A stretch of DNA of 64,000 bases from Thermosphaera sp. (GTDB taxonomy: Archaea; Thermoproteota; Thermoprotei_A; Sulfolobales; Desulfurococcaceae). Positions 1 to 64,000 of this stretch are shown here, one piece after another (within the stretch, counting starts at the first letter, position 1; each line of letters opens with the position of its first letter). Both the position numbers and the translations under genes were made by a program. The notes under the pieces are model-generated. The model was not told the DNA's origin, searched no databases, and saw only the letters and a list, made by a program, of their open reading frames with translations. The DNA lies in the NCBI GenBank assembly GCA_038827615.1, contig JAWBNK010000001.1, positions 372,290 through 436,289 of the forward strand, written 5' to 3'.

Positions 1-449
1 TTCCCGAGAAATATGGTTCCAGCCGAATTGCTCCTCACGTACTCTCCTCCTATTGAATCGAGAATATCTTTGATATACACTGCGTGTGTAAGGTAGAAAA
101 ACGATGTTGAAAAAACAGATGAAAGCCCTGTTGCAAACATCAACCGGGCTACTATTATGACATGTCTCCTGCGCATCCAGTTAGTGATTGCATTGAGACC
201 GAGGCTCAGCGTTATTAGCGCGTGAATGGTTATGGGGATACTTAGGCTTGCGGCTTTATCCAACTCGGGTATCTTCAAGGTGGTGTTATACATTCTCAAG
301 TAGTAAGAGGAAAATGACACGAATCCCTTGACTATGCCGTCGATAAAGTAGAGTGGCACTATCAGGATGAGAAGTATGATTATGCTAAACAAGATGGAAG
401 AGATGCCCGCTAAGAATTGATATGTTAACAAGGCTTCATCATCCTTCAA
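1..449 (-). CDS. Polytopic membrane protein, 3' part cut by the window edge
   Basis: The frame is open from a TTG at 449 to the left edge, so only about 149 N-terminal residues are visible. They contain hydrophobic stretches around residues 10-33, 70-85 and 95-112, separated by short polar loops (one with RRRH), as expected for a multi-spanning inner-membrane protein. No family was recognised. The proposed TTG start overlaps the stop of the signal peptidase gene by 11 bases and has a purine-rich GGGTGGGG just upstream, which suggests translational coupling. It is therefore the fourth gene of the surface-fibre-like operon that starts at 3625. Function unknown; a scaffold or export partner is only a guess. 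Confidence 0.6.
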   Translation of the reverse strand, partial: MKDDEALLTYQFLAGISSILFSIIILLILIVPLYFIDGIVKGFVSFSSYYLRMYNTTLKIPELDKAASLSIPITIHALITLSLGLNAITNWMRRRHVIIVARLMFATGLSSVFSTSFFYLTHAVYIKDILDSIGGEYVRSNSAGTIFLG

Positions 450-1554
450 GCTTCCCCACCCATGTGTAAACCCGGCGCGCGAAAACATAGCTTACTTCCA
501 CGTAAGTAGCCCCACCGCTTGTTTCACTAACGCTGATCTCCCTGGTCTCAAACGGCTCTAGGGTGAAACCCGGAAGGGTGTTCTCTTGGACTTTTAGCGA
601 GTATGCTCCTAGTCCAGCGGAGTAGACTCTTCTCAACCTCACGCCTAATATCTCTATGCGTCCAGGGCTTGGATTGTAAGCTATGATCCTTCCCTTGCTA
701 GCTGTGAAGACGGGATGATTCCACTCTACCACCACCGGGTATCTTCCCAGCAACACTCCTTTGTCTAGCTTGATCTTCACCTGTGCGATGAAGGCTGAGA
801 GATTAGAGTCTAAGAGCACTTCGTAAAACCCGTCAGGGGGCTGGATCACTATTTGATTATTTTCTGCCCGATACTCGGAGCATGGTGAGAAGATGTTTTT
901 CGCCACGAGGACGCATTCTTCAATGCTGACTATATTGAGGCCTGAGGGGACATAATCTATTACGATGGAAGTCGAGTTTGTCCTAGTTGAGAGCCTCACA
1001 AGGGCCACATCCGGCGGAACTATTCGAGTTGGATAAGGCGGTGTTTGAATGACGTAGATAGTTAAGAAAGCCAAATCCAGGATTAGCAAGGCTAAAAACA
1101 CAAACGTTTCAATGACGAAGGCTTGTTTCAAACCCTTCCAAGGCTTAATAGGGAAAAACATCAATGTGATCGATAAAACAACAAGTGGAAGCCAAATTAT
1201 CAGGGGGATGGAACTAACTACCTTGAATCTTATCAGCTCGACAGGGATTGGCGGGTCAACTGAAGGGTTATAGTCCCCTTTTGTGACGGCAGTTGTTGCG
1301 TTTATTTGTACTAGTCTGTGAACAATGCACGTGAACTCCTCTTTACAATAAATAACGATGTCCCCTGTTGAGATAGGCGTTAGAGATGAGGACACCCCTA
1401 CGACTAGGTCCCCTGGCTTAAGAGAAGGATACATGGAAAAACCCGAGACCGTGAACAACCCTAGAGGGGTGGGGAGGATTCTCGACCCGATGCTAAACCA
1501 AGTAATTAACACGATATAAGCAACCTGGATTAAGCGTTTCACCCAGTTTTTCAA
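439..1554 (-). CDS. Archaeal signal peptidase I (S26B, Sec11-like) with long exported C-terminal region
   Basis: The protein is a membrane-bound serine protease that would cut signal peptides from exported proteins. After an N-terminal membrane helix it shows the nucleophile motif SGFSMYPSLKPGD (Ser about residue 40), IVHRLV (His about 79) and TKGDYN (Asp about 94). This Ser-His-Asp set is typical of archaeal/eukaryotic Sec11 enzymes rather than the bacterial Ser-Lys dyad. Two further membrane helices (roughly 114-135 and 145-168) are followed by about 200 residues of beta-rich exported sequence, which is unusual for the family. The start is set to TTG at 1554: it forms a TTGA overlap with the upstream stop and lies behind GGAGGAG. 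An ATG 69 bases earlier would give a polar tail and no ribosome site. The neighbours suggest it is the dedicated peptidase of the surface operon. Confidence 0.85.
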   Translation of the reverse strand: MKNWVKRLIQVAYIVLITWFSIGSRILPTPLGLFTVSGFSMYPSLKPGDLVVGVSSSLTPISTGDIVIYCKEEFTCIVHRLVQINATTAVTKGDYNPSVDPPIPVELIRFKVVSSIPLIIWLPLVVLSITLMFFPIKPWKGLKQAFVIETFVFLALLILDLAFLTIYVIQTPPYPTRIVPPDVALVRLSTRTNSTSIVIDYVPSGLNIVSIEECVLVAKNIFSPCSEYRAENNQIVIQPPDGFYEVLLDSNLSAFIAQVKIKLDKGVLLGRYPVVVEWNHPVFTASKGRIIAYNPSPGRIEILGVRLRRVYSAGLGAYSLKVQENTLPGFTLEPFETREISVSETSGGATYVEVSYVFARRVYTWVGKLEG

Positions 1555-3026
1555 CCGGCTCCTCCTCCAGTGGAAGTGATCGTTATTGGGTTTGATACAC
1601 AAACAGTTTTTTCCGGGGAACAATACTCAAGAGAGAATACAGCAGTGTAGTCAGGACTCGGCGCCGACGATACAAGAGTAACGTTCAACCCCCCTCCCCC
1701 CATTTTCACGAACGAGGTGCTCCATGACATTATTTCGTTGTCTACAACGCGTATTGGCGTAGAGGAGTAGGAGTTCGACGTTATAGCAACCTCGAAACTA
1801 CAGACTCCACTGCTCTCCAGGCGGAGTAGGGAGAGTCTCACATCATACTCGCCTGCGTCAACAGGTATAACGCTTATGAGGCTAATACTCAGGTTATATC
1901 CCGTGATGTAAATATCGATGTAACCAGCCGTTCGCGTCGGGTCTACGAACCCATAGAAAGCATCCCCCGTTATTATGGAATACGTCTCCCCGCCTAGCAA
2001 GGGAGTCGACGTTTTAAGAACTACTACTCCGTAATTATTCTCAACTCTTATCTCCCCTCCATCGCCTACACCGATAACGTTATCAGTTACGACATTTACG
2101 CTCAAAGACTCGGCTACTGCAGTACCCTGTCCTACAAGCCTTCCCTCGTTATCGAAGACCCCTAGCCTTGCCCCCGGGTACAAGCCAGTGATCACTAGCG
2201 AGGTGGGATCATTCAGGGACAATATGAAGTCGTCGAAAACGGATTCCGCGCCATCCACCTCCAAACCCACGTATGCTACTTGAAACCTCCTACTACTCGA
2301 GCTCGTAGCTATCAGCGACCTAATCAACAAACCCTCCTCAGAGTATAGTTGCGCCCTTAGGTAGACCGCATCCGCCCTATACTCGTAGTAGACAGTGAGC
2401 GTATACCATTGAGGCGTGTAAGTGAATTGAGCAGAGAGGTTAAGCCTATTCCAACGGTTCGGAGTTTCCACTCTGTAACTCCAGATCTCCAACCATGCGG
2501 TGTTACCGGATCGTCTCACCGAGACCTCGTAAAGCCTGTCAAATTTGCTGTCTATAAAGGCCAACCCGGTGTATCCGCTTGTAGCTAAGTTCTTGAGTTT
2601 AACCGAGACGTAGAATTTAGGGTAAGAAGATACAGAGCTTGAGAAATAATATTGTGAAGCGCCCCCTATCCCCCCATCGTTGTCGACCCCGCGCACTCCC
2701 ATTCCTCTATGTCCGTTAGCGATGAGAATCCATGAACCACTACGTGAACTCCATTGTTGACTAGGTTGTTCAAAATCGCTCCAGGTTATCGTATTCGAGG
2801 AACTCTTCGAGAGACTAATTGGGATTAAGGGGCTTTCCAAAACCATCAAATGAACAGGGGGTTTTGATGTGGCCAGGTTAACACTAAGATAGTTGAAAAC
2901 GAAAAACAGAGAATCCAAACCAGTGAGAGTAAATATCAGGGCAGAAACAATGGGGAGAGCTTTAAGAATAACGATGGGAAAAAACGTTGAGGTTGAATTA
3001 CTCTTGACAATAGTTCTCCACCTCAC
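1551..3026 (-). CDS. Membrane-anchored surface protein with lectin-like beta domain
   Basis: A 491-residue exported protein. An N-terminal hydrophobic segment (about residues 15-50) is followed by SKPPVHLM, almost the same post-helix motif (SKPPVVFM) found in the upstream 200-residue protein. Residues about 85-270 have the aromatic/Gly pattern of a concanavalin-like beta sandwich (FEQPSQQW, GYTGLAFID, FDDFILSLND). The remainder is beta-rich and Thr/Ser/Val-rich, and the C-terminus lacks a clear membrane helix. The GTG start overlaps the previous stop as GTGA. The shared motif suggests that this and the small protein are processed or assembled in the same way; it could be a tip, anchor or minor subunit of a fibre. 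The family was not firmly recognised. Confidence 0.7.
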   Translation of the reverse strand: MRWRTIVKSNSTSTFFPIVILKALPIVSALIFTLTGLDSLFFVFNYLSVNLATSKPPVHLMVLESPLIPISLSKSSSNTITWSDFEQPSQQWSSRSGSWILIANGHRGMGVRGVDNDGGIGGASQYYFSSSVSSYPKFYVSVKLKNLATSGYTGLAFIDSKFDRLYEVSVRRSGNTAWLEIWSYRVETPNRWNRLNLSAQFTYTPQWYTLTVYYEYRADAVYLRAQLYSEEGLLIRSLIATSSSSRRFQVAYVGLEVDGAESVFDDFILSLNDPTSLVITGLYPGARLGVFDNEGRLVGQGTAVAESLSVNVVTDNVIGVGDGGEIRVENNYGVVVLKTSTPLLGGETYSIITGDAFYGFVDPTRTAGYIDIYITGYNLSISLISVIPVDAGEYDVRLSLLRLESSGVCSFEVAITSNSYSSTPIRVVDNEIMSWSTSFVKMGGGGLNVTLVSSAPSPDYTAVFSLEYCSPEKTVCVSNPITITSTGGGAG

Positions 3027-3625
3027 GGCGGGCTCTCAGTGTTTTGCGAGCTATATATGAGCTCTAACAGTATTGAGCCGCTTCCCGGGGGCGGCGTCTC
3101 ATAGCTACCGCCTTGCGTTGTGTAAACGAACTCGAAATCCATTCTCAACTCTCCTTCAGCGTTTAGAAGTATCCAGTTGTCTGGTTGCAACTGAGTCGTC
3201 AACAAGTCCACTGTTCCCACAAGGACGCCTCCCTCGTACAAGTAAATTCTTGCGGACGCGAGATTACCGCTTGTCACCGTCTCGGCAACCTTTACTTTAA
3301 CATAGTATGCGTTGTTAGGATCCTGGTTCCTTATTCTCAAAACATCCACATAGTAGGTCTTTTGATAGGTTGGGTGAAGGGTGAGAGACGCGCTCGTTCC
3401 AGTAGGATCTAATGTAACTTCAATAATCGCTCCGTAAAGGTCTCTCCCACCGCTGTTGCTTCCTTCCATGAACACGACGGGCGGTTTCGAGGGATTCACG
3501 TTGACTGCGGCAGGATAATACACGAACACGCTTGCGAAAGCTATGCTTACTAGTATTGTAGCAATGGTCATTCCTAGCATGAATCTTGAGGTTTTCACGA
3601 TCTCAAACCTCTTCAGAGGATCCAT
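3023..3625 (-). CDS. Candidate TasA/AbpA-like fibre subunit (small anchored beta protein)
   Basis: A 200-residue protein with a short basic N-terminus, one hydrophobic segment (about residues 15-37) and then PAAVNVNPSKPPVVFMEG, the start of a beta-rich, Tyr/Thr-rich domain (TLHPTYQKTYYVDVLRIRN). Length, single signal or anchor helix and beta-sandwich-like composition fit archaeal bundling pilins and bacterial TasA/camelysin, which are also encoded beside a signal peptidase; that assignment is inference. It is the first gene of the minus-strand operon, with a TATA-like TTTTTAAG about 20 bases before the ATG and a GGAG at a short distance. The other possibility is a lone surface protein of unknown role. 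Confidence 0.6.
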   Translation of the reverse strand: MDPLKRFEIVKTSRFMLGMTIATILVSIAFASVFVYYPAAVNVNPSKPPVVFMEGSNSGGRDLYGAIIEVTLDPTGTSASLTLHPTYQKTYYVDVLRIRNQDPNNAYYVKVKVAETVTSGNLASARIYLYEGGVLVGTVDLLTTQLQPDNWILLNAEGELRMDFEFVYTTQGGSYETPPPGSGSILLELIYSSQNTESPP

Positions 3626-3675
3626 GGGGCTCCGTTTTCCTTAAAAATGACAGGACATACTCAGTTAGGTGCGAG

Positions 3676-3683
3676 TTTAAAAT
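3676..3683 (+). promoter_or_regulatory. TATA box of hemerythrin gene
   Basis: TTTAAAAT lies about 44 bases before the TTG start at 3724, giving a predicted transcription start near 3705, just before the purine-rich AGAGGG that would serve as ribosome site. It is embedded in a small palindrome (GAG-TTTAAAA-TCTC), and the opposite strand begins another gene at 3625. Confidence 0.45.
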
Positions 3684-3723
3684 CTCGAAATTGTTGAAAA
3701 GTAATAACTAGAGGGTAGAAGAG

Positions 3724-4518
3724 TTGTCAAATAGCGTTGAGAAAATACTGGTCTTGAATGATTCATGTGGACTACTGTTTTCACCAACACTTATAAAAGC
3801 CATGGAGAGGATCAGGCTTGCCCATCTTAGAGAGCTCTTGGAGCTTGAGAGAATTGAGTATGCTGGGCAAACGATGAGAGATTTGGCCTCAGAAATATCT
3901 AAGGCGGGGGGCGATGAATACCTTTTCCTTGATTATAGGGATGAGGCAGGGGTAAACTGCCTGATCATATCGAAGGGGCGGGTAGTGCTTAACTTCGAGT
4001 GTCTCGGGATGGGGGAAGATATCGATAAACAACTCGCCGCTCTAGCTGGATACTGTACGAAGGGGAAGGGAGATCTCAGAGTTTACAAGGTTAAGCCGAT
4101 ATTCATTGAGTGGAGTGAGAGATACAAGTTTGGGATAAGAATACTTGATCAAGCACATGAAGAAATGTTCATGAATTTCCAAAAGGTTTTCACCGCTATT
4201 ATCGAAGGAATGGTCGACGAGGTTACGGGGCTTATAAAAAACGCCTATGAATCCGTTAAAAAGCATTTCGAGATCGAGGAGAATTTAATGGTTAAATATA
4301 ATTATCCTAAAAGCAAGCGGAAAGACCATGAAACAACTCACGCCGAGTTTAAAACTGTTGTTGAAAACTTGGTCAAGGCTGCTGAAGAAGGAAGGTTCCT
4401 CGAGCTTTATATTCAGCAGTATCAATTCCTAATTACCTATTTGGATTACATGCTTAAGGAAGACAAGGAGTTTATAACTTTCTTACTTGAAAAATGCGGG
4501 GAGAATTGTAGCCCTTAA
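3724..4518 (+). CDS. Hemerythrin-domain protein with unknown N-terminal domain
   Basis: The C-terminal half (about residues 128-255) is a bacteriohemerythrin, a four-helix di-iron O2-binding domain: IEWSERYKFGIRILDQAH (His145), HFEIEE (His181, Glu185), DHETTH (His202, His206) and Asp247. The position of the last histidine ligand, five residues before Asp247, is Tyr242 here, so one canonical iron ligand appears replaced. The N-terminal 120 residues (with GGDEYLFLDYRDEAG) are an alpha/beta domain I do not recognise; such fusions usually couple O2 or redox sensing to a partner. No membrane segment is visible, so it is cytoplasmic. TTG start behind GAGGG. It sits between two surface operons but on the opposite strand. 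Confidence 0.85.
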   Translation: MSNSVEKILVLNDSCGLLFSPTLIKAMERIRLAHLRELLELERIEYAGQTMRDLASEISKAGGDEYLFLDYRDEAGVNCLIISKGRVVLNFECLGMGEDIDKQLAALAGYCTKGKGDLRVYKVKPIFIEWSERYKFGIRILDQAHEEMFMNFQKVFTAIIEGMVDEVTGLIKNAYESVKKHFEIEENLMVKYNYPKSKRKDHETTHAEFKTVVENLVKAAEEGRFLELYIQQYQFLITYLDYMLKEDKEFITFLLEKCGENCSP

Positions 4519-4802
4519 TCCTTCTTCTCCTCTTGTTTTACCTCCTTTTCCAACTTTTTGAGTTCTTCCTCTATCTCCTTCTCTATCTCCTCTATGGGCT
4601 TCGGGGGAGGAGTTGTTGCCAGGGTATAGCCGATCCATCCAAGTATTCCGAAAACTCCGATGACGGCTATCATTAACGTCAGCTGCATTAGGACTAAACT
4701 ATAATCGGTCATAAATAATACGTATCCATACAGTATGATAATAATGATGGAGACAGCCATCAGAAGCCATCCGATTGTCTGGTCCTTGCTCAATTTTAAC
4801 AC
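4515..4802 (-). CDS. Small two-helix membrane protein with charged tail
   Basis: A 95-residue protein with two hydrophobic helices (about residues 8-30 and 35-60), a Pro-rich hinge (TTPPPKP) and a C-terminal Glu/Lys-rich amphipathic helix (EEIEKEIEEELKKLEKE) likely to form a coiled coil in the cytoplasm. It converges on the hemerythrin gene with a 4-base overlap of stops and lies 37 bases beyond the DUF1616 gene on the same strand, so it may be the last gene of the archaeosortase operon or have its own promoter. No family recognised. Confidence 0.65.
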   Translation of the reverse strand: MLKLSKDQTIGWLLMAVSIIIIILYGYVLFMTDYSLVLMQLTLMIAVIGVFGILGWIGYTLATTPPPKPIEEIEKEIEEELKKLEKEVKQEEKKD

Positions 4803-4839
4803 CCTTCGTTTCTGATATTATAGTGTATTATATAAAAAT

Positions 4840-5364
4840 CTAACTCAGGCTTTTGTACGACCTGTACAATCCTATCATTGAGAAGGTTAGGGTAGATATT
4901 GCAATGCTTATCGTCACCGGGACTAGTCTAATACCCCATGGAGTGTAATTGAGGACAAGCCCTATTAAGGGAACTAGTGCAAGACTTAACCCGATTGAGA
5001 GAGCGAATTCTTCCAGCGGACGGAGGGACCTATCGGGATAGAGTGCCTTCAGCAGGGAGTATCCAGGTAGGAACAAGACGAAAACGCTTCCAAGCACGTA
5101 TCTTGCAGGCGACGAGACTCTGTAATATTCGGTGAGTAGGACTAGTATTACTGTTGCGACTGTCAAGCCGGTTAAACTGTAAAACCAGGTCGAATAATCC
5201 GCTCGCGAGACGAACTCTGCGAAACTCTTTGGTTTCTCAGGGTCCTCGATTTCGAGCCTACCCTCCACCCATTCCCTATACAAATCTACTAGAAATCCAA
5301 GGTAAGCCCATTTTCCGAGCTTCTTTTCGTTAACGTATTCCTCTAGAGTTTCTTTACTGCTCAG
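4840..5364 (-). CDS. DUF1616 membrane half-protein; probable CTG start
   Basis: This is the membrane half of the archaeal DUF1616 family. A polar N-terminus (LYREWVEGRLEIEDPEKP) is followed by four hydrophobic helices with the family signature LGSVFVLFLPGY and SIGLSLALVPLIGLVLNY. The visible ATG/GTG/TTG option is TTG at 5283 (147 residues), but the frame continues upstream in a coherent polar helix (SSKETLEEYVNEKKLGKW) back to a CTG at 5364. That CTG overlaps the previous stop as CTGA and lies 6 bases behind GAGGTGAT, exactly the arrangement of its neighbours. I therefore propose 174 residues from CTG. The external half of the family is encoded by the preceding gene. Function unknown; the family often sits near surface or exopolysaccharide genes. 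Confidence 0.8.
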   Translation of the reverse strand: MSSKETLEEYVNEKKLGKWAYLGFLVDLYREWVEGRLEIEDPEKPKSFAEFVSRADYSTWFYSLTGLTVATVILVLLTEYYRVSSPARYVLGSVFVLFLPGYSLLKALYPDRSLRPLEEFALSIGLSLALVPLIGLVLNYTPWGIRLVPVTISIAISTLTFSMIGLYRSYKSLS

Positions 5365-5849
5365 GGCAGAATCACCTCTGTAACATTTAATCTAAGGAAC
5401 ACGTATCTCCCTGTATACTCCCAAAGCCCTGAATCAGGGTTGTAATAGTACAGTTCACAGACAAGTGTTTGATTCAACTTAGGATTTCTAAAAACAATTG
5501 TTAACGGTATTGTCTTGTTCTCTTTGTGAGGTAGAATGATGAAGCCCTCGTTTAAAACCTTTTTTCCAGTTAAAGGAGATTTTTCATTTGGTATCTCGCC
5601 GTCGCCTTCTTTAACCTGGTACTTGAAGAGTGCGGTGTAGCCAAGATGGTTGTATATGAATAAATTCAGCTTGACCTCCTGCCCGACAAACACCGTTGAA
5701 GGATACTCCCCAATTTTACCCTCCTCGTTAAGAAGTCCAAGAGCGGTGAAAGGCTCATCCATGCGCGGGATGGCAAGGGCTACTCCGATCGCAGACCCAA
5801 CGATCGTTATTGCTAATATTACTGCGAAAACCTCTTCGTCAAGTATCAC
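5361..5849 (-). CDS. DUF1616 external half-protein
   Basis: A 162-residue protein: one N-terminal membrane helix (about residues 8-27), then an external beta domain with PRMDEPFTALGLLNEEG, GEYPSTVFVGQEV and LFIYNHLGYTA. This is the pattern found in the C-terminal half of full-length DUF1616 proteins (EPFTE...YPT...VGEE...NHE). Here it is a separate gene placed before the membrane half, i.e. in reversed order relative to the fused protein. GTG start in a GTGA overlap with the DUF58 stop; its own stop overlaps the next start. It probably pairs with the 4840-5364 product in the membrane. Confidence 0.75.
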   Translation of the reverse strand: MILDEEVFAVILAITIVGSAIGVALAIPRMDEPFTALGLLNEEGKIGEYPSTVFVGQEVKLNLFIYNHLGYTALFKYQVKEGDGEIPNEKSPLTGKKVLNEGFIILPHKENKTIPLTIVFRNPKLNQTLVCELYYYNPDSGLWEYTGRYVFLRLNVTEVILP

Positions 5850-7480
5850 CGTACCTCCCTCATCAGCTTACTAATCATGTAACGTAAATCCGGGACCTCC
5901 TTAATGCGTATATCTGTTAATCCAAATTTAGAAAAGTTTTGAGCAATAATATGGTATTTCAAGTGATACGCCTTAGGATGGATCAATATGAACCCTGACT
6001 TCTTGGGGACTCTTTCTTCGAGGAACGTGAGGAGAGATATCGCGTAGCTCATATAATAATCCAACAGCTCTCTCCAAGCCTTTACATCGGATTCTCTCTC
6101 AATATTTAACCTGGGACGGTCGAGAGTTTCATAGTTAAATCTCGCCTGCACCTCCTCTAACAAAAGTATTTCGTTGAGAACTTGTATAATTTGTGTTAGA
6201 CTTCCGCGAGTGAAAATCGTCGTCCCGCTTGGGAGCCTTAGAAGAAGGAAAATTTCCCTCTGGACTGCAAACAAGGCTGCATAAGTAGCCCTTATCAACG
6301 TATCCAGTTCAATAGGGTTGGACGCATCCCAATCGGCTACTATTACACCCCCTCCACCGCCTCCTCCCGGTTCAGGAGATTTTGAAAAGGTTTTTACGAT
6401 TAATTCCCCTTTGCTCACGCTTTTCTTCCAATGAATGCTCCTCGGATGATCTCCAGGCAAGTACTCTCTAGCCCCCTCGTACTCTCCTGTTGTAGTCCGG
6501 GAGGCTGAGTAACCGAGCTCTCTTAATGGGGTGTGAAAAAGTGAGAGGGTGAAAATGATTTTGCCTTCAGCGGAGACTTCCCTTAAACCTTCAATCCCTT
6601 TGCCTGTTTCCACCGCCCCCTTACCGACTCCATGTTCTCTTTCAATAATCTCCTCCTCACCCACTGTCAAGCCTTTTGCGGAACCCCACCGTTGGACAAC
6701 GAGCCAGACGGGGGGTGGAGTGGTAGTATAGTAGTATTTTCCAAGTATCTCCTTGAAAGTTCTTTGAATCACCGAGGATTTAGGTGTGACTTTAACCTTC
6801 AATACCTGTGGAGCGAGGCGTATTTTAGAGTATCCGCGAGGATCAGATATCTCGATGATTACATTATATTCATGTAATCCCGCTAGTCTTGGAGAGAACC
6901 TCAACTCTATCACTCCGCCTTTGTCTCGGAAACCTTTACTGAGGGTCTTGTTGTTTACTGTGACCTTATACGCGAATGCGGAGTCGGAGAGGATATCCAA
7001 ATGGAATACAGCGTCTTCACCAAGTAGGATCGACTGGGTTTTTTCTCTAAGCAAAACCTTTATTCTCGACAACCTCAAGTACTCTCTGAAGCTCACTATT
7101 GTGGAAATAGAGAGGTATATTGTAGTGGGAATCAACGAGGGTGGGTTAACTAGGTACACCGGGGTTAAAACACCGGCTGTAATGAAAGAATCCCAGAGCT
7201 TGGACTTCTCGGAATACTCAACGATTAAGGGTGTTGATGCATGAACTATTAGCAGTGCCAGAGTCGTTAGAAGTAAAACGGCAGGGTTAGCCACAAAGCA
7301 GGAAGCGCTCCATGCAAGAACTACCACATCATACAATTCCCTCTTAACGTAGTAAAGTAGGGATGAAAAAATAAGCCCTATTATTGAGTAGAAAAGGTTT
7401 CCGGTGATGTAAGATGATATCATAGATGAAAAGAACATCAAGCCAGCGAGGTAGTGTGAGCTATTCCCTGCTACGCGCAT
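5846..7480 (-). CDS. DUF58 membrane protein
   Basis: DUF58 proteins accompany MoxR ATPases in membrane-protein or envelope maturation systems and carry a von Willebrand-like fold. Four or five hydrophobic helices fill residues 1-130, an external-type beta domain follows, and the diagnostic motif YEGAREYLPGDHPRSIHWKK is at about 334-353. A run of seven glycines at 372-378 precedes VIVADWD. The last 150 residues are alpha/beta and cytoplasmic in type. ATG start, 20-base overlap with the upstream gene. MoxR is encoded upstream in the same operon, which supports the family call. Confidence 0.88.
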   Translation of the reverse strand: MRVAGNSSHYLAGLMFFSSMISSYITGNLFYSIIGLIFSSLLYYVKRELYDVVVLAWSASCFVANPAVLLLTTLALLIVHASTPLIVEYSEKSKLWDSFITAGVLTPVYLVNPPSLIPTTIYLSISTIVSFREYLRLSRIKVLLREKTQSILLGEDAVFHLDILSDSAFAYKVTVNNKTLSKGFRDKGGVIELRFSPRLAGLHEYNVIIEISDPRGYSKIRLAPQVLKVKVTPKSSVIQRTFKEILGKYYYTTTPPPVWLVVQRWGSAKGLTVGEEEIIEREHGVGKGAVETGKGIEGLREVSAEGKIIFTLSLFHTPLRELGYSASRTTTGEYEGAREYLPGDHPRSIHWKKSVSKGELIVKTFSKSPEPGGGGGGGVIVADWDASNPIELDTLIRATYAALFAVQREIFLLLRLPSGTTIFTRGSLTQIIQVLNEILLLEEVQARFNYETLDRPRLNIERESDVKAWRELLDYYMSYAISLLTFLEERVPKKSGFILIHPKAYHLKYHIIAQNFSKFGLTDIRIKEVPDLRYMISKLMREVR

Positions 7481-8294
7481 GAAGCATCACCACCACTATT
7501 ATGACTGCCAGGACTCCGGCGAAAACGATATTTCCCTGTCTTAATGCCAGGAACCTCAGGTTTTCAAAAGGTTTACTGAATGGCGTTGTTTGATCGATGT
7601 ATAGAACCCTTTCTTTCCTTAAACACTCGAGGAATTCCTTGTTAAACTCAACCAGGTCATTTGTGAAGACCCTGGTTGAAAGGATGAAGAACACGACTCC
7701 ATCATGGTATTTGTAAAGTATCCCAACGGGGAAAACCCTTATTGGCTCACCTAGGTCTAAAAACCCGTTTCCATTTGAATCTAAATATGAGAAGGGGGAG
7801 GTTTCGATCAAAACATTTTCTCCGCTCAAGTCAGAAGCATACGGCTTCCACAGTGAAACATTGCAATTGCAAACTCTGCTGTAACCTACAGGTTTGAAAC
7901 GGTCTCCCCGGTTGTATACCATGTCGTAAACTGTTTTACCGCTCGATACATGCTTCAACCCAAAAGCCTCTGCAATAGAATTCATGTATGACGGGTCACC
8001 CGTGACTATTAAAACGCCCCCTCTCTCTACAAAAACCGCTAGGTTCTCGGCGACCCTAGGGGAGGCTGGGCCGGTATTAGAGGTTATAATGATTGAAGTC
8101 GAAGGATCCACGGATGAGAACTCAGAAGGGTTTACTACGATTTTTCCATTAAACTCCCTCACGAGTTTTGAGAACCCAGTATCCCCCTCATTGAAAACCG
8201 AATATTCAATTGTTGAGGGAAAGACGATAATGCTGGCTGCTCCGAGGAGAGTCGAAACGGAAAGGATTAAGACTAAGTAATCAGCCATTCTCAT
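7461..8294 (-). CDS. DUF4350-like membrane protein
   Basis: A 277-residue protein with an N-terminal helix (about 4-22) and a C-terminal helix (about 250-270) enclosing an external alpha/beta domain. The core has NLAVFVERGGVLIVTGDPSYM, the glutamine-amidotransferase-like pattern of DUF4350 proteins, which in bacteria are found beside MoxR, DUF58 and DUF4129. SYLDSNGNGFLDLGEPI resembles a calcium-binding dockerin-like loop (Asp-x-Asn-x-Asn-Gly). The gene overlaps both neighbours (14 and 20 bases), so it is part of one transcript. The family assignment comes from the pattern and context, not from a search. Confidence 0.6.
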   Translation of the reverse strand: MRMADYLVLILSVSTLLGAASIIVFPSTIEYSVFNEGDTGFSKLVREFNGKIVVNPSEFSSVDPSTSIIITSNTGPASPRVAENLAVFVERGGVLIVTGDPSYMNSIAEAFGLKHVSSGKTVYDMVYNRGDRFKPVGYSRVCNCNVSLWKPYASDLSGENVLIETSPFSYLDSNGNGFLDLGEPIRVFPVGILYKYHDGVVFFILSTRVFTNDLVEFNKEFLECLRKERVLYIDQTTPFSKPFENLRFLALRQGNIVFAGVLAVIIVVVMLHARSRE

Positions 8295-10071
8295 AGTTCA
8301 ACACCTCCTCGACGAGCTCGTCCGCTTCTTCAATCTTTGGCTTTATCTTTCCATATAAATCCCTTTCGGCAAGGAGGAGCAGTTTTCGCAATATTTTTTT
8401 CAGTCCAGTACTAAGGGAGATTCGATCAAAGTGTTCCCTGAGAGTTTCAGCAATTCGGGGCGGATCAATGTTAAGCTTGTTTAAAGTCTCATAGTATATC
8501 TTAGCTATTAGCGACTTAGTCTCTAGGAGTCCTTTGAAATCACTAGTCTTCTCTGATTCTTGCCTAAGGGTTCCTCTGTTCCTCAAGGTCTTAATGTAGA
8601 AAGTGAAGACGGCCTCCCTCCTTCTAACAAACATGAATGCGAGTGTAAGTCCGTAACCCCAGATCACTGTTAATGATGGATTTATTATAAATAATGTAAA
8701 TCGTTCCTCGCAAACATCAAAACTGGGGTTTTCGGGTGTTGCAACGATGCGGATCTCAGAGCTAATTACTGGTACCCATGGAAAGCTTATCTCTGCTTCG
8801 ATGGATTGAGAAGTGTTCGTTTCTAATTCAACTCTTTGGGGCCTAACGATAGATATTTTGACTGGTAGAGAGGAAGGGTCTTCGAGTATTATTCTGAGTC
8901 TTATAGAGTTATGAAGAGTGGTTATGATTAAAGGGGTTTCAAGATGAATCGGTATTCTCTTTCTTGCTATTATTGCCGAGGATGTTATGTTTGCTGGTAG
9001 GGAAGCCTCGGTCATTTCCACACTTAATGTAATAGTTACCAATCCGGCCGAAGTATTGGAGGGATCTAGTGTGAGCACAACCTCGCGTTGCCCGGGAGTG
9101 AGGTTCAAGCTCGCTATCAAGCTGTTGTTGATAAATAATCTTCCAAAATACACGCCGTTAGACTGTATCTTTATTTTCAAAGAATCTCCCATGTATGCTA
9201 ATGGCGGATCTATCGTCATGTAAACCATGGGCTTACTCAACCTTAATTTAAAGAATTTAATCCCAACCACTTGCGAACCGTTTAAAGAACCCCTAGTTAT
9301 TATTAAAAGGTTGTTGTCCTCCTGAAGGCTTCTTAAATCAACCCTATTGCTCAGCTCATATAGAGATGGGATCTGAAACCATCCAGAATAATATCCCTCC
9401 TGGGGAATAAGTAACCCCTTTCCAATGATTTCGAATGTAGGCCAAAGAGCTATTTGAAACTCGTTCTGCATGATAATCTCCTTCTCCACCACGGAAATAT
9501 TGGCGTAGATGATATCTCCTGGCGAGAAGGAGAGTTTGTTAAGGCTTATCGATATAAAGTTCGATGCCCACGTCTCTGAGCTTACTAGCTCAATTAGTAT
9601 AGGGATTTTCTCCAGAACACTTTTGGCATGTATTGATGTTAAAGAGTTGATCGTCGAGAATAGCGTTTGATCGTTTATACAACTGCTTAACTGAACCATA
9701 TACGCCTTGACTGCATCTTCGAACCGGGCGTAAAACTCGCGTAGATTTGCCACTATTTCTAGTGGAGTTTTACTGACGTTTTTGCCGTGAATGTATTCTA
9801 CGCCTTCTAAATAGTTTAATAAGTAATTATATGTCTTAACGTGCCTTGATCTTAGCGGCTCTGGGAGGTTGATCCTTACCAGAATGCTTATTTCATCTCT
9901 TACACTGTAATCATCAGCGCTAACGCGTTCTAGCACGTTCCTCAACATTATTCCCAGAAACCTGCAGTCAACCTTTTCGTCAATTCCCTCAGCGGTAGCG
10001 CCATAACATAAAGCGGCGCACGCCATCATCAAGATCGATAAGGCAATAAAAAAGCGTGAGCTCCTTCTCAT
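8281..10071 (-). CDS. Exported protein with DUF4129-like cytoplasmic tail
   Basis: A 596-residue protein with a signal peptide (residues 1-25, ending near CYGATA) and a helical segment of about 150 residues. A set of immunoglobulin-like beta domains (about 190-460) precedes one membrane helix (about 465-482). A basic cytoplasmic region ends in a helical domain (KIYYETLNKLNIDPPRIAET, then a long Leu-rich helix) that resembles DUF4129, the C-terminal domain of TgpA-like proteins in MoxR-DUF58 clusters. The external part would bind or present a substrate, the tail would meet the MoxR/DUF58 machine; this is inference. No transglutaminase motif is present. It overlaps the next gene's start by 14 bases. 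Confidence 0.6.
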   Translation of the reverse strand: MRRSSRFFIALSILMMACAALCYGATAEGIDEKVDCRFLGIMLRNVLERVSADDYSVRDEISILVRINLPEPLRSRHVKTYNYLLNYLEGVEYIHGKNVSKTPLEIVANLREFYARFEDAVKAYMVQLSSCINDQTLFSTINSLTSIHAKSVLEKIPILIELVSSETWASNFISISLNKLSFSPGDIIYANISVVEKEIIMQNEFQIALWPTFEIIGKGLLIPQEGYYSGWFQIPSLYELSNRVDLRSLQEDNNLLIITRGSLNGSQVVGIKFFKLRLSKPMVYMTIDPPLAYMGDSLKIKIQSNGVYFGRLFINNSLIASLNLTPGQREVVLTLDPSNTSAGLVTITLSVEMTEASLPANITSSAIIARKRIPIHLETPLIITTLHNSIRLRIILEDPSSLPVKISIVRPQRVELETNTSQSIEAEISFPWVPVISSEIRIVATPENPSFDVCEERFTLFIINPSLTVIWGYGLTLAFMFVRRREAVFTFYIKTLRNRGTLRQESEKTSDFKGLLETKSLIAKIYYETLNKLNIDPPRIAETLREHFDRISLSTGLKKILRKLLLLAERDLYGKIKPKIEEADELVEEVLNYENG

Positions 10072-10322
10072 TTCACAATGACCTCTGAGATTCTAATACT
10101 TATTATAAGAATGAATAATGTGATTAAAGTCGCATGAAGAAGTTTCACGGGCAGAGCAGTACGCGGAAACGGTTTCACCAGCGCATACGATATGTAAAAG
10201 CATAATATATTTAGAGCTATGAAAGCATCTACTCTTTCTTCTCCTAGAAGAAGCAAAGCGGAGTTGAACAATGTAACCAAGGATACATACGTGATTAAAA
10301 ATGTCGAATATCTAGCGTTCAT
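10068..10322 (-). CDS. Small three-helix membrane protein
   Basis: An 84-residue, very hydrophobic protein with three probable helices (about residues 8-28, 32-50 and 60-80). It overlaps both neighbours by 4 bases (ATGA type), so it belongs firmly to the MoxR/archaeosortase operon. No family recognised; small membrane partners are usual in such clusters. Confidence 0.65.
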   Translation of the reverse strand: MNARYSTFLITYVSLVTLFNSALLLLGEERVDAFIALNILCFYISYALVKPFPRTALPVKLLHATLITLFILIISIRISEVIVK

Positions 10323-11005
10323 GGCTGATCAACCACTTGGTAGATCAGCTCCATTGAGTCTGGCGAGGAGGTCTGGCGAACAAGTTTTACAGAGTTATTA
10401 ACAAGTCTTGCAACCACTATACTTGTGATGATATTTGACATATTAATCGGATATTTAGCCTGGTCCTTCACGAACTCTGGAAGACCCTCCATTAATACCC
10501 TTATAATGGATCCATTTACATTAACCTTTACTCTCTCGCATAGACCCAGCTCGTCTGCCAATACTTCGAGAAGCGATGATTCGAGATCTGCTTGCTGATC
10601 TGTTGCCGTGGAAGTGTTCTCTAGGATGCTGGCTGTAGGAATAGTGAATACGGGCTGTCCCATTTGAACAGAGAGCCCGGGATATGGTTGTGGAGGGATA
10701 TAGCTTTTTGAAACGACGACATAGTAATTACTCGGGGTTTTCAACACGGATATTTTCCCATCTAGCAAATCAGCCTCTTCAATAATCGTAGTTAGGCAAC
10801 TAGTAGCTAGCTTGGCGTACTCTTGGAGAACGTTCAAGAAGTTTTCAGTAGTCGTGAAGCTGGAGTACATGATCGTTAAGCCGACTACAACGATTGACGC
10901 TGATACCCCTGTGAGACCTGAATCGCCGTATGTGACTGAATACAGCAAAAAGACCGTAGATATGAGTATTATTGAGAGGCCTAGTCCGAAAAGGCGCTTG
11001 TTCAA
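10319..11005 (-). CDS. Membrane-anchored protein of the MoxR operon
   Basis: A 228-residue protein with two N-terminal helices (about 5-23 and 33-52) followed by a soluble alpha/beta domain (ATSCLTTIIEEADLLDGKIS; SNYYVVVSKSYIPPQPYPG; LADELGLCERVKV). The short loop between the helices places the soluble part on the cytoplasmic side, where it could contact MoxR. ATG start, 4-base overlaps with both neighbours. Not assigned to a family; it is likely specific to this type of cluster. Confidence 0.65.
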   Translation of the reverse strand: MNKRLFGLGLSIILISTVFLLYSVTYGDSGLTGVSASIVVVGLTIMYSSFTTTENFLNVLQEYAKLATSCLTTIIEEADLLDGKISVLKTPSNYYVVVSKSYIPPQPYPGLSVQMGQPVFTIPTASILENTSTATDQQADLESSLLEVLADELGLCERVKVNVNGSIIRVLMEGLPEFVKDQAKYPINMSNIITSIVVARLVNNSVKLVRQTSSPDSMELIYQVVDQP

Positions 11006-11652
11006 ACAAACACCCCTGGGATGGTGATTTTAAACACCACGTCTATCGCTATGTAGTCTATCTTTTTAAAGTCCTTGAGATAAAGGACTACTTTTATGAT
11101 TGATGCAGTGATATTATAAATCAGGAATGTGTTTGACACATAGAAAACGGGGGATAGGCTCAAAGCCGCCGCGAACAAGGCCTGCGAAAATAAAACTCTT
11201 GGCTGATAACCATGCAGGCTAGCTAGACTTCTACCGGCGAGGGAGTCCATTAATGCTAGAAGGACGAATCTTGCAGGGGTGGAGCATCCGACGAGACTGC
11301 TTATGAAGGCGCTTAAAAGTATCAATGGTGGTGTTGCATAGGTAAACAAACCTCTTAGAACAGGCATGTCCCAGAACAAAACTGTTAATGTAAAGAATAA
11401 AATTATTAATGATAGATCTTGCAGTAGACTATCTAAACCTAAATAATTGAATATTAAGTAGGAGAGGGCCGTCCAGAAGAGGGGAGTGTAGTAACTAACA
11501 TACTCGCTTGGAGTTTTGAATAAAACCATATAGTTGACCGCGAATATGATCATCATTAACGTTAACACCATAATTAGAAGAACCTGATTAAACATTAATG
11601 TGAGGATGTCGATGATTATGATGGATAAAGCTATCAATACTAACTCGATCAT
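11002..11652 (-). CDS. Polytopic membrane protein of the MoxR operon
   Basis: A 216-residue protein made almost entirely of hydrophobic helices (about six), with short loops and no recognisable catalytic motif. It starts 4 bases after the MoxR stop and its stop overlaps the next gene, so co-expression is near certain. It may be a membrane platform of the system; no family recognised. Confidence 0.68.
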   Translation of the reverse strand: MIELVLIALSIIIIDILTLMFNQVLLIMVLTLMMIIFAVNYMVLFKTPSEYVSYYTPLFWTALSYLIFNYLGLDSLLQDLSLIILFFTLTVLFWDMPVLRGLFTYATPPLILLSAFISSLVGCSTPARFVLLALMDSLAGRSLASLHGYQPRVLFSQALFAAALSLSPVFYVSNTFLIYNITASIIKVVLYLKDFKKIDYIAIDVVFKITIPGVFV

Positions 11653-11656
11653 TATC

Positions 11657-12598
11657 TCACTTTGGAACCGGCACTTTGTTCAATGCTTCATCAATGATCG
11701 AATCGATGTTAATCCCCTCCAGTTCGTATTCCTCCTTGATTCTTACCCGGTGTGATATCACGGGATCTGCTAGCTTCTTCACATCATCCGGTATTACATA
11801 ATCTCTATTATCCATTAAGGCATACACTCTGCTTACCCTCATCAAGTGAATGCTTGCACGATGAGAAGGACCGAATGCGACAGCCTCATGGCTTCTCAAG
11901 TATCCTATTAGTGACGCGATATAGTTCACAATCAGCTTATCCACGTGTATTAATTGGGGGAGCGAGGCGGCAACCTGTACAAGCTCCTGGGGCTTAGTAA
12001 CTTGGTCTATGGGGAGCTCCAAGATTACATCCGATTTTTCAATTATTTCCTCTTCTTCCTCTATGGGGTTATAATAGCTCTTGATAGATGTTGCGAACCT
12101 ATCTAGGAGTGTTTCGAGGACTTGGTATGGTGCCGTCGCCAGTTTCGTCGGAACCTGTGTCCCTATGACCATGAAGGGTTTAGGTAGAGGGTATCTCACC
12201 CCATCAACAGTGACCTGGTTCTCTTGCATAGCTTCCAGCATGGCGGATTGTGAACGGGTTGGCGCCCTATTAAGCTCGTCAAATAACAAGATGTTCGAGA
12301 ACACGGGTCCTTTGACGAACTCCCTAGACCCGTCAAGTCTGTAGATGTGAAAACCGAGAATATCCGATGGGAGAATATCAGGGTGTCCTTGGATGCGCGC
12401 GTATTCTCCCCCAATAGCTTTCGCCAGCGCTTTTCCGAGAAGGGTCTTTCCAGTGCCTGGATACCCCTCTATGAGCAGGTGTCCGTTTGCGACGAGAGTT
12501 GCTACGGATAGCTTCACTATCTCCTCTTTGCCCACATATACTCTCCTTATCTCTTTCACCACTTCGTTTACCAGTGATCTAGCGCTGTCGAAATCCAA
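11657..12598 (-). CDS. MoxR-family AAA+ ATPase
   Basis: The MoxR chaperone-like ATPase would use ATP to remodel or activate membrane or exported proteins. Visible: Walker A GYPGTGKT (45-52), Walker B LLFDE (104-108), sensor region MVIGTQVP, the helix-2 insert region with Met-rich AMLEAMQE, and the C-terminal lid with FGPSHRAS. At 313 residues the length is normal. The gene lies 7 bases after the archaeosortase stop and 4 bases before the next gene, in the middle of the operon with DUF58, DUF4129-like and DUF4350-like genes, the classical partners of MoxR. Confidence 0.95.
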   Translation of the reverse strand: MDFDSARSLVNEVVKEIRRVYVGKEEIVKLSVATLVANGHLLIEGYPGTGKTLLGKALAKAIGGEYARIQGHPDILPSDILGFHIYRLDGSREFVKGPVFSNILLFDELNRAPTRSQSAMLEAMQENQVTVDGVRYPLPKPFMVIGTQVPTKLATAPYQVLETLLDRFATSIKSYYNPIEEEEEIIEKSDVILELPIDQVTKPQELVQVAASLPQLIHVDKLIVNYIASLIGYLRSHEAVAFGPSHRASIHLMRVSRVYALMDNRDYVIPDDVKKLADPVISHRVRIKEEYELEGINIDSIIDEALNKVPVPK

Positions 12599-12605
12599 GG
12601 AGTAC

Positions 12606-14276
12606 TCACCGGCGGCTCTTTCGCCACGTATTTATGATAAGAGAAGTGACCATTATTAAAAAGTATGCGATCGCACTTATCGTTGTTACATAGTAAGCCA
12701 GGGTAGCGTAATGTAGCATTTCAAATTTTGTCGGAGAACTACCTCCCGAAGTAATCCATAAGGATGAAAACAACCTGACCGCCTCGTTTTCAACGATATC
12801 GGTATTCGAAGCAGGAATTGGCGCGAAGATGGATAGCCTGAAATATATTGGGATGTTTTCACCCTCCACCTTAATCATCACCTTTCTTAGAACATAAGAG
12901 AGCAGGTAATGATTTACGCCATCCCATACCCGTATGAAACTGATGGACTCCCCCTCGATACTTCTTGTCCAGGAATCAACAATCTTGAATCCTTGTAACG
13001 TTAGGCAGAACTGCCAAGTATGTAGCCGCGCCGGAGTATCCACTATTTCAATATATCCAGTGTAGGTGACGCTTTTGTTTACTAAAAACGTGATTCTGAA
13101 CACTTTCAAAGCTCCTAAGACCCTTGTTAAAAAATCATCGTAACTCTCTTTGACAAAGGTCACATCCGAAGAGTTGAGGAGGTATTTGGATGGACTGTTA
13201 AGAAGGTCGTTGAGGCTATCTACTAAGATCTCTGCCTCGTTATTTGGATACGTGCTCACAGCCTCCACGTGCTTTAGGATGCCCATGTATGTGATAGATA
13301 TAGTCATTGCTAATAGAAGGGAGGCTATCATCACTCGCGGGCTAACTCCTTCTATATGAAGCGGAATTTTAAATTGAAAAACCCTGGGCCCCAGGATTTT
13401 CCTGATGATGACTACAGCAGTTGCTGCTGACACAGACGCATATATTATAGAGGGTGAATAGTGAAATAGCGTCAAACCGGTCTCTGGATCAATCAGCTTT
13501 ACAGCAATTATCACTAAAATTACTCTGAGAACGTTTCCCGCGAACCCGATTAGAAGTGAGGTCAGGAGAGAGGCCACTGATGCGTAAACCTTTTTCCTCG
13601 CGCCTCCGGTTGATGCAACAGTTAAGTAGAGAAGAATCGGAAAAACCGATAAAATGGTAGAGATCGTAACGATTCCAGTACACGCGACCTCAACACTGAG
13701 GGATACGGATCCCTTATGTGTTTCAACTACTATTTGAGAGAACCCGGGGCCCTCAACATACATGGACCCCGTAGTAAAAGCAGCGACCCAACCGACCACC
13801 CTTGATAAAGGCGGAGTGAAACTGTCTATGATGAAAGTAGGGATGGGCGTTAGGAAGAATATTGATGCAAGGGGGATCAGATCCACGGGCCTGTTTGGAT
13901 CGTACACCAAGATCACGAGTGATAGAAAAAGCCATGAAAAACTGAAACCCAGAAGTTGCATCTGCAATTCAATCACGAGGTACGAGGTCAAGTAAAAGAT
14001 GAGGGAAAGCGAGATAAAACACAGCGATAGTATAATTTTACTTATGCGCACGCTGTAGGAGAAACCAACTTGTCGTAGACTCAAGTAGAGCGTGTTTATA
14101 GTGGATACTATTACGGGAATGAGATAGCTATATTCCTCCACGAGCATGAGCTTGGTTATACCTTGAGAGTAGTTTTTGTAAATAGTTGTTAGGAAAAGGG
14201 AGAGTATCATCATGATTATGGAGAATCCTATAGTGACGTTCGCCCTGTATCTTAAAACTTCTTCTACTCTCGACAT
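12606..14276 (-). CDS. Archaeosortase/exosortase-like enzyme fused to an EpsI-like external domain
   Basis: Archaeosortases are membrane transpeptidases that process C-terminal sorting signals of surface proteins. Residues 1-330 hold about eight to ten hydrophobic helices and the three expected catalytic sites: Cys199 in EVACTGI, Arg251 in AGNVLRV and His272 in LFHYSPS. Residues about 330-515 are external and include LHTWQFCLTLQGF (Trp421, Cys424), VWDGVNHYLLSYVLR and LSIFAPIPAS, resembling EpsI/DUF3485, the exosortase partner that is sometimes fused to the enzyme in bacteria. One last helix (about 523-545) anchors the C-terminus. It is the first gene of the operon before MoxR, with a TATA box 20-25 bases before the ATG, so translation may be leaderless. 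The enzyme call is strong on the Cys/Arg/His set; the EpsI part is inference. Confidence 0.8.
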   Translation of the reverse strand: MSRVEEVLRYRANVTIGFSIIMMILSLFLTTIYKNYSQGITKLMLVEEYSYLIPVIVSTINTLYLSLRQVGFSYSVRISKIILSLCFISLSLIFYLTSYLVIELQMQLLGFSFSWLFLSLVILVYDPNRPVDLIPLASIFFLTPIPTFIIDSFTPPLSRVVGWVAAFTTGSMYVEGPGFSQIVVETHKGSVSLSVEVACTGIVTISTILSVFPILLYLTVASTGGARKKVYASVASLLTSLLIGFAGNVLRVILVIIAVKLIDPETGLTLFHYSPSIIYASVSAATAVVIIRKILGPRVFQFKIPLHIEGVSPRVMIASLLLAMTISITYMGILKHVEAVSTYPNNEAEILVDSLNDLLNSPSKYLLNSSDVTFVKESYDDFLTRVLGALKVFRITFLVNKSVTYTGYIEIVDTPARLHTWQFCLTLQGFKIVDSWTRSIEGESISFIRVWDGVNHYLLSYVLRKVMIKVEGENIPIYFRLSIFAPIPASNTDIVENEAVRLFSSLWITSGGSSPTKFEMLHYATLAYYVTTISAIAYFLIMVTSLIINTWRKSRR

Positions 14277-14294
14277 TTCCCAGCCATCCCGTGA

Positions 14295-14302
14295 ATTTAT
14301 AT
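14295..14302 (-). promoter_or_regulatory. TATA box of the archaeosortase-MoxR operon
   Basis: On the minus strand ATATAAAT lies about 23 bases before the ATG at 14276, so transcription should begin at or within a few bases of the start codon. No ribosome site is needed if the message is leaderless. Confidence 0.5.
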
Positions 14303-14367
14303 CATTGTTATTCCTTTCGACAGTCGATTGGGAGTTATACAGCTTTTTCCAATAAAGGCTTAATGAA

Positions 14368-14817
14368 TTATTTAACTCTTGACCTCTTGACGATCCATTT
14401 CCTTCTTGTTTTAAACCAGACCAGGGCCCAGACTCGCGGGAGGAACACGTATGTTAGAATAGGTATTGAGATTAAACCTAATATTGTTACGGTTACTTCT
14501 AGGTTTCTCCAGAAGATGAAACTAGGATAATTCTCCTCTAATCTATCAATAAATATCCCAGCCAGGGTGAGATTACCTGTAATCCACTCTTTTTCCTCAA
14601 TAGTTAGTTCGCCTTTATTCAGCAGGCTGAGGGCGTTGCTAATGTATTGTTCGGCCTCAGAAGTGTTCATTCCAACGATACTTAGTTTTTTCAATCTTCT
14701 AGCGTAGGATTCTATGATTGATAAATATTCTTGTTCATCACTGGTTACCTCTTCCCGGGGCAGGTAGGCGGAGATGCTACCGAGCAATATTAGACATAAT
14801 AGTATACCCCGTATCAA
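14368..14817 (-). CDS. Small exported membrane-anchored protein
   Basis: A 149-residue protein with a signal peptide (about 1-17), a helical external stretch (SIIESYARRLKKL; EAEQYISNALSLL), one membrane helix (about 108-128) and a strongly basic cytoplasmic end (RRKWIVKRSRVK). The single C-terminal helix plus basic tail is the general shape of a sortase-type substrate, but the consensus of known archaeosortase signals (PGF) is not seen. It lies 91 bases upstream of the archaeosortase gene on the same strand. TTG start after AAGGG. Function unknown. Confidence 0.6.
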   Translation of the reverse strand: MIRGILLCLILLGSISAYLPREEVTSDEQEYLSIIESYARRLKKLSIVGMNTSEAEQYISNALSLLNKGELTIEEKEWITGNLTLAGIFIDRLEENYPSFIFWRNLEVTVTILGLISIPILTYVFLPRVWALVWFKTRRKWIVKRSRVK

Positions 14818-14896
14818 CCCTTATCCTCTCCTCCAATCACATGAAAACTACGAAGATCATTACATGGAATAAGGATTTTAATCTCACTCTCGAGGC

Positions 14897-15526
14897 TTAG
14901 TCAACGCATGAGTTATATATCTTGGCGAAGGCTTGAACCTGGTCTAAGAAGTCAACCAGTCTCTTTTTCTCTATTTTCTTCTTCATTTCTCTGAACTCCC
15001 TCTCAATATTCTCTCTACAACGAGGGTCTGCCTTGGCATGGAGGGCCTCATTAAGGTCTTTAATTATTTTTTTCTCTAACTCTTTCAAGTAGTATATTGA
15101 TTGCTCGAATTGACATATTAAGGTTGAAATGTAGAGGGCGTGGATGAGCCTCACGATGGGTTTCGATTCCTGAAGAGGTAGAGATAAGCTCACCTTATAT
15201 ATTCGTGCATCCACGTTCTCTCGAGACGTAAGTATTTTGTTCAATTCTTTAAGGGTTTCCGCAAAGCCGTGAGCATCCTTACAGAAGGCATGGGTGATTT
15301 GAGAGCCAATAACCATCAGCCTGCAACCATGGGATACGCCGTGGATTTCTACGTAAAGAGGATAATTTCCCGACTCCTTCATTAAGAACTCAAGGATTTT
15401 CATCCCCGGTTGGGATAGATTTATTATTATCGAAAACTCAAGCCTCTCGCTTAGAGCATCGAATGGTAGAAGCTCGAAACACGTCTTAAAATTCGGTGCT
15501 AGAACTAATCTACTACTTTCAGCCAA
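14897..15526 (-). CDS. Conserved-looking protein of unknown function
   Basis: A 209-residue soluble protein: an N-terminal alpha/beta part (residues 1-115, with five or six strands) and a helical C-terminal part with a charged coiled coil (REMKKKIEKKRLVDFLDQV). Cysteines are scattered and do not form a metal motif. TTG start at 15526. No membrane segment and no recognised family. The next gene upstream lies about 100 bases away. Confidence 0.55.
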   Translation of the reverse strand: MAESSRLVLAPNFKTCFELLPFDALSERLEFSIIINLSQPGMKILEFLMKESGNYPLYVEIHGVSHGCRLMVIGSQITHAFCKDAHGFAETLKELNKILTSRENVDARIYKVSLSLPLQESKPIVRLIHALYISTLICQFEQSIYYLKELEKKIIKDLNEALHAKADPRCRENIEREFREMKKKIEKKRLVDFLDQVQAFAKIYNSCVD

Positions 15527-15628
15527 TTTGGACTCAACCTTAGAGTTAAATTTTATCTTTGTTAAATAAAAATATTTCAGGCAACTCTTTGTTAGAGTGG
15601 GTTGAAACGATCGTGAAACAATCTAGGA

Positions 15629-15928
15629 TCATCGGCTCTTTATGAAATCCTCGCAACCATCCTGCATCTCGCTCTCAATCAATTGGGATTTGGCGAACCC
15701 CTTCTTTACATCCGGTAGAGTCTTGGATACGAGAATAATTGATTTCCTCGTTGGATGTATTGCAGTTGAAGCGTAAGCTCTTACCAGTGCTGCAACGACC
15801 GCTTCCTGCAATATAATCACCTGATCCTTCAGCTCGATGACAAACCTAGTGTGAACGTGTCCTGAAGGAATGCATGCTATTACTTTCTCAACGTCCTCGT
15901 TCCGGTAGATTTTGATCGGCTTTTCCAA
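15629..15928 (-). CDS. Small protein of unknown function
   Basis: About 99 residues with an alpha/beta pattern: GHVHTRFVIELKDQVIILQEAVVAALVRAY, then THPTRKS-like turns and IILVSKTLPDVKKG. The TTG at 15928, five bases behind GGGTGA, is preferred to a GTG nine bases earlier. It follows the stop of the 284-residue gene by about a dozen bases, so the two form an operon. No family recognised. Confidence 0.55.
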   Translation of the reverse strand: MEKPIKIYRNEDVEKVIACIPSGHVHTRFVIELKDQVIILQEAVVAALVRAYASTAIHPTRKSIILVSKTLPDVKKGFAKSQLIESEMQDGCEDFIKSR

Positions 15929-15940
15929 GATGGTCACCCG

Positions 15941-16795
15941 TCACACGATTACTGTTCTATCCCTATTAGAGATAAAATTGGCGATGAAGGAGAATCTAGA
16001 GGGTATGTAGAAGAATATTTCAATACCCTGATTTAGAAGTTTCATAGGCAACGAGTTCATAATAGATACAGCATTTTCGTCAACGGATCCCAATATCTCT
16101 GAGGGGGTTACGAAAACAGCCTTCCGAGCCCAACTTTCCGAGCCCACGCTTTCAGAAATCATTTTTCTAACAACCACCTCTCCAATTGCAATATCCCTGT
16201 CACCCACTCTTCCAACATCGCGAGGAAGAACTCTCTCTAGCTCATCCGAGCCGAGCTTATCCCTTATTCTTTTCAATAATCTATTAAGCTTTTCCCACTC
16301 TAGCTGATACCTATTGTAGTCGTCTTCATCCTTGTATTCTCTTCTAATTCTTTTTATTTCATTTGATGCTTCAAGCAAATCGTGAACTAAAATGGCTAGC
16401 TCAATCTTATCGATCGTTGGGAGGCCTCGAGCTAAAAGATTCTTGTCTAGGTTCTCCATGATTTTGATGATTGATACGTTTCGATGATCGTATTTTTCAT
16501 ATATTATAGTTAGAATCCCTACAGGATGGATTTTGAGAAACACAGATAGCTTGGAAATGATATCAACAATATCTCTTATCGTTTCGTTGAAAAAAATTGG
16601 AAGAGTAGAGAGGTAGAATTTTCTTGGATTGCAATGGAAAACTTGAGATTGATCTGAGATCCCGAGTTGCCTCTTAATAGAAGCGTCTGAAATCAAGAGT
16701 TTGAGTTTTTCATTCTCTATTTGGAACACGTATCCTTCAAAGAGTCCTCTCTTCAGAAACTCCCCTATTTTTCTCGATAGCTCAACGCAAGACAT
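15941..16795 (-). CDS. Protein of unknown function downstream of the nucleoside-salvage pair
   Basis: A 284-residue soluble protein. The first 100 residues look alpha/beta (RGLFEGYVFQIENEKLKLLI); residues about 130-190 are charged helices likely to form a coiled coil (EASNEIKRIRREYKDEDDYN); the end returns to alpha/beta (RKAVFVTPSEILGSVDENAV, MKLLNQGIEIFFYIPSRF). It begins one base after the kinase stop, so it is co-transcribed with the PfkB kinase and uridine phosphorylase, but nothing links it directly to nucleosides. Confidence 0.55.
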   Translation of the reverse strand: MSCVELSRKIGEFLKRGLFEGYVFQIENEKLKLLISDASIKRQLGISDQSQVFHCNPRKFYLSTLPIFFNETIRDIVDIISKLSVFLKIHPVGILTIIYEKYDHRNVSIIKIMENLDKNLLARGLPTIDKIELAILVHDLLEASNEIKRIRREYKDEDDYNRYQLEWEKLNRLLKRIRDKLGSDELERVLPRDVGRVGDRDIAIGEVVVRKMISESVGSESWARKAVFVTPSEILGSVDENAVSIMNSLPMKLLNQGIEIFFYIPSRFSFIANFISNRDRTVIV

Positions 16796-16796
16796 T

Positions 16797-17747
16797 TTAA
16801 TCTCTAATCACATCTGTTAAGTCCCCTGTAAAAGGCTTAACGATGGTTTTCAACAACTGTTTCCTAAGGACTCTCTTGTCCTTGCATATAAAGCTACCTC
16901 GGCACGAAGCCTTAAGAGTTCCCGCAGCGACCCCATATTTCAACGCCCTCTCTAAATCTCCGGTCTCAATGTAAACAGAGTTGAAAACTGCGTTGAAAGC
17001 ATCCCCTGATCCAGTAGTGTCCACTATCTTCTCGACAGGCTCGGCAAAGGAGTGCCATGCCTTATTATTCGTGAATGCTACCGCTCCTTTACTTCCAAGC
17101 TTCACCGCTAGAATCTCAACATCGTAATCAAGTAATCTCGTAATAGATCCTTCAGACAACGTAAATGCCTCCTCCTTGTTCAAGAAGAGCAGGTTGACAT
17201 GCTTGAGGGTTTTTAAGACCTTGGATTTTGCGGTTGCAACGAACCCCCCTGGATCATAAGATACCAGCGGGACATACTTCTTAGCTACACTCGCTATCTC
17301 GCAGGCTATGCTTGGATTAATAGAGGCCATGTGAACGACATTCGACTCTTTTAAAAGTTCGAGGGGTACGTCTCCAGGGGACAACGACCTGTTTGCACCT
17401 AAAAACCGAATCATAGACCTATTTCCATCAGGGTAAACCATTATGATAACCATGCCTGGAGCGTCGTCAACGGTTTTCACATAGGTTGTGACGACTCCTC
17501 TTTCATAAACTTTTTGAAGCGCTGTTCGAGCTAGCTCGTGGTTCGATATTGAAGATATGAGAAAAGATTTATGTCCAAACCAGACCGTAGCTACTGCGTA
17601 GTTGGCTGCAGCACCGCCTGGGCGGATCTCCAGGCTCTCCGCAATTAAGCTCTCGTCAGGACCTATAGGCCTCTCCACGTATGTGACAACATCTAAATTT
17701 AGGTTCCCAACGCTCACGTGAATATAGCTTTTTGATCTACCCGTCAT
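16797..17747 (-). CDS. PfkB (ribokinase) family kinase, likely nucleoside-salvage sugar kinase
   Basis: A carbohydrate/nucleoside kinase of the ribokinase fold. The N-terminal glycine motif IRPGGAAANYAVA (41-53) and the C-terminal catalytic motif DTTGSGDAF (243-251, base Asp249) are intact, and the length of 316 is normal. The ATGA overlap with uridine phosphorylase suggests it acts on the product of that enzyme. In archaea PfkB enzymes include ribose-1-phosphate kinase of the pentose-bisphosphate (AMP/nucleoside) pathway as well as nucleoside kinases. The substrate is inferred from context only. Confidence 0.85.
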   Translation of the reverse strand: MTGRSKSYIHVSVGNLNLDVVTYVERPIGPDESLIAESLEIRPGGAAANYAVATVWFGHKSFLISSISNHELARTALQKVYERGVVTTYVKTVDDAPGMVIIMVYPDGNRSMIRFLGANRSLSPGDVPLELLKESNVVHMASINPSIACEIASVAKKYVPLVSYDPGGFVATAKSKVLKTLKHVNLLFLNKEEAFTLSEGSITRLLDYDVEILAVKLGSKGAVAFTNNKAWHSFAEPVEKIVDTTGSGDAFNAVFNSVYIETGDLERALKYGVAAGTLKASCRGSFICKDKRVLRKQLLKTIVKPFTGDLTDVIRD

Positions 17748-18619
17748 CTGCCACCCTTCTTAAGGTAAGTCTCCACAATGAGAGAGGGCGTTATTATTTT
17801 TCTACCCTTCCTTGCTAATTCTGCATCCCATTCGCTGAGAATTCTGACAGCTTCATTGGCAACCATTATAGCCTCCTTGACTCCTGCACCAGGGCTGAAC
17901 TCGTTTGTCTCGCGATTAGCGATCGCTGCACATACGGCCCCGGCCCTTAAGTCGTAGATACTTGCGAGAGTGAAAATCACGGAAGCCTCCATCTCGAAGT
18001 TTAATACTCTGACACTTCTCAAGAAGTCTATGAGACCTCTTTGAAACGGCGGAAGGTATCCTTTGAACCCGGGCCGTTCTTGTCCCACGTAGAAGCTGTC
18101 GCTACTAGCGGTTATTCCAACGTGGTAATTAATCCCCAATGATTCAGCGGCCTCGATCAGAGCCAATGTTACATCAAGGCTTGCAATGGCGGGATACTCT
18201 GGCATGACGTAGTGTTTGCTCGTTCCCTCGAGCCTCACTGCTCCTGTGGAAATGATCAAGTCTCCAACTCCTATCTCTTTGATCAATGCTCCTGTGGTTC
18301 CAACGCGTATGAAAGTGTCGGAACCAACTCTTGCTAGTTCTTCGACGGCTATTGCCGTCGCGGGACCCCCTATGCCTGTGCTCGTGGCTGAAATGAACAC
18401 GTCTTTGTAAAATCCGCTGTACGTTACATATTCTCTGTGGGCTGACACTCTCCAGCTCTTATCCCAGAAACCTGCAATCATCTCTACTCTTCCGGGGTCG
18501 CCTGGGAGGAGAACATATCGACTTACATCCCCAGGCTTTATTTCTAAATGATATTGTTTTCTATCTATAGTCTCAGGCGTACTTGCACTTTTCCAGCGCG
18601 TCTCCAAGCAAATCGCCAT
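17744..18619 (-). CDS. udp: Uridine phosphorylase (PNP/UDP family)
   Basis: The enzyme splits uridine, or related nucleosides, with phosphate to a free base and ribose-1-phosphate. Signature stretches are PGDPGRVEMIAGFWD, STGIGGPATAIAVEEL, RVGTTGAL and the substrate region NFEMEASVIFTL, all in family order over 291 residues. The start ATG lies close behind a TATA-like sequence, and the stop overlaps the kinase start. Together with the PfkB kinase it forms a nucleoside breakdown module. A broader purine specificity cannot be excluded, but the pattern around the base-binding region is closest to uridine phosphorylases. Confidence 0.88.
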   Translation of the reverse strand: MAICLETRWKSASTPETIDRKQYHLEIKPGDVSRYVLLPGDPGRVEMIAGFWDKSWRVSAHREYVTYSGFYKDVFISATSTGIGGPATAIAVEELARVGSDTFIRVGTTGALIKEIGVGDLIISTGAVRLEGTSKHYVMPEYPAIASLDVTLALIEAAESLGINYHVGITASSDSFYVGQERPGFKGYLPPFQRGLIDFLRSVRVLNFEMEASVIFTLASIYDLRAGAVCAAIANRETNEFSPGAGVKEAIMVANEAVRILSEWDAELARKGRKIITPSLIVETYLKKGGR

Positions 18620-18631
18620 TTAGATACTTTA

Positions 18632-19147
18632 TTATAGGTAGTATATTTTACTTTCCATTGAAGAAATATCGATGACCCCGTAGGAGGCGTGACCAGTCAA
18701 ATACCCGCATCCCTCGCCAGGGTTCAAAACGATCTTCCCGTCCACAATTTTAATAAGGGCATTGTGAGTGTGTCCAAACAATACCGCGTCAACTCTTAAG
18801 GACTTAGCAAGCGCCTCAGCTAGTTCTTCTGTGAAACTAGCATTTCCAAATCCGTGGAAAAGGAATAATTTTCTTCCCTGAATTTCATATATTAAAGGCT
18901 CGTTGCTGAAAACCCAGCCGAATCTTTGAAAAAGAGTAGACAATAGGTAAACGTCTCCATCATTGTTTCCCTTTACGGCTACTACGTCCTTATTCCCCAA
19001 TGTATCTTTCATTTTCTTCACTACGAAGGGACTAATGATATCGCCAAGGTGAATGATTAAATCTACACCATTATGTAAAAGGTTTTCAAGGATTTTCTCA
19101 ACGAGAAAGATATTATCGTGGGTATCGCTTATTACTCCTATTAGCAA
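18632..19147 (-). CDS. YfcE/MJ0936-type metallophosphoesterase
   Basis: A small two-metal phosphodiesterase. The motifs are in order: GVISDTHD, HLGD, VKGNND, LFHG and LFGHTH, giving the full Asp/His/Asn metal set. Starting at TTG 19147 gives 171 residues that begin two residues before GVISDTHD, like MJ0936, and follow AAGGGG; a TTG 18 bases earlier inside the Hsp20 gene lacks a ribosome site. Physiological substrate unknown. It follows Hsp20 in the same direction. Confidence 0.9.
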   Translation of the reverse strand: MLIGVISDTHDNIFLVEKILENLLHNGVDLIIHLGDIISPFVVKKMKDTLGNKDVVAVKGNNDGDVYLLSTLFQRFGWVFSNEPLIYEIQGRKLFLFHGFGNASFTEELAEALAKSLRVDAVLFGHTHNALIKIVDGKIVLNPGEGCGYLTGHASYGVIDISSMESKIYYL

Positions 19148-19157
19148 TCGTAGCCCC

Positions 19158-19712
19158 TTATTCAACGCTAATCTTGAATCCCTTCTTCTCTTTACGAGCC
19201 TTCTTCATCTTAACTTCTAATACACCGTTTCTGTAGACAGCCTTAGCTGATGAAGGGTCAACTTCCGATGGCAACTCTACTTCTTTGTAATACTTTCTAT
19301 TTGTATCACTCGCGCTTATCACAAGAGTTTTTCCATCCTCGCTTATCTTTGTTTCGATCTTCTCTTTCTCAACACCAGGTATCTCCGCAATAACTGTTAT
19401 CTCATCACCGCTCTCGAATACATCCACCAAAGGTTCTCTCTCCTCGGTTATTATTGGTCTTCCTTTTACTCTTCTCACATTCCCGAACTCTTCGACTACG
19501 GGTTTTCCATCAGGCCCTATAGTTATCCTGAAGCCGTAAACATACGGTTTAATCCCCTGTTTCTCCAGTTCTTTCTCCAAATCTCTTAATCTCATAGGGT
19601 GGAACATCTCTTCAAACTCTCTCATAATGTCTTCGAACATTCTTTCAATGTCTCGCTCTATATCCCACCAGAAGGGTCTTCTCCTCTTTCTATAATCCCA
19701 TTCATCCTCCAT
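19158..19712 (-). CDS. Hsp20/alpha-crystallin small heat shock protein
   Basis: An ATP-independent holdase. After an Arg/Trp/Glu-rich N-terminal arm (WDIERDIERMFEDIMREFEEM) the alpha-crystallin domain runs from about residue 90 to the end, with EREPLVDVFESGDEITVIAEIPGVEKE, ISASDTNRKYYKEVELP, the A-x-x-x-NGVLEV motif and a C-terminal FKISVE in place of the classical I-x-I. Start ATG 19712 behind TAGGTG. A TATTTAAG element about 35 bases upstream on the minus strand fits as promoter. Confidence 0.95.
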   Translation of the reverse strand: MEDEWDYRKRRRPFWWDIERDIERMFEDIMREFEEMFHPMRLRDLEKELEKQGIKPYVYGFRITIGPDGKPVVEEFGNVRRVKGRPIITEEREPLVDVFESGDEITVIAEIPGVEKEKIETKISEDGKTLVISASDTNRKYYKEVELPSEVDPSSAKAVYRNGVLEVKMKKARKEKKGFKISVE

Positions 19713-19721
19713 TAACAACAC

Positions 19722-19801
19722 CTATATTACAAATCAATTTATCTCCTTAAATATTGTGTTATAAAACCTTTCATTCTTATAGTATTATCAAGGGGATATT
19801 T
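19722..19801. promoter_or_regulatory. Divergent promoter region between Hsp20 and UPF0047
   Basis: Eighty AT-rich bases serve two genes. On the minus strand TATTTAAG (about 19743-19750) lies 35 bases before the Hsp20 start; on the plus strand TTATAAAA (about 19757-19764) precedes AAGGGG and the TTG at 19802. Both transcripts would have short leaders. Confidence 0.45.
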
Positions 19802-20224
19802 TTGAAAATCGCCATTAAAACTGTTGAATTATCTACCACTGAGAGGTTCCAGCTTGTTAATATAACTAAATATGTTGAGGTAGCGGTACAAGAAAGCGGA
19901 GTTTGCAGGGGAATAGTAGTGGTTAGCGTGCCCCATGCAACTGCCGGGGTAATCGTTAACGAGAACGAGCCAGGGCTCTTGGAAGACATCCTTCAGAAAG
20001 TAAGGGATTTTTCAGAGCCTGGTAGCAGGAAGTGGCGTCACAACTCGATAGATGACAATGCCCATGCTCACATATCTTCAGCGTTGTTTGGGCATGAAAG
20101 AGTAATGCCAGTAAACGACTGCAGACTCGTTAGAGGAACTTGGCAGGACATCTTTTTCTTGGAGATGGATGGTCCACGGGAGAAGAGACGTGTTGTAATA
20201 ACCGTGATAGGTGAGAAGGAATGA
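19802..20224 (+). CDS. UPF0047/YjbQ family protein
   Basis: A 140-residue member of the YjbQ family (proposed secondary thiamine-phosphate synthase activity in bacteria). Family hallmarks are [17 protein letters not shown], the metal-like His/Asp cluster [19 protein letters not shown] and [18 protein letters not shown]. The TTG at 19802, seven bases behind AAGGGG, gives the usual family length; an ATG 48 bases upstream adds an unconserved tail. The stop overlaps the next ATG by 4 bases, so it is co-translated with nicotinate phosphoribosyltransferase. Cellular role uncertain. Confidence 0.88.
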
Positions 20225-21396
20225 GGTTTTACGTTGCTTCCGAGGAGGATTTATTGAATGGAATAGTAACAGATATCTATTTTAAGAGGACTGTGAAGAT
20301 TCTAAGGACTAAAAATCTTCGAAAGAAGGTTAGAATGGAGTTTCATTCTATGAGCCTCCCGGGAGGATACGAGTGGGCAGTGTTCACAGGACTAGAGGAA
20401 GTATTGAAGCTTCTTGAAGGAAAACCGGTGAATGTATACGCAATGGATGAGGGAACAATTTTTAAAGCTGGTGAACCCTTGATGATTATTGAAGGATATC
20501 TCGATGATTTCATTTTATTTGAAACCGCCTTGCTGGGTATACTTCGCCATTACTCCAGCATATCTACCAAGGCAGCTAGATTGAAGAGGCTCGCAATGGA
20601 TAAGACTCTCTTATTCTTCGGGTTGAGGGCTGTTCACCCTGCCCTAGCTCCAATGGTGGATAGGGCAGCCTTCATTGGAGGCATGGATGCGGTTTCTGGA
20701 GTTGCTAGCGAGAAATACCTTGGACTTACCCCGTCGGGGACAATGCCGCATGCATTGATAATTGCCTTTGGCGATCAGAGGAAAGCATGGAAGGCATTTG
20801 ACGAGGTGATAGAAGAGAACATTCCCAGAATCATGCTTGTTGACACATTCTACGATGAAAGGATTGAGGCCTTGATGGCTGCCGAGACACTAGGGAAGAA
20901 GTTGCATGGGGTGAGATTAGACACTCCGAGTAGTAGAAGGGGGAATATGAGGAGGATCGTGGAGGAGGTTAGATGGACCCTAAACCTCTACGGATATTCA
21001 AATGTTAAGATTGTTGTGAGCGGAGGTATTGATGAAGAAGAAATAATTGAATTGAGAAATATAGTAGATGCCTTCGGGATAGGTACTAGCGTATCATTTC
21101 CCCAGAGCATTGATATCAGTGCAGACATTGTTGAAGTTTACGAAAACGGAAGATGGCTTCCTTTAGCCAAGCGAGGAAAACTACCGGGGGCTAAGCAAGT
21201 CTTCCGAAAAAGACCAGGATTGAATGATCTGGTGAGATTAATGGAGAATCCTGGCGAAGTTCCCGGTGATTATAGCCCGTTGTTGAAACCATATGTTATC
21301 GAGGGAAAAGTTGTGAGACAACCTCCCGATGTATTGAAGATTAGGGAGTACGTTTTAGATCAACTGAAAGAGTTGCCGGAACCGAGACCCATATAA
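20221..21396 (+). CDS. pncB: Nicotinate phosphoribosyltransferase
   Basis: Joins nicotinate to PRPP in NAD salvage. The 391-residue protein shows the family core [49 protein letters not shown] with GMDAVSG, the GTMPHAL loop, VRLDTPSS and [10 protein letters not shown] followed by FGIGTS, i.e. a type II phosphoribosyltransferase barrel with both phosphate-binding ends. ATGA overlap with UPF0047, and stops only 5 bases from the convergent HAD gene. The substrate could in principle be nicotinamide, but archaeal genes of this type are annotated as nicotinate enzymes. Confidence 0.9.
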
Positions 21397-21401
21397 CTCT
21401 A

Positions 21402-22073
21402 TCAATCTATTACAAATTTTTCTACCTCGTAGAGATTTTTGACTACTGGATACTTCATTACCGGGTCTTCCCACGGGAACATCCACTGCTTCCCAAATTC
21501 TCTTCTGACGAGAGTTAGACGAGGATCTTTTCCAAGCTTGAGATCTATTTTGAACAGGTTAATGGGCTTGTCATCAACGTATATCAGTCTTGAAGGATTG
21601 TATTTTCTTAAAAGATAGTCTAACGCTTCATCTCTTGACTCGAAGTCTTCTCCAACGATCAAGATTTCGTCGAAATATGGTTTGAAACCATCTACTTCGA
21701 CCCTCCAACTCTTAAGCCCAGGGATGTCGTCCATATACCCGACATGGACGACTACAAAACCCTTACTCCGCATTGATTCCAGGGCCTTGAAAGAGCCCGG
21801 AAGTACTACGGTATTCTCGATCCTCCTCTCCCAATATTTAATTAATAATTCATTCATAGCATCGTGTGAAAGGTTTAGAACGCTGGGCCACCAATCTATT
21901 CTCAAAAGCCCCCATCCCTCAGAGAGATACTCCATATATAGAAGGTATCTTCCAAACACATCTCCAACGCCTGTGAGTTCCGGGAGGTCTTTCAAATAGA
22001 AGTCATCTATGCCAAAGTAGCTATCTACAAGCACTCCATCGTAATCTAATGCGACGACGGTCCCGCCTGTCAA
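21402..22073 (-). CDS. HAD-superfamily hydrolase
   Basis: A 223-residue haloacid-dehalogenase-like phosphatase. Motif I is DYDGVLVDS at the N-terminus, motif II lies in VVHVGYMDD, the conserved Lys in FKPYFDE and motif III in YVDDKPINL. The cap region (about 20-100) is helical and Trp-rich (EGWGLLRIDWWPS). It may act on a small phosphorylated metabolite; the substrate cannot be read from sequence. It runs convergent to the nicotinate phosphoribosyltransferase gene. Confidence 0.8.
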   Translation of the reverse strand: MTGGTVVALDYDGVLVDSYFGIDDFYLKDLPELTGVGDVFGRYLLYMEYLSEGWGLLRIDWWPSVLNLSHDAMNELLIKYWERRIENTVVLPGSFKALESMRSKGFVVVHVGYMDDIPGLKSWRVEVDGFKPYFDEILIVGEDFESRDEALDYLLRKYNPSRLIYVDDKPINLFKIDLKLGKDPRLTLVRREFGKQWMFPWEDPVMKYPVVKNLYEVEKFVID

Positions 22074-22139
22074 CTACTCCCCTCTCCCGGTCTCTGCATA
22101 GATAAGCTCATACAATCATAATTAATAAACGGTGATAAA

Positions 22140-23117
22140 ATGGTTTTAGACCACTATTACGTTAGGACAACAGGTAACTGCTACGGGGTAATTGTTGGCA
22201 ACGATCATGCGCCATTTTATTACATAGGTTACTTAAAGTATTGTCAAGCCAGCGTAGAAACCCTCTGGAAGGATTCGTACGGATTTTACACAAGACTCGT
22301 GAAGATTTACACTCCAAGTCAAGTCCACGAGAGTACTGGTTGGAAACAATATATCCCATACTATGATTCATTAATACCGATAATTCCATCTTCCGTGATC
22401 CTAGAGGTATACGATCCTATAATGAGGACACGTGAACTGTTTTCTAGACCAACTGATCCGCTGGAAACAGAGGCTTCACGCCTTCTTGACATACTTCACA
22501 ATTGCACGGGATTGTCCACTGGAATAGGTGTCACGGGTTCTCTCTTGCCAAGGATTCACAATCCGTTTAAGAGCGATATTGATCTCGTTGTCTACGGGTG
22601 GAGAGAGTCTGTGAAAGCTATCGAATGTTTAAACGAGGTTGATTTGCTAAGACCATTTGAGGGGTCCTTACTTAGAGAGTGGGCTTTAAGAGTCTCAGAG
22701 AATACTGGAATATCTGTTAGGACTGCCGAAAAACTCTACCGCAAGTATAGAAGGGGATTGTTCCACTCGTTGGCCTATTCAATAATATTCGATAGGGATT
22801 ACGGGGAGAGCATTCTATTGAAGCCATCATACCATACCCTAGGAGTAATAATAATAGTGGGCGTGATAGAGGGAGGGTTGGAGGCATTATCTTACCCGTC
22901 TTCCTCGAAATTATCTCAGTATGTGATCGTCAAATCATCGGTGAACCCCCCGTATCCTATCGATGAAATCGTTAGTTTTGACTCCTTATACATCCCTGTA
23001 TTATTTGAGGGAGGTAAGGCACTGATCAAAGGCTTGCTCCAGTGTAGTAGCGTGACTGAGTCTTGCAGAATCTTGGTCGGAGGAGTTGAGGAGAAAGGAT
23101 TCATTGAACCTGAATAA
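22140..23117 (+). CDS. Nucleotidyltransferase-fold protein
   Basis: A 325-residue protein. The middle contains GIGVTGSLLPRIHNPFKSDI followed by DLVVYG: a GS-x-x ... S-D-I-D-L signature of the minimal nucleotidyltransferase (pol beta) fold, with two acidic metal ligands (D-I-D). The first 110 residues form a beta-rich domain (GNCYGVIVGNDHAPFYYIGY) and the last 90 a second beta domain, so it is longer than a minimal MNT. Substrate unknown. ATG start shortly after GGTGAT. Confidence 0.6.
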   Translation: MVLDHYYVRTTGNCYGVIVGNDHAPFYYIGYLKYCQASVETLWKDSYGFYTRLVKIYTPSQVHESTGWKQYIPYYDSLIPIIPSSVILEVYDPIMRTRELFSRPTDPLETEASRLLDILHNCTGLSTGIGVTGSLLPRIHNPFKSDIDLVVYGWRESVKAIECLNEVDLLRPFEGSLLREWALRVSENTGISVRTAEKLYRKYRRGLFHSLAYSIIFDRDYGESILLKPSYHTLGVIIIVGVIEGGLEALSYPSSSKLSQYVIVKSSVNPPYPIDEIVSFDSLYIPVLFEGGKALIKGLLQCSSVTESCRILVGGVEEKGFIEPE

Positions 23118-23250
23118 CGATTTAATACCTTTGTTTCTTAATGGCTCCAAGGTTGTTTGGAGTGGCCGGCTTTGATCATTACATTATACTGATATTTAAT
23201 GAATAAGTGGGCAGAAAGGTTTACACATGTTGATTTACCATGTGCAATAA

Positions 23251-23258
23251 TTTATATA
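23251..23258 (+). promoter_or_regulatory. TATA box of the acyl-CoA synthetase alpha gene
   Basis: TTTATATA (inside AATAATTTATATATG) lies about 45 bases before the ATG at 23297. A start of transcription near 23280 leaves a short leader carrying GAGGTG six bases before the ATG. Of the promoter candidates in the window this is one of the clearest. Confidence 0.55.
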
Positions 23259-23296
23259 TGAGGACATAAATACGACAGCATGGTGAGGTGCTTATC

Positions 23297-24661
23297 ATGG
23301 TGAAAGCTCTCTTCGAGCCTAAGAGCATAGCGGTGGTCGGTGCGAGCAGGTCGCCCGGCAAGATCGGTCACGTTGTCCTCAAGAATATACTATACTATGG
23401 ATATTCCGGGAAGATCTATCCAGTAAATCCCAATGCAGATGAGATCTTAGGTTTGAAGGCGTATCCCTCAATCTCAAGCATACCAGACGAGGTTGACGTG
23501 GCAGTAATAACCGTTCCTGCTCAGGAAGTTCCCCCGATCATTGAAGAGTGCGGTAGGAAAGGGGTTAAGGTAGCAGTCGTGATTACGGCAGGATTCTCGG
23601 AAGTTGGAAACGTTGAGATGGAGGAAAAAATGGTTGAAACAGCTCGAAAATATGGTATGAGGATTTTAGGTCCAAACATCTTCGGCTACGCATATACTCC
23701 ATTGAATATCAACGCGACATTCGGGCCTCTGGAACTCTCGAGAGGAAATATTGCTTTTATAACTCAGAGCGGGGCTTTAGGGATAGCCTTAATGGGCTGG
23801 ACGATAATGAACGAAATAGGATTGTCGGCTCTTGTAAGCATTGGAAACATGTCTGATTTAGACGTCATAGAGCTTTCAGAGTACTTAGCAGAAGATCCTA
23901 ATACAAGAGTTATTACTATTTATCTTGAAGGATTGAAGCCTGGATACGGTAGGGAGTTTGTCGAGAGAATGTCAAAGGTTACAAGGAAGAAGCCTGTTAT
24001 AGTGATAAAAGCGGGGAGGACTCAAAGAGGTGCTTCGGCTGCGGCCAGCCACACTGGAAGCCTAGCTGGAAGCGATTCTTTATATGAGGCCGCATTCAAA
24101 CAAGCTGGAATAATTAGAACATACACTGTGGAGGACATGTTTGATGTTGCTCGCGCGTTCGCCTTACAACCATTGCCGAGAGGCGATCGAACGTTAATAA
24201 TTACTAACGGAGGAGGTGTAGGAGTCCTAGCCACGGATGCTGCAGAGCTCAATAATGTCAGACTCATAGATCCTTCGCCAAGCTTGAAGGAGAAGCTAAA
24301 GGCCTCTATGCCTTGGTTCGGTAGCCCGAAGAATCCTGTAGATTTGACGGGGCAGGCAAATGCGGATAACTATCTACAAGCGCTTAGAACAGCGCTCGAG
24401 TCGGATGAAGTCGATAACATAGTCTTACTTTATTGTAGGACAGCCATATTGGATCCGAGGGAGCTGGCAAAGGCTATAATTCAATTCTACAAGGAATCAG
24501 GGGCCTCCAAGCCCATCGTCGCCGGATTCGTGGGCGGCGAAGATACTTATGAAGCAATAAGGTTGCTGAACCGTAATGGGATACCTGCTTACGCTGCACC
24601 GGAGAGGGCAGTGTATGCATTGTCGAGGATGATATGGTACGGTAAATACCTCAGTAAGTAA
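23297..24661 (+). CDS. acdA: ADP-forming acyl-CoA (acetyl-CoA) synthetase alpha subunit
   Basis: Converts acyl-CoA, ADP and Pi to acid, ATP and CoA, the archaeal energy-saving step of peptide and sugar fermentation. The 454-residue protein has the CoA-binding domain (SIAVVGASRSPGKIGHVVL), the ligase domain (ITQSGALGIAL) and the catalytic phosphohistidine loop ASHTGSLAGSD (His252). Only the alpha subunit is here: no ATP-grasp beta subunit lies next to it, so the partner must be elsewhere, as in Pyrococcus. ATG 23297 follows GAGGTG by six bases. Confidence 0.93.
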   Translation: MVKALFEPKSIAVVGASRSPGKIGHVVLKNILYYGYSGKIYPVNPNADEILGLKAYPSISSIPDEVDVAVITVPAQEVPPIIEECGRKGVKVAVVITAGFSEVGNVEMEEKMVETARKYGMRILGPNIFGYAYTPLNINATFGPLELSRGNIAFITQSGALGIALMGWTIMNEIGLSALVSIGNMSDLDVIELSEYLAEDPNTRVITIYLEGLKPGYGREFVERMSKVTRKKPVIVIKAGRTQRGASAAASHTGSLAGSDSLYEAAFKQAGIIRTYTVEDMFDVARAFALQPLPRGDRTLIITNGGGVGVLATDAAELNNVRLIDPSPSLKEKLKASMPWFGSPKNPVDLTGQANADNYLQALRTALESDEVDNIVLLYCRTAILDPRELAKAIIQFYKESGASKPIVAGFVGGEDTYEAIRLLNRNGIPAYAAPERAVYALSRMIWYGKYLSK

Positions 24662-24690
24662 TATAGATTATGATTGTTAAAAGAAAAATC

Positions 24691-25020
24691 CTACATTAAC
24701 CTGCTTCCTGCTGGAACAGTTTTTTCAACGGTGGCTAAGACAGGTGGGTCTGTATCTGTTGCCAGAAGCATGCCCCTGCTCTCCAGCCCCATCATTTTCT
24801 TCGGCTTAAGGTTTGCTACTATGATTACGTTTTTTCCAATGAAGTATTCAGGGGCGTACCATTTCCCGAGTCCCGCTATGATTTGCCTCTCTCCGAGGGG
24901 TCCAAGATCGACAACCAACCTGATCAGCTTCTCGCTCCCTGGCACCCTCTCTGCGGTCTTCACTACCCCGACTCTCAACTCAACCCGTGAGAACTCGTCA
25001 ATTCCAATCTCCTGGGTCAT
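24691..25020 (-). CDS. Methionyl-tRNA synthetase beta subunit (stand-alone tRNA-binding OB domain)
   Basis: A 109-residue EMAPII/Arc1p-type tRNA-binding OB fold. Family motifs are VELRVGVVKTAERVPGSEKL, QIIAGLGKWY and VIIVANLKPKKMMGLESRGM. In archaea this domain is often separate from the MetRS catalytic chain and aids tRNA binding in trans. It is divergent from ThiI and convergent with acdA; the catalytic MetRS gene is not in the window. Confidence 0.93.
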   Translation of the reverse strand: MTQEIGIDEFSRVELRVGVVKTAERVPGSEKLIRLVVDLGPLGERQIIAGLGKWYAPEYFIGKNVIIVANLKPKKMMGLESRGMLLATDTDPPVLATVEKTVPAGSRLM

Positions 25021-25066
25021 GGTATCACCTTAATACTTGGTTTGATTAATCATAAAACAAACGGGC

Positions 25067-26218
25067 ATGGTATATATGTTTAACGCTATAATGATAAGGC
25101 CCGGAGAGTACATGGTTAGAGCTCATACTAGAAGTGCACACTTGTCCCGATTGAAAGAAAGCATTATCAGGGGGCTTAAGAGACATGGTCTAAGCGCACG
25201 GGTCAGAGTCGTCAGCAATGTAAGAGTAGTCTTAGAGGATCTTTCCTCACCGGTCGACGAGTTCGTAAAAGTTCTAAATTTCACTCCAGGAATTTCTTCG
25301 TTTAGTCCTGTTGTAAGAATTGGAGGCAACTTTTCTAATCTTGTCGAGACAATCGTTGACATAATAAAGGCTAATCATGCAAGGAGATTCAAGATTGAAG
25401 TCCAAGGAGATTTTCGCTCTAAGAAAGATTTTACGGCTCTATTATCAAAGGCCGTTGCAGACGCGTCGGGATGTATGATCGACTTGGCCGAGCCAGACTT
25501 AACTATTGGAGTGGACATACGAAAGACAGAGACATACGTCTTCACAAGAGTATACAAGGGGATTGGCGGGCTTCCATATGGAAGCCAAGGATGTGGAGTA
25601 GTGCTTTTCTCGGGAGGCGTGGATTCAGCAGTTGCGGCGCTACTAGCTTTGAAAAGAGGATTAGCTTTGATACCCGTATTTATCGACATGACGCCTTACT
25701 GGAGCGTGAAGGCTCGTGAGAGGGCGCTCGAGGGTTTGAGCCTACTGGCCTCTAAGACTCCTTGGGATGAGCTCAAGATTTACATTGTCAGAGACGCCTG
25801 GAAGTTGTTAAAGCTATTCAACATACCAGACAAGTATAGGTGTTTGGCGTGCAAGATCAACATGTATAGGATAGCAGGGTTGATCGCTGAAAAGGAAAAT
25901 TGTAACTTTATAGTGACGGGCGAGTCCTTAGGGCAAGTGGCCAGTCAAACATCCAGTAATCTGAGAACCCTGGACTCTCTCGCGCCTGCGCCAGTTCTTA
26001 GGCCATTAATCTTTACTGATAAGGAAGAAATAATTGGCAAGGCTAGAGAGTTCGGCTTTTCATCCCTTTCACGAGAAGTGGGAGGGTGCAGTCTTAAGCC
26101 AAGCAACCCCGCAACCAGCTCTGATGAAAGCGTTGTCCTACTTCTACAAAAGTTCCTAATGGAGACGGAAAAGGAGGCATCGGCCATCGTGTCTGGGTCG
26201 GAAATCGTTTACATGTAA
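25067..26218 (+). CDS. thiI: ThiI-type tRNA 4-thiouridine synthase (THUMP + PP-loop)
   Basis: Adenylates and thiolates uridine 8 of tRNA. It has an N-terminal NFLD/THUMP region (about 1-165), PP-loop SGGVDSA (182-188), and three cysteines at 259, 262 (CLAC) and 341, the same spacing as the Fe-S-binding cysteines known from methanogen ThiI. No rhodanese domain is present, as usual for archaea. The 383-residue length is normal. Start ATG 25067, with an alternative ATG three codons later. It is clustered with other tRNA genes (MetRS-beta, TYW3, DTD2). Confidence 0.9.
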   Translation: MVYMFNAIMIRPGEYMVRAHTRSAHLSRLKESIIRGLKRHGLSARVRVVSNVRVVLEDLSSPVDEFVKVLNFTPGISSFSPVVRIGGNFSNLVETIVDIIKANHARRFKIEVQGDFRSKKDFTALLSKAVADASGCMIDLAEPDLTIGVDIRKTETYVFTRVYKGIGGLPYGSQGCGVVLFSGGVDSAVAALLALKRGLALIPVFIDMTPYWSVKARERALEGLSLLASKTPWDELKIYIVRDAWKLLKLFNIPDKYRCLACKINMYRIAGLIAEKENCNFIVTGESLGQVASQTSSNLRTLDSLAPAPVLRPLIFTDKEEIIGKAREFGFSSLSREVGGCSLKPSNPATSSDESVVLLLQKFLMETEKEASAIVSGSEIVYM

Positions 26219-26229
26219 TAGTTTCAACC

Positions 26230-26928
26230 TTAACGCCTTCCGCTAAGCTCGAGAAATAATTGCAAAGGGGGTTTGCTCGCAGCCATTAAGTTCAAGGCCT
26301 CAACGCTTCCCACTATATCAGGATCTTTCTCGATCGGCAAGACTTGTTTCAATGAATAATACAGTTCATTCAGCCTCTTCTTTCCCTCCATCAATATTTT
26401 ATTAAACTCCTCTACGAGAAGAATCAACTTCTCATTGTTCACGACAACTTCGTCCTTTGTCTTCAATAATTGTGATACCCAAATGCCTGTCGCCAACTCA
26501 ATTATGACTCCTTTGGTTTTACTGACGTGTAAAATTCCACTGTGCTTGTACCCCAATTCCCTTGCTGTTTTTAAAATTTTTAAACCAAGACCCGGCTCCA
26601 GTGTTGACAAATGGATTATAGGACCTGTCACGATGAACCAAAGCTTCCTCAATACTTTACCATGATATACTCTCAATACTTCATCAGGTGTTATTAGCGT
26701 GTGTTTTTTGAATAATATCTCTGTATCCCCTCGGCTCCATGGAAATTCGCCCTCTATTAACGTGATCCTACCGCTACAGCTGCTCATGCTGTAGATTTTA
26801 GAATCCAAGTTCAGCAATAAGAGTAGCGGAAGGAGATCTTTATCCAAGTAACCTATTTCCAAATCCTCTAGCATTCTGTTCCAAAAAGCTAATTTTCTCT
26901 TTCTCCACGTGACCGTGTTTATTTTCAT
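26230..26928 (-). CDS. taw3: TYW3-type wybutosine N4-methyltransferase
   Basis: Methylates 4-demethylwyosine derivatives at position 37 of tRNA-Phe. The motif SSCSGRI (49-55), SRGD, LWFIVTGPIIH and the GYKHSGI region match the Tyw3/Taw3 family, at 232 residues. The gene converges with thiI and diverges from DTD2, forming a tRNA modification and quality-control neighbourhood. Confidence 0.92.
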   Translation of the reverse strand: MKINTVTWRKRKLAFWNRMLEDLEIGYLDKDLLPLLLLLNLDSKIYSMSSCSGRITLIEGEFPWSRGDTEILFKKHTLITPDEVLRVYHGKVLRKLWFIVTGPIIHLSTLEPGLGLKILKTARELGYKHSGILHVSKTKGVIIELATGIWVSQLLKTKDEVVVNNEKLILLVEEFNKILMEGKKRLNELYYSLKQVLPIEKDPDIVGSVEALNLMAASKPPLQLFLELSGRR

Positions 26929-26986
26929 GTTATTACCAATATTAATAAAACGTAATGGATTAATAACTGCATTCAGGTGTATATGA

Positions 26987-27811
26987 ATGTATGGTCTAGT
27001 ATACAGCGTTAACGATCCAGCAGGGCTCGGGATCGCGAGGATCTTGAAACAATATTTGTCGCTTGAAAAGGGGAGTGTTTGTAGAAATGCAGAGGAATGT
27101 TTTATTGGTTCAAACCTTGTGCTAGCGGGCTTTAAGGAAGACGTGATTTACTTCGATTTCTTGGATGAGAGAATGCCTAATGATGTCTCCATTTATATAG
27201 TTCTTTCAAGACACTCAAGCGAAGCAGGCGTTAAGAGCTACACTGTTCATCATACAGGTAATTTCGGCGATGAGGCTTTATACGGGGGGCGTCCCAGAGA
27301 ACTGGGGGTTTCGTCCCCGAAGACCTCGTGGCTCCTCCTGAGACAGCTTTATAAAAACCGGGAGTTTTTCAAGCGGTTGGACTACGAGGTAAGCTACGAG
27401 GCGACACATCACGGGCCCACATCAGTGTCAAAACCAATAGTTTTCATCGAGATAGGAAGCACTGCGCAAGAATGGAACGAGATCCTAAACCATCAGGTTG
27501 TTGCATCATCCATAAAATCATTCCTTTTGGAAACCAACGCTCACGAATGTGAGCCCTACATAGGGGTTGGCGGCGGACATTACCCGAGAAAACATACCGA
27601 GATTGCTTTGAGGGATAAGATATGTTTTGGACACATAATACCCAAGTACGCGCTCCAATATTTATCATTGGAAATCCTGGATCAAATGATAGGGAGAAGT
27701 GATTGCGAGTTAAGAGGAGTTGTCGTGGAGAAGAAGGGGACACGGGCGGAGCATAGAGCTTTGGTAGAAGAATTTGGAAAGGCAAGGGGGTTAAAGCTCG
27801 TTTATGTTTAA
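26987..27811 (+). CDS. dtdA: D-aminoacyl-tRNA deacylase (archaeal DTD2)
   Basis: Removes D-amino acids (and aldehyde adducts in related archaeal/plant enzymes) from mischarged tRNA. The order HHTGNFGDEALYGG, ATHHGPT, EIGSTAQEW and GVGGGHYPRK is diagnostic for the archaeal/plant DTD2 family, with the zinc-type histidines in place. It is 274 residues long, with ATG start 26987 behind GGTG. It is divergent from taw3. Confidence 0.93.
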   Translation: MYGLVYSVNDPAGLGIARILKQYLSLEKGSVCRNAEECFIGSNLVLAGFKEDVIYFDFLDERMPNDVSIYIVLSRHSSEAGVKSYTVHHTGNFGDEALYGGRPRELGVSSPKTSWLLLRQLYKNREFFKRLDYEVSYEATHHGPTSVSKPIVFIEIGSTAQEWNEILNHQVVASSIKSFLLETNAHECEPYIGVGGGHYPRKHTEIALRDKICFGHIIPKYALQYLSLEILDQMIGRSDCELRGVVVEKKGTRAEHRALVEEFGKARGLKLVYV

Positions 27812-27815
27812 TCTC

Positions 27816-28868
27816 TCATTGGAACCTACTTGCAGTAATATTTAAGTCTTGGAACCACGTTTTAGTCAGCTTTCGCCATACAATTCTAAGCACGAACTGG
27901 TTTAATGCTTCCGGGGATTTCAAGAGTATTCTCTTGTGTAACTCGGAACCTGGAGGTAGTGTCTTGGTTTCTTTTTCAACATAGATTGTTTGGCCTTTGT
28001 GAAGGACTGTGTAAACTAAGCTGTCAGGAGAGGATTCGCCCGTATTTTTCAATGTGAACTCCAACTCTATTTTCTCATGATCTATCTTAACATTCTCAAT
28101 TGTAGCTTCTAAAACAGGAGTTTTCATCACGCTTATATAACTAATTACGCTAGATAACAATACATATCTACTCTTCAAGCCTTTAGCGCCATCTTCAACA
28201 GCAAGGTATATCGATTCTTTTTCATTCGCTGTCAAATCGTATTCTTCGAAACTGTTGTGAAGGGAAAGGCGAATAGGTTTCTCGCCGACGAGAAGCACTG
28301 GTGTAACCTCTTTCGATGATGAGCCGTAAATTATCTTTATATTCGAGAAGCTCCGTGCATCAGCGTCTTTAATCTTGATTTTTTCACCTGGTTTGATCCT
28401 TGCTAGACCCGATCTATAGTTTAATTCGACCACACCATCCTCTGATTCGTAAATGGTCAATAGCATGATATTTTTAATCGAAAATGGGGAACCCCCTTCA
28501 TGTTTTAATGTGATGTTAACCCAGTTTTTGCCCATGGACTCGTCCACATTTAGTATGCTTGTTATATCGAAAACGAATTTGAATAATCTAGTCGAGTCAA
28601 CCTCTGCAGTGAACATCGGTTTGAACTCCTTTGTTACATTAATCCCATTGACTTTAACCTTCCAATCTATCTTATTATCAGGGGATTCAACTATCATCTC
28701 CAATATTCCTAGTTGAATTGGGGTAAAATTTCGGTTAGGAAGTCCTATCGGAATGGTTACCTTCTGAGCAGAACCCCCTCCCAAACTTATCTCTGAATTC
28801 CTGAAATCAATGTGTAGGTCTCCCCTGAACGATTTATTTATCATTATTGGTACTCCTTCTTCGCTCAT
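27816..28868 (-). CDS. Beta-rich protein of unknown function
   Basis: A 350-residue soluble protein without signal peptide or membrane segment. It consists of repeated beta-sandwich-like units (LSLGGGSAQKVTIPIGLP-like turns, VEVDSTRLFKFVFDITSIL-like strands, and a C-terminal CARDB-like part: EFTLKNTGESSPDSLVYTV). A CARDB-like domain would suit protein or sugar binding, but the lack of an export signal is odd. ATG 28868 lies four bases behind GGGGAG. Family not recognised. Confidence 0.6.
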   Translation of the reverse strand: MSEEGVPIMINKSFRGDLHIDFRNSEISLGGGSAQKVTIPIGLPNRNFTPIQLGILEMIVESPDNKIDWKVKVNGINVTKEFKPMFTAEVDSTRLFKFVFDITSILNVDESMGKNWVNITLKHEGGSPFSIKNIMLLTIYESEDGVVELNYRSGLARIKPGEKIKIKDADARSFSNIKIIYGSSSKEVTPVLLVGEKPIRLSLHNSFEEYDLTANEKESIYLAVEDGAKGLKSRYVLLSSVISYISVMKTPVLEATIENVKIDHEKIELEFTLKNTGESSPDSLVYTVLHKGQTIYVEKETKTLPPGSELHKRILLKSPEALNQFVLRIVWRKLTKTWFQDLNITASRFQ

Positions 28869-28995
28869 CAAACTCCCCGTTTCAAAATTATTATTTGGGG
28901 TAAGGATATTAAATAAGGGATGAGGAAGCCCTGCCGCGAGAGATAGTAGATGATCAACAAGAACCCCTGGCTGACCACTACCCCTTCCACGTATT

Positions 28996-29526
28996 CTATA
29001 ATTGAGACTCTTTACAGACAGTATCCACGACTTCCTCGAGCGCCCTTATGGGTTCATAGCCCTTTTCGAATATGAGATTAAATAACATGTTATAATGTTT
29101 TGAAACTTCTTCAGAGTATTTTCTTAAATCATCCCATGGAGGATTAACAGGTTCTCCCTTCCCCACTCCTGGACAAATGCTTGAAAGGTATACTTTATCC
29201 AGTATATTGGGGCCGTAAGGGATGAAGGGGAAAAGCCTACATCTCATTGGCCTGGCCGGATAGATACTGCATGAGGGAAGTCTATTGGTTTTAACTAAAA
29301 ACGCGCATTTATTCCTATCGCCTCTCAAAAATGGTATTGGGATATGATCGGCTACGAGAGCATTTATGTATTTACCAACCAACTGCCGCCATTCGACATT
29401 CAGGTACTTAGCTATCCTACAAATATCGTAGGATGTTAATGTCACATTCGGTCCACTGTTACAGCAAACCCCGCTTCTCTGGCATTGAAAGAGCACTTTT
29501 TCTCCTTGTTTGACTTCCCTGCTCAA
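28996..29526 (-). CDS. YkgJ-family cysteine-cluster protein
   Basis: Putative Fe-S or zinc protein of the YkgJ (UPF0153) family: FQCQRSGVCC near the N-terminus, CAFLVKTNRLPSCSIYPARP with MRCRLFPF in the middle, and a final Cys in SSICPGVGKG. TTG start six bases after the stop of a 45-residue cysteine-rich gene, so the two are one unit. The role of YkgJ proteins is unsettled; oxidative or metal-related maturation has been suggested. Confidence 0.87.
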   Translation of the reverse strand: MSREVKQGEKVLFQCQRSGVCCNSGPNVTLTSYDICRIAKYLNVEWRQLVGKYINALVADHIPIPFLRGDRNKCAFLVKTNRLPSCSIYPARPMRCRLFPFIPYGPNILDKVYLSSICPGVGKGEPVNPPWDDLRKYSEEVSKHYNMLFNLIFEKGYEPIRALEEVVDTVCKESQL

Positions 29527-29531
29527 CTCAA

Positions 29532-29669
29532 CTACCCGCAGATGCCTTTAAGAGGGCATCTCGAACATTTAGAACCTGTAAGTTCGTAATATATTTCCTC
29601 TCCTTCATCATCGAGGATGATCCCAGGCACAAAGACCTCTTTTTTCTTCCCTTTATCTTCTTTGTTCAA
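29532..29669 (-). CDS. Very small cysteine-rich protein
   Basis: A 45-residue reading frame between Nnr and YkgJ. It begins with TTG 29669 behind GAGG, has a Lys/Glu-rich start (NKEDKGKKKEV), a beta hairpin-like middle (FVPGIILDDEGEEIYYEL) and ends with KCSRCPLKGICG, i.e. C-x2-C-x5-C. All three cysteines near the end suggest a metal or Fe-S site. The tight spacing to the YkgJ start (5 bases between stop and TTG) suggests that they work together. It is below usual gene-finder limits. Confidence 0.6.
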   Translation of the reverse strand: MNKEDKGKKKEVFVPGIILDDEGEEIYYELTGSKCSRCPLKGICG

Positions 29670-29706
29670 TATCCCATCCTCAATTATAACAATGTTTTAA
29701 CGCTTT

Positions 29707-31218
29707 TTAACCATATACTTGTTTATGAATCTCGAGTGATTTATTCTTCACTAACGGGATAGTCTTTAGGATATTTGAGGCAGTGACGCTCTTATTGTTT
29801 CTAAGAAGGTAGTCACCTGCCAAACCATTCAAGTAAGCACCTATGCAAGCAGAGTGGAAGAGATTTTTCACCTGAGGTATTAGTCCGGCTACAAGCCCCG
29901 TTAACACGTCCCCAGTGCCTCCCACAGCCATGTATGGGTTACCGGTTTTATTGAAGCGTACGGTTTTCCCATCACTTATAATGTCTACTGGTGCTTTAAG
30001 CAATACGATAGCGTTGAGTTTCTCGGCTACATCCTTGACTGCCTTGGAATCAGATATAACATCATCGCCAACCGGTATCCCGGAAAGAGCTCTAAACTCT
30101 CCTCTGTGGGGTGTTAAAACAGCGTTTCCGTTGAAATCCGTAATGCCGAGCTTAATCACTTTCAGAGCATCAGCGTCAACAACCAGCGGGATCTTTAATT
30201 CTATGAGTTTCGGAATCAGGGCTTGCAAAGCCTCTAGAGTTTCATCCCTGCTCCCAAGCCCTGGTCCAATAGCTATGCTGTGTGGTTTCAACTCTTCAAC
30301 GTATTTCACAATGGTGGGAAGAGAAGATGGGGTGAGGAATTCGCCATCGTACGATAAGGTTATTATATCCGGCGAGAAACTCGCTACAATGTTCCTTATC
30401 TCCCTTGGAACGATCAAGAATGACAGATCTACACCGGCTTCTAGAGAGGCTCGAGCCGTCAAGTAAGCTGCACCTACATATTTTGAGCTTCCGGCGATTA
30501 TTACCACCCTGCCTGACGAACCCTTATGTGCTTCTCTGGGACGCTTGGGGATTCTATATAAAACATCACCAGGCCCAACGTACTCTTTTGCCTCTCTAGG
30601 AATTCCGATGTCTGCGATGATTACTTCTCCCGTATAATTCGGATTCCGGGTCAGGCCCGGCTTTAAGTCGTGGAAGGTGATAGTGAAGTTTGCCTTGAAA
30701 GCAACTCCGTGGACTTCGCCTGTGTCAGGATCGAGACCGGATGGAGTGTCCACGGCTACTTTTAGAGACGCATTGGCATTGTTAGCTTTTTCGATAATAG
30801 TTTTTACAGGATCGCGTAAAACACCTTTAACTCCAGTACCTAAAATCGCATCTATGATGACGTCCCCATCTTCTAGGACTTTCAACTCCTCGAAACCCCG
30901 AATCTTCACGCTTTCGATTTTCTTAATAATTTTGAAGTTGAGCAGGGTGTCTGGATGCTCGATCTCTGATGGGGGGAATGCCAGAAGAACCTCAACCGGG
31001 TAACCTTTCGATGATAAATATCGTGCCGCTACCAGCCCGTCCCCGCCGTTGCCTCCTTTACCAACCATCACTACTATGGAGGAACCTATCCTTCCTTTTA
31101 ACTTTGAATCAACGAAGTCAGCCACTCTGCTTCCAGCGGCTTCCATCAACAAAGTTGTCGAAACTCCTAGAGCCGCAGAATTTGTTTCAAGGATCTTCAT
31201 CTCTAGGGTCGTAATCAT
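29707..31218 (-). CDS. nnr: Bifunctional NAD(P)HX epimerase/dehydratase
   Basis: Repairs hydrated NAD(P)H. Residues about 1-210 are the YjeF_N epimerase (LLMEAAGSRVADFV, MVGKGGNGGDGLVAARYL, DAILGTGVKG). Residues about 220-503 are the ribokinase-like ADP/ATP-dependent dehydratase (KGSSGRVVIIAGSSKYVGAA, AIGPGLGS, VVDADALKV, LTPHRGEF and GGTGDVLTGLVAG). Start ATG 31218 behind GGTGGTG; an upstream TTG would add 17 unconserved residues. It is 503 residues, normal for the fused form. Confidence 0.94.
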   Translation of the reverse strand: MITTLEMKILETNSAALGVSTTLLMEAAGSRVADFVDSKLKGRIGSSIVVMVGKGGNGGDGLVAARYLSSKGYPVEVLLAFPPSEIEHPDTLLNFKIIKKIESVKIRGFEELKVLEDGDVIIDAILGTGVKGVLRDPVKTIIEKANNANASLKVAVDTPSGLDPDTGEVHGVAFKANFTITFHDLKPGLTRNPNYTGEVIIADIGIPREAKEYVGPGDVLYRIPKRPREAHKGSSGRVVIIAGSSKYVGAAYLTARASLEAGVDLSFLIVPREIRNIVASFSPDIITLSYDGEFLTPSSLPTIVKYVEELKPHSIAIGPGLGSRDETLEALQALIPKLIELKIPLVVDADALKVIKLGITDFNGNAVLTPHRGEFRALSGIPVGDDVISDSKAVKDVAEKLNAIVLLKAPVDIISDGKTVRFNKTGNPYMAVGGTGDVLTGLVAGLIPQVKNLFHSACIGAYLNGLAGDYLLRNNKSVTASNILKTIPLVKNKSLEIHKQVYG

Positions 31219-31295
31219 TACACCACCATATTTACTATTATGGTTAAATAATGTAAAATACGTGAGCATTCAAAAACGGTGAGGAGGGGTATTGG

Positions 31296-31964
31296 TTAAA
31301 TTTTAACTACGTGTCTTAACGGAGTGTTCTCCGGGACAACTTTTAAAAGAGTTTCATCCATGATATTCTCGGTTGAAACGAAGAGTTCTCCCCTCGATGT
31401 TGAGATAACGCAAGAATTTCCTTCTAGTCGACCAATAGCCTTACATGATTCATGCATAAGCTGGGTAAGCCCTTCTCTGATTGAGAGCATGAAAGCGCTC
31501 CAATACTCTAATCCTGCGTCCTTCAACTCTGTATTTCTAGATGACCTGATGTAGAAGTGGAAGACATCAGTGTTCACGGGCTCCATATTCAGCAAGAGAA
31601 TCTGATTGTCATACTTTAAAAACAAACTTAGCCCTCCGTAAATTATAGAGTAAGCAAGCACTTTATCGAGCGGATCGGCGTCACTGATTCCACCTCTTAC
31701 TATCATGGAGCAGACCCTAAAGATTTCAGATGGTTTCATTTCTAAAGGGATATTATGGAAAGCAATCCAGCTTTCTCCCCTCCTTAGGAAGTTAACTCTG
31801 TAGTTTGCGAGGGGGAGAACGATGAAGCCGGGATTGTTCGCAACGCTGGTTTTTCCCATTAAAACTGGTGTTGGACAGCTATAAAGTTCATCGTAAATCC
31901 ACAACCCACTCCACCGAGATGATCGTTTCAACGGGGCGGAACGATCTTCGATTGAAATTATCAA
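31296..31964 (-). CDS. Protein of unknown function upstream of nnr
   Basis: A 222-residue soluble alpha/beta protein (WSGLWIYDELYSCPTPVLMG; YRVNFLRRGESWIAFHNIPLEM; AYSIIYGGLSLFL; SFVISTSRGELF-like end). There are three or four cysteines without a clear motif. TTG start after AAGGG. Its stop lies 77 bases from the nnr start, so it may share the transcript. No family recognised. Confidence 0.55.
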   Translation of the reverse strand: MIISIEDRSAPLKRSSRWSGLWIYDELYSCPTPVLMGKTSVANNPGFIVLPLANYRVNFLRRGESWIAFHNIPLEMKPSEIFRVCSMIVRGGISDADPLDKVLAYSIIYGGLSLFLKYDNQILLLNMEPVNTDVFHFYIRSSRNTELKDAGLEYWSAFMLSIREGLTQLMHESCKAIGRLEGNSCVISTSRGELFVSTENIMDETLLKVVPENTPLRHVVKI

Positions 31965-32012
31965 TTAGCCCTTATTTAAAACAAACGATATAACAAGGGT
32001 TGGTGAAGATGC

Positions 32013-33215
32013 ATGAAACGGGTTCAATCAATATCCGTGTTCGCATTAGTAATCGTATTAGCATCAATCATATCACCAGCAGTATCGCTTGCAGAGGAGA
32101 TATCGAGCGGGGATGAAAAATATGTTGGGGACGTTGTCGTCGGCGGGGAGTATTACGGGCTGTACAAGATGGGAATCAGCTTTAGCGAAGCCTTAGACCT
32201 CGCCTACACTATTAGAAACCTGACTTACGAACTCCTTCAATGGGAGATGAGCAAAGGGATTCAAGCGGCCAATGTCAGTTTGATCAGAGGAGACGTCTTC
32301 CTAGCCAAGGCTTTAGAGCTAAGCCAGAACAATACTGAAAGAGCAACAGTGTTCGCCATCGTCGCGGCTATTCACTATAGTCACGCCCCGGCCTTCGCAA
32401 ACCCGGTGCTTGCCAAGGTGATACCGCCTACGCTGGATGAGAATGGTAATATTACTGTAGCAACCGTTGAAGCAGTGCTTGGTGTAGCCGGTGAGTTAAA
32501 ACAGCTGCTACTAGCGGAGATCGAAGAAGTGGAGAACTGGAACCTAACGTTGCCGGCTCTAGTAAGCTTCCACATCGAGAGAGGGGACAACCTGACCAAT
32601 AAGGCGCAGGAATTAATTGAAACAGACATCACCGAGGCATTCAGACACGCTGTTGCCGGCTATAGAGCATACGTGAGGGCCTACGCAGTGCTAGTCAAGG
32701 GTGTTTTTGCTCAGAAAGTAAGGCTCGCCACAGCTGATGACGAAGACATTACTCCAAGGCTAATAGCCCCAAGGAGTCTTAGACTACAGCTCGACATCGC
32801 TACTCAGAGACTGCCGGCTGAAATCAGGGAGAGGGTTAGAGCCAAGATAGAGGCAGGAGAGATAAGGAACTTCAGGGAACTTGCCCAGTATTTGAGAGAG
32901 GAGGCTATTCAGTTAAGGATGAGGTATAGGAAGGCACAGGTCGATGCAGTGGCGAGAATCCTAACAGACTTTGCTATTAAACTAGAGCTTAGACACCCAA
33001 TTGTAATGAGGGCTTGGAGGAACGCCAACAACATTACCAATATTACACAGTTATATCAATACTGCTACCAGCTAGTCGAGAGAATATCTAATGAGACTAA
33101 TACCACTGGGCTTCAACTACTCTATATGAGTCTGTATCAGTTCCAGCTACAGCTTAGCTTAAACATTAGGGAAATGTTTGAAAATGAACTTGTGAGAGTG
33201 AAAATGGGATATTAG
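32013..33215 (+). CDS. Secreted helical protein of unknown function
   Basis: A 400-residue protein with a clear signal peptide (residues 1-27, ending SPAVSLAEE) and no second membrane segment, so it is exported. The mature part is almost wholly alpha-helical, with several N-x-T/S sites (NLTYEL, NVSLI, NNTERA, NNITNIT). A Leu/Arg/Glu-rich region (LPAEIRERVRAKIEAGEIRN) is reminiscent of bacterial periplasmic stress or metal-sensing helical hairpins. The downstream gene encodes a membrane-anchored winged-helix protein, so this may be the sensor or client of that system. Family unknown. Confidence 0.65.
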   Translation: MKRVQSISVFALVIVLASIISPAVSLAEEISSGDEKYVGDVVVGGEYYGLYKMGISFSEALDLAYTIRNLTYELLQWEMSKGIQAANVSLIRGDVFLAKALELSQNNTERATVFAIVAAIHYSHAPAFANPVLAKVIPPTLDENGNITVATVEAVLGVAGELKQLLLAEIEEVENWNLTLPALVSFHIERGDNLTNKAQELIETDITEAFRHAVAGYRAYVRAYAVLVKGVFAQKVRLATADDEDITPRLIAPRSLRLQLDIATQRLPAEIRERVRAKIEAGEIRNFRELAQYLREEAIQLRMRYRKAQVDAVARILTDFAIKLELRHPIVMRAWRNANNITNITQLYQYCYQLVERISNETNTTGLQLLYMSLYQFQLQLSLNIREMFENELVRVKMGY

Positions 33216-33232
33216 TTTTTTAAAAATCCCAT
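33204..33232 (+). terminator. Inverted repeat with T run at the end of the secreted-protein gene
   Basis: ATGGGAT (33204-33210) and ATCCCAT (33226-33232) form a perfect 7-base inverted repeat that straddles the stop codon and encloses TTTTTT. It could stop transcription of the upstream gene before the TATA box of the next one. Archaeal termination usually needs only the T run, so the hairpin may be incidental. Confidence 0.3.
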
Positions 33233-33262
33233 CATTTCATATATCATTTTTGGTTGTGTTTT

Positions 33263-34255
33263 ATGCGATTGTTTTTGAAAACTATCATCTTTACCGTGGT
33301 GCTCGTTTCCGTTTTCGGAAATTGTATTATAACTCACGGAGAAGTAAGCTATGGGATTTCTCTTACCTTAATTTATGATGTTACGCTAAACAGCGGCATC
33401 ATGGAGTTAAAGCTCGAAATTCGGGATGCGGCGGCCCCAACTCTATTTGAAATACCATTATACTTTCTAGGGGAGGAAGCGACGTTCAGCGTGATAAACC
33501 TCTCGTACACTCCTCTTGAAGGATACGTCATATATGAATATAATGAATCAACAAGAATCTTGGAGATCATGGCGTCAAATATTTCAAGTTTTTCGGCGTG
33601 GATTCTCGTTGAAAACATGTTAGAGGAATACGCGCCTGGGGTGTACGGATTTTTCCTAGACTTGAATAATTTCTCCAACGCCGGGGCAACCAGCCTGAGC
33701 ATGTATTTCTATGGGAATTACGACGTTATTGTCGAAAACCTGTCCGGCGGGTCTTACGGGGGCAATGTATTCTTTTCCAGCCCCTTCACTCTTCTCCAGA
33801 TCGAGAGACCCGGGGCCTACTTTGTCTTACTCAAAGTTAAGCTCGAAGAAAACACCACAACCATGCCAATTCAGCAGCACGAGGGATTCTTCCCCATTCT
33901 GCTTCTCATAGCCACTTTGTTGGTAGGCGGGTCGGCAGGGGTGGTATTCGTTCTATGGCGGAGAAACTACAGTATTAGACTCGAAACAGTGTCCGCTCGA
34001 GACATATTGAGCGACGAGGTAGTGAGAGATATAATCCTAGCCCTGGGCAGGGCTGGTGAAAAAGGTCTTCAGCAATCAGAGCTGGTCAATATCACGGGTA
34101 GGCCGAAATCGAGCATTAGTAGGAGAATAAAAAGGCTTGAAGACGAAGGCCTAGTCGATGTTGTGAGGGCCGGTAAATACAATTACCTCAAGCTGACGGA
34201 TAAGGGCTTTGAAACATATCGTAAAATAGCTTCCAGGGAGAAAAGAAATGAGTGA
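33263..34255 (+). CDS. Membrane-anchored winged-helix regulator with external domain
   Basis: A 330-residue protein: signal/anchor (about 1-22), an external beta domain (about 25-200, with YGISLTLIYDVTLNSGIMEL), a membrane helix (about 210-233, ending WRRNYS) and a cytoplasmic winged helix-turn-helix (GLQQSELVNITGRPKSSISR then RIKRLEDEGLVDVV). One-component membrane regulators of this shape occur widely in archaea. It would pass an external signal directly to DNA. A CATATATC box about 23 bases before ATG 33263 suggests a leaderless message. The next gene overlaps by 8 bases. Confidence 0.82.
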   Translation: MRLFLKTIIFTVVLVSVFGNCIITHGEVSYGISLTLIYDVTLNSGIMELKLEIRDAAAPTLFEIPLYFLGEEATFSVINLSYTPLEGYVIYEYNESTRILEIMASNISSFSAWILVENMLEEYAPGVYGFFLDLNNFSNAGATSLSMYFYGNYDVIVENLSGGSYGGNVFFSSPFTLLQIERPGAYFVLLKVKLEENTTTMPIQQHEGFFPILLLIATLLVGGSAGVVFVLWRRNYSIRLETVSARDILSDEVVRDIILALGRAGEKGLQQSELVNITGRPKSSISRRIKRLEDEGLVDVVRAGKYNYLKLTDKGFETYRKIASREKRNE

Positions 34256-34772
34256 ACCCGTTCCAGTCTATGCTAACGGTTTTTTCATTGTGCAAGAAGA
34301 CGGCATATTCAATGAAATAATTCTTTACGAGTACTATGATCCCAGTCAATATTATGCTTCCATAGTTGAGAACGATGAGAGACTTGAAGAAGAGATAGAA
34401 TTGCTCACTCGGAATATGCAATTCTACTTAGACTTAGAGAAGGTGATGGTTAACGGGGTGGAATCTCCCCCAGTGGTTTTGAATGTAAGTATCGGTTTCA
34501 GGGGTTCTTCTACTCGACCCTACGTTACGTTCTTAATATCTTTTAAAGGGAAATTAGTGAGAGGATTCAACACTTATGAAAACTACTATGATAAAGAGGT
34601 AGCAGAGTACGATTATGAAGTAGTATGGCTTTTCCCGGTTCGAGCAAGGGTTATTGAAGCCGACTTAGGGTTTCCCTATTTGGTTGAAGGAGGGGGAAGA
34701 GTTCTGAGATTTGGGGTTAGGAAAGGCTCTCAAATACGAGGCTATGAAAAGATTGTCTTCGAACTCGTTTAA
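34248..34772 (+). CDS. Protein of unknown function co-expressed with the membrane regulator
   Basis: A 174-residue soluble protein, acidic and Tyr-rich (NEIILYEYYDPSQYYAS; NTYENYYDKEVAEYDYEVVW). The core looks like a beta barrel or sandwich with two helices. ATG 34248 overlaps the regulator stop by 8 bases and follows GGGAG by 7, so the two are translated together. It could be a cytoplasmic partner of the regulator. No family recognised. Confidence 0.55.
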   Translation: MSEPVPVYANGFFIVQEDGIFNEIILYEYYDPSQYYASIVENDERLEEEIELLTRNMQFYLDLEKVMVNGVESPPVVLNVSIGFRGSSTRPYVTFLISFKGKLVRGFNTYENYYDKEVAEYDYEVVWLFPVRARVIEADLGFPYLVEGGGRVLRFGVRKGSQIRGYEKIVFELV

Positions 34773-34779
34773 AGTTACT

Positions 34780-34787
34780 GTTATAAT
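34780..34787 (+). promoter_or_regulatory. Possible TATA box for the structured RNA before priL
   Basis: GTTATAATC lies about 27 bases upstream of the first base of the 34812-34889 stem, the distance expected for archaeal transcription starts. The sequence is a fair but not perfect TATA element; a second TTTAAA nearby overlaps the preceding stop codon. Confidence 0.35.
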
Positions 34788-34811
34788 CTCGTAGAGATAT
34801 ATCATGAATTC

Positions 34812-34889
34812 GGCGGGGTTGATGCGTGGGGACCTCCCATGAGGGAGGGTTCCTGAATAATGATGTGGGGCCAAAGCGCTGAACCCGCC
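34812..34889 (+). ncRNA. Structured RNA, candidate C/D-box-like guide
   Basis: A 78-base element closed by a perfect 6-bp stem, GGCGGG (34812-34817) with CCCGCC (34884-34889). Directly inside the stem are a C-like box with core TGATG (34820-34824) and a D box CTGA (34879-34882). In the middle are D' CTGA (34853-34856) and, four bases on, C' TGATG (34861-34865). The C'-to-D stretch of about 13 bases (GGGGCCAAAGCG) has normal guide length. The C-to-D' side instead holds a hairpin (CCTCCC-ATGA-GGGAGG, 34833-34848), which is unusual. It may be a C/D sRNA with one guide, or a structured leader of the priL message. Confidence 0.42.
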
Positions 34890-34971
34890 TCATAGGTTAG
34901 AAGGGTGCAATGATGATTACGCCATCGGAAGAGCCTCGTGATTGGACTCGATCATGCTGAGGAGGATGAAA

Positions 34972-36135
34972 TTGAATGGTGGCTCTCTCTACTGGAAATA
35001 CCCTTTCCTGGTTGGTTTAGAGGACGTTTTAAATTCTCCATACACAGTCCTACCTGGTTTAATCGGATCTCCCGAGAGTCCGTTTTATGAAAAAATCCTT
35101 ACATATTTCAAATCCATAATCGAGAATATGTCACTACCGAGTGATGACGTATATCAGGACTTTTATTCTGAAGTAATTGTGTTTTATTCTCTTGGCTTAA
35201 TTTCCAGGGTGATCGATAGTACCCAATTGATGAACAGAGTTGCCGTGGCGTATTCTAAAAGAGCTGGCACGTTTCTTAGAACAGAGGAGGACGACACTTT
35301 AGTGGAGGTTGCACGGAGGATTGGAATCCGCGTTCAGAAACCCTTGCAGATTCAGCTAATACCTCGCGTAAAAGAGGATAGATCTGGAAGGAAACAATTA
35401 GAATTGGATCATTATTCGTATGGATTACCATTGTTAGACTTCGTTAAGCTCGTAGTAGGGAGGCTGGAACAGGATTCATCATATAACCTAGCTAGTCAAA
35501 TCGTTCACGAAGGATTGGTGTTAATAGACCGTAGGAGGCTAGTGAGGCTTGTTGAAGAGGGATGTTATATCCACATACTCACCACTTATAAGAGCCTACC
35601 AACACTTTCCGATGACAAATTACGCGAGATCAAAAGATTGATCGAAGAATTGCAAAACATTTTTGAAACCGCTAAATGGTGGAGAAAAAGCATTATTCCC
35701 AGGCAAGCTTCAACTGAGGAGATTACAGTGGTAATCGAAGACGCGTTTCCCCCGTGTATTAAGAAAATCATGAATACTGTTAAGTCGGGCGGAAACCCTA
35801 GTCATGAGGAGAGATTCAATCTTGCGACATTCTTGCTAAATATAGGATATTCCCCCGATGACGTGATAGCGTTATTGAGGAGCACGGCCGATTTCAACGA
35901 GAAGATAGCAAGGTACCAAGTTGAGCATTTAGCCGGGATGAGAGGAAGTAAACGCAAATATAAACCCTATAATTGCGATAAAATGAAATCTGTTGGGATG
36001 TGTCCTATTTCAGGCTATTGTGAGGGTGGCAAACACCCGTTATCTGTTTACACCCATAATGCTAAGCTTCTGGAAAAATCTTCGAAGAAGGCGCATGAGA
36101 TTGAGAGACCGCGATCTCCACCCGACTCTGAATAA
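34972..36135 (+). CDS. priL: DNA primase large subunit PriL (iron-sulfur)
   Basis: Partner of the catalytic PriS in primer synthesis. The C-terminal Fe-S domain has the four expected cysteines (about 262, 335, 344 and 350: FPPCIKK, YNCDKM, GMCP, YCEGGKHPL) and conserved SHEERF. The N-terminal helical domain begins KYPFLVGLEDVL. TTG 34972 is preferred: it lies six bases behind GAGGAGG and places KYPF at residue 9 as in other crenarchaeal PriL. A TTG 30 bases upstream has no ribosome site. The last 96 bases overlap the convergent gene on the other strand. Confidence 0.9.
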   Translation: MNGGSLYWKYPFLVGLEDVLNSPYTVLPGLIGSPESPFYEKILTYFKSIIENMSLPSDDVYQDFYSEVIVFYSLGLISRVIDSTQLMNRVAVAYSKRAGTFLRTEEDDTLVEVARRIGIRVQKPLQIQLIPRVKEDRSGRKQLELDHYSYGLPLLDFVKLVVGRLEQDSSYNLASQIVHEGLVLIDRRRLVRLVEEGCYIHILTTYKSLPTLSDDKLREIKRLIEELQNIFETAKWWRKSIIPRQASTEEITVVIEDAFPPCIKKIMNTVKSGGNPSHEERFNLATFLLNIGYSPDDVIALLRSTADFNEKIARYQVEHLAGMRGSKRKYKPYNCDKMKSVGMCPISGYCEGGKHPLSVYTHNAKLLEKSSKKAHEIERPRSPPDSE

Positions 36136-37233
36136 CTTGTCCACCGCTACATAGGCAAGGTATGATGCAACCCCGTTGAATACCAGCGTTGTAGCAATAT
36201 AATCAATTGAAGGGGGAACGTATCTTGGGTTAACTCCCTTTTCCGGGAAACCCGGTTTAAAAACCTTTGAAAGGTTCTTGTTGAACGTGAATATAAGGTC
36301 AGAACACATAGAAGGAGCCTTGGAGTAGTAAATGGTTGACCCAATACTTAGATAAGTATTCATCTCGATGTTTAGGGATTCGATGTTTACTTCTTCAGGA
36401 GTATTGATTACTGCGAAGCATGTTTTTGGTTTACTAAACTTCACAAGCAACGTGTTGTTTCCTTCTATGGCGACATTTAGTATTTCTGAATCGCCTGTAA
36501 ACGGGTGTATGATGACCAAACTTCCGCTTACACCAATGTCATCAACCAGGAAATCGTAGACATCGCGTGAAAGTATTCTTCTAAACACTCCTCTAGGATT
36601 CTCAAGGTAGACTACCGAGTGAAGAACAAGTGAATCGCCTCCATCGACTTGTATCTGTTCTTCGAAACTTACTAGAACCGGCACCCTGGTCAAAGGCTCA
36701 ATGTAAAGATTCCAAATCTGATCACGGCTTTCGTTGAACATTATTATTTTCATTTGAAATACGTAATGAGCGGTGTCTACATCCATCCTAGTGAAACCTT
36801 GAAGGTTATATGTTGAGGGATACTTAGCTATATCGAAGGTCCCGTTTCTAAGCAGAAGCACATATGGCTCGCTGGAACAATCGGTCTCCATAAGGAATGG
36901 TGTTGAAGGGGGTTGAAATGATTGGTTTTCTGGTTGAATAGTAATTGAGATGGAGCTAACGTTTAAAATCGAAGAGCACGCGACCCGATTAAGACTTGGA
37001 AAATTGATCGAGAGATTAACAAAAACTTCGTATTCATACGTGACAGCAACGGATTCGATATTTTCCTCCCCGACCACCTCCTCCGCGCCTTTCCCATATC
37101 CCGTAATACTAGTGTATCCTTTGAAACTCAGCAAGAGAATCTCGTTTTTTGACTCCACATCTTCCTGAGCAGTTATATGAGCAACGTGGAAAACTATTAA
37201 GCAGATGAGTGCTAGGACTAGTCCGATTCTCAT
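36040..37233 (-). CDS. Exported, C-terminally anchored protein of unknown function
   Basis: A 397-residue protein with a signal peptide (about 1-23, IGLVLALICLIVFHVAHITAQ), an external beta-rich body with several N-x-S/T sites, one C-terminal membrane helix (about 347-368) and a basic tail (WRSRSLNLMRLLRRFFQK). The tail is encoded within the 3' end of priL on the opposite strand (96-base overlap). ATG 37233 follows GAGTGA; a GTG nine bases earlier is possible. No family recognised. The single C-terminal helix plus basic end is the shape of a surface-anchored protein. Confidence 0.65.
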   Translation of the reverse strand: MRIGLVLALICLIVFHVAHITAQEDVESKNEILLLSFKGYTSITGYGKGAEEVVGEENIESVAVTYEYEVFVNLSINFPSLNRVACSSILNVSSISITIQPENQSFQPPSTPFLMETDCSSEPYVLLLRNGTFDIAKYPSTYNLQGFTRMDVDTAHYVFQMKIIMFNESRDQIWNLYIEPLTRVPVLVSFEEQIQVDGGDSLVLHSVVYLENPRGVFRRILSRDVYDFLVDDIGVSGSLVIIHPFTGDSEILNVAIEGNNTLLVKFSKPKTCFAVINTPEEVNIESLNIEMNTYLSIGSTIYYSKAPSMCSDLIFTFNKNLSKVFKPGFPEKGVNPRYVPPSIDYIATTLVFNGVASYLAYVAVDKLFRVGWRSRSLNLMRLLRRFFQKLSIMGVNR

Positions 37234-37302
37234 CGCGATCACTCATAAACATTTAGAATTATAACGGAAAAATGTTAATAAGTCTAAAAGAAGGTGGCAC
37301 CC

Positions 37303-37659
37303 ATGGAAGTTGAAATGGGACATACATCCACGGTAGTATTCGCCAAGATAAAAGGTAGTGAGGAGAAAGCTTTTTTAAGATACCAGATTGAGAACGGCTC
37401 GATGATTCTAGTTGAGACGTACACTCCGCCCGAATATCGGGGTCAGGGGATCGCAAGGCGTCTGGTCGAATATGCGGTTAATCTGGCGAAGGACAGGGGC
37501 CTAACGATCATTCCCGTGTGTAGCTATGCGGTATACTTCTTCATGAAGAATAAAGATTTCAGGGGGGTTCTGCATCCGCAATATCGAAATCTGACGGATG
37601 ATGAGTGGAGTAAATTAATGGAAGAGGCACTTTCCCGGGAAAAATCAAAGCCACGGTAA
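37303..37659 (+). CDS. COG2388-type GNAT acetyltransferase
   Basis: A 118-residue minimal N-acetyltransferase. Hallmarks are YTPPEYRGQGIARRLVEYAVNLAK (the acetyl-CoA loop is R-G-Q-G-I-A) followed by GLTIIPVCSYAVYFF, the cysteine-containing end typical of this small family. Substrate unknown. ATG 37303 behind GGTGG. The next gene (MoaD-like) starts 11 bases downstream. Confidence 0.88.
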   Translation: MEVEMGHTSTVVFAKIKGSEEKAFLRYQIENGSMILVETYTPPEYRGQGIARRLVEYAVNLAKDRGLTIIPVCSYAVYFFMKNKDFRGVLHPQYRNLTDDEWSKLMEEALSREKSKPR

Positions 37660-37670
37660 GGTCTATCGAG

Positions 37671-37940
37671 ATGCGGAGGATAAGAGTAAAATACCTTCTC
37701 TGGCTGGCGGAAAAGGCAGGGACAGCAGGCGAAGAATTGGTCTTGAATGATGGGAGTCTCAGAGAATTGTTGGAGCTGATTAAAAAAGTGCGTCCGGGTC
37801 TTTCGAAATACATGGAGGATATATTGAATGGGGTTTCCGAATTAATTCTTTTAGTAAATCATAATCCCCCAGCCAGCTTAGAGGTGCATCTCAAGGATGG
37901 TGATGAAGTAGTGATCATGCCACCAGTCTCCGGAGGGTAA
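37671..37940 (+). CDS. MoaD/ThiS-family ubiquitin-like sulfur carrier
   Basis: An 89-residue beta-grasp protein ending in PPVSGG, the double glycine that is adenylated and thiocarboxylated in MoaD, ThiS and archaeal SAMPs. The start IRVKYLLWLAEKAGTAGEEL and the GDEVVIMPPVSGG end match MoaD. It could serve molybdopterin/tungstopterin synthesis, tRNA thiolation (the ThiI gene lies 11 kb away) or protein modification. Probably one operon with the acetyltransferase. Confidence 0.88.
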   Translation: MRRIRVKYLLWLAEKAGTAGEELVLNDGSLRELLELIKKVRPGLSKYMEDILNGVSELILLVNHNPPASLEVHLKDGDEVVIMPPVSGG

Positions 37941-37942
37941 GG

Positions 37943-37950
37943 TTAAAAAT
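37943..37950 (+). promoter_or_regulatory. TATA box of tRNA-Thr
   Basis: TTAAAAAT lies about 32 bases before the first base of the tRNA and just behind the stop of the MoaD-like gene. This fits a separate promoter for the tRNA with a leader of only a few bases. Confidence 0.45.
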
Positions 37951-37978
37951 CTCCAAAGCATTTCTAAAGAAATATTGA

Positions 37979-38078
37979 GCCGCCGTAGCTCAGCCCGGTG
38001 GAGCGCCGGCCTTGTAAGCTTTTGTGTTAGGCCCGTCGAGAAAGCCGGTGGTCGCGGGTTCAAATCCCGCCGGCGGCT
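37979..38078 (+). tRNA. tRNA-Thr (TGT) with a 26-base intron
   Basis: The acceptor stem GCCGCCG pairs with CGGCGGC, followed by discriminator T and no encoded CCA. The D arm is GCTC...GAGC, the anticodon stem CCGGC/GCCGG has loop CTTGTA-A giving anticodon TGT (38013-38015), and the T arm is GCGGG-TTCAAAT-CCCGC. The stretch 38017-38042 interrupts the loop between positions 37 and 38, the usual archaeal intron site, so maturation needs the splicing endonuclease. Mature length about 74. It reads threonine ACA codons. Confidence 0.95.
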
Positions 38079-38146
38079 TATGAACGAATTCGTTTTGTAA
38101 AGAGTTTTATAGTGTTTCATAACATAATTTATTATGGTTACACCTC

Positions 38147-38956
38147 ATGGCAAACCTGAGTGGTCGAAAATTTATAGGTTCAGATACCGTATCTCCTATC
38201 GGACTGGGCACCTATGGGATAAAAAACTATTCGAAAGCTTTTGAAGCATACATTTACGGATTGACCAACGGTATCGATAATTTGGATACAGCCGAAATGT
38301 ATGATATGGGTAGAGCCGAGGAGTTTGTCGGAGAGTTACTAAAGAATGTCGGAAGAGAAGGCGTCTTTATTACAACTAAGATGCTTCCAAACAGGCTGGA
38401 TGACAAGGAGAAAATTATTCGTGCAGCACAAGATAGTCTGAGGAGATTGGGAGTGAGCTACGCTGATCTATTTCTGATTCATTGGCCTAATGAGAGATTA
38501 ACAATAACTACTCAAGTTCAGAATTTCGAAGTTCTAGTTGAAAAAGGATTGTCTAGGTATATAGGCGTGAGCAATTTCAATCTTGCACAGTTAAGGGAGG
38601 CTATATATGCAACCAGAAGGACTTCCATAGTGGCGGCTCAAGTCCACTATAGCGTGCTGAATAGAAGGGAGGTTGAAGAAGAGTTGCTACCTTTTGCTCA
38701 AGAGCACAAGCTCGCTATTCAAGCTTACACCCCGATCGAGAGGGGATCCGTTAAAGATAATCCATGTATCAAGACAGTGAGCGAGAAGATCGGGAGAACG
38801 CCGATTCAAGTTGCTTTGAATTATTTAATCCTTCAGCCAAATGTAATCGCTATACCTAAAGCTGAAAGAATCGAGCATGTGAAAGAGTTGCTGGGCACGC
38901 TGGGGTGGCGGATCCCGGAGCCACACTTTGATTATTTGAAGAGATGTCTCGGATGA
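38147..38956 (+). CDS. Aldo/keto reductase
   Basis: An NADPH-dependent carbonyl reductase with a TIM barrel. The catalytic tetrad is present: Asp47 and Tyr52 (NLDTAEMYDMG), Lys78 (TTKMLP) and His112 (LIHWPN), followed by YIGVSNFN and QVHYSVLNR. The cofactor end IPKAERIEHVKE is also intact. The 269 residues fit the smaller prokaryotic members. Substrate unknown. It starts 69 bases after tRNA-Thr. Confidence 0.93.
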   Translation: MANLSGRKFIGSDTVSPIGLGTYGIKNYSKAFEAYIYGLTNGIDNLDTAEMYDMGRAEEFVGELLKNVGREGVFITTKMLPNRLDDKEKIIRAAQDSLRRLGVSYADLFLIHWPNERLTITTQVQNFEVLVEKGLSRYIGVSNFNLAQLREAIYATRRTSIVAAQVHYSVLNRREVEEELLPFAQEHKLAIQAYTPIERGSVKDNPCIKTVSEKIGRTPIQVALNYLILQPNVIAIPKAERIEHVKELLGTLGWRIPEPHFDYLKRCLG

Positions 38957-39027
38957 AAAAGTATGTTCTTTTTATATGAATATAAGAGTCTCTTACCTTT
39001 CAATTCAATTAGATGGTGATAATCATA

Positions 39028-39570
39028 TTGGATGATGTTGAATTACAACTGACTAAAATACTAATGAAAAATCCGAGAGTAAGCATATTGAGAATCTCAA
39101 ATCTTCTTGGCTTGAACTATATCTCCTTGAGGGAAAGGCTTAGAAAGCTCCAGAGGAACGGTTTAATAGATTTTAAGCTTGCTGTATCACCACTACTAGT
39201 AGGCGATGTAGCAGGAGTAGTAAGGATTAAGAACAAGGACGTAAGCAAGGTTATAGAGAAAGCCTTGAAGTGCAATAGAGTGATATCTGCTATAATGTTG
39301 AATGGCGAAGAAGCATTACTAATAACTTACGGTAGGAGTAAAGACGACATCGCATTCTTAGTGTCCTATCTAACCTCTGAGACGAGCGACGTTGTTGAAG
39401 TAAACATCGATTATGGTAGAATTCCGCATGGAGAGAAAATAGCGTTAAAGAATCCTGAGCCGAGGTGTGCTCAGAGAAGTGAAGCTCCCATAAAGTGTAA
39501 TGAATGCATCCCTGTACTGAGGGGAAGAAATAGAAACTCTAACCTTGGGGAAAACAATATTGCTGTCTAA
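39028..39570 (+). CDS. Lrp/AsnC-like winged-helix regulator with cysteine-rich tail
   Basis: An N-terminal winged helix (DDVELQLTKILMKNPRVSIL, NLLGLNYISLRERLRKL with NGLIDF) is followed by a ferredoxin-like effector domain (VAGVVRIKNKDVSKVIEKAL). The C-terminal tail has four cysteines (PRCAQRSE, KCNECIP), possibly a zinc or redox site, which is unusual for Lrp proteins. TTG 39028 lies seven bases behind GGTGAT; an ATG five codons earlier is the alternative. The 3' end overlaps the convergent 93-residue gene by 32 bases. Confidence 0.75.
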   Translation: MDDVELQLTKILMKNPRVSILRISNLLGLNYISLRERLRKLQRNGLIDFKLAVSPLLVGDVAGVVRIKNKDVSKVIEKALKCNRVISAIMLNGEEALLITYGRSKDDIAFLVSYLTSETSDVVEVNIDYGRIPHGEKIALKNPEPRCAQRSEAPIKCNECIPVLRGRNRNSNLGENNIAV

Positions 39571-39820
39571 TATCTTCAAGGAATTTTAAAACTGCTTCTT
39601 CTCGTCCAGATCTTCTGATTTTTTTAATAGTTCTTCTTAGAGATGGGGTAGAATCTATGATGTTTTTCATTATTTTCTCAAAAAGTTTTCTTCCTTCGCT
39701 GTTGAGGAAATCATTGTGGAAAAATTCTATGTGATTAGCTAGAAAAAGATCAATAAGATTGCAGAGTGTTTTGATACTAGAAATACACTGTTTTTTTAAG
39801 ATGGAGTCTTCATCACGCAT
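39539..39820 (-). CDS. Small helical protein downstream of adenylate kinase
   Basis: A 93-residue, all-helical, basic protein (SIKTLCNLIDLFLANHIEFF; GRKLFEKIMKNIIDSTPSL; RRTIKKIRRSGREEAVLKFL) with a C-terminal Cys. It overlaps the end of adk by 8 bases, so it shares that transcript. No family recognised; it might bind nucleic acid, judging only from charge. Confidence 0.55.
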   Translation of the reverse strand: MRDEDSILKKQCISSIKTLCNLIDLFLANHIEFFHNDFLNSEGRKLFEKIMKNIIDSTPSLRRTIKKIRRSGREEAVLKFLEDIRQQYCFPQG

Positions 39821-40493
39821 ACTGTAAATCTTCTCTGCATGGCTTTAACTTTAGGACTCCGTTTTCCCGCAGAACTTTCTCAAGCAATGGAACGACGAAC
39901 GATATGCCGCCCTCACCGTTTATCTCGATAAGCTTCCTTCTCTCCTTGTAATAATCTAGTATCGGCGTGAATGTTTGATAAAACACCCTGTAGCGATTTC
40001 TAACGACCTCGGGCTCATCATCAGGCCTCCTAACCAGTTTTGAACCATCTACATCGCACAGCCCGTTGTTTTTCGGCTTCGGCTCGAAATATATGTTGTA
40101 AACTCTTCCGCACACTGGACATATAACCCTGCCGGACAATCTTCGCACAGCAACTTCCTCGGAGACCATGACGTGAATAACGGCATCAACCGGGATGACT
40201 TTTTCAAGCGCTATGGCCTGGTTTAAAGTTCTGGGGAAACCATCAAGGATGAACCCTTTCTCAACATCCTTCTCGCGAAGTCTATTCTTCACTATCTCGA
40301 TCACGATCTCATCCGGCACCAGTTCTCCACGATCCATGTATTGTTTAGCGATCAGTCCGAGGTCGGTGCCCTTGCGAATTTCTTCTCTAAAAATATCTCC
40401 GGTGCTGATGTGAGGAATACAGTACTTGTCTCGTAGATACTGGGCATATGTCCCTTTTCCAGCTCCCGGGGCTCCTATCATGATTATCTTCAA
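39813..40493 (-). CDS. adk: Adenylate kinase with zinc-type lid
   Basis: Interconverts ATP, AMP and ADP. P-loop IGAPGAGKGT, the AMP site STGDIFREE and GFPRT, and a long lid with ICPVCGRVYN then NGLCDVDG, i.e. a Cys-x2-Cys...Cys-x2-Asp zinc site. This is the bacterial/eukaryotic long-lid family, not the short archaeal AdkA. Start TTG 40493, just behind GGTGGTC; an upstream GTG would add four residues. 226 residues. Confidence 0.93.
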   Translation of the reverse strand: MKIIMIGAPGAGKGTYAQYLRDKYCIPHISTGDIFREEIRKGTDLGLIAKQYMDRGELVPDEIVIEIVKNRLREKDVEKGFILDGFPRTLNQAIALEKVIPVDAVIHVMVSEEVAVRRLSGRVICPVCGRVYNIYFEPKPKNNGLCDVDGSKLVRRPDDEPEVVRNRYRVFYQTFTPILDYYKERRKLIEINGEGGISFVVPLLEKVLRENGVLKLKPCREDLQYA

Positions 40494-40554
40494 AACGACC
40501 ACCACTAGAGTACAATGTTCCTGGTTTTGATTTTAGGAATAAGATAGTTAAAAA

Positions 40555-41700
40555 TCACATCCTAGGGTCTTTGACTCCGGCCCATTCAAGCAGTTTCATG
40601 TAGGCATGGTACTTTGAAACCGCTTTCGCACCGGGGGGACCCGGTCTCTTCATGTAGAAAGCATTCACCTCGTAAACCGTTCCATACAACTCCCTATCAA
40701 GAGAGATTTTTCCCAACCTGACCAAGTCCACTAACAGTCCCGCGAGAGCTGGAGAATCGTTTATCCTCATGATAATGTATAATTCATCTTTGAATTCCCC
40801 AAAGCTTAAGTATTCAATTATCATTGCTACGAACTTCTTATCGCCTAATGGCTCGAGATAACCCGTTGGTCGGATATAGTTTGGTGTTTCATATCCAAGA
40901 ATATCCTCCACGATACTACTTTTCGTCTTCTTTTTCATTACGTTTCTCTCCGGTAGATTCAATGCTAGGAAGTCCGTGTTTCCCCCAATATTGAACTGGG
41001 CGATATCGAGAACGCGCCTGTTTCTCTCATATAAGTGCTCCAAGAGGTCGGCAGTTATGGGAGTTGCCCCTGTTGAACCATCGTCTCCGAAAACTACTCC
41101 TTTGTTCTCTCGATAAAAGCTTATGAATGCTGGGTCGTTTGCGATCGGGGAGGGAATAGCATTGATGAAAACCGCCGGCTTCACTTCTTTTGAGTACAGA
41201 CCGACCGCGTACGCGTATGCCTGGGAAGCTGTGAGGTCTCCTTCCCTAACCCTTTTTTCAAGGCTTTCTACTCTCCCAATTGGTTCAACAGGCTCTGTTG
41301 TCATGACATTTATGAAAACATCTATCTTCAACGACTTCCACTCTTCGACTAAGTCGCGTATCGCCTCTAGTAGCTCCTTATCTTCCTCCCTACCCCTTGC
41401 CTTTATCGGCAAGCCCTTGAGACTGTTTAAGTGAATTCCTCTCCTTATCATTACGTCTCTAAGACTTCCCGGGATATTATTGCTCGGGTAATCCCTCAAG
41501 GCTATCTCGTATATTGACCTCCCTATTTTCGACTCGTCAACATCGTAGGATGCAACAATATCGATCTCAGAGTATTTGTATGGAAGCCAGTTCCTAAGTG
41601 GCACCCCGTGATCCGGAATCTCATTGCTCTTGAGTTTTTCTAACCCAACGGCGAAGTGTGTCGCAACAAGTCCCTGACCAATTATTGCGACTTTGATCAT
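40555..41700 (-). CDS. Inositol-1-phosphate synthase
   Basis: Converts glucose-6-phosphate to myo-inositol-1-phosphate, needed for archaeal inositol lipids and compatible solutes such as di-myo-inositol phosphate. It has an N-terminal Rossmann start VAIIGQGLVATHFAVGLE, the central FGDDGSTGATPITADLLEHL, IGGNTDFLAL and the C-terminal INDSPALAGLLVDLVRL. The 381 residues suit the archaeal type. The PadR gene lies 9 bases upstream, possibly its regulator. Confidence 0.93.
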   Translation of the reverse strand: MIKVAIIGQGLVATHFAVGLEKLKSNEIPDHGVPLRNWLPYKYSEIDIVASYDVDESKIGRSIYEIALRDYPSNNIPGSLRDVMIRRGIHLNSLKGLPIKARGREEDKELLEAIRDLVEEWKSLKIDVFINVMTTEPVEPIGRVESLEKRVREGDLTASQAYAYAVGLYSKEVKPAVFINAIPSPIANDPAFISFYRENKGVVFGDDGSTGATPITADLLEHLYERNRRVLDIAQFNIGGNTDFLALNLPERNVMKKKTKSSIVEDILGYETPNYIRPTGYLEPLGDKKFVAMIIEYLSFGEFKDELYIIMRINDSPALAGLLVDLVRLGKISLDRELYGTVYEVNAFYMKRPGPPGAKAVSKYHAYMKLLEWAGVKDPRM

Positions 41701-41709
41701 GATGTCACC

Positions 41710-42033
41710 TCAAATTTTAAGCTTTGAAACTATCTCCTCGAGAAAAACCACTCCTTGGCTGAAGGAATCTATACCCTTGCTCGTTGGCTCGTAGAAAGTC
41801 TCGTCTTTCACACTTCTCTTAGCAAGCAAGCCCTCTCTATGCATTCGATATACTACCGTGTAAACTGTTACCGCTGGAGGGTTGATTCCAAACCTCTCTC
41901 TAAGCCTAACTTTTACATCGTATGCTTTCAGCGGCTTTTTCTCATCTATTAAAATCTTTATAATGTAGAGCCACAGGTTCTCGATCGTCAGCTTTTTCTT
42001 GAGCCTTGAAAGAGCCTTTGAATCGCTCAACAT
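41710..42033 (-). CDS. PadR-family transcriptional regulator
   Basis: A 107-residue winged-helix protein: LTIENLWLYIIKILIDEKKPLKAYDV, then VRLRERFGINPPAVTVYTVV and YRMHREGLL. This is the PadR pattern, with the Pro/Ala recognition region and a basic wing (KRSVKDETFYEPT). It lies 9 bases before the inositol-phosphate synthase gene and probably regulates that operon. It lacks the long C-terminal helix domain, so it belongs to the short group. Confidence 0.88.
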   Translation of the reverse strand: MLSDSKALSRLKKKLTIENLWLYIIKILIDEKKPLKAYDVKVRLRERFGINPPAVTVYTVVYRMHREGLLAKRSVKDETFYEPTSKGIDSFSQGVVFLEEIVSKLKI

Positions 42034-42076
42034 ATCACCAAATATTGCATATTTGTAGTGACAAATATAAAGGTTG

Positions 42077-43330
42077 TTAAGGGAGAAGCCTCGTGCGATC
42101 CCTCACGAACAGGATCGCCTCTCTCACATTATCCAGTTTGAGCATTTTCATCAGCAAACGTTCAACTCCTAGGCCGAATCCGCCATGTGGAGGAATACCA
42201 TATTTGAACGCTTCTAGGTAGAATTCAAAGTCCTCCGGTTTTAACCCCTTAAGAGTCAGTGCTTCAATGAGCTTGTCGTATCGATGTTCTCTCTGACCGC
42301 CGCTAGCTATCTCCAACCCCTCATAATCGAGGTCAAACTTTCTAGTGTAAACCCCATCCTCCTCCCTCATGTAGTAAAACCCTGTCGCACTCCAAGGAAA
42401 ACCTACTATGAAGTAAAGGGGATATCCTTTTTCCGACATTATCTCGCCCAACTTTTTTTCGGCGTGGTCTGGGAGGTCTTCGGCCTCCGAAACCTCTATC
42501 CCCTCGCTGACGAGGATGTCGACTACTTCTTTGAATTTTAATTTTTTAAATGGAGGAGTTATCCTATCTAGATTGACTCCCAGGGTATCCAGGTCTTGTT
42601 GATTATTCTTTACAACATAATTTACTATGTACGATACGAGGTTTTCAAGCGTTTCCATCACGTCTTCTACTCCGTGGATAAATCCCTGCTCAACGTCTAT
42701 ACCCCATGACTCGTTTAAATGTCGTGGAGTGTTGAACTTTTCAGCTCTAAAATAAGGAGTGATCTCGTATACTCGGGGATAAGCATTCATCAATATTTGC
42801 TTGTACAGCTGAGGGCTTTGACTCAGATATGCCTGATACTCGAAGTATTCGACCTTAAACAAAGTGGCCCCTCCTTCCGCCCCTGCTGCAACTATCTTAG
42901 GTGTTTGAATTTCGTGGAATTCATTCGACCTCAAATATTCCCGCGCAGCGTGAAGCACGGACTCCCTTATGTTGAAGATTGCTTTCTCCAGCGGATTCCT
43001 GAGGAGGAGCCACCGATACTTGATCCGAGTGTCTAGGAGCGAAGGTACTTTTCCGGATGTATCTACAGGAAGGGGAGCTACGGGTTTTGAATACACGGTT
43101 AGTTTCGAAGCAATATATTCGGTGCCTCTTTTACTTCTCTGCTCTGGAGCAACCTCTCCCTCAAAGCACATTGCCGCGCCCACTTCTAGCGTTTTTGCAA
43201 TAGAGTAGAGTTCCGGCTCTCTTTCTTCTTTTAAAACCAACACATGGGGTTTTGTATTGGAGCTTGTGACTTCTAGTATGATTATCTTGCCGATATCCTT
43301 TTTTCTTAAAACCCAGCCGCATATTCGCAT
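42077..43330 (-). CDS. aspS: Aspartyl-tRNA synthetase (archaeal AspRS/AsnRS class IIb)
   Basis: Charges tRNA with aspartate. Residues 1-95 form a short OB-fold anticodon domain. The class II core has motif 2 (YFRAEKFNTPRHLNESWGID), SGGQREHRYDKL and motif 3 (GFGLGVERLLMKML). Compared with usual archaeal AspRS the N-terminus lacks about 20 residues (the R-T-H start) and the OB domain is degenerate; a stop lies just upstream, so this is real. The residues HLNESWGID differ from the usual HLNEFTSID, so tRNA or amino-acid specificity (Asp or Asn, or both) should be regarded as open. Confidence 0.85.
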   Translation of the reverse strand: MRICGWVLRKKDIGKIIILEVTSSNTKPHVLVLKEEREPELYSIAKTLEVGAAMCFEGEVAPEQRSKRGTEYIASKLTVYSKPVAPLPVDTSGKVPSLLDTRIKYRWLLLRNPLEKAIFNIRESVLHAAREYLRSNEFHEIQTPKIVAAGAEGGATLFKVEYFEYQAYLSQSPQLYKQILMNAYPRVYEITPYFRAEKFNTPRHLNESWGIDVEQGFIHGVEDVMETLENLVSYIVNYVVKNNQQDLDTLGVNLDRITPPFKKLKFKEVVDILVSEGIEVSEAEDLPDHAEKKLGEIMSEKGYPLYFIVGFPWSATGFYYMREEDGVYTRKFDLDYEGLEIASGGQREHRYDKLIEALTLKGLKPEDFEFYLEAFKYGIPPHGGFGLGVERLLMKMLKLDNVREAILFVRDRTRLLP

Positions 43331-43592
43331 ATCCTTCCCCGGCTCAGTTTAATTTAACAAACCCGAGATTTTTAAACAGCTATTATACCTAACCGACCCT
43401 CTACAATCAGTATTTAATAGGTGGAAGGTTTCAACATTCAGGGGATTTCAGCAGAGGCAATTACGAAAAGTGGTCCCAAATTGACGACATTTAAAGGCAA
43501 TATCTTGAGGACCCTGTGCATTGAGAAATCGCATAAAAATTTCGCATATCAAACTTATTAAGTCGAAGATTAACATATATAAGTGGGCTAAA
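43331..43592. other. Gene-free spacer before the three-way-junction RNA
   Basis: I see no credible reading frame here on either strand. The stretch holds AT-rich promoter-like parts: CTTATTAAG at 43554-43562, whose expected start lies near 43583, and TTAACATATATAAG at 43570-43583, whose expected start lies near 43603. Either could serve the RNA that follows. The part next to 43330 would carry the promoter of the AspRS gene. Confidence 0.5.
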
Positions 43593-43719
43593 TGCCTACA
43601 CCCTGCTCACCAGACACCCGGTCTAGTTGGATCAGCTGAAAGGTCCGGCAAAACCGGGTGCCCAAGGGCAGGGTGGCGAGGGGCGTCTCGGGGCGAGTCT
43701 GGAGGGACGTCCGTAGGCA
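43593..43719 (+). ncRNA. Three-way-junction structured RNA of unknown family
   Basis: A GC-rich 127-base element in an AT-rich gap folds by perfect complementarity. P1 is TGCCTAC 43593-43599 with GTAGGCA 43713-43719 (7 bp). P2 is ACCCTGC 43600-43606 with GCAGGGT 43668-43674 (7 bp). P3 is CACCCGGT 43615-43622 with ACCGGGTG 43653-43660 (8 bp). P4 is GGATC 43629-43633 with GGTCC 43642-43646, and P5 is GGGCGTC 43681-43687 with GACGTCC 43706-43712 (7 bp, one G-U). P1 encloses two arms, like 5S rRNA in outline, but the conserved 5S loop C is absent. RNase P, SRP and known riboswitch signatures are also not seen. A T-rich tail follows. Confidence 0.7.
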
Positions 43720-43730
43720 GGCCATGCAAC

Positions 43731-43743
43731 TATTATTTTTATT
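43731..43743 (+). terminator. T-rich terminator of the structured RNA
   Basis: TATTATTTTTATT begins eleven bases after the closing stem of the RNA. T runs of this kind suffice for intrinsic termination in crenarchaea. This supports a discrete small RNA rather than a leader of the next gene, whose ATG lies 55 bases further on. Confidence 0.5.
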
Positions 43744-43797
43744 CTCGGACTTCATTTCCTAATTGGTAAACAATAAATTAACCAGGGAGACTCAGAC

Positions 43798-44640
43798 ATG
43801 AAAAAGACTAAATCTTTTAAGCAATGCTTGGTGAGGTCGAAGAAAAACCTCACCCTATCCTTCGGGGCTATCATGATAGTTATTATCTTATTGTATAATA
43901 TTCCTCCCATTCAAGTTGGTGATTATTCTATCACGATAAGCATATCTCCTTCGGATTATATCATAAGATTCAAAATTGTGAACATCACGGTTTTTACATC
44001 ACCACCTAATGACAGCCTCAGCATTAAACTGATTATCAGAGGACTGCTCAACGCAACCATAGCTACTATTCCATTAATTTATGGGCAATTCTTCTACGAT
44101 CTCAACCTTGTATATGAAGCTTCAGTAGCCAATTTCTCGTTTTCCCCTAATATCGATGTTATGTTGGATTTAGGGATTCCGGGATATCATCCAGCCATAA
44201 CGACATACGCTTATCACACAAGAGAGGGTTATTGGGAGCTGAGATTTCAATCTCCAGGTTATCTCGACGCGTACGCCGAACTCTACCTTTTGCAAAAGGA
44301 CCCAAGCATCAGCGTTCAAAATAATGGAGATTTAACAGGGCTGTTAATAATTACAGCGAAGTCTGATAATCACACCATAGTTAAGAGTGCTCAAGTTTCT
44401 CCTCGAGAAGAAATTAGACTGCTTTTAGAGGGCTACTACTTGAGAACCGATATGAATGCGAGGCTCTGCTACCTTAGAGCGGTTGTTTGCTTTAATTATA
44501 GTGAGAATCGCTTGTTTTTTGTATTAAGAGATAATTTATTATTGGTATTGACCCCGCTACTGTTGGCTGAAGTCATTCATCTGCTTCGCACTTGTAAAAG
44601 TGGAGGACGGGGCTCCGTTAAAAGAACTAAAAAGATTTAA
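43798..44640 (+). CDS. Membrane protein with external beta domain, unknown
   Basis: A 280-residue protein: basic N-terminus, membrane helix (about 20-37, FGAIMIVIILLYNIPPI), an external beta-rich domain of about 200 residues with N-x-S/T sites (NVTVFT-like, NATIATI, NFSFSP), a second helix (about 247-263) and a basic tail (RGSVKRTKKI). It precedes the ABC-transporter binding protein by 40 bases, but that gene has its own TATA box overlapping this stop. No family recognised; an accessory surface protein of the transporter is possible. Confidence 0.6.
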   Translation: MKKTKSFKQCLVRSKKNLTLSFGAIMIVIILLYNIPPIQVGDYSITISISPSDYIIRFKIVNITVFTSPPNDSLSIKLIIRGLLNATIATIPLIYGQFFYDLNLVYEASVANFSFSPNIDVMLDLGIPGYHPAITTYAYHTREGYWELRFQSPGYLDAYAELYLLQKDPSISVQNNGDLTGLLIITAKSDNHTIVKSAQVSPREEIRLLLEGYYLRTDMNARLCYLRAVVCFNYSENRLFFVLRDNLLLVLTPLLLAEVIHLLRTCKSGGRGSVKRTKKI

Positions 44641-44643
44641 ATA
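44636..44643 (+). promoter_or_regulatory. TATA box of the ABC transporter binding-protein gene
   Basis: TTTAAATA overlaps the stop codon of the preceding gene and lies about 41 bases before ATG 44681. A start near 44665 leaves a short leader with GGTTGGTGT before the ATG. This allows strong separate expression of the binding protein. Confidence 0.5.
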
Positions 44644-44680
44644 TTAATCACCAATAACAATATATCGGTTGGTGTAACCT

Positions 44681-47431
44681 ATGAGGAAGTTAATATTAGC
44701 CTTAATAATCCCAATACTAGTAATATCAATGTTATATATTCCTACACCAGCTCAGGCGGAAGTTGTGAAAGGTCCGGCAAGCGACAAGGTTATAATGAAA
44801 AGAGTTCCAATCGACCAAGTACCTGATGCTATTAGAAACAAGGATATCGATTTATACATCTACAGTTTAAGACCAGCGCAAGCTGAGGCGTTGAAGGGTA
44901 TTGAGGGAGTCGTCTTCTATCAAGCTCCATCGGGATTGATTGATATTATCTTGAACCCTGCTCCTGTCGCAGTAGAGGTTCTTCCTGGGACCCTGGATGC
45001 TATCGCGGCGGCGGCGAGAATAGGTGTACCCAAAGATGCTGTAGTTGGGTTGAAGACCAATGGAACACACACTTTCGTGTACTTAGGTGCTAAGCCAGGA
45101 GTGGGCGTTAACCCATTTGCATTCAAAGAAGTCAGATTCGCCATGAACTACCTGGTTGATAGAGAGACTGCGGCATTCACTATCTTGAAGGGTTATGCAG
45201 TACCCATGTACACGTTCCTAAGCCAGTTTGACCCTGACTACTCAATTATTGCTGATATTATCGCTATGAACGAGTTCAGATACGACCCATCGTATGCTGA
45301 TCAATTAATTACTCAAGTTCTTCAGCGCGTTGGTGCTGCCAAGTCTGGAGGCAAATGGCTCTATGATGATCAACCAATTTCGTTGAAATTCATCATTCGT
45401 ATTGAAGACGAGAGATACGACATAGGTAACATGATTGCAACCGATCTCGAATTACTAGGTTTTGACGTTCAAAGAATACCCATGAGATTTGCCGACGCAA
45501 TTGCAACGTTGTATGGAACCGACCCGGCCGAGTTCCAGTGGCACATGTACACTGAGGGCTGGGGTAAGAGCGGCATTGACAAATACGATGCTGGAACGAT
45601 AGCTCAATTCTGTGCCCCTTGGGTAGGTTATATGCCGGGGTGGCAGGAACCGACATTCTGGAACTATGAGCACCCCGAGATAGACGATATTACATTGAAG
45701 ATCTACCAATCTCAATACAAGAGCAAGGCAGAGAGAGATGAGCTATATAGAAATGGTACTCGACTCTGCATTGAAGAGTCAATAAGAGTCTGGGTTGTTA
45801 CACGACTTGATACATGGGTCGCATGGGACTATGTTAAAGGATTGACCAGAGATCTTGGAGCTGGATTGAGAGGTATATGGAACCTGCGTGAAGCCTACGT
45901 CGAGGGAAGGGCTGACAAGACGTTGAGAGTTGGACACCTATGGGTATGGACGTCCACCAGTGAGTGGAACATTTGGGGAGGATTTACTGATGTATACAGT
46001 GTAGACTGGGAGAGAGTCACGTATGATCCTTCTGTATGGAACCACCCGTTCAATGGTTTGCCAATACCGTTTAGGTCTAACTACGTAGTAATAACTGCAG
46101 GACCGGAGGGTAATATGACAGTTCCAACTACCGCGAAAATATTTGACGCCAATACGGACTCCTGGGTAAACGTACCTGAGGGAACCACGGCAGTCAGTAA
46201 AGTAGTCTTCGACTTGAGCAAATACCTCGACGCGAAATGGCACAACGGCATCCAGATCAAGATGGCTGATATAATTGGATACATAGCAATGATATATGAC
46301 TTAGTGTATGATCCGTACTATAAGACTTTAGAGTCACGCATAGTCTCCAACACTCAGCCGTGGCTCGACACCGTCAAGGGATGGGAGTTCGACGCTGTTA
46401 ATAAGAGAATGACGGTGTATGTTGATTACTGGCACTTCGACGAAAACTACATTGCAAGCTGGGCAACAGTGACTCCTATAAATCCATTGGAGATACACGT
46501 TGCAACTTTCGAGCTGGCGTTAGACAAGAGAAATGAGACAAACCTCGTTCTCTACAGAAGATCGGGATACCAGACCTTCAGCTTGGTATACCCGGACCAT
46601 GTAACTCTCGTAAAGAACACTCTTCAAACCTACAGCAACAATGCAGCCGTCCTCGCCAAGGCCAACAAATATGCTGACGGATTATTAACAATGGATGAGT
46701 GGAACCAGAGGATCCAAGCAGATCTGAACTGGATTAACACTTACAACTTAGCATGGATCAGCAACGGACCATTCATGCTGACGAAGATGGACACGGTGGC
46801 CAACGAGGGAGAGATGACTGCATATAGAGACCCAACATATCCGTTTAAGCCAGGAGACTGGTATTTCGGATCACCAACGCCTTCGGCAGTTAGATCTGTC
46901 TCAATAGTATCAGACATACCTAACAAGATAATACCCGGTAGAAGTACCATTGTAAACATCGAGGTATCCGGTATTCCACCATTATATGTCAAGTATATGT
47001 TGAGGGATCCATCTGGCCAAATATTAGCATTCGCAGATGCGGCCAAGATAGACGACTTCAACTTCAGAATCACTTTAGAACCCGAGTTGACCGCTGAATT
47101 ACAATACGGTACAAAGTATACTCTACAGTTGATTGTGACTTCAGACGTTGTAGCGACTCCTGAAATAGCTAAGATACCCTTGGATGTGGCAACCTATGCT
47201 GAAGTGTTGAATCTCCAGCAAGAAGCCTTCCAGCGGGCAATTAGCCAGTTAGAGGCTAGGATTCAAGGATTAAGCAACAAGATCGATGCGTTGCCCAAGC
47301 CTGCGTTACCAGAGGATGTTGCGGCGTTAAAGAACACTGTCGACTCACTGAGTACGGTAGTATATGCGACCCTAGGATTGGTCGTTGTAACTCTAATCGT
47401 GTCCATAATACCCTTGATTAAGAAGAAATAA
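44681..47431 (+). CDS. Family-5 ABC transporter substrate-binding protein, membrane-anchored
   Basis: A 916-residue extracellular binding protein of the oligopeptide/dipeptide (SBP_bac_5) type; in archaea such proteins may take peptides or oligosaccharides. It has a signal peptide (1-27, ending TPAQAE), a long bilobal body with the family features FKEVRFAMNYLVDRE and YPFKPGDW-like ends, and a beta domain (about 740-830). A coiled coil (AISQLEARIQGLSNKIDAL) leads to one C-terminal helix and KKK, which tethers it to the membrane. The C-terminal stalk plus helix is the common crenarchaeal solution in the absence of lipoprotein anchors. The permease and ATPase genes follow. Confidence 0.9.
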   Translation: MRKLILALIIPILVISMLYIPTPAQAEVVKGPASDKVIMKRVPIDQVPDAIRNKDIDLYIYSLRPAQAEALKGIEGVVFYQAPSGLIDIILNPAPVAVEVLPGTLDAIAAAARIGVPKDAVVGLKTNGTHTFVYLGAKPGVGVNPFAFKEVRFAMNYLVDRETAAFTILKGYAVPMYTFLSQFDPDYSIIADIIAMNEFRYDPSYADQLITQVLQRVGAAKSGGKWLYDDQPISLKFIIRIEDERYDIGNMIATDLELLGFDVQRIPMRFADAIATLYGTDPAEFQWHMYTEGWGKSGIDKYDAGTIAQFCAPWVGYMPGWQEPTFWNYEHPEIDDITLKIYQSQYKSKAERDELYRNGTRLCIEESIRVWVVTRLDTWVAWDYVKGLTRDLGAGLRGIWNLREAYVEGRADKTLRVGHLWVWTSTSEWNIWGGFTDVYSVDWERVTYDPSVWNHPFNGLPIPFRSNYVVITAGPEGNMTVPTTAKIFDANTDSWVNVPEGTTAVSKVVFDLSKYLDAKWHNGIQIKMADIIGYIAMIYDLVYDPYYKTLESRIVSNTQPWLDTVKGWEFDAVNKRMTVYVDYWHFDENYIASWATVTPINPLEIHVATFELALDKRNETNLVLYRRSGYQTFSLVYPDHVTLVKNTLQTYSNNAAVLAKANKYADGLLTMDEWNQRIQADLNWINTYNLAWISNGPFMLTKMDTVANEGEMTAYRDPTYPFKPGDWYFGSPTPSAVRSVSIVSDIPNKIIPGRSTIVNIEVSGIPPLYVKYMLRDPSGQILAFADAAKIDDFNFRITLEPELTAELQYGTKYTLQLIVTSDVVATPEIAKIPLDVATYAEVLNLQQEAFQRAISQLEARIQGLSNKIDALPKPALPEDVAALKNTVDSLSTVVYATLGLVVVTLIVSIIPLIKKK

Positions 47432-47519
47432 CAATTTTAAACACACTTTTTTTCCACGAAAAATTTTTATTTTCCTTCTTTATAAGGGTTAAAGGTAAAT
47501 AATTAACCGGTGAAAGGTT

Positions 47520-48623
47520 GTGCCTGGAGCAGGTTACGTTATTGCTAGACGTGGTTTAATACTACTGTTTTCATACGTAATGATCATAATTGTTGTAGCC
47601 GCTGTGATGGAGGCTACAGGGTATACGCAAAGGATATATGAATCAATAGTGAGAGAGTCTGTACAGGCAGAAATTCAAGCACTGGTTAGAGCAGGGCGGC
47701 AACTATCCCCTACTGAGTTGGAACAGTTGAGAAAGGACTTGGAGGTTTATTACAGTAAAATGTATGGTTTGATCGATGAAGAAGGAAATCCTATACCGCC
47801 TTATGTTCGAATGTGGATTCTCGTGAAAAATGCATTAACATTCAACCTGGGTAAGGCAACTAAGGAAAGCGTTGCCCAGCTTGCCAGCAGGCTCCCTCCG
47901 GTGCCTGTTAACGAATTAATAGCGACCGTCCTTCCAAGAACGGTGGTAATGATTACGGTGGCAGATATTATAATGGCAGCTATTGCCTTAAGCCTTGCAC
48001 CAAGAATCGCTTATAGGCACGGCGGATTACTTGATAGAGCCATAATCTCATACTTTGCCATATTCAATGCGATACCCTTATGGTGGCTTGCCATGATATT
48101 AATTTTAATACTTGGTTATCAATTGAGAATATTCCCAACCAATATGAGGCCAGTTTCAACATATATGATGACTTTTTGGAATGACCCTGTGAATAACTTT
48201 GTGCAGATCGCATACTACGCTGCATTGCCGATAATAACTATAGTCGTTGCAGGCTTGGGCGGATGGTTATACAGCGTGAGAGCCATGGTATTAAGGATCG
48301 TCAGAGAGGATTATGTAGTAGTGGCAAAGGCTAAGGGACTCCCAGAGCGTGACATAGCCAGAAAATACATACTCAGAGTAGCAATATCTCCTGTGCTAAC
48401 ATCGGTGATCTTGTCACTAGCGTATTCCTTGGGAGGATACATTATAACTGAATCAGTATTCGATTGGCCAGGCATGGGCTCCCTGTACTATGCAGCGCTA
48501 ACCACTGGTGACACGCCGACGGTCATAGGATTGTTCGTAGTAACTGTAGGAGTTTACGTAATTGCCAGATTTATCTTGGAAATCTTATATATCGTTCTTG
48601 ACCCACGTGTTAGGGCGAGATAG
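47520..48623 (+). CDS. ABC transporter permease (DppB/OppB type)
   Basis: A 367-residue membrane component. The first helix (about 8-27) is followed by an external insertion of about 110 residues (EIQALVRAGRQLSPTELEQL), larger than in bacterial DppB. Then come five helices and the cytoplasmic EAA loop EDYVVVAKAKGLPERDIARK, which contacts the ATPase. GTG start behind GGTGAAAGG. It is followed 11 bases later by the second permease. Confidence 0.92.
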   Translation: MPGAGYVIARRGLILLFSYVMIIIVVAAVMEATGYTQRIYESIVRESVQAEIQALVRAGRQLSPTELEQLRKDLEVYYSKMYGLIDEEGNPIPPYVRMWILVKNALTFNLGKATKESVAQLASRLPPVPVNELIATVLPRTVVMITVADIIMAAIALSLAPRIAYRHGGLLDRAIISYFAIFNAIPLWWLAMILILILGYQLRIFPTNMRPVSTYMMTFWNDPVNNFVQIAYYAALPIITIVVAGLGGWLYSVRAMVLRIVREDYVVVAKAKGLPERDIARKYILRVAISPVLTSVILSLAYSLGGYIITESVFDWPGMGSLYYAALTTGDTPTVIGLFVVTVGVYVIARFILEILYIVLDPRVRAR

Positions 48624-48634
48624 AGGTGGTTTAA

Positions 48635-50563
48635 ATGGCAGGGAAGAAGGAACTCACACTAGCTGACAAGATATCTCTTAAGTTAATCAGGCCTATGAAG
48701 AATGTGATCAAGGATTTGCTGAGATATTGGACTGGTAGGGTAGGTCTTGTGATATTGTTGGCATTGATAGGCATATCTATTTATGCTATGGTGGCCCTCC
48801 CGCAGGGCTTTGTAGCAAGATGGGAGAGCGCTTCGTACTGGGATGAAAATCCTCAATGGGCGCCTCCAACCTGGGTATCAGCTTTTGGGTTCCCCGTTGC
48901 GGAAGGTTCTATAATTTCCAAGACAATGCCTGATGAGCCATTGAGTGTAGAAGGAGGTAGATTTATTGTAAGATATGTTGGTGTCTACAAGTTGGAACAG
49001 CCGGCATTCCCTCAGGACCTGGTATTGAAACTCACGGGATTGAAGATAGCAAATATATCAGGAACTATTTACGTTCCACACGTCTATTTATACATAAAGA
49101 GGCCTGACGGATCATTAATAGATATGTTCGAATCAGATATAGTTGTTGGAGGCAATGAGACCATAGGATTCGTAGCTACTAGGGATACAAAGCCAGATAT
49201 CTACGATTTATGGAGGATATCCAGTTCACTGGTCTCATATTACAACTTTTCGATTCCAGTAGATATTGTAGGAAACAATGTCACTCTTCAGAGGATCGGG
49301 GAGTCAATCATTATTAGCCGCTTGAGAGATGAAGTCAGATTAAAAAGGTCCGCACTCGTCTTTGGGGTTCCATCAATAACCGTTACCAAGAGAGATCAAA
49401 CCCCAATGGTTCAAAGCATATCGGCCTCTCTGGAGACATTAATATCTCAAATAGAAATCGATAATGACCAAGTAGCTATGGTAAAAGAGAGATTAATAGA
49501 AAGCAAGAACTCCCTTGATTCTTTGTTGGAAGGAGACAAGACATTAACAGAGTATCTCGCAACACTGGAGAGAGTGAGCGCTAATTTAACTCAGACATGG
49601 AAAATCGCTTTTGCAGACCTCCTATTAGATTCAAAACAGTTAAGTGATTTAGAGAGCATTATTCGATCAATAAATAGATATATTGAGCAATTATACACTA
49701 CGGACGCGTTTTATGAAATTAAGATAACGTCGACACCGCTAACTGGAAGATACGAGTTTAACGTTATTATAACATACACGGCGAAGGAGGAGTTAAGGGA
49801 TGTAGTATCGATACCTGCAAGTGAGGTTAGAATTATCGTAAAAGGAAACGCGTATGGAATGTTAGGAACCGATGACCTAGGGAGAGACCTATACCAGGTG
49901 TTAATATATGGAACACCAATAGCTTTAGCCATAGGATTAACTACGGCGATTATCACGACATTTCTCGGAGTATTTGCGGGAATAACCAGCGGATACTACG
50001 GGGGTTTCATAGATGAGGTAATCCAGAGATTGGCGGATATCATAGGGAACATACCAACATTACCAATACTGATTATCTTGGCTCAGATTGCACAGACCCA
50101 GTATGCTGCTTATGGAACAGAAGTTAGGGCTTTAATGACCATTCTAACCATCATAGGTGTGCTTATAGTGTTTGGATGGGGCGGTCTAGCAATAACGGTG
50201 CGAGCTATGACACTCTCGATAAAGGAGGAGCCATACATTGATGCTGCAAAGGCATTGGGCGCGAGTAATTCGAGGATAATATTTAAGCATATATTCCCGC
50301 AGGTTGCCATGTATGCTAGCGCCTCTCTAGTAGCGAGCGTACCAGGAGCCATATTGAGTGAGGCGGGCTTAAGCGTACTAGGCATCAGGCATGGTTGGCC
50401 AACCTGGGGTGCTATACTATCCAGAGCTAGAGACACTGGTAGATACGACATATGGTGGTGGATTTTACCGCCCGGAATTATGTTGTCATTAACGTCGCTA
50501 GCTTTCATACTGCTCGGATTGGCCGTTGAGAAAATTGTGGAACCAAGGCTAAGGACCCTTTAA
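48635..50563 (+). CDS. ABC transporter permease (DppC/OppC type) with large external insertion
   Basis: At 642 residues it is about twice the usual length of DppC. After the first helix (about 35-55) there is an external insertion of roughly 330 residues: a beta domain (DLVLKLTGLKIANISGTIYV) and a helical hairpin (SLETLISQIEIDNDQVAMVK). The transport part begins with YGMLGTDDLGRDLYQVLIYG, the family entry motif, and includes the EAA loop EEPYIDAAKALGASNSRIIF. The insertion could dock the binding protein or its cargo. The stop overlaps the convergent radical SAM gene by 4 bases. Confidence 0.92.
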   Translation: MAGKKELTLADKISLKLIRPMKNVIKDLLRYWTGRVGLVILLALIGISIYAMVALPQGFVARWESASYWDENPQWAPPTWVSAFGFPVAEGSIISKTMPDEPLSVEGGRFIVRYVGVYKLEQPAFPQDLVLKLTGLKIANISGTIYVPHVYLYIKRPDGSLIDMFESDIVVGGNETIGFVATRDTKPDIYDLWRISSSLVSYYNFSIPVDIVGNNVTLQRIGESIIISRLRDEVRLKRSALVFGVPSITVTKRDQTPMVQSISASLETLISQIEIDNDQVAMVKERLIESKNSLDSLLEGDKTLTEYLATLERVSANLTQTWKIAFADLLLDSKQLSDLESIIRSINRYIEQLYTTDAFYEIKITSTPLTGRYEFNVIITYTAKEELRDVVSIPASEVRIIVKGNAYGMLGTDDLGRDLYQVLIYGTPIALAIGLTTAIITTFLGVFAGITSGYYGGFIDEVIQRLADIIGNIPTLPILIILAQIAQTQYAAYGTEVRALMTILTIIGVLIVFGWGGLAITVRAMTLSIKEEPYIDAAKALGASNSRIIFKHIFPQVAMYASASLVASVPGAILSEAGLSVLGIRHGWPTWGAILSRARDTGRYDIWWWILPPGIMLSLTSLAFILLGLAVEKIVEPRLRTL

Positions 50564-51627
50564 ATCTTCTCAACTATTTTTCCAACATATATTCCGTCCT
50601 TGTCTTCTATTATTTTAACCGCGTATCTTGCTCCAACTTTTATATAAACGTTTTTCCCAGGAATCATAGTAATCAAACGTTTATGCCTTCCCAAGGTTAT
50701 ACCAATTAATTCTCCCTTTAGCCAACCTTTCGCTATAGTTTCAGCTCCCACGATATCTCCTTTTTTGTAAACAATCGGGATTTTATTATCGTAGACCATG
50801 CCCCATTCTTTCATGGTCCACTTGACTCGTATTCCAGTTCTTCTTTCTAGACTCTCAAGCCAGTTGAAAAACTGTGCCCAAGACACCGGTTTAATACGCA
50901 GTCTGTTTCTCCCGTATTTATGCTCGTTAAATTTTTGAACAGTGACGGGAGGCCACTTTTTACCAGCTCCTATATTCAAAGCCCACTCTAGTATTTTCTC
51001 GATCTCTTCGTCATTCCATCCTGGAAGCCAGAGGGGGGTAACATGAAGGTCGATGCTTGTTTCTTTTGTTATATATTCTGCTAATTTTGCAACTCTCAGC
51101 GGATTGTATGATTGTAGCCCATAAAGGATTCTCGCTTTTTCAATGCTAAATGTATCGAAGCTTAGGTTAACTCGATCCAATCCGGAATCCCACAGCTTAT
51201 TGATAGTCTTTTCAGATAAAGGAGCACCGTGGGTTTCTAAAGCCACGCTCTTAACTTTTGGGTGGTTTTTTAAAGATTTCACAAGGTCATAGATAAATGG
51301 ATAAGTCAATCCTTCACCCACTGTATCTATTAATACTTCGATAGGAGCAGTCTTGACGGAAGCAACTTCATTAAGGGACTTTAATATAACTTCTGGGTCA
51401 GCGATGAATTCAGCCCCCCTATAACTAGAGTATAGACCTGCATCAACGCTACAAAACGCGCAATTCATGGGGCAGATTGTAGTTGGCCGAACTTGAATCA
51501 CATTAGTACCTCTATCGATCACTCCGAAGGCTATGTGGCCTAGTCCTGGGAGTCCTGGCGGCAGGTAGTAAACCGGTTTGGACCCAAATTTTCCTATCTC
51601 TTGCAGAAACCCCATATCCCTGTTCAC
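50560..51627 (-). CDS. Radical SAM protein with TRAM-like C-terminal domain
   Basis: A radical S-adenosylmethionine enzyme. The cluster-binding motif is C-x3-C-x2-C in TICPMNCAFCSVD (Cys52, 56, 59). The barrel carries VLIDTVGEGLTYP and VNLSFDT, and the last 60 residues form a beta barrel (GDIVGAETIAKGWLKGELIG, YIKVGARYAVKIIE) like TRAM/OB domains that bind RNA. The substrate is unknown; an RNA modification is plausible. It is inserted on the opposite strand between the permease and ATPase genes of the transporter. GTG start at 51627, or ATG 12 bases later. Confidence 0.85.
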   Translation of the reverse strand: MNRDMGFLQEIGKFGSKPVYYLPPGLPGLGHIAFGVIDRGTNVIQVRPTTICPMNCAFCSVDAGLYSSYRGAEFIADPEVILKSLNEVASVKTAPIEVLIDTVGEGLTYPFIYDLVKSLKNHPKVKSVALETHGAPLSEKTINKLWDSGLDRVNLSFDTFSIEKARILYGLQSYNPLRVAKLAEYITKETSIDLHVTPLWLPGWNDEEIEKILEWALNIGAGKKWPPVTVQKFNEHKYGRNRLRIKPVSWAQFFNWLESLERRTGIRVKWTMKEWGMVYDNKIPIVYKKGDIVGAETIAKGWLKGELIGITLGRHKRLITMIPGKNVYIKVGARYAVKIIEDKDGIYVGKIVEKI

Positions 51628-51671
51628 GGGAATAATTCTTTTTAGAAAAATATTTAAAACCGACGCGCTTT

Positions 51672-51679
51672 TTATTATA
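51672..51679 (+). promoter_or_regulatory. TATA box of the ABC ATPase operon
   Basis: TTATTATA lies about 36-43 bases before TTG 51715. The predicted transcript starts close to GAGGTG (51701-51706), so the ATPase pair has its own promoter and does not depend on the permease transcript. Confidence 0.45.
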
Positions 51680-51714
51680 ATGTGCTCCCTGATTAATATA
51701 GAGGTGCCTTGTGT

Positions 51715-52680
51715 TTGCCAGAGAAACTATTAGAGGCGAGAGGTTTAAAGACGTATTTTTACACGGCTAAGGGTGTAGTCAGAGCTGTAGACAATGTTTC
51801 TTTCGAGCTCTACAAGGGTGAGACGCTAGGGATTGCTGGAGAATCTGGATGCGGGAAAAGCACCCTTGCCTATTCTTTGATGAGGCTTGTTCCACCGCCA
51901 GGCAAGCTGGTCAGCGGAGAGATCATTTTCCAGGGCAAGGATGTGACGAAATTAAGTGAAGAAGAATTTAGAAAGCAGGTGCGATGGAAGGGTATTTCAA
52001 TGGTTTTCCAAGGAGCGATGAACGCGTTGAATCCTGTGTATAGTGTAGGAGACCAGCTAGCGGAGGTCTTAATGCTCCATCAAAACTATACGAAAAAGGA
52101 AGCTTTGGAGATGGCCCAGAAGCTTTTGAAAATGGTTGGGATAGACCCCAGCAGAATAAAGAGTTATCCTCACGAGCTAAGTGGTGGCATGAAGCAGAGA
52201 GTAGTAATCGCGATGGCATTAGCATTAATGCCGCCCCTCGTGATAGCAGATGAGCCGACCACAGCTCTGGATGTGGTGGTTCAAGCTCAGATTATGAATC
52301 TCCTAAAACAGCTTCGGAAAGATCTCGGTATTTCAATTATCCTTATCTCCCACGACCTAAGTTTGATAGCGGAGATTGCGGATAAAATAGCAATAATGTA
52401 CGGGGGCAAGATAGTTGAGTACGGATCTTCGGAACAGGTCTACAATAATCCTCAACATCCATATACGAAAGGGTTATTGAGTAGTATTCCAAGGCTTCAT
52501 GGTGAGATAAGAGATTTAACGTGGATTCCAGGAGTACCACCCGACCTGTCAAATCCGCCACCGGGCTGTAGGTTCGAGCCGAGATGTCCTTATGCTCATT
52601 CACGATGTAAGGAAGAACCCCCAATTGTGGAGGTGGAGCCTGGCCACAAGGTTGCATGCTGGTTATACGTGAAGGGGTGA
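51715..52680 (+). CDS. ABC transporter ATP-binding protein (DppD/OppD type)
   Basis: First ATPase of the transporter. Walker A GESGCGKST, Q-loop VFQGAMNALNP, signature LSGGMKQRV, Walker B LVIADEPTTALD and H-loop ISHD are all present. The C-terminal oligopeptide domain has GCRFEPRCPYAHSRC, the cysteine cluster known in this family. TTG 51715 (321 residues) is preferred: eight bases behind GAGGTG, against two for TTG 51709. It is followed 5 bases later by the second ATPase. Confidence 0.94.
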   Translation: MPEKLLEARGLKTYFYTAKGVVRAVDNVSFELYKGETLGIAGESGCGKSTLAYSLMRLVPPPGKLVSGEIIFQGKDVTKLSEEEFRKQVRWKGISMVFQGAMNALNPVYSVGDQLAEVLMLHQNYTKKEALEMAQKLLKMVGIDPSRIKSYPHELSGGMKQRVVIAMALALMPPLVIADEPTTALDVVVQAQIMNLLKQLRKDLGISIILISHDLSLIAEIADKIAIMYGGKIVEYGSSEQVYNNPQHPYTKGLLSSIPRLHGEIRDLTWIPGVPPDLSNPPPGCRFEPRCPYAHSRCKEEPPIVEVEPGHKVACWLYVKG

Positions 52681-52685
52681 TTTGA

Positions 52686-53804
52686 ATGAGTGGGGAGTCC
52701 ATTTATCAACCAGAGGTAACCAATGATACTATATTGTTTGCCAGGAATCTCAAGATGTACTTCCCTGTTAGAAGAACATTCATAGACGTGTTGAAAGGGG
52801 CCCCTAAAGCCGTTTTAAAGGCGGTCGACGGGATCTCGTTTGACATAAAATCTGGTGAGATATTTGCTTTAGCTGGCGAGTCGGGATGTGGTAAAACAAC
52901 GACCGGAAAGATGATCATTAGACTACACACCCCTACAGATGGGGTAATAGGCTACAAGCTTTCTAAAGAAATCATGGAGGAGTTGGGAAGCATTGCTAAC
53001 GCGACAAGGATAACAAAATACGGTCACGTCAATATCGGAGCAATACCTTTAAGGAGTTACAAACCGATTAGGAAGGAAATTCAAATGATTTGGCAAGACC
53101 CCTACGGTAGCTTAAACCCGAGGAGAACAATATACGAGATTCTCGAAGAACCTCTAGCCATACACGATATTGGAATGAGCAAAGAAGACAGGTATGATGT
53201 GATCGCTAGAGCACTAGAAGCTGTTAAGCTTACCCCTCCAGACGAGTTCATGTATAGATATCCTCACATGTTATCCGGCGGTCAGAGACAGAGAATTGTG
53301 ATAGCAAGAGCCCTTATCCTGAACCCAAAGTTCTTAGTTGCCGACGAACCTGTGTCAATGCTAGACGTTTCCATCAGAGCTGAAATATTACAGTTAATGA
53401 TGGAGTTGAAGAATAAGCTAGGGTTAACGTACTTATTTATAACTCACGATTTAGCGGTTGCGAGATATATATCGAATAGGATTGCAGTGATGTATTTAGG
53501 AAAGATCGTAGAACTCGGTGATGCCCGCAGGGTCATCGAAAACCCGTTACATCCATACACCCAAGCGCTCGTCGAGGCTATACCGGAGGCGGATCCATCT
53601 CGGAGATTAAGAATACGCGAGATTCCCATCAAAGGAGAAGTTCCTTCTCCAATAAATGTTCCTCCTGGGTGTAGATTCCATCCAAGATGTGTAGCTCTTG
53701 ACAAAAACCCGCATCTTAAGGAGTTATGCACGAAGCAAGAACCACCTCTTATTGAAGTAGAGAATAAGCACTATGTTGCGTGTTGGCTGTATGCAAAGCA
53801 GTAG
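52686..53804 (+). CDS. ABC transporter ATP-binding protein (DppF/OppF type)
   Basis: Second ATPase. Walker A GESGCGKTT, signature LSGGQRQRI, Walker B FLVADEPVSMLD, H-loop ITHD and the C-terminal GCRFHPRC motif. Between Walker A and the Q-loop (QMIWQDPYGSLNPR) there is an insertion of about 45 residues (GYKLSKEIMEELGSIANATR), longer than in bacterial DppF and common in archaeal members. ATG start behind GGTGAT. With DppD and the two permeases it completes the transporter. Confidence 0.94.
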   Translation: MSGESIYQPEVTNDTILFARNLKMYFPVRRTFIDVLKGAPKAVLKAVDGISFDIKSGEIFALAGESGCGKTTTGKMIIRLHTPTDGVIGYKLSKEIMEELGSIANATRITKYGHVNIGAIPLRSYKPIRKEIQMIWQDPYGSLNPRRTIYEILEEPLAIHDIGMSKEDRYDVIARALEAVKLTPPDEFMYRYPHMLSGGQRQRIVIARALILNPKFLVADEPVSMLDVSIRAEILQLMMELKNKLGLTYLFITHDLAVARYISNRIAVMYLGKIVELGDARRVIENPLHPYTQALVEAIPEADPSRRLRIREIPIKGEVPSPINVPPGCRFHPRCVALDKNPHLKELCTKQEPPLIEVENKHYVACWLYAKQ

Positions 53805-53862
53805 GAAAAGATAAGGATTTTATTCCAAAACAATCGTTAACCTATCATAAGGTGTAATCTTT

Positions 53863-54924
53863 ATGCTTCCAGAGGAAAAAACCGGTATCATCGGATGGGG
53901 ATCCTACATACCTCGATGGCGACTTCCTCTCTCCGAGATAGTAAGGGTTTGGGGTTTTAATCCCAAAGAGCCGGAGGAGTTAAACGTTAGTGAGAAGAGC
54001 GTTGCAGGAGGAGATGAGGATTCCATTACGATGGGATGGGAGGCTGCTCGGAACGCATTAAAGAGGGCTGGCATCAATCCTCGTGAAATAGGGGCAGTAT
54101 GGTTTGGAACGGAGAGCAAGCCCTACGCTGTCAAGCCCTCTGCTACAATAATCGCAGAGGCGCTCGGAATTACTCCGGACACCATGGCTACTGATTGGGA
54201 ATTTGCATGCAGGGCTGCTAGCGAAGCCCTACGAGTGAGCATCGGTGTTGTTGCTTCCGGGATGATCAAATATGCATTGATCATAGGTTCTGACACAGCT
54301 CAAGCCAATCCAGGAGATGTTCTCGAATTTACAGCCTCCTCTGCTGCAACGGCCTTAATTGTGGGGCCTAAAGATGGTGCGGCCGCAGTTTTCGAGGCAA
54401 GCTATACTTACGTAACGGATACTCCCGATTTCTGGAGAAGAGCACACGCGCATTACCCACTTCACGGCGAGGCGTTTACGGGTGAACCCGCGTATTTCCA
54501 CCACATAGTTAACTCGGTCAAGGGGTTGTTCGCGAAAACAGGTTTGAAACCTGAAGACTTCGATTATGCAGTATTTCACCAGCCCAATGGTACTTTTCCA
54601 TTAAGAGTCGGACGTATGCTGGGATTCCCCAAGGAGAAGATAGTTCCAGGGCTAGTTACACCATATATTGGGAATAGTTACAATTCATCCGCTCTGATTG
54701 GATTGTCGAAGGTTTTGGACAACGCTAAACCCGGTCAAAGAATCCTATTGGCACCTTTTGGGAGCGGAGCTGGTAGTGATGCCTTCAGCATTCTCGTGAC
54801 GGAAGAAGTATTGACGCGTCGTGAAAAAGCACCAACTGTTGAGGACTATCTAAAGAGAAAACATATTGTTGATTATGCTTTTTATGCGAAGAACAGAAGG
54901 TTAATTGACAGGATAAAAGGGTGA
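53863..54924 (+). CDS. Hydroxymethylglutaryl-CoA synthase (archaeal)
   Basis: Condenses acetyl-CoA and acetoacetyl-CoA in the mevalonate route to isoprenoid lipids. The 353 residues show [14 protein letters not shown], the catalytic Cys116 in [13 protein letters not shown], Glu84 in WFGTESKP, and His239 in [11 protein letters not shown] start. A DUF35 Zn-ribbon/OB gene follows 7 bases on. In most archaea a thiolase gene lies between them and the three products form one complex; here it is absent from the locus. Confidence 0.95.
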
Positions 54925-54931
54925 AGAACTT

Positions 54932-55351
54932 ATGAAGATAACTATCCCCCCGACATGGAGAACGCGTCTTGACAGGTATAGATTAAGGGCCACGCTTTGC
55001 AAAGACTGTGGAAGAACAGGATACCCTCCATCTGAGTTATGTAGATTCTGTGGTTCCAAGAACATTGAGTTAGTAGAACTGATAAACGAGAATGCGCGTT
55101 TGATAACGTGGACAATTATATACAGTGCCATGGATGGATTTGAAGAGGCTAGGCCAACCATTTTAGGCATACTCGAGACTGAGAAGCACAAGGCTCGGAT
55201 TCTCGCCCCCCTCACCGATATCCTACCGGAGGAACTTAAGAGTGGTCTAGAGATGGAACCTGTTCTGAGAAGAATTAGTGAAGATGGTGAGAGTGGCTTG
55301 ATAAACTATGGCATTGCCTATAGACCGGTGTTGAAGAAAATTGATGTATGA
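54932..55351 (+). CDS. DUF35 zinc-ribbon/OB-fold partner of HMG-CoA synthase
   Basis: A 139-residue protein with an N-terminal rubredoxin-like zinc ribbon (Cys23, 26, 37, 40: LCKDCGRTG, ELCRFCGS) and a C-terminal OB fold (ARLITWTIIYSAMDGFEEAR, PTILGILE). Such proteins bridge HMG-CoA synthase and acetoacetyl-CoA thiolase and bind CoA. Its position directly after the synthase confirms the role. It overlaps the next gene by 8 bases. Confidence 0.93.
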   Translation: MKITIPPTWRTRLDRYRLRATLCKDCGRTGYPPSELCRFCGSKNIELVELINENARLITWTIIYSAMDGFEEARPTILGILETEKHKARILAPLTDILPEELKSGLEMEPVLRRISEDGESGLINYGIAYRPVLKKIDV

Positions 55352-56165
55352 CATACCATCAATTATGAAAGAGATCATAAAGTCGCCGAAGCCATTTGAG
55401 AAAATCGATGAGCTGGACATTAATGAAAATCTGAAGGCTTTTCTCCGAAGAAAGATCCTAGAGGATGTTTATGGAATTTCACTCCCCTCTATATCCTCCA
55501 CTATTACGGATTTTGCGGAAAATAAAGAGTATTTCTTACTGAAACCTTTAGGTTCGGTCGAAAAGCCCGTTGGGTACTTAGGAAGAGTAAAGATAAAGAC
55601 AAGTGATGGAATCATTGAACCCCACTTACTCGTAACATGGATATTGGGAAAATACATGGGTGAGATTCACAGTGCCGTGAAAGCTCTTGAAGCGCAAGAA
55701 ATCATTGCAACATCTCGCGAAGAGCCTATTGGATCACCTGAAGTGGCGTTTTTGAAAGAAGTATTTCCAGGGCTGAAGAAGACCAGGGTGGATTTGGAGT
55801 TATTTATAGACTCAAAAGGTTTAAACAAAGATATTGCAACGTCCATGCCACGTGTAAACTATCTTCTGAAAATTTACAATGAAATTTTTTTATCCGAGAT
55901 ATATTCGTTACTTGAAATTCCAGCCATCTTGGCATCATCTAGCCGTATAGAACACACAGACATTTTTCCCGGTCGGGACTCTTTCCTTCAAATTCAGCTA
56001 ACCATCATCATCTATTTCATTCAGCCTCACCGAAATCTTTTCACGGATGAAATACTTAACTTGCTTCAAGTAAAGAAACCAAGGGACTTGCCATTAATAA
56101 TCAGCGCTTACTCTTTATTAGCCTTTCTCTCTCTACTAATAAAGGAGAGAATAATTCTTGCTTGA
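55344..56165 (+). CDS. Protein of unknown function in the HMG-CoA synthase operon
   Basis: A 273-residue protein, mostly helical with a short beta part (EYFLLKPLGSVEKPVGYLGR). The C-terminal 70 residues contain two strongly hydrophobic helices (FLQIQLTIIIYFIQ and LLAFLSLLI), so it may touch the membrane. ATG 55344 overlaps the DUF35 stop by 8 bases; its 3' end overlaps the convergent radical SAM gene by 58 bases. No family recognised; a link to isoprenoid synthesis is only contextual. Confidence 0.55.
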   Translation: MYDIPSIMKEIIKSPKPFEKIDELDINENLKAFLRRKILEDVYGISLPSISSTITDFAENKEYFLLKPLGSVEKPVGYLGRVKIKTSDGIIEPHLLVTWILGKYMGEIHSAVKALEAQEIIATSREEPIGSPEVAFLKEVFPGLKKTRVDLELFIDSKGLNKDIATSMPRVNYLLKIYNEIFLSEIYSLLEIPAILASSSRIEHTDIFPGRDSFLQIQLTIIIYFIQPHRNLFTDEILNLLQVKKPRDLPLIISAYSLLAFLSLLIKERIILA

Positions 56166-57703
56166 GTCCTGGTAACGGTTTCCGCCTGCCCGGGAAGCCT
56201 TATGAAGCCCCAGGGGAGTTCTTCATCTATCCCATATCCAACGAAGACCCTTTTTAAACTAGTCTTATAATTCTTATAATTCTTCAATATTTTTTTGAAA
56301 CTGGACAAGCCACCCCCACTCTCGGCCCATGAAACGATTAAATCTCCCAACGGCTGCTCGGATAGTGCGAGAAAAACCTGGACGGTAGCCCAATCAATGT
56401 CATAAAGCCTACCCTCTATTGATCCTCTTAGATTTTCCATATAGATTTTGAGAATACTCCTCAACTTCTCAGAAGATAGAATTCCAAGGTGTTGAAACGG
56501 AGTATGGGGTTTAGCTATCAGTGGATTCAAAGATATAACTATCTTTCTACGCCTTTTCTTAGCTTCTTTGAATATGGATTTGATACATTCGATATTTTCT
56601 CTAACTAGGTCAAGCGAATCCCACGGAGCCCCGTATATAAGGTAGATTTTCAAATTGAATCCTCTATCCAAGATTGAAGTGATTTTTTCCTGGAACCATT
56701 CGCATGGTTTGATATATTTGAAGAACAACTTCTGACTGAGAAAAGCAAAGGATTCTGGGGCTATCGTTAGAGTGTTCTGCCCAAGATTTTTCAATATATC
56801 GAGTAAGTCCTGATTCACCTGGTTGAGTCTGATCGATGGTAGTGTAGCAATCAATTGATTTTCCTCAAGGAATTCAAGAAATCTCACATGATCCCTTATA
56901 ATTGGAAAAGATAATGAGTACATTACTACACGTTTTTCATAAGGATTTATTTCAAGATGCTTCTCGATCAAGTCCTTTAAGGTTGATAAACTTCTTTCCC
57001 TATACGGCGACATCACTCTCGACTCCATGCAGAAGGAACAAAAGAATTGACAACCCCTATTTACTTCAAGCTTGAAACCTTTTCCAAAAACGGGTTCAAC
57101 ATCAGTGTTGACGATTTGCCTTACAGGGTAAAAAGCCCTATTCAAGTCCTCCGGAAAAGCCTTGAAAACCTCTTTATCGCTGATGCCTGGAACATAAACG
57201 AAATCAAACTTGCTCAATTCCTCTAAAAAGACTTTTTTATTATCTTTGAATTCAAGCCATTTTTCAACGATTTTAAAAATAGTGGTTTCTACCTCGCCTA
57301 TTATGAAAGCATCTATAATATCTGAGTATGGTATGGGGTTTTCCATTACAACTGGCCCGCCGGCTATTACTGGTATTGAACGGGTTTGTCTAAAAGGGCT
57401 TAAACCACCCGCTTTCAGAAGTCTTACCAAGTTAACAATATCTGGTTCATAGTGAATTGATGTAACAACTAGATCGAAATCCTTTAATGGAGATCTCGTT
57501 TCCAAAGAACGCGGGGGCTCCTCAGCTCCTCTCAATCGTTTACTGCAGAATCTTTCCACGTAGATCTCTTGTTTAGCGTTCAAATAAAAATATATTAAGT
57601 CAACAACTAAACTTGAATGCATGATTTCATATAAACTTGGGTAAACATAGGCTATTCTTGAGGCAACTTTTAAAGGATTTTTATATATTATATTGAGTTC
57701 CAT
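56108..57703 (-). CDS. B12-binding-type radical SAM protein
   Basis: A 531-residue radical SAM enzyme. Residues about 1-150 form an alpha/beta domain of cobalamin-binding type (RIAYVYPSLYEIMHSSLVVD, FDLVVTSIHYEPD, PVIAGGPVVMENP). The SAM cluster motif is C-x3-C-x2-C in RGCQFFCSFCMES (Cys218, 222, 225). Later parts carry RLNQVNQDLL and IYLIYGAPWD. The order resembles the MiaB-like/TIGR03960 group, but the substrate is unknown. ATG 57703 is chosen over TTG six bases earlier because of AGGT spacing. It overlaps the upstream convergent gene by 58 bases. Confidence 0.85.
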   Translation of the reverse strand: MELNIIYKNPLKVASRIAYVYPSLYEIMHSSLVVDLIYFYLNAKQEIYVERFCSKRLRGAEEPPRSLETRSPLKDFDLVVTSIHYEPDIVNLVRLLKAGGLSPFRQTRSIPVIAGGPVVMENPIPYSDIIDAFIIGEVETTIFKIVEKWLEFKDNKKVFLEELSKFDFVYVPGISDKEVFKAFPEDLNRAFYPVRQIVNTDVEPVFGKGFKLEVNRGCQFFCSFCMESRVMSPYRERSLSTLKDLIEKHLEINPYEKRVVMYSLSFPIIRDHVRFLEFLEENQLIATLPSIRLNQVNQDLLDILKNLGQNTLTIAPESFAFLSQKLFFKYIKPCEWFQEKITSILDRGFNLKIYLIYGAPWDSLDLVRENIECIKSIFKEAKKRRRKIVISLNPLIAKPHTPFQHLGILSSEKLRSILKIYMENLRGSIEGRLYDIDWATVQVFLALSEQPLGDLIVSWAESGGGLSSFKKILKNYKNYKTSLKRVFVGYGIDEELPWGFIRLPGQAETVTRTQARIILSFISRERKANKE

Positions 57704-57737
57704 TTTCAACTACCTAAAAGTTTATATTCTATTTACT

Positions 57738-57747
57738 GATATATATC
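57738..57747 (+). promoter_or_regulatory. TATA box of the aminotransferase gene
   Basis: TGATATATATCC lies about 20 bases before TTG 57764. The spacing puts the transcript start at or near the start codon, although a purine-rich GGGGAAG just before the TTG could also act as ribosome site if transcription begins earlier. Confidence 0.4.
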
Positions 57748-57763
57748 CACCGGGGAAGCGGCT

Positions 57764-58984
57764 TTGCTTGATTATACGAAATATTATAGTGAACTAGCTA
57801 AAAAAATTAAAGCATCAGAGATAAGAGAATTGCTTGCCTTAATTCGCGAGAGAAAAGACATAGTTAGCTTTGCCGGAGGCATTCCAGACCCAGCAACATT
57901 TCCGAAAGAGAAACTGGCTGAAATATCGAAATATGTTATTGAAACATACGGGGATAGCGCGCTTCAGTATAGTGAAACAAAAGGTATCATTGAAGTCAGG
58001 GAAACCTTGAGCGACTTCGTATGGAGATACAGGTATATCAGTGCAGATGCCGAGGACATCATCATAACCACTGGAAGCCAATCCGCTCTAGATATCATTG
58101 CAAGGGCACTGATCGACCCTGGTGACACAATCATAACGGAGAACCCTACTTATCTTGCCGCCCTTGGAGCTTTTAAAAACTCTGGTGCAAAAATCGTGGG
58201 CATCCCCATAGATGAGAAGGGAATTAAAACCGATTCATTAGAAAAGAAACTCAAAGAACTAGCCGAGAGAAGAGAGAGAGTGAAATTCATTTATGTTATA
58301 CCAGTGGGCCAGAACCCTGCTGGCACTACCATGGATAAAGATAGAAAGAAACACTTGCTCGAAATAGCCTCTAAATATGATTTATTGATTGTAGAAGACG
58401 ATCCGTATAGCTATATAATATTCGAGCCGAACGTGGAGGTTTCCTCTCTGAAAAGTATGGATAGTGAGGGTAGAGTAATATACATGAGCACGGTCAGCAA
58501 GATATTGGCTCCGGGATTAAGGATTGGATGGATAATAGCAAATCACGAACTAATTCGCAAATTTGAATTAATCAAACAGTATGTGGATTTACACTCTCCC
58601 ACTTTAAACCAATATATAGTCGCTGAGGCCGTTAAAAGAGGAATTATAATAGAAACTGTGAACAAAGCGGTCCCACGCTACCGGAGGAAAAGGGACGTCA
58701 TGGTAAAGGCGATCGATGATGAAATGGGCGAACTTGTCCAATACTATAAGCCGGTGGGAGGCTTGTTCGTGTTCACATATGTTAAAACCGACAAATTTTA
58801 CTCTGACGTACTGCTTGAAAAAGCCTTAATGCAGTACAAAGTAGCATATGTTCCCGGGGGAAGTTTTCACCCTGATGGTACGGGTAGAAATAGTATGAGA
58901 CTGAACTTCAGCTATCCGAGTGAAGAACAGATAGAAGAGGGTATTTCAAGACTGGCCTCATTCATTAAGGAGAGTTTGAAGTAG
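57764..58984 (+). CDS. Class I PLP aminotransferase (2-aminoadipate/aromatic type)
   Basis: A 406-residue fold-type I enzyme: SFAGGIPDPATFP start, LQYSETKGIIEVRE, TGSQSALD, NPTYLAAL, the Asn/Asp cofactor sites (GQNPAG, VEDDPYS) and the PLP lysine 246 in STVSKILAPGLRIGW. This is the LysN/aminoadipate and multi-substrate (Tyr/Phe/Leu) group common in thermophiles. It could serve lysine synthesis or peptide fermentation. TTG start. The 3' end overlaps the convergent gene by 27 bases. Confidence 0.92.
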   Translation: MLDYTKYYSELAKKIKASEIRELLALIRERKDIVSFAGGIPDPATFPKEKLAEISKYVIETYGDSALQYSETKGIIEVRETLSDFVWRYRYISADAEDIIITTGSQSALDIIARALIDPGDTIITENPTYLAALGAFKNSGAKIVGIPIDEKGIKTDSLEKKLKELAERRERVKFIYVIPVGQNPAGTTMDKDRKKHLLEIASKYDLLIVEDDPYSYIIFEPNVEVSSLKSMDSEGRVIYMSTVSKILAPGLRIGWIIANHELIRKFELIKQYVDLHSPTLNQYIVAEAVKRGIIIETVNKAVPRYRRKRDVMVKAIDDEMGELVQYYKPVGGLFVFTYVKTDKFYSDVLLEKALMQYKVAYVPGGSFHPDGTGRNSMRLNFSYPSEEQIEEGISRLASFIKESLK

Positions 58985-59857
58985 TTTAGAGTATTTGACG
59001 ATAACGCCCAGTCCGCGAGGCGGGAAAAGCCCTCTAGTTTTTTCAACATCATCCACTTCAACAGTTCTAACGTAGTTTCTGATTAACTGCACTGCTTTGC
59101 CAACATCAACCGGATGCATTGTTTGAAACTTATTTACTCTTTCTATTATCACTCTATCCTTTAGCGGAAGCTTTAGCAGAGATGTAAAGGAGAACGGGGA
59201 AATTACTATGTGCTCTGGGTTAGTCTTATCTACAATGTTTGAGGTTAGAATAGGATTGTATGTTGTAATAACTAGTGTATTCATCCTGCTGGGTACTTCG
59301 CTTATTGATTTTAATACTTTGAAATTAAATCTATGAATGTCTCTTGAATCGCCTTCACATATAAAGTCTGGTTCGAAGCCTTTCTCCCTAGAGTATAATC
59401 CCACAAATAACGAAAGTAGCTCACATCCAAGAATAAGAGGTGTTTCGCGTATTTTTTCAGCGATCTCTAATGCGTGGTGGATCAAAGGAGTCATTACGTA
59501 ATATGGTCCCGGCCTCTCCACCACACTATGAATATAGTTAGAGGGGATAACTGCGTAATTAGATAACAATCCGTCCCGTTCTAAACCCAGAAACTTCTCA
59601 GCATTGAATGGAGATATTACAACTAATTTACCGATAATGCTTGAGTCTCCGTTATAAGCTTCTATGACCTTGGCAATTCCCATAGAACCCGGTATTATGG
59701 GAGTGCTTAAGGGAATGGAACCACTTGTTAATAATTTCTCGATAAAACCCAGATAGACTTCGAGAGGCTTAACCAGAATAAACCCTGGGTTCAAAACTAT
59801 TGCAGGGCGCTCAATCAAATTCAAAGTACCATCGAAAACTATTGCTCTCTGTTTCAA
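58958..59857 (-). CDS. Degenerate medium-chain dehydrogenase-like protein
   Basis: A 299-residue protein whose N-terminal half follows the GroES-like fold of zinc alcohol dehydrogenases (FILVKPLEVYLGFIEKLLTS, IPLSTPIIPGSMGIAKVIEA, KLVVISPF, LSNYAVIP). The usual metal and catalytic residues are missing: the first Cys is replaced by Val-Tyr and the G-H-E by G-S-M. The C-terminal half lacks the G-x-G-x-x-G nucleotide motif. It is likely a non-enzymatic or altered derivative, conserved in reading frame. TTG start six bases behind GGTGAG. Confidence 0.65.
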   Translation of the reverse strand: MKQRAIVFDGTLNLIERPAIVLNPGFILVKPLEVYLGFIEKLLTSGSIPLSTPIIPGSMGIAKVIEAYNGDSSIIGKLVVISPFNAEKFLGLERDGLLSNYAVIPSNYIHSVVERPGPYYVMTPLIHHALEIAEKIRETPLILGCELLSLFVGLYSREKGFEPDFICEGDSRDIHRFNFKVLKSISEVPSRMNTLVITTYNPILTSNIVDKTNPEHIVISPFSFTSLLKLPLKDRVIIERVNKFQTMHPVDVGKAVQLIRNYVRTVEVDDVEKTRGLFPPRGLGVIVKYSKLLQTLLNE

Positions 59858-59941
59858 TCGTGGCTCACCATGCTTCTTAATGCTGATTTAACATATAAAT
59901 AGTCCAGAAGAGCAATATAGTTTTTGTTCGAGGGTTGCTGA

Positions 59942-60319
59942 TTGACTAGGTATATCGATGTTGATGATTTCAATATGGAGAATGATGCGCCAGGGATTCC
60001 TGTACACTGGCTCAGCAAAGATGCAAGATTCAGGATAATTGAAACTCTAATATCTACAAGGAGTTTAACAGATCTCGCCAAAGAATTAGGTGTAACATCT
60101 ACTGCGATAAGGAAATATATGAAGAGAGAGACCCATCCTAGTGATGAAGTGATTTTAAAAGCACTGAGTATACTGGCCCCGTACGAGGAAGAGAAAGTAT
60201 ATAGTATAATCATTAGCGATCTGGTTTCCGCTTTACGCTTGCTTTACAAGATGCTCGATGAAAAATATAGGGAAAAAGTAAGGAAACTGATCGAAGAAGT
60301 AATATTAGAACAACGGTGA
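59942..60319 (+). CDS. Helix-turn-helix DNA-binding protein
   Basis: A 125-residue protein with a central helix-turn-helix (SLTDLAKELGVTSTAIRKYM) and helical flanks (EEKVYSIIISDLVSALRLLY). TTG 59942 lies seven bases behind GAGGG. It is the first gene of a tight four-gene plus-strand group ending in DUF2192, and has a short gap to the divergent MDR-like gene, so autoregulation is possible. Family: XRE/MerR-like HTH, not further assigned. Confidence 0.7.
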   Translation: MTRYIDVDDFNMENDAPGIPVHWLSKDARFRIIETLISTRSLTDLAKELGVTSTAIRKYMKRETHPSDEVILKALSILAPYEEEKVYSIIISDLVSALRLLYKMLDEKYREKVRKLIEEVILEQR

Positions 60320-60323
60320 TTTC

Positions 60324-60722
60324 TTGGCAACCGAGTTATTTATGGCGTCTGGGAGAGTGGTAAGTTCTTACCAACTTCTTCTGGAGTACTATAAGCTGTG
60401 CAAAGAGTACACTGGTCAACAATGTGACCCTATACCATCAACTGATGATTTAAAGGAGTTGGAAGCACTTCTCAAATCCGGCGATGAGTTAACCCTCTCG
60501 GATATTATGGATTACTTTGAGAAAAAATATGTTGGAAAGATATCCGAAATACCTGCTAGAGATGCTTGTCGAATCTATTTCAAAATCGAGGTCTCCCAGG
60601 AGTATTGTAAAAGAGAGATAGCACGATTAGTCTCTGGGTGGTTAATTGAGATAGCGGAGAATCTAGGCATGCTTCGGTTAAAACCCTTATGGAAGAATAT
60701 TGGGGATTTTGTTGAAAAGTGA
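60324..60722 (+). CDS. Small protein of unknown function
   Basis: A 132-residue, mostly helical protein with cysteines at several places (YKLCKEYTGQQCDP; DACRIYFK; EYCKREI), possibly a metal or disulfide site. TTG 60324 follows GGTGAT by five bases and comes four bases after the HTH gene stop, so the two share an mRNA. No family recognised. Confidence 0.55.
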   Translation: MATELFMASGRVVSSYQLLLEYYKLCKEYTGQQCDPIPSTDDLKELEALLKSGDELTLSDIMDYFEKKYVGKISEIPARDACRIYFKIEVSQEYCKREIARLVSGWLIEIAENLGMLRLKPLWKNIGDFVEK

Positions 60723-60978
60723 AGTTTTATCACGAATCGTGTCGAGAATCAATCAGATGCTTAATGATTATTACGGAAGAGTAAGTTCGACGATTGTGAA
60801 AATAGGGGATAAGAACGTCGTAATTGTTATTAAAATGGAAAAAAATATTTCGAATATTAGGAATGTTAAAATCAAGATTAGTTTGGATGGATCTAAAGTG
60901 AGAGTTTACTCTGGGGTAACGAGCTTGGATTTGAAGCTTAAGAGGTTTTTGAAGAGAGAGCTGGGAAAGGTGGGTTAA
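60712..60978 (+). CDS. Small basic protein of unknown function
   Basis: An 88-residue protein with a helix (VLSRIVSRINQMLNDYYGRV), strands (SSTIVKIGDKNVVIVIK) and a basic tail (LKLKRFLKRELGKVG). The TTG at 60712 is four bases behind GGGGAT and overlaps the previous gene by 11 bases; a TTG at 60700 is less likely. It ends right before the GTG of the next gene. No family recognised. Confidence 0.55.
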   Translation: MKSEVLSRIVSRINQMLNDYYGRVSSTIVKIGDKNVVIVIKMEKNISNIRNVKIKISLDGSKVRVYSGVTSLDLKLKRFLKRELGKVG

Positions 60979-61737
60979 GTGAGGGAGAGAACTCCTTATA
61001 AGAAAAGAATTCAAGTGGCCGTAAACATTTTAAGCGAAGTAATCAAACGAGGGAGGGAGATAACTAGGAGTGAGGCGATAGAATTGTTGAGGAAAACGTA
61101 TGAAAAACAAGGGCTTCAACCGATAAGGGGCAAGGCGTTTCCACCAGATATTTATGATAAAGAGCTAGCCACGATATATGTCGTTGGAAAGTATGGTCTA
61201 AACCTTCATGAAGAATATTCGGATCTTTTCGAGAGGATATTTTATCTTGAAGAGGCTTACGAGAGAGCTATAGACTATATCTTAAAGAATGATTATGAAG
61301 TAGCCCGGAAGATTTTAAAAGAGAACTCAATAACGGGAGTGATTGATAGTAATACTATAGCTCGCATGTTAAGAGTCCCCCTTACGAAATTCATTCTGGG
61401 ATTCTTGAACGAGGAGGAATTTGCAAAAATACTCCACAAGACGAGGGAAGCTGTTCCCGAGGAGGAATCAACAGTTTACAAATATGTCAAATTCTTTATT
61501 GCGTTCAAATTAGCAGAGATGATCTTTAAAGGAGAGGTGAAATCGAAGGAATACAAGGAAGCTCTGAAGAAAGCGTTAGCGATCAGGATAGGATTTCCTA
61601 AGGCCACTCCTGGCGATGAGTATGTTAAATTTATTGCCGAATCCGTATTTGAGTTGAAAGAAGAAGAGCTTGAGAATCTATTGAGAAAGGCTGAAAAACC
61701 CTCTAAGACTCCTGGCGAAGAGAAGCAGTATCCTTAA
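60979..61737 (+). CDS. DUF2192-like crenarchaeal protein
   Basis: A 252-residue, all-helical soluble protein with YKKRIQVAVNILSEVIKRGR, GLQPIRGKAFPPDIYDKELA and TIYVVGKYGL, which I associate with the archaeal DUF2192 family. Function unknown. GTG start directly after the previous TAA, so it is the last gene of the operon. Its 3' end overlaps the convergent helicase gene by 35 bases. Confidence 0.65.
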   Translation: MRERTPYKKRIQVAVNILSEVIKRGREITRSEAIELLRKTYEKQGLQPIRGKAFPPDIYDKELATIYVVGKYGLNLHEEYSDLFERIFYLEEAYERAIDYILKNDYEVARKILKENSITGVIDSNTIARMLRVPLTKFILGFLNEEEFAKILHKTREAVPEEESTVYKYVKFFIAFKLAEMIFKGEVKSKEYKEALKKALAIRIGFPKATPGDEYVKFIAESVFELKEEELENLLRKAEKPSKTPGEEKQYP

Positions 61738-64000
61738 AATTATTACTTACACTAGACCTTAATTTCTCGACGACTTTCTCGTGAAGCCTCATCAGCATTT
61801 TTCTAAAGTCTTCCATTAAAACCACATCACTGTAACCATGGACTACTATATTGTGTGCAAAGGGTGAGGGGACGTCGAAAGGCCCTATTAAGTTCACCTC
61901 TATCTCGTTGGACTTGATCTTCTTTAGTATGTCGACAGCCTCATCTAGATGCATGTAATCCATCAATATTTCCCTATATGTTTCCTTCAGGACAGGGAAA
62001 TTCTCGATCTCCTCGACTGCCTTAAGCAATTCTTCAGCATTTACCTGTAGCTTTGTGAGGCTCTTCTCGGAATCCCTATACCTTCTTAGGAGCATGAAAC
62101 TTCTTAAAGCAACGTGTCTAAACCTTCTTTTGATTAATTCTGTTTTCCTGACGATCGAGATTAGGATATCGAACAAGCTGGTCTGATCTGCAGGTATGTT
62201 TATCAACACTTCTCTCCAGTCCAGATATGGGTGACCGGGAAGTGTTAGCATGAACCCTGTATCTGTTACTGTAAGCTTGATGTTTACTCTCAGCGCTTTT
62301 CCAATGTAGTAGGCGTAGATTCTCGATAATGCGTCGTTAGCTTTCCTGCCGAACATTGAGTGTACAATAACGTTTCTCCTGTCTGACTCATCGTAGATCT
62401 CAATAAGGATGTTCTTGTCTGAAGGAACTGGTGCTTTAGTGTAGAGCTTTTGCATCTTAATGTAGTCGTATATGGTTTCAGCGGCCTTCCTTGTTAAATG
62501 ATAGTGTTTCATAATGTATTCTACAACTTTCTCCTTGCCAAGTGCATCTATTAGTTCGGAGACCTGTCGCCTGAACTTGCCAACTTCAATGGCTGAGTCA
62601 TATGCCAAAGGAAGCATTTCGCTAAACCAGCTTGGAACAGTCGGCCTTTGCCCATCTGCCGGGCGAACTTTCACTTTGAATCCTTTACTTTCAAGGTATT
62701 CGTATACTCTTCCTCCGAGAACGAATAGGTCGCCGGGTACCAAATACTCTACAAAAGCCTCCTCCAAGTCCCCCACATATTTTCCGTCAGTTGTGAAAAC
62801 GTGTGCTTTGGACTCATCCGGAATCACCCCCAAGTTTTGATAGTATATCATCCGCGAAGTCTTCTTGCGTCCGAACACACCTTCTTTCTCATCAAACCAT
62901 ATCTTTGAGTAAACTCTTTGATACTCGTAGAAATCTCCCAATTCTCCGGCCAGATATTTCACAACACTTATAAAATCGTTGTAATCCAAGGTATGGAAGC
63001 TATACGAACGCTTGACAAGCTTGAAAGCATCCTCAATTCTCCACTTGTTTTCCAGTGAGAGGCCAACAATGTGTTGTGCTAACACATCGAGCGGGTTTTT
63101 AGGAATCCTTATTCTATCTATTTTTCTCTCTAAGGCCAACTTAGCCAACACCGTACACTCGACCAGGTCATCCCTGTCAACGACGATCAATCTTCCCTTG
63201 CTGACTTCTCGAATATGGTGACCAGCCCTCCCCACTCTCTGTAGAAGTCTCGTAACACTTTTAGGGCTGCTCAGTAGCACTACGACATCAATATAACCGA
63301 TATCAATTCCTAGTTCTAACGAGGTTGAGCTTACAACAGCCTTCAATCTACCATTTTTCAATTTATTCTCAATGTCTAGCCTTACGTCTCTGCTTAGACT
63401 ACTGTGATGTGCCTCGACATCATCTATGTCAATTACCTTGTTGTTCTCCATGGTCTTCTTTAGTTTGAACACAACTCTTTCTGTAGCGCTTCTCGTGTTT
63501 GTGAATACAAGTGTTGTTTTATGTTTTCTTATTGTCCTAATCAATTCTTTGTAAATTGCCTCGTTCAATTCTTCCGCGCTTGCATGAATCAAATCCTTTA
63601 CAGGCACCACTACCCTTATATCGATCTTCTTGTCGAATCTTGCATCTATTATGGTACACTCTCTAGGATTTTCATCGTCTTTGTACCCTACGAGAAATAA
63701 TGCAACTTCTTCTAACGGGGATATAGTTGCGCTGAGCCCTATTCTCTGAATTTTTTCTCCAACGAGATTTTCAAGCCGCTCAACGCTCAATGATAGATGA
63801 CTGCCTCTCTTGCTTGATGCAAGCTCGTGTATTTCATCAATTACTATTGTCCTTACGTTTTTCAATTTTTCCCTGAATCTGGGAGCGTTTAAAGCTATCG
63901 CTAGGCTTTCGGGAGTGGTAATCAGAATATGCGGAGGATTCTTCAGCATCTTCTGCTTCTCTGAAGGATGAGTATCGCTAGTCCTCACGCCTATTTTTAT
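61703..64000 (-). CDS. Lhr-type DEAD/H-box helicase, 5' part beyond the window
   Basis: An open frame runs from the right edge; its N-terminus with Walker A is not in the window. Visible are the Lhr-like TSDTHPSEKQ region, motif Ib ILITTPESL, motif II DEIH, motif III GLSATI, motif IV VFTNTRSATERV, motif V SSTSLELGIDIG and motif VI QRVGRAGHH. A winged-helix and Lhr-specific core follow (about 765 residues visible). It would unwind DNA or RNA-DNA hybrids in repair. The complete length is unknown. It converges with the DUF2192-like gene. Confidence 0.93.
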   Translation of the reverse strand: MKIGVRTSDTHPSEKQKMLKNPPHILITTPESLAIALNAPRFREKLKNVRTIVIDEIHELASSKRGSHLSLSVERLENLVGEKIQRIGLSATISPLEEVALFLVGYKDDENPRECTIIDARFDKKIDIRVVVPVKDLIHASAEELNEAIYKELIRTIRKHKTTLVFTNTRSATERVVFKLKKTMENNKVIDIDDVEAHHSSLSRDVRLDIENKLKNGRLKAVVSSTSLELGIDIGYIDVVVLLSSPKSVTRLLQRVGRAGHHIREVSKGRLIVVDRDDLVECTVLAKLALERKIDRIRIPKNPLDVLAQHIVGLSLENKWRIEDAFKLVKRSYSFHTLDYNDFISVVKYLAGELGDFYEYQRVYSKIWFDEKEGVFGRKKTSRMIYYQNLGVIPDESKAHVFTTDGKYVGDLEEAFVEYLVPGDLFVLGGRVYEYLESKGFKVKVRPADGQRPTVPSWFSEMLPLAYDSAIEVGKFRRQVSELIDALGKEKVVEYIMKHYHLTRKAAETIYDYIKMQKLYTKAPVPSDKNILIEIYDESDRRNVIVHSMFGRKANDALSRIYAYYIGKALRVNIKLTVTDTGFMLTLPGHPYLDWREVLINIPADQTSLFDILISIVRKTELIKRRFRHVALRSFMLLRRYRDSEKSLTKLQVNAEELLKAVEEIENFPVLKETYREILMDYMHLDEAVDILKKIKSNEIEVNLIGPFDVPSPFAHNIVVHGYSDVVLMEDFRKMLMRLHEKVVEKLRSSVSNNFKDTASLRQES

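Follow-up and report, generated by a model that had tools for sequence, protein, structure and literature searches.

Why should a gene for an archaeosortase-like enzyme stand within a MoxR-DUF58 gene cluster, and is it there as an enzyme? The question is raised by a locus of Thermosphaera sp., contained in the 64,000 nucleotide stretch of DNA that was analysed (the window). In the original prediction, ten overlapping genes were linked into one set, in which a sorting enzyme took the place of the transglutaminase-like protein of bacterial clusters. The set was proposed to be an ATP-driven machine for the anchoring or maturation of surface proteins. The sortase-like protein, here called Art, is best read as an exosortase-EpsI fusion that a MoxR-DUF58 envelope machine has taken up as a subunit.

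The block of genes exists as described; it is conserved, and its arrangement is not a product of chance. All ten open reading frames were found on the minus strand, running from 14276 to 4840 (Table 1). They are packed tightly, and most of them overlap by 4-20 nt. An eleventh member of the cluster, M149, had been absent from the original prediction. In other genomes it lies between the genes for DUF58 and DUF1616C. After its C-terminal transmembrane (TM) segment follows a conserved tail, LPRxYxYxWFKxRRKWxV.

Table 1. Genes of the cluster and adjoining members, with positions in the window and the basis for each assignment.
Feature	Position	Strand	Basis
M149: signal peptide, helical, C-terminal TM, basic tail	14368..14817	-	alignment A4
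Art: exosortase/archaeosortase, 556 aa	12606..14276	-	PF09721 2.8e-11; alignment A1; AF2 model
MoxR AAA+ ATPase, 313 aa	11657..12598	-	AAA_3 2.1e-42, AAA_lid_2 1.5e-21
M216, multi-TM membrane protein	11002..11652	-	no family match; recurs after MoxR, 19 loci
M228, N-terminal two-TM hairpin, then soluble domain	10319..11005	-	no family match; 36 loci
M84, three-TM protein	10068..10322	-	recurrence in cluster order; TM prediction
DUF4129-like protein	8281..10071	-	PF13559 matches of homologues; alignment A2; AF2 pLDDT 77; Foldseek
DUF4350 protein: signal, extracellular domain, C-terminal TM	7461..8294	-	PF14258 1.5e-8
DUF58-like protein, TM pair at N-terminus	5846..7480	-	PF01882 0.0042 (below cut-off); family invariants
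DUF1616 C half: one TM, extracellular beta domain	5361..5849	-	PF07760 2.5e-9, profile positions 157-285
DUF1616 N half: four TM	4840..5364 (probable CTG start; TTG start 5283)	-	PF07760 1.7e-29
M95, small three-TM protein, downstream	4515..4802	-	recurs beside some clusters (L037, L042, L050)

The family names of several products had been inferred from patterns. Profile matches bear out DUF4350 and the two-part DUF1616. The DUF58 name is less secure, since the match of the window protein falls below the Pfam cut-off. The family invariants G332, Y334, G336, R338, Y340, G343, D344 and I349-HWKKS are kept, and the protein is presumably a vWA-like adaptor. The DUF4129-like protein has no Pfam match of its own, and its name comes only by way of its homologues, 6 of 16 of which match PF13559 (best 1e-7). 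It is laid out as a signal, a helical domain, tandem Ig/macroglobulin-like beta domains outside the membrane, a TM segment at about 465-493, and a cytoplasmic helical C-terminal domain with an invariant P-x3-ETLRE motif. Foldseek matches of its AF2 model are to A2ML1/complement MG and SbsC domains. For the N half of DUF1616, the probable start codon is a CTG at 5364, which overlaps the TGA stop of the C half, and not the called TTG, because the homologous N-terminus extends upstream of the latter.

Art matches Exosortase_EpsH (PF09721) with 43.7 bits against a cut-off of 25.7. It narrowly misses TIGR04178 (22.7 against a cut-off of 23), which 14 of 19 homologues match at the search threshold. 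Cys199, Arg251 and His272 are all present in the window protein, so that its description as archaeosortase-like holds. Since the active site is intact, Art is probably still catalytic in this species.

The multi-TM exosortase core of Art is followed by a TM segment, an EpsI-related domain (residues about 345-515) and a C-terminal TM segment. The EpsI-related domain, of about 170 residues, was missing from the earlier description, and the positive-inside rule predicts that it lies outside the membrane. It has an invariant Trp (W436) and a conserved LHxWxxCLxxQGY motif. The AF2 model, which is of moderate confidence (pLDDT 68, pTM 0.66), shows it as a beta-alpha domain. It aligns with the C-terminal domain of bathyarchaeal exosortases of about 690 residues (hhalign E 5e-8). 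One bathyarchaeal relative matches EpsI/DUF3485 (PF11984) at 4.9e-5, below the cut-off, and the C-terminal domain of window-type Art proteins has no PF11984 match. A sequence search of the PDB with the sortase alignment gave no match and thus no solved relative by sequence. Foldseek with the Art model gave nothing below 1e-3; the best matches of the C-terminal domain, a weak hint, are to DcrB/PA94/EagT6/PsbP-like folds. Several of the bathyarchaeal exosortases (L156-L171) also carry a zinc-ribbon-like stretch after the core.

Comparison of gene neighbourhoods across the taxonomic order shows that the arrangement Art-MoxR-M216-M228-M84-D4129-D4350-DUF58-M149-DUF1616C-DUF1616N recurs, with variations, in several families. 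A search with a closer alignment gave seven named loci, and named loci from Thermosphaera and Thermogladius metagenomes have the same cluster. The window genome (G000, 1.36 Mb) contains one exosortase. Homologues of Art occur in 27 of 117 genomes of the order, and homologues of the DUF4129-like protein in 35, a more distant second cluster type included. By a count from neighbourhood maps, Art adjoins cluster genes in about 24 of the 27. The Art and D4129 profiles occur together in 23 of 26 cluster genomes versus 4 of 91 others (Fisher p about 3e-17, with the relatedness of the genomes ignored). MoxR and the sortase are thus far from being rare companions, and the linkage drawn between them in the original prediction is upheld.

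The cluster also varies in other respects. For instance, DUF4350 and DUF58 are fused in one protein of about 800 residues at L030, L035, L049, L050, L051 and L052. A recurrent neighbour module, found beside DUF1616 or the cluster (L045, L050, L119, L123), consists of an ABC ATPase of about 220 residues, a MacB/FtsX-like protein and a membrane protein of about 505 residues.

The original prediction counted on conservation of the Cys/Arg/His set in homologues, and this holds only in part. In an alignment of all homologues, the set is intact in about two thirds, the window included, and is not conserved in about a third. Cys is missing in seven lineages (G077, G085, G019, G098, G031, G086 and G391). 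In the last three of these most of the catalytic core is gone, while the N-terminal helices and the C-terminal domain are kept, in or beside the cluster. Elsewhere Cys is kept and both Arg and His are lost (G080), or His alone is lost (G091, G049), which may matter less. On a tree of 39 MoxR sequences with ultrafast bootstrap, the Cys-less state corresponds to seven changes, at least six of which are forced by supported branches. When the whole triad is followed, with absence of the gene included, a quicker tree gives 12 changes.

The degenerate copies, several of which come from fragmented metagenome assemblies, are uninterrupted frames of 439-558 residues that keep the C-terminal domain. In a PF09721 search of eighteen genomes, those with a degenerate Art had no other exosortase that passes the cut-off; the match in G098 is the same gene. 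One Cys-less pair (G077 and G451, from one genus and 87% identical) is under purifying selection, with dN 0.063, dS 0.236 and a ratio of 0.27 over the 243 N-terminal codons of a gene that is cut off by a contig end. That Cys-less form is therefore constrained. Because the copy in G077 is about 300 kb away from the cluster, the ratio speaks for constraint and not for participation in the machine. When close relatives were sought for the Cys-less gene of G085, only the gene itself came up.

One tentative proposal, with a chance somewhat short of even, is that in an AAA+ envelope machine the archaeosortase fold has many times, and independently, become a subunit that is structural and no longer catalytic. 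The copies would then form a pseudo-sortase family, with stages from an intact site to the loss of most of the catalytic core, the EpsI-like domain being retained. The repeated losses could equally be a sign that Art is turning dispensable. This may be the first case of archaeal pseudo-sortases; no earlier report was found in a mostly open-access literature search.

A predicted system with much of this gene content is already described. Section 3.2 and Table 2 of Makarova, Galperin and Koonin (2015, PMC5898192) present an arCOG01314-associated system, predicted to act in secretion or membrane remodelling. Like the present cluster, it includes DUF4350 (arCOG01314), a MoxR/GvpN ATPase, an Ig-vWA protein (the DUF58 match here being below the cut-off), an Ig-like exported protein, DUF1616 (pfam07760) and small membrane proteins. 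The main text and table of that paper name no exosortase, whereas in the present clusters an exosortase-EpsI protein is frequent as a clade-specific component. The cluster adds a variant with a sortase to the system already predicted, and of most interest is the series of pseudo-sortases. Systems of the MoxR-DUF58 kind are widespread; in the literature consulted they are predicted systems without an assigned client. Since one and the same machine stands beside sortases that are active, inactive or core-deleted, or has none, nature offers a comparative experiment on the function of both the machine and the EpsI-like domain. To our knowledge, the secretion or membrane-remodelling activity of the arCOG01314 system is a prediction of the literature that has never been demonstrated experimentally.

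Two known systems are close to Art itself. Exosortase/EpsH with a fused EpsI (Haft 2006, PMC1569441) likewise has an EpsI-like region at the C-terminal end of an eight-TM exosortase. It differs in that here no PEP/VPE-CTERM substrate set was found in the genome and no EPS locus adjoins; Art is instead linked to MoxR-DUF58, and several of its members are without an active site. Archaeosortase A of Haloferax (PMC7157517) has a homologous exosortase core, and its C-terminal processing and lipid anchoring are a model for the active form. Here, in contrast, no PGF tripartite signals were identified, an extra EpsI-like domain is present, and the gene is linked to MoxR-DUF58.

The best explanation as a whole, to which a probability of about one half is given, is an arCOG01314-type envelope machine with an exosortase-EpsI subunit that combines catalysis with a non-catalytic role. 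In this model, a cytoplasmic MoxR hexamer would act on a membrane complex of M216, M228, M84 and DUF1616, with the DUF58 protein and the cytoplasmic tail of the DUF4129-like protein as intermediaries. The complex would carry the exported domains, namely the Ig/macroglobulin-like domains of the DUF4129-like protein, DUF4350, DUF1616C and M149. An analogy is offered by NorQ/NorD, RavA/ViaA and CbbQ/CbbO (PMC9976466), in which a MoxR hexamer and a vWA adaptor remodel a client. By analogy with NorQ/NorD, MoxR would use ATP to act through the vWA-like domain of DUF58 on a membrane client. NorQ/NorD is cytosolic and has a known client, whereas the DUF58 partner here is predicted to be membrane-anchored.

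In one clade, the exosortase-EpsI fusion would have joined this complex as a membrane subunit. The window Art most likely still acts on the C-terminus of a single exported protein or a few of them, by cleavage or transfer. Its retention with the machine would be due to a non-catalytic role of the membrane helices and the extracytoplasmic EpsI-related domain, because the active site was lost repeatedly while the gene and the cluster stayed.

Art may instead be simply an active archaeosortase, served by the MoxR-DUF58 machine in an ATP-driven maturation or anchoring of surface proteins. This is possible, although on the unlikely side. The many intact sites agree with it, and so do the bathyarchaeal relatives (L156-L171), which share the core and C-terminal domain with Art. 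Their neighbours are a flippase, a glycosyltransferase, in several cases the N domain of DUF1616, and exported proteins that end in a VPE-TM-basic tail of the sorting type; no MoxR-DUF58 cluster appears in the stretches read. These neighbourhoods are likely to be a sorting/glycan system, and such neighbours make it probable that the ancestral protein was a genuine sorting enzyme. The intact Art of G003 has a VIPD-TM-basic protein nearby, and the only strong match to a profile of the VPE tails in that genome is the neighbour that went into building it. The profile finds further members in bathyarchaeal genomes and none at E<=1 in G000, G071, G083, G041, G105 or G422. Likewise, about 460 kb of the window genome (about one third) contain C-anchored exported proteins but no common tail motif. 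A close relative in the genus of the window (G071) is very probably Thermosphaera aggregans, which has no detectable S-layer (PMC3035292). For surface-protein anchoring as originally predicted, the tail searches turned up no substrate in this genome, and S-layer anchoring as the sole role is weakened. Loss of the site in at least six independent lineages that kept the cluster, and the existence of clusters without Art, also count against this account. A substrate within the cluster is very improbable. Both DUF4350 and M149 have a signal peptide, a C-terminal TM segment and a basic end, but DUF4350 is fused in frame to DUF58 despite an intact Art (L049, L050, L051, L052), and conservation of the M149 tail does not depend on whether Art is intact.

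It is also conceivable, though doubtful, that Art is a neighbour and not a subunit, an independent sorting enzyme whose place in the locus is a matter of history and which is now disappearing bit by bit. Some complete clusters have no Art at all (L117 and L118; genomes G009 and G041), and therefore the machine does not require the sortase. In G030, Art is only a relic with an in-frame TGA, and G101 has a second copy outside any cluster, in addition to the distant copy of G077. Contact with cluster genes in most genomes that have Art argues the other way, as do the long frames and kept C-terminal domain of degenerate copies and the dN/dS ratio of 0.27. An exosortase-EpsI subunit with both a catalytic and a non-catalytic role is the reading preferred here.

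The transglutaminase comparison can be settled from the neighbourhoods. Transglutaminase-like (PF01841) genes are present in 23 of 30 genomes tested, and none is near the cluster; the Art-free clusters L117 and L118 are likewise without one. The sortase therefore does not fill a place left by a transglutaminase, and this part of the original prediction is rejected. A second MoxR cluster of the window genome, at about C1:54.7-60.7 kb (L203 9735-15666), has no transglutaminase nearby either, and is followed by TasA-like genes.

Just beyond the cluster, at 439-3625 (-) of the window, two exported proteins (200 and 491 aa) are encoded whose N-termini have in common an SKPPV stretch after the TM segment. 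With them is a signal-peptidase-like protein with a G-x-SM-x-P motif, and the whole set resembles TasA-like filament/SipW sets. Apart from the second MoxR cluster, only the clusters of the window, L037 and L054 were seen to have TasA-like or signal-peptidase genes nearby; because of this limited occurrence, they are not general partners of the machine. Adjoining the cluster on the opposite strand, at 3724-4518 (+), is a gene for a protein whose C-terminal region is hemerythrin-like (HEEMF and HFEIEE motifs); a homologue of the protein also lies beside the sortase relic of G030 (L034). Farther away, at 37979-38078 (+), Rfam detects a tRNA gene (59.6 bits) that was missed by ARAGORN; it is 100 nt long and probably contains an intron.
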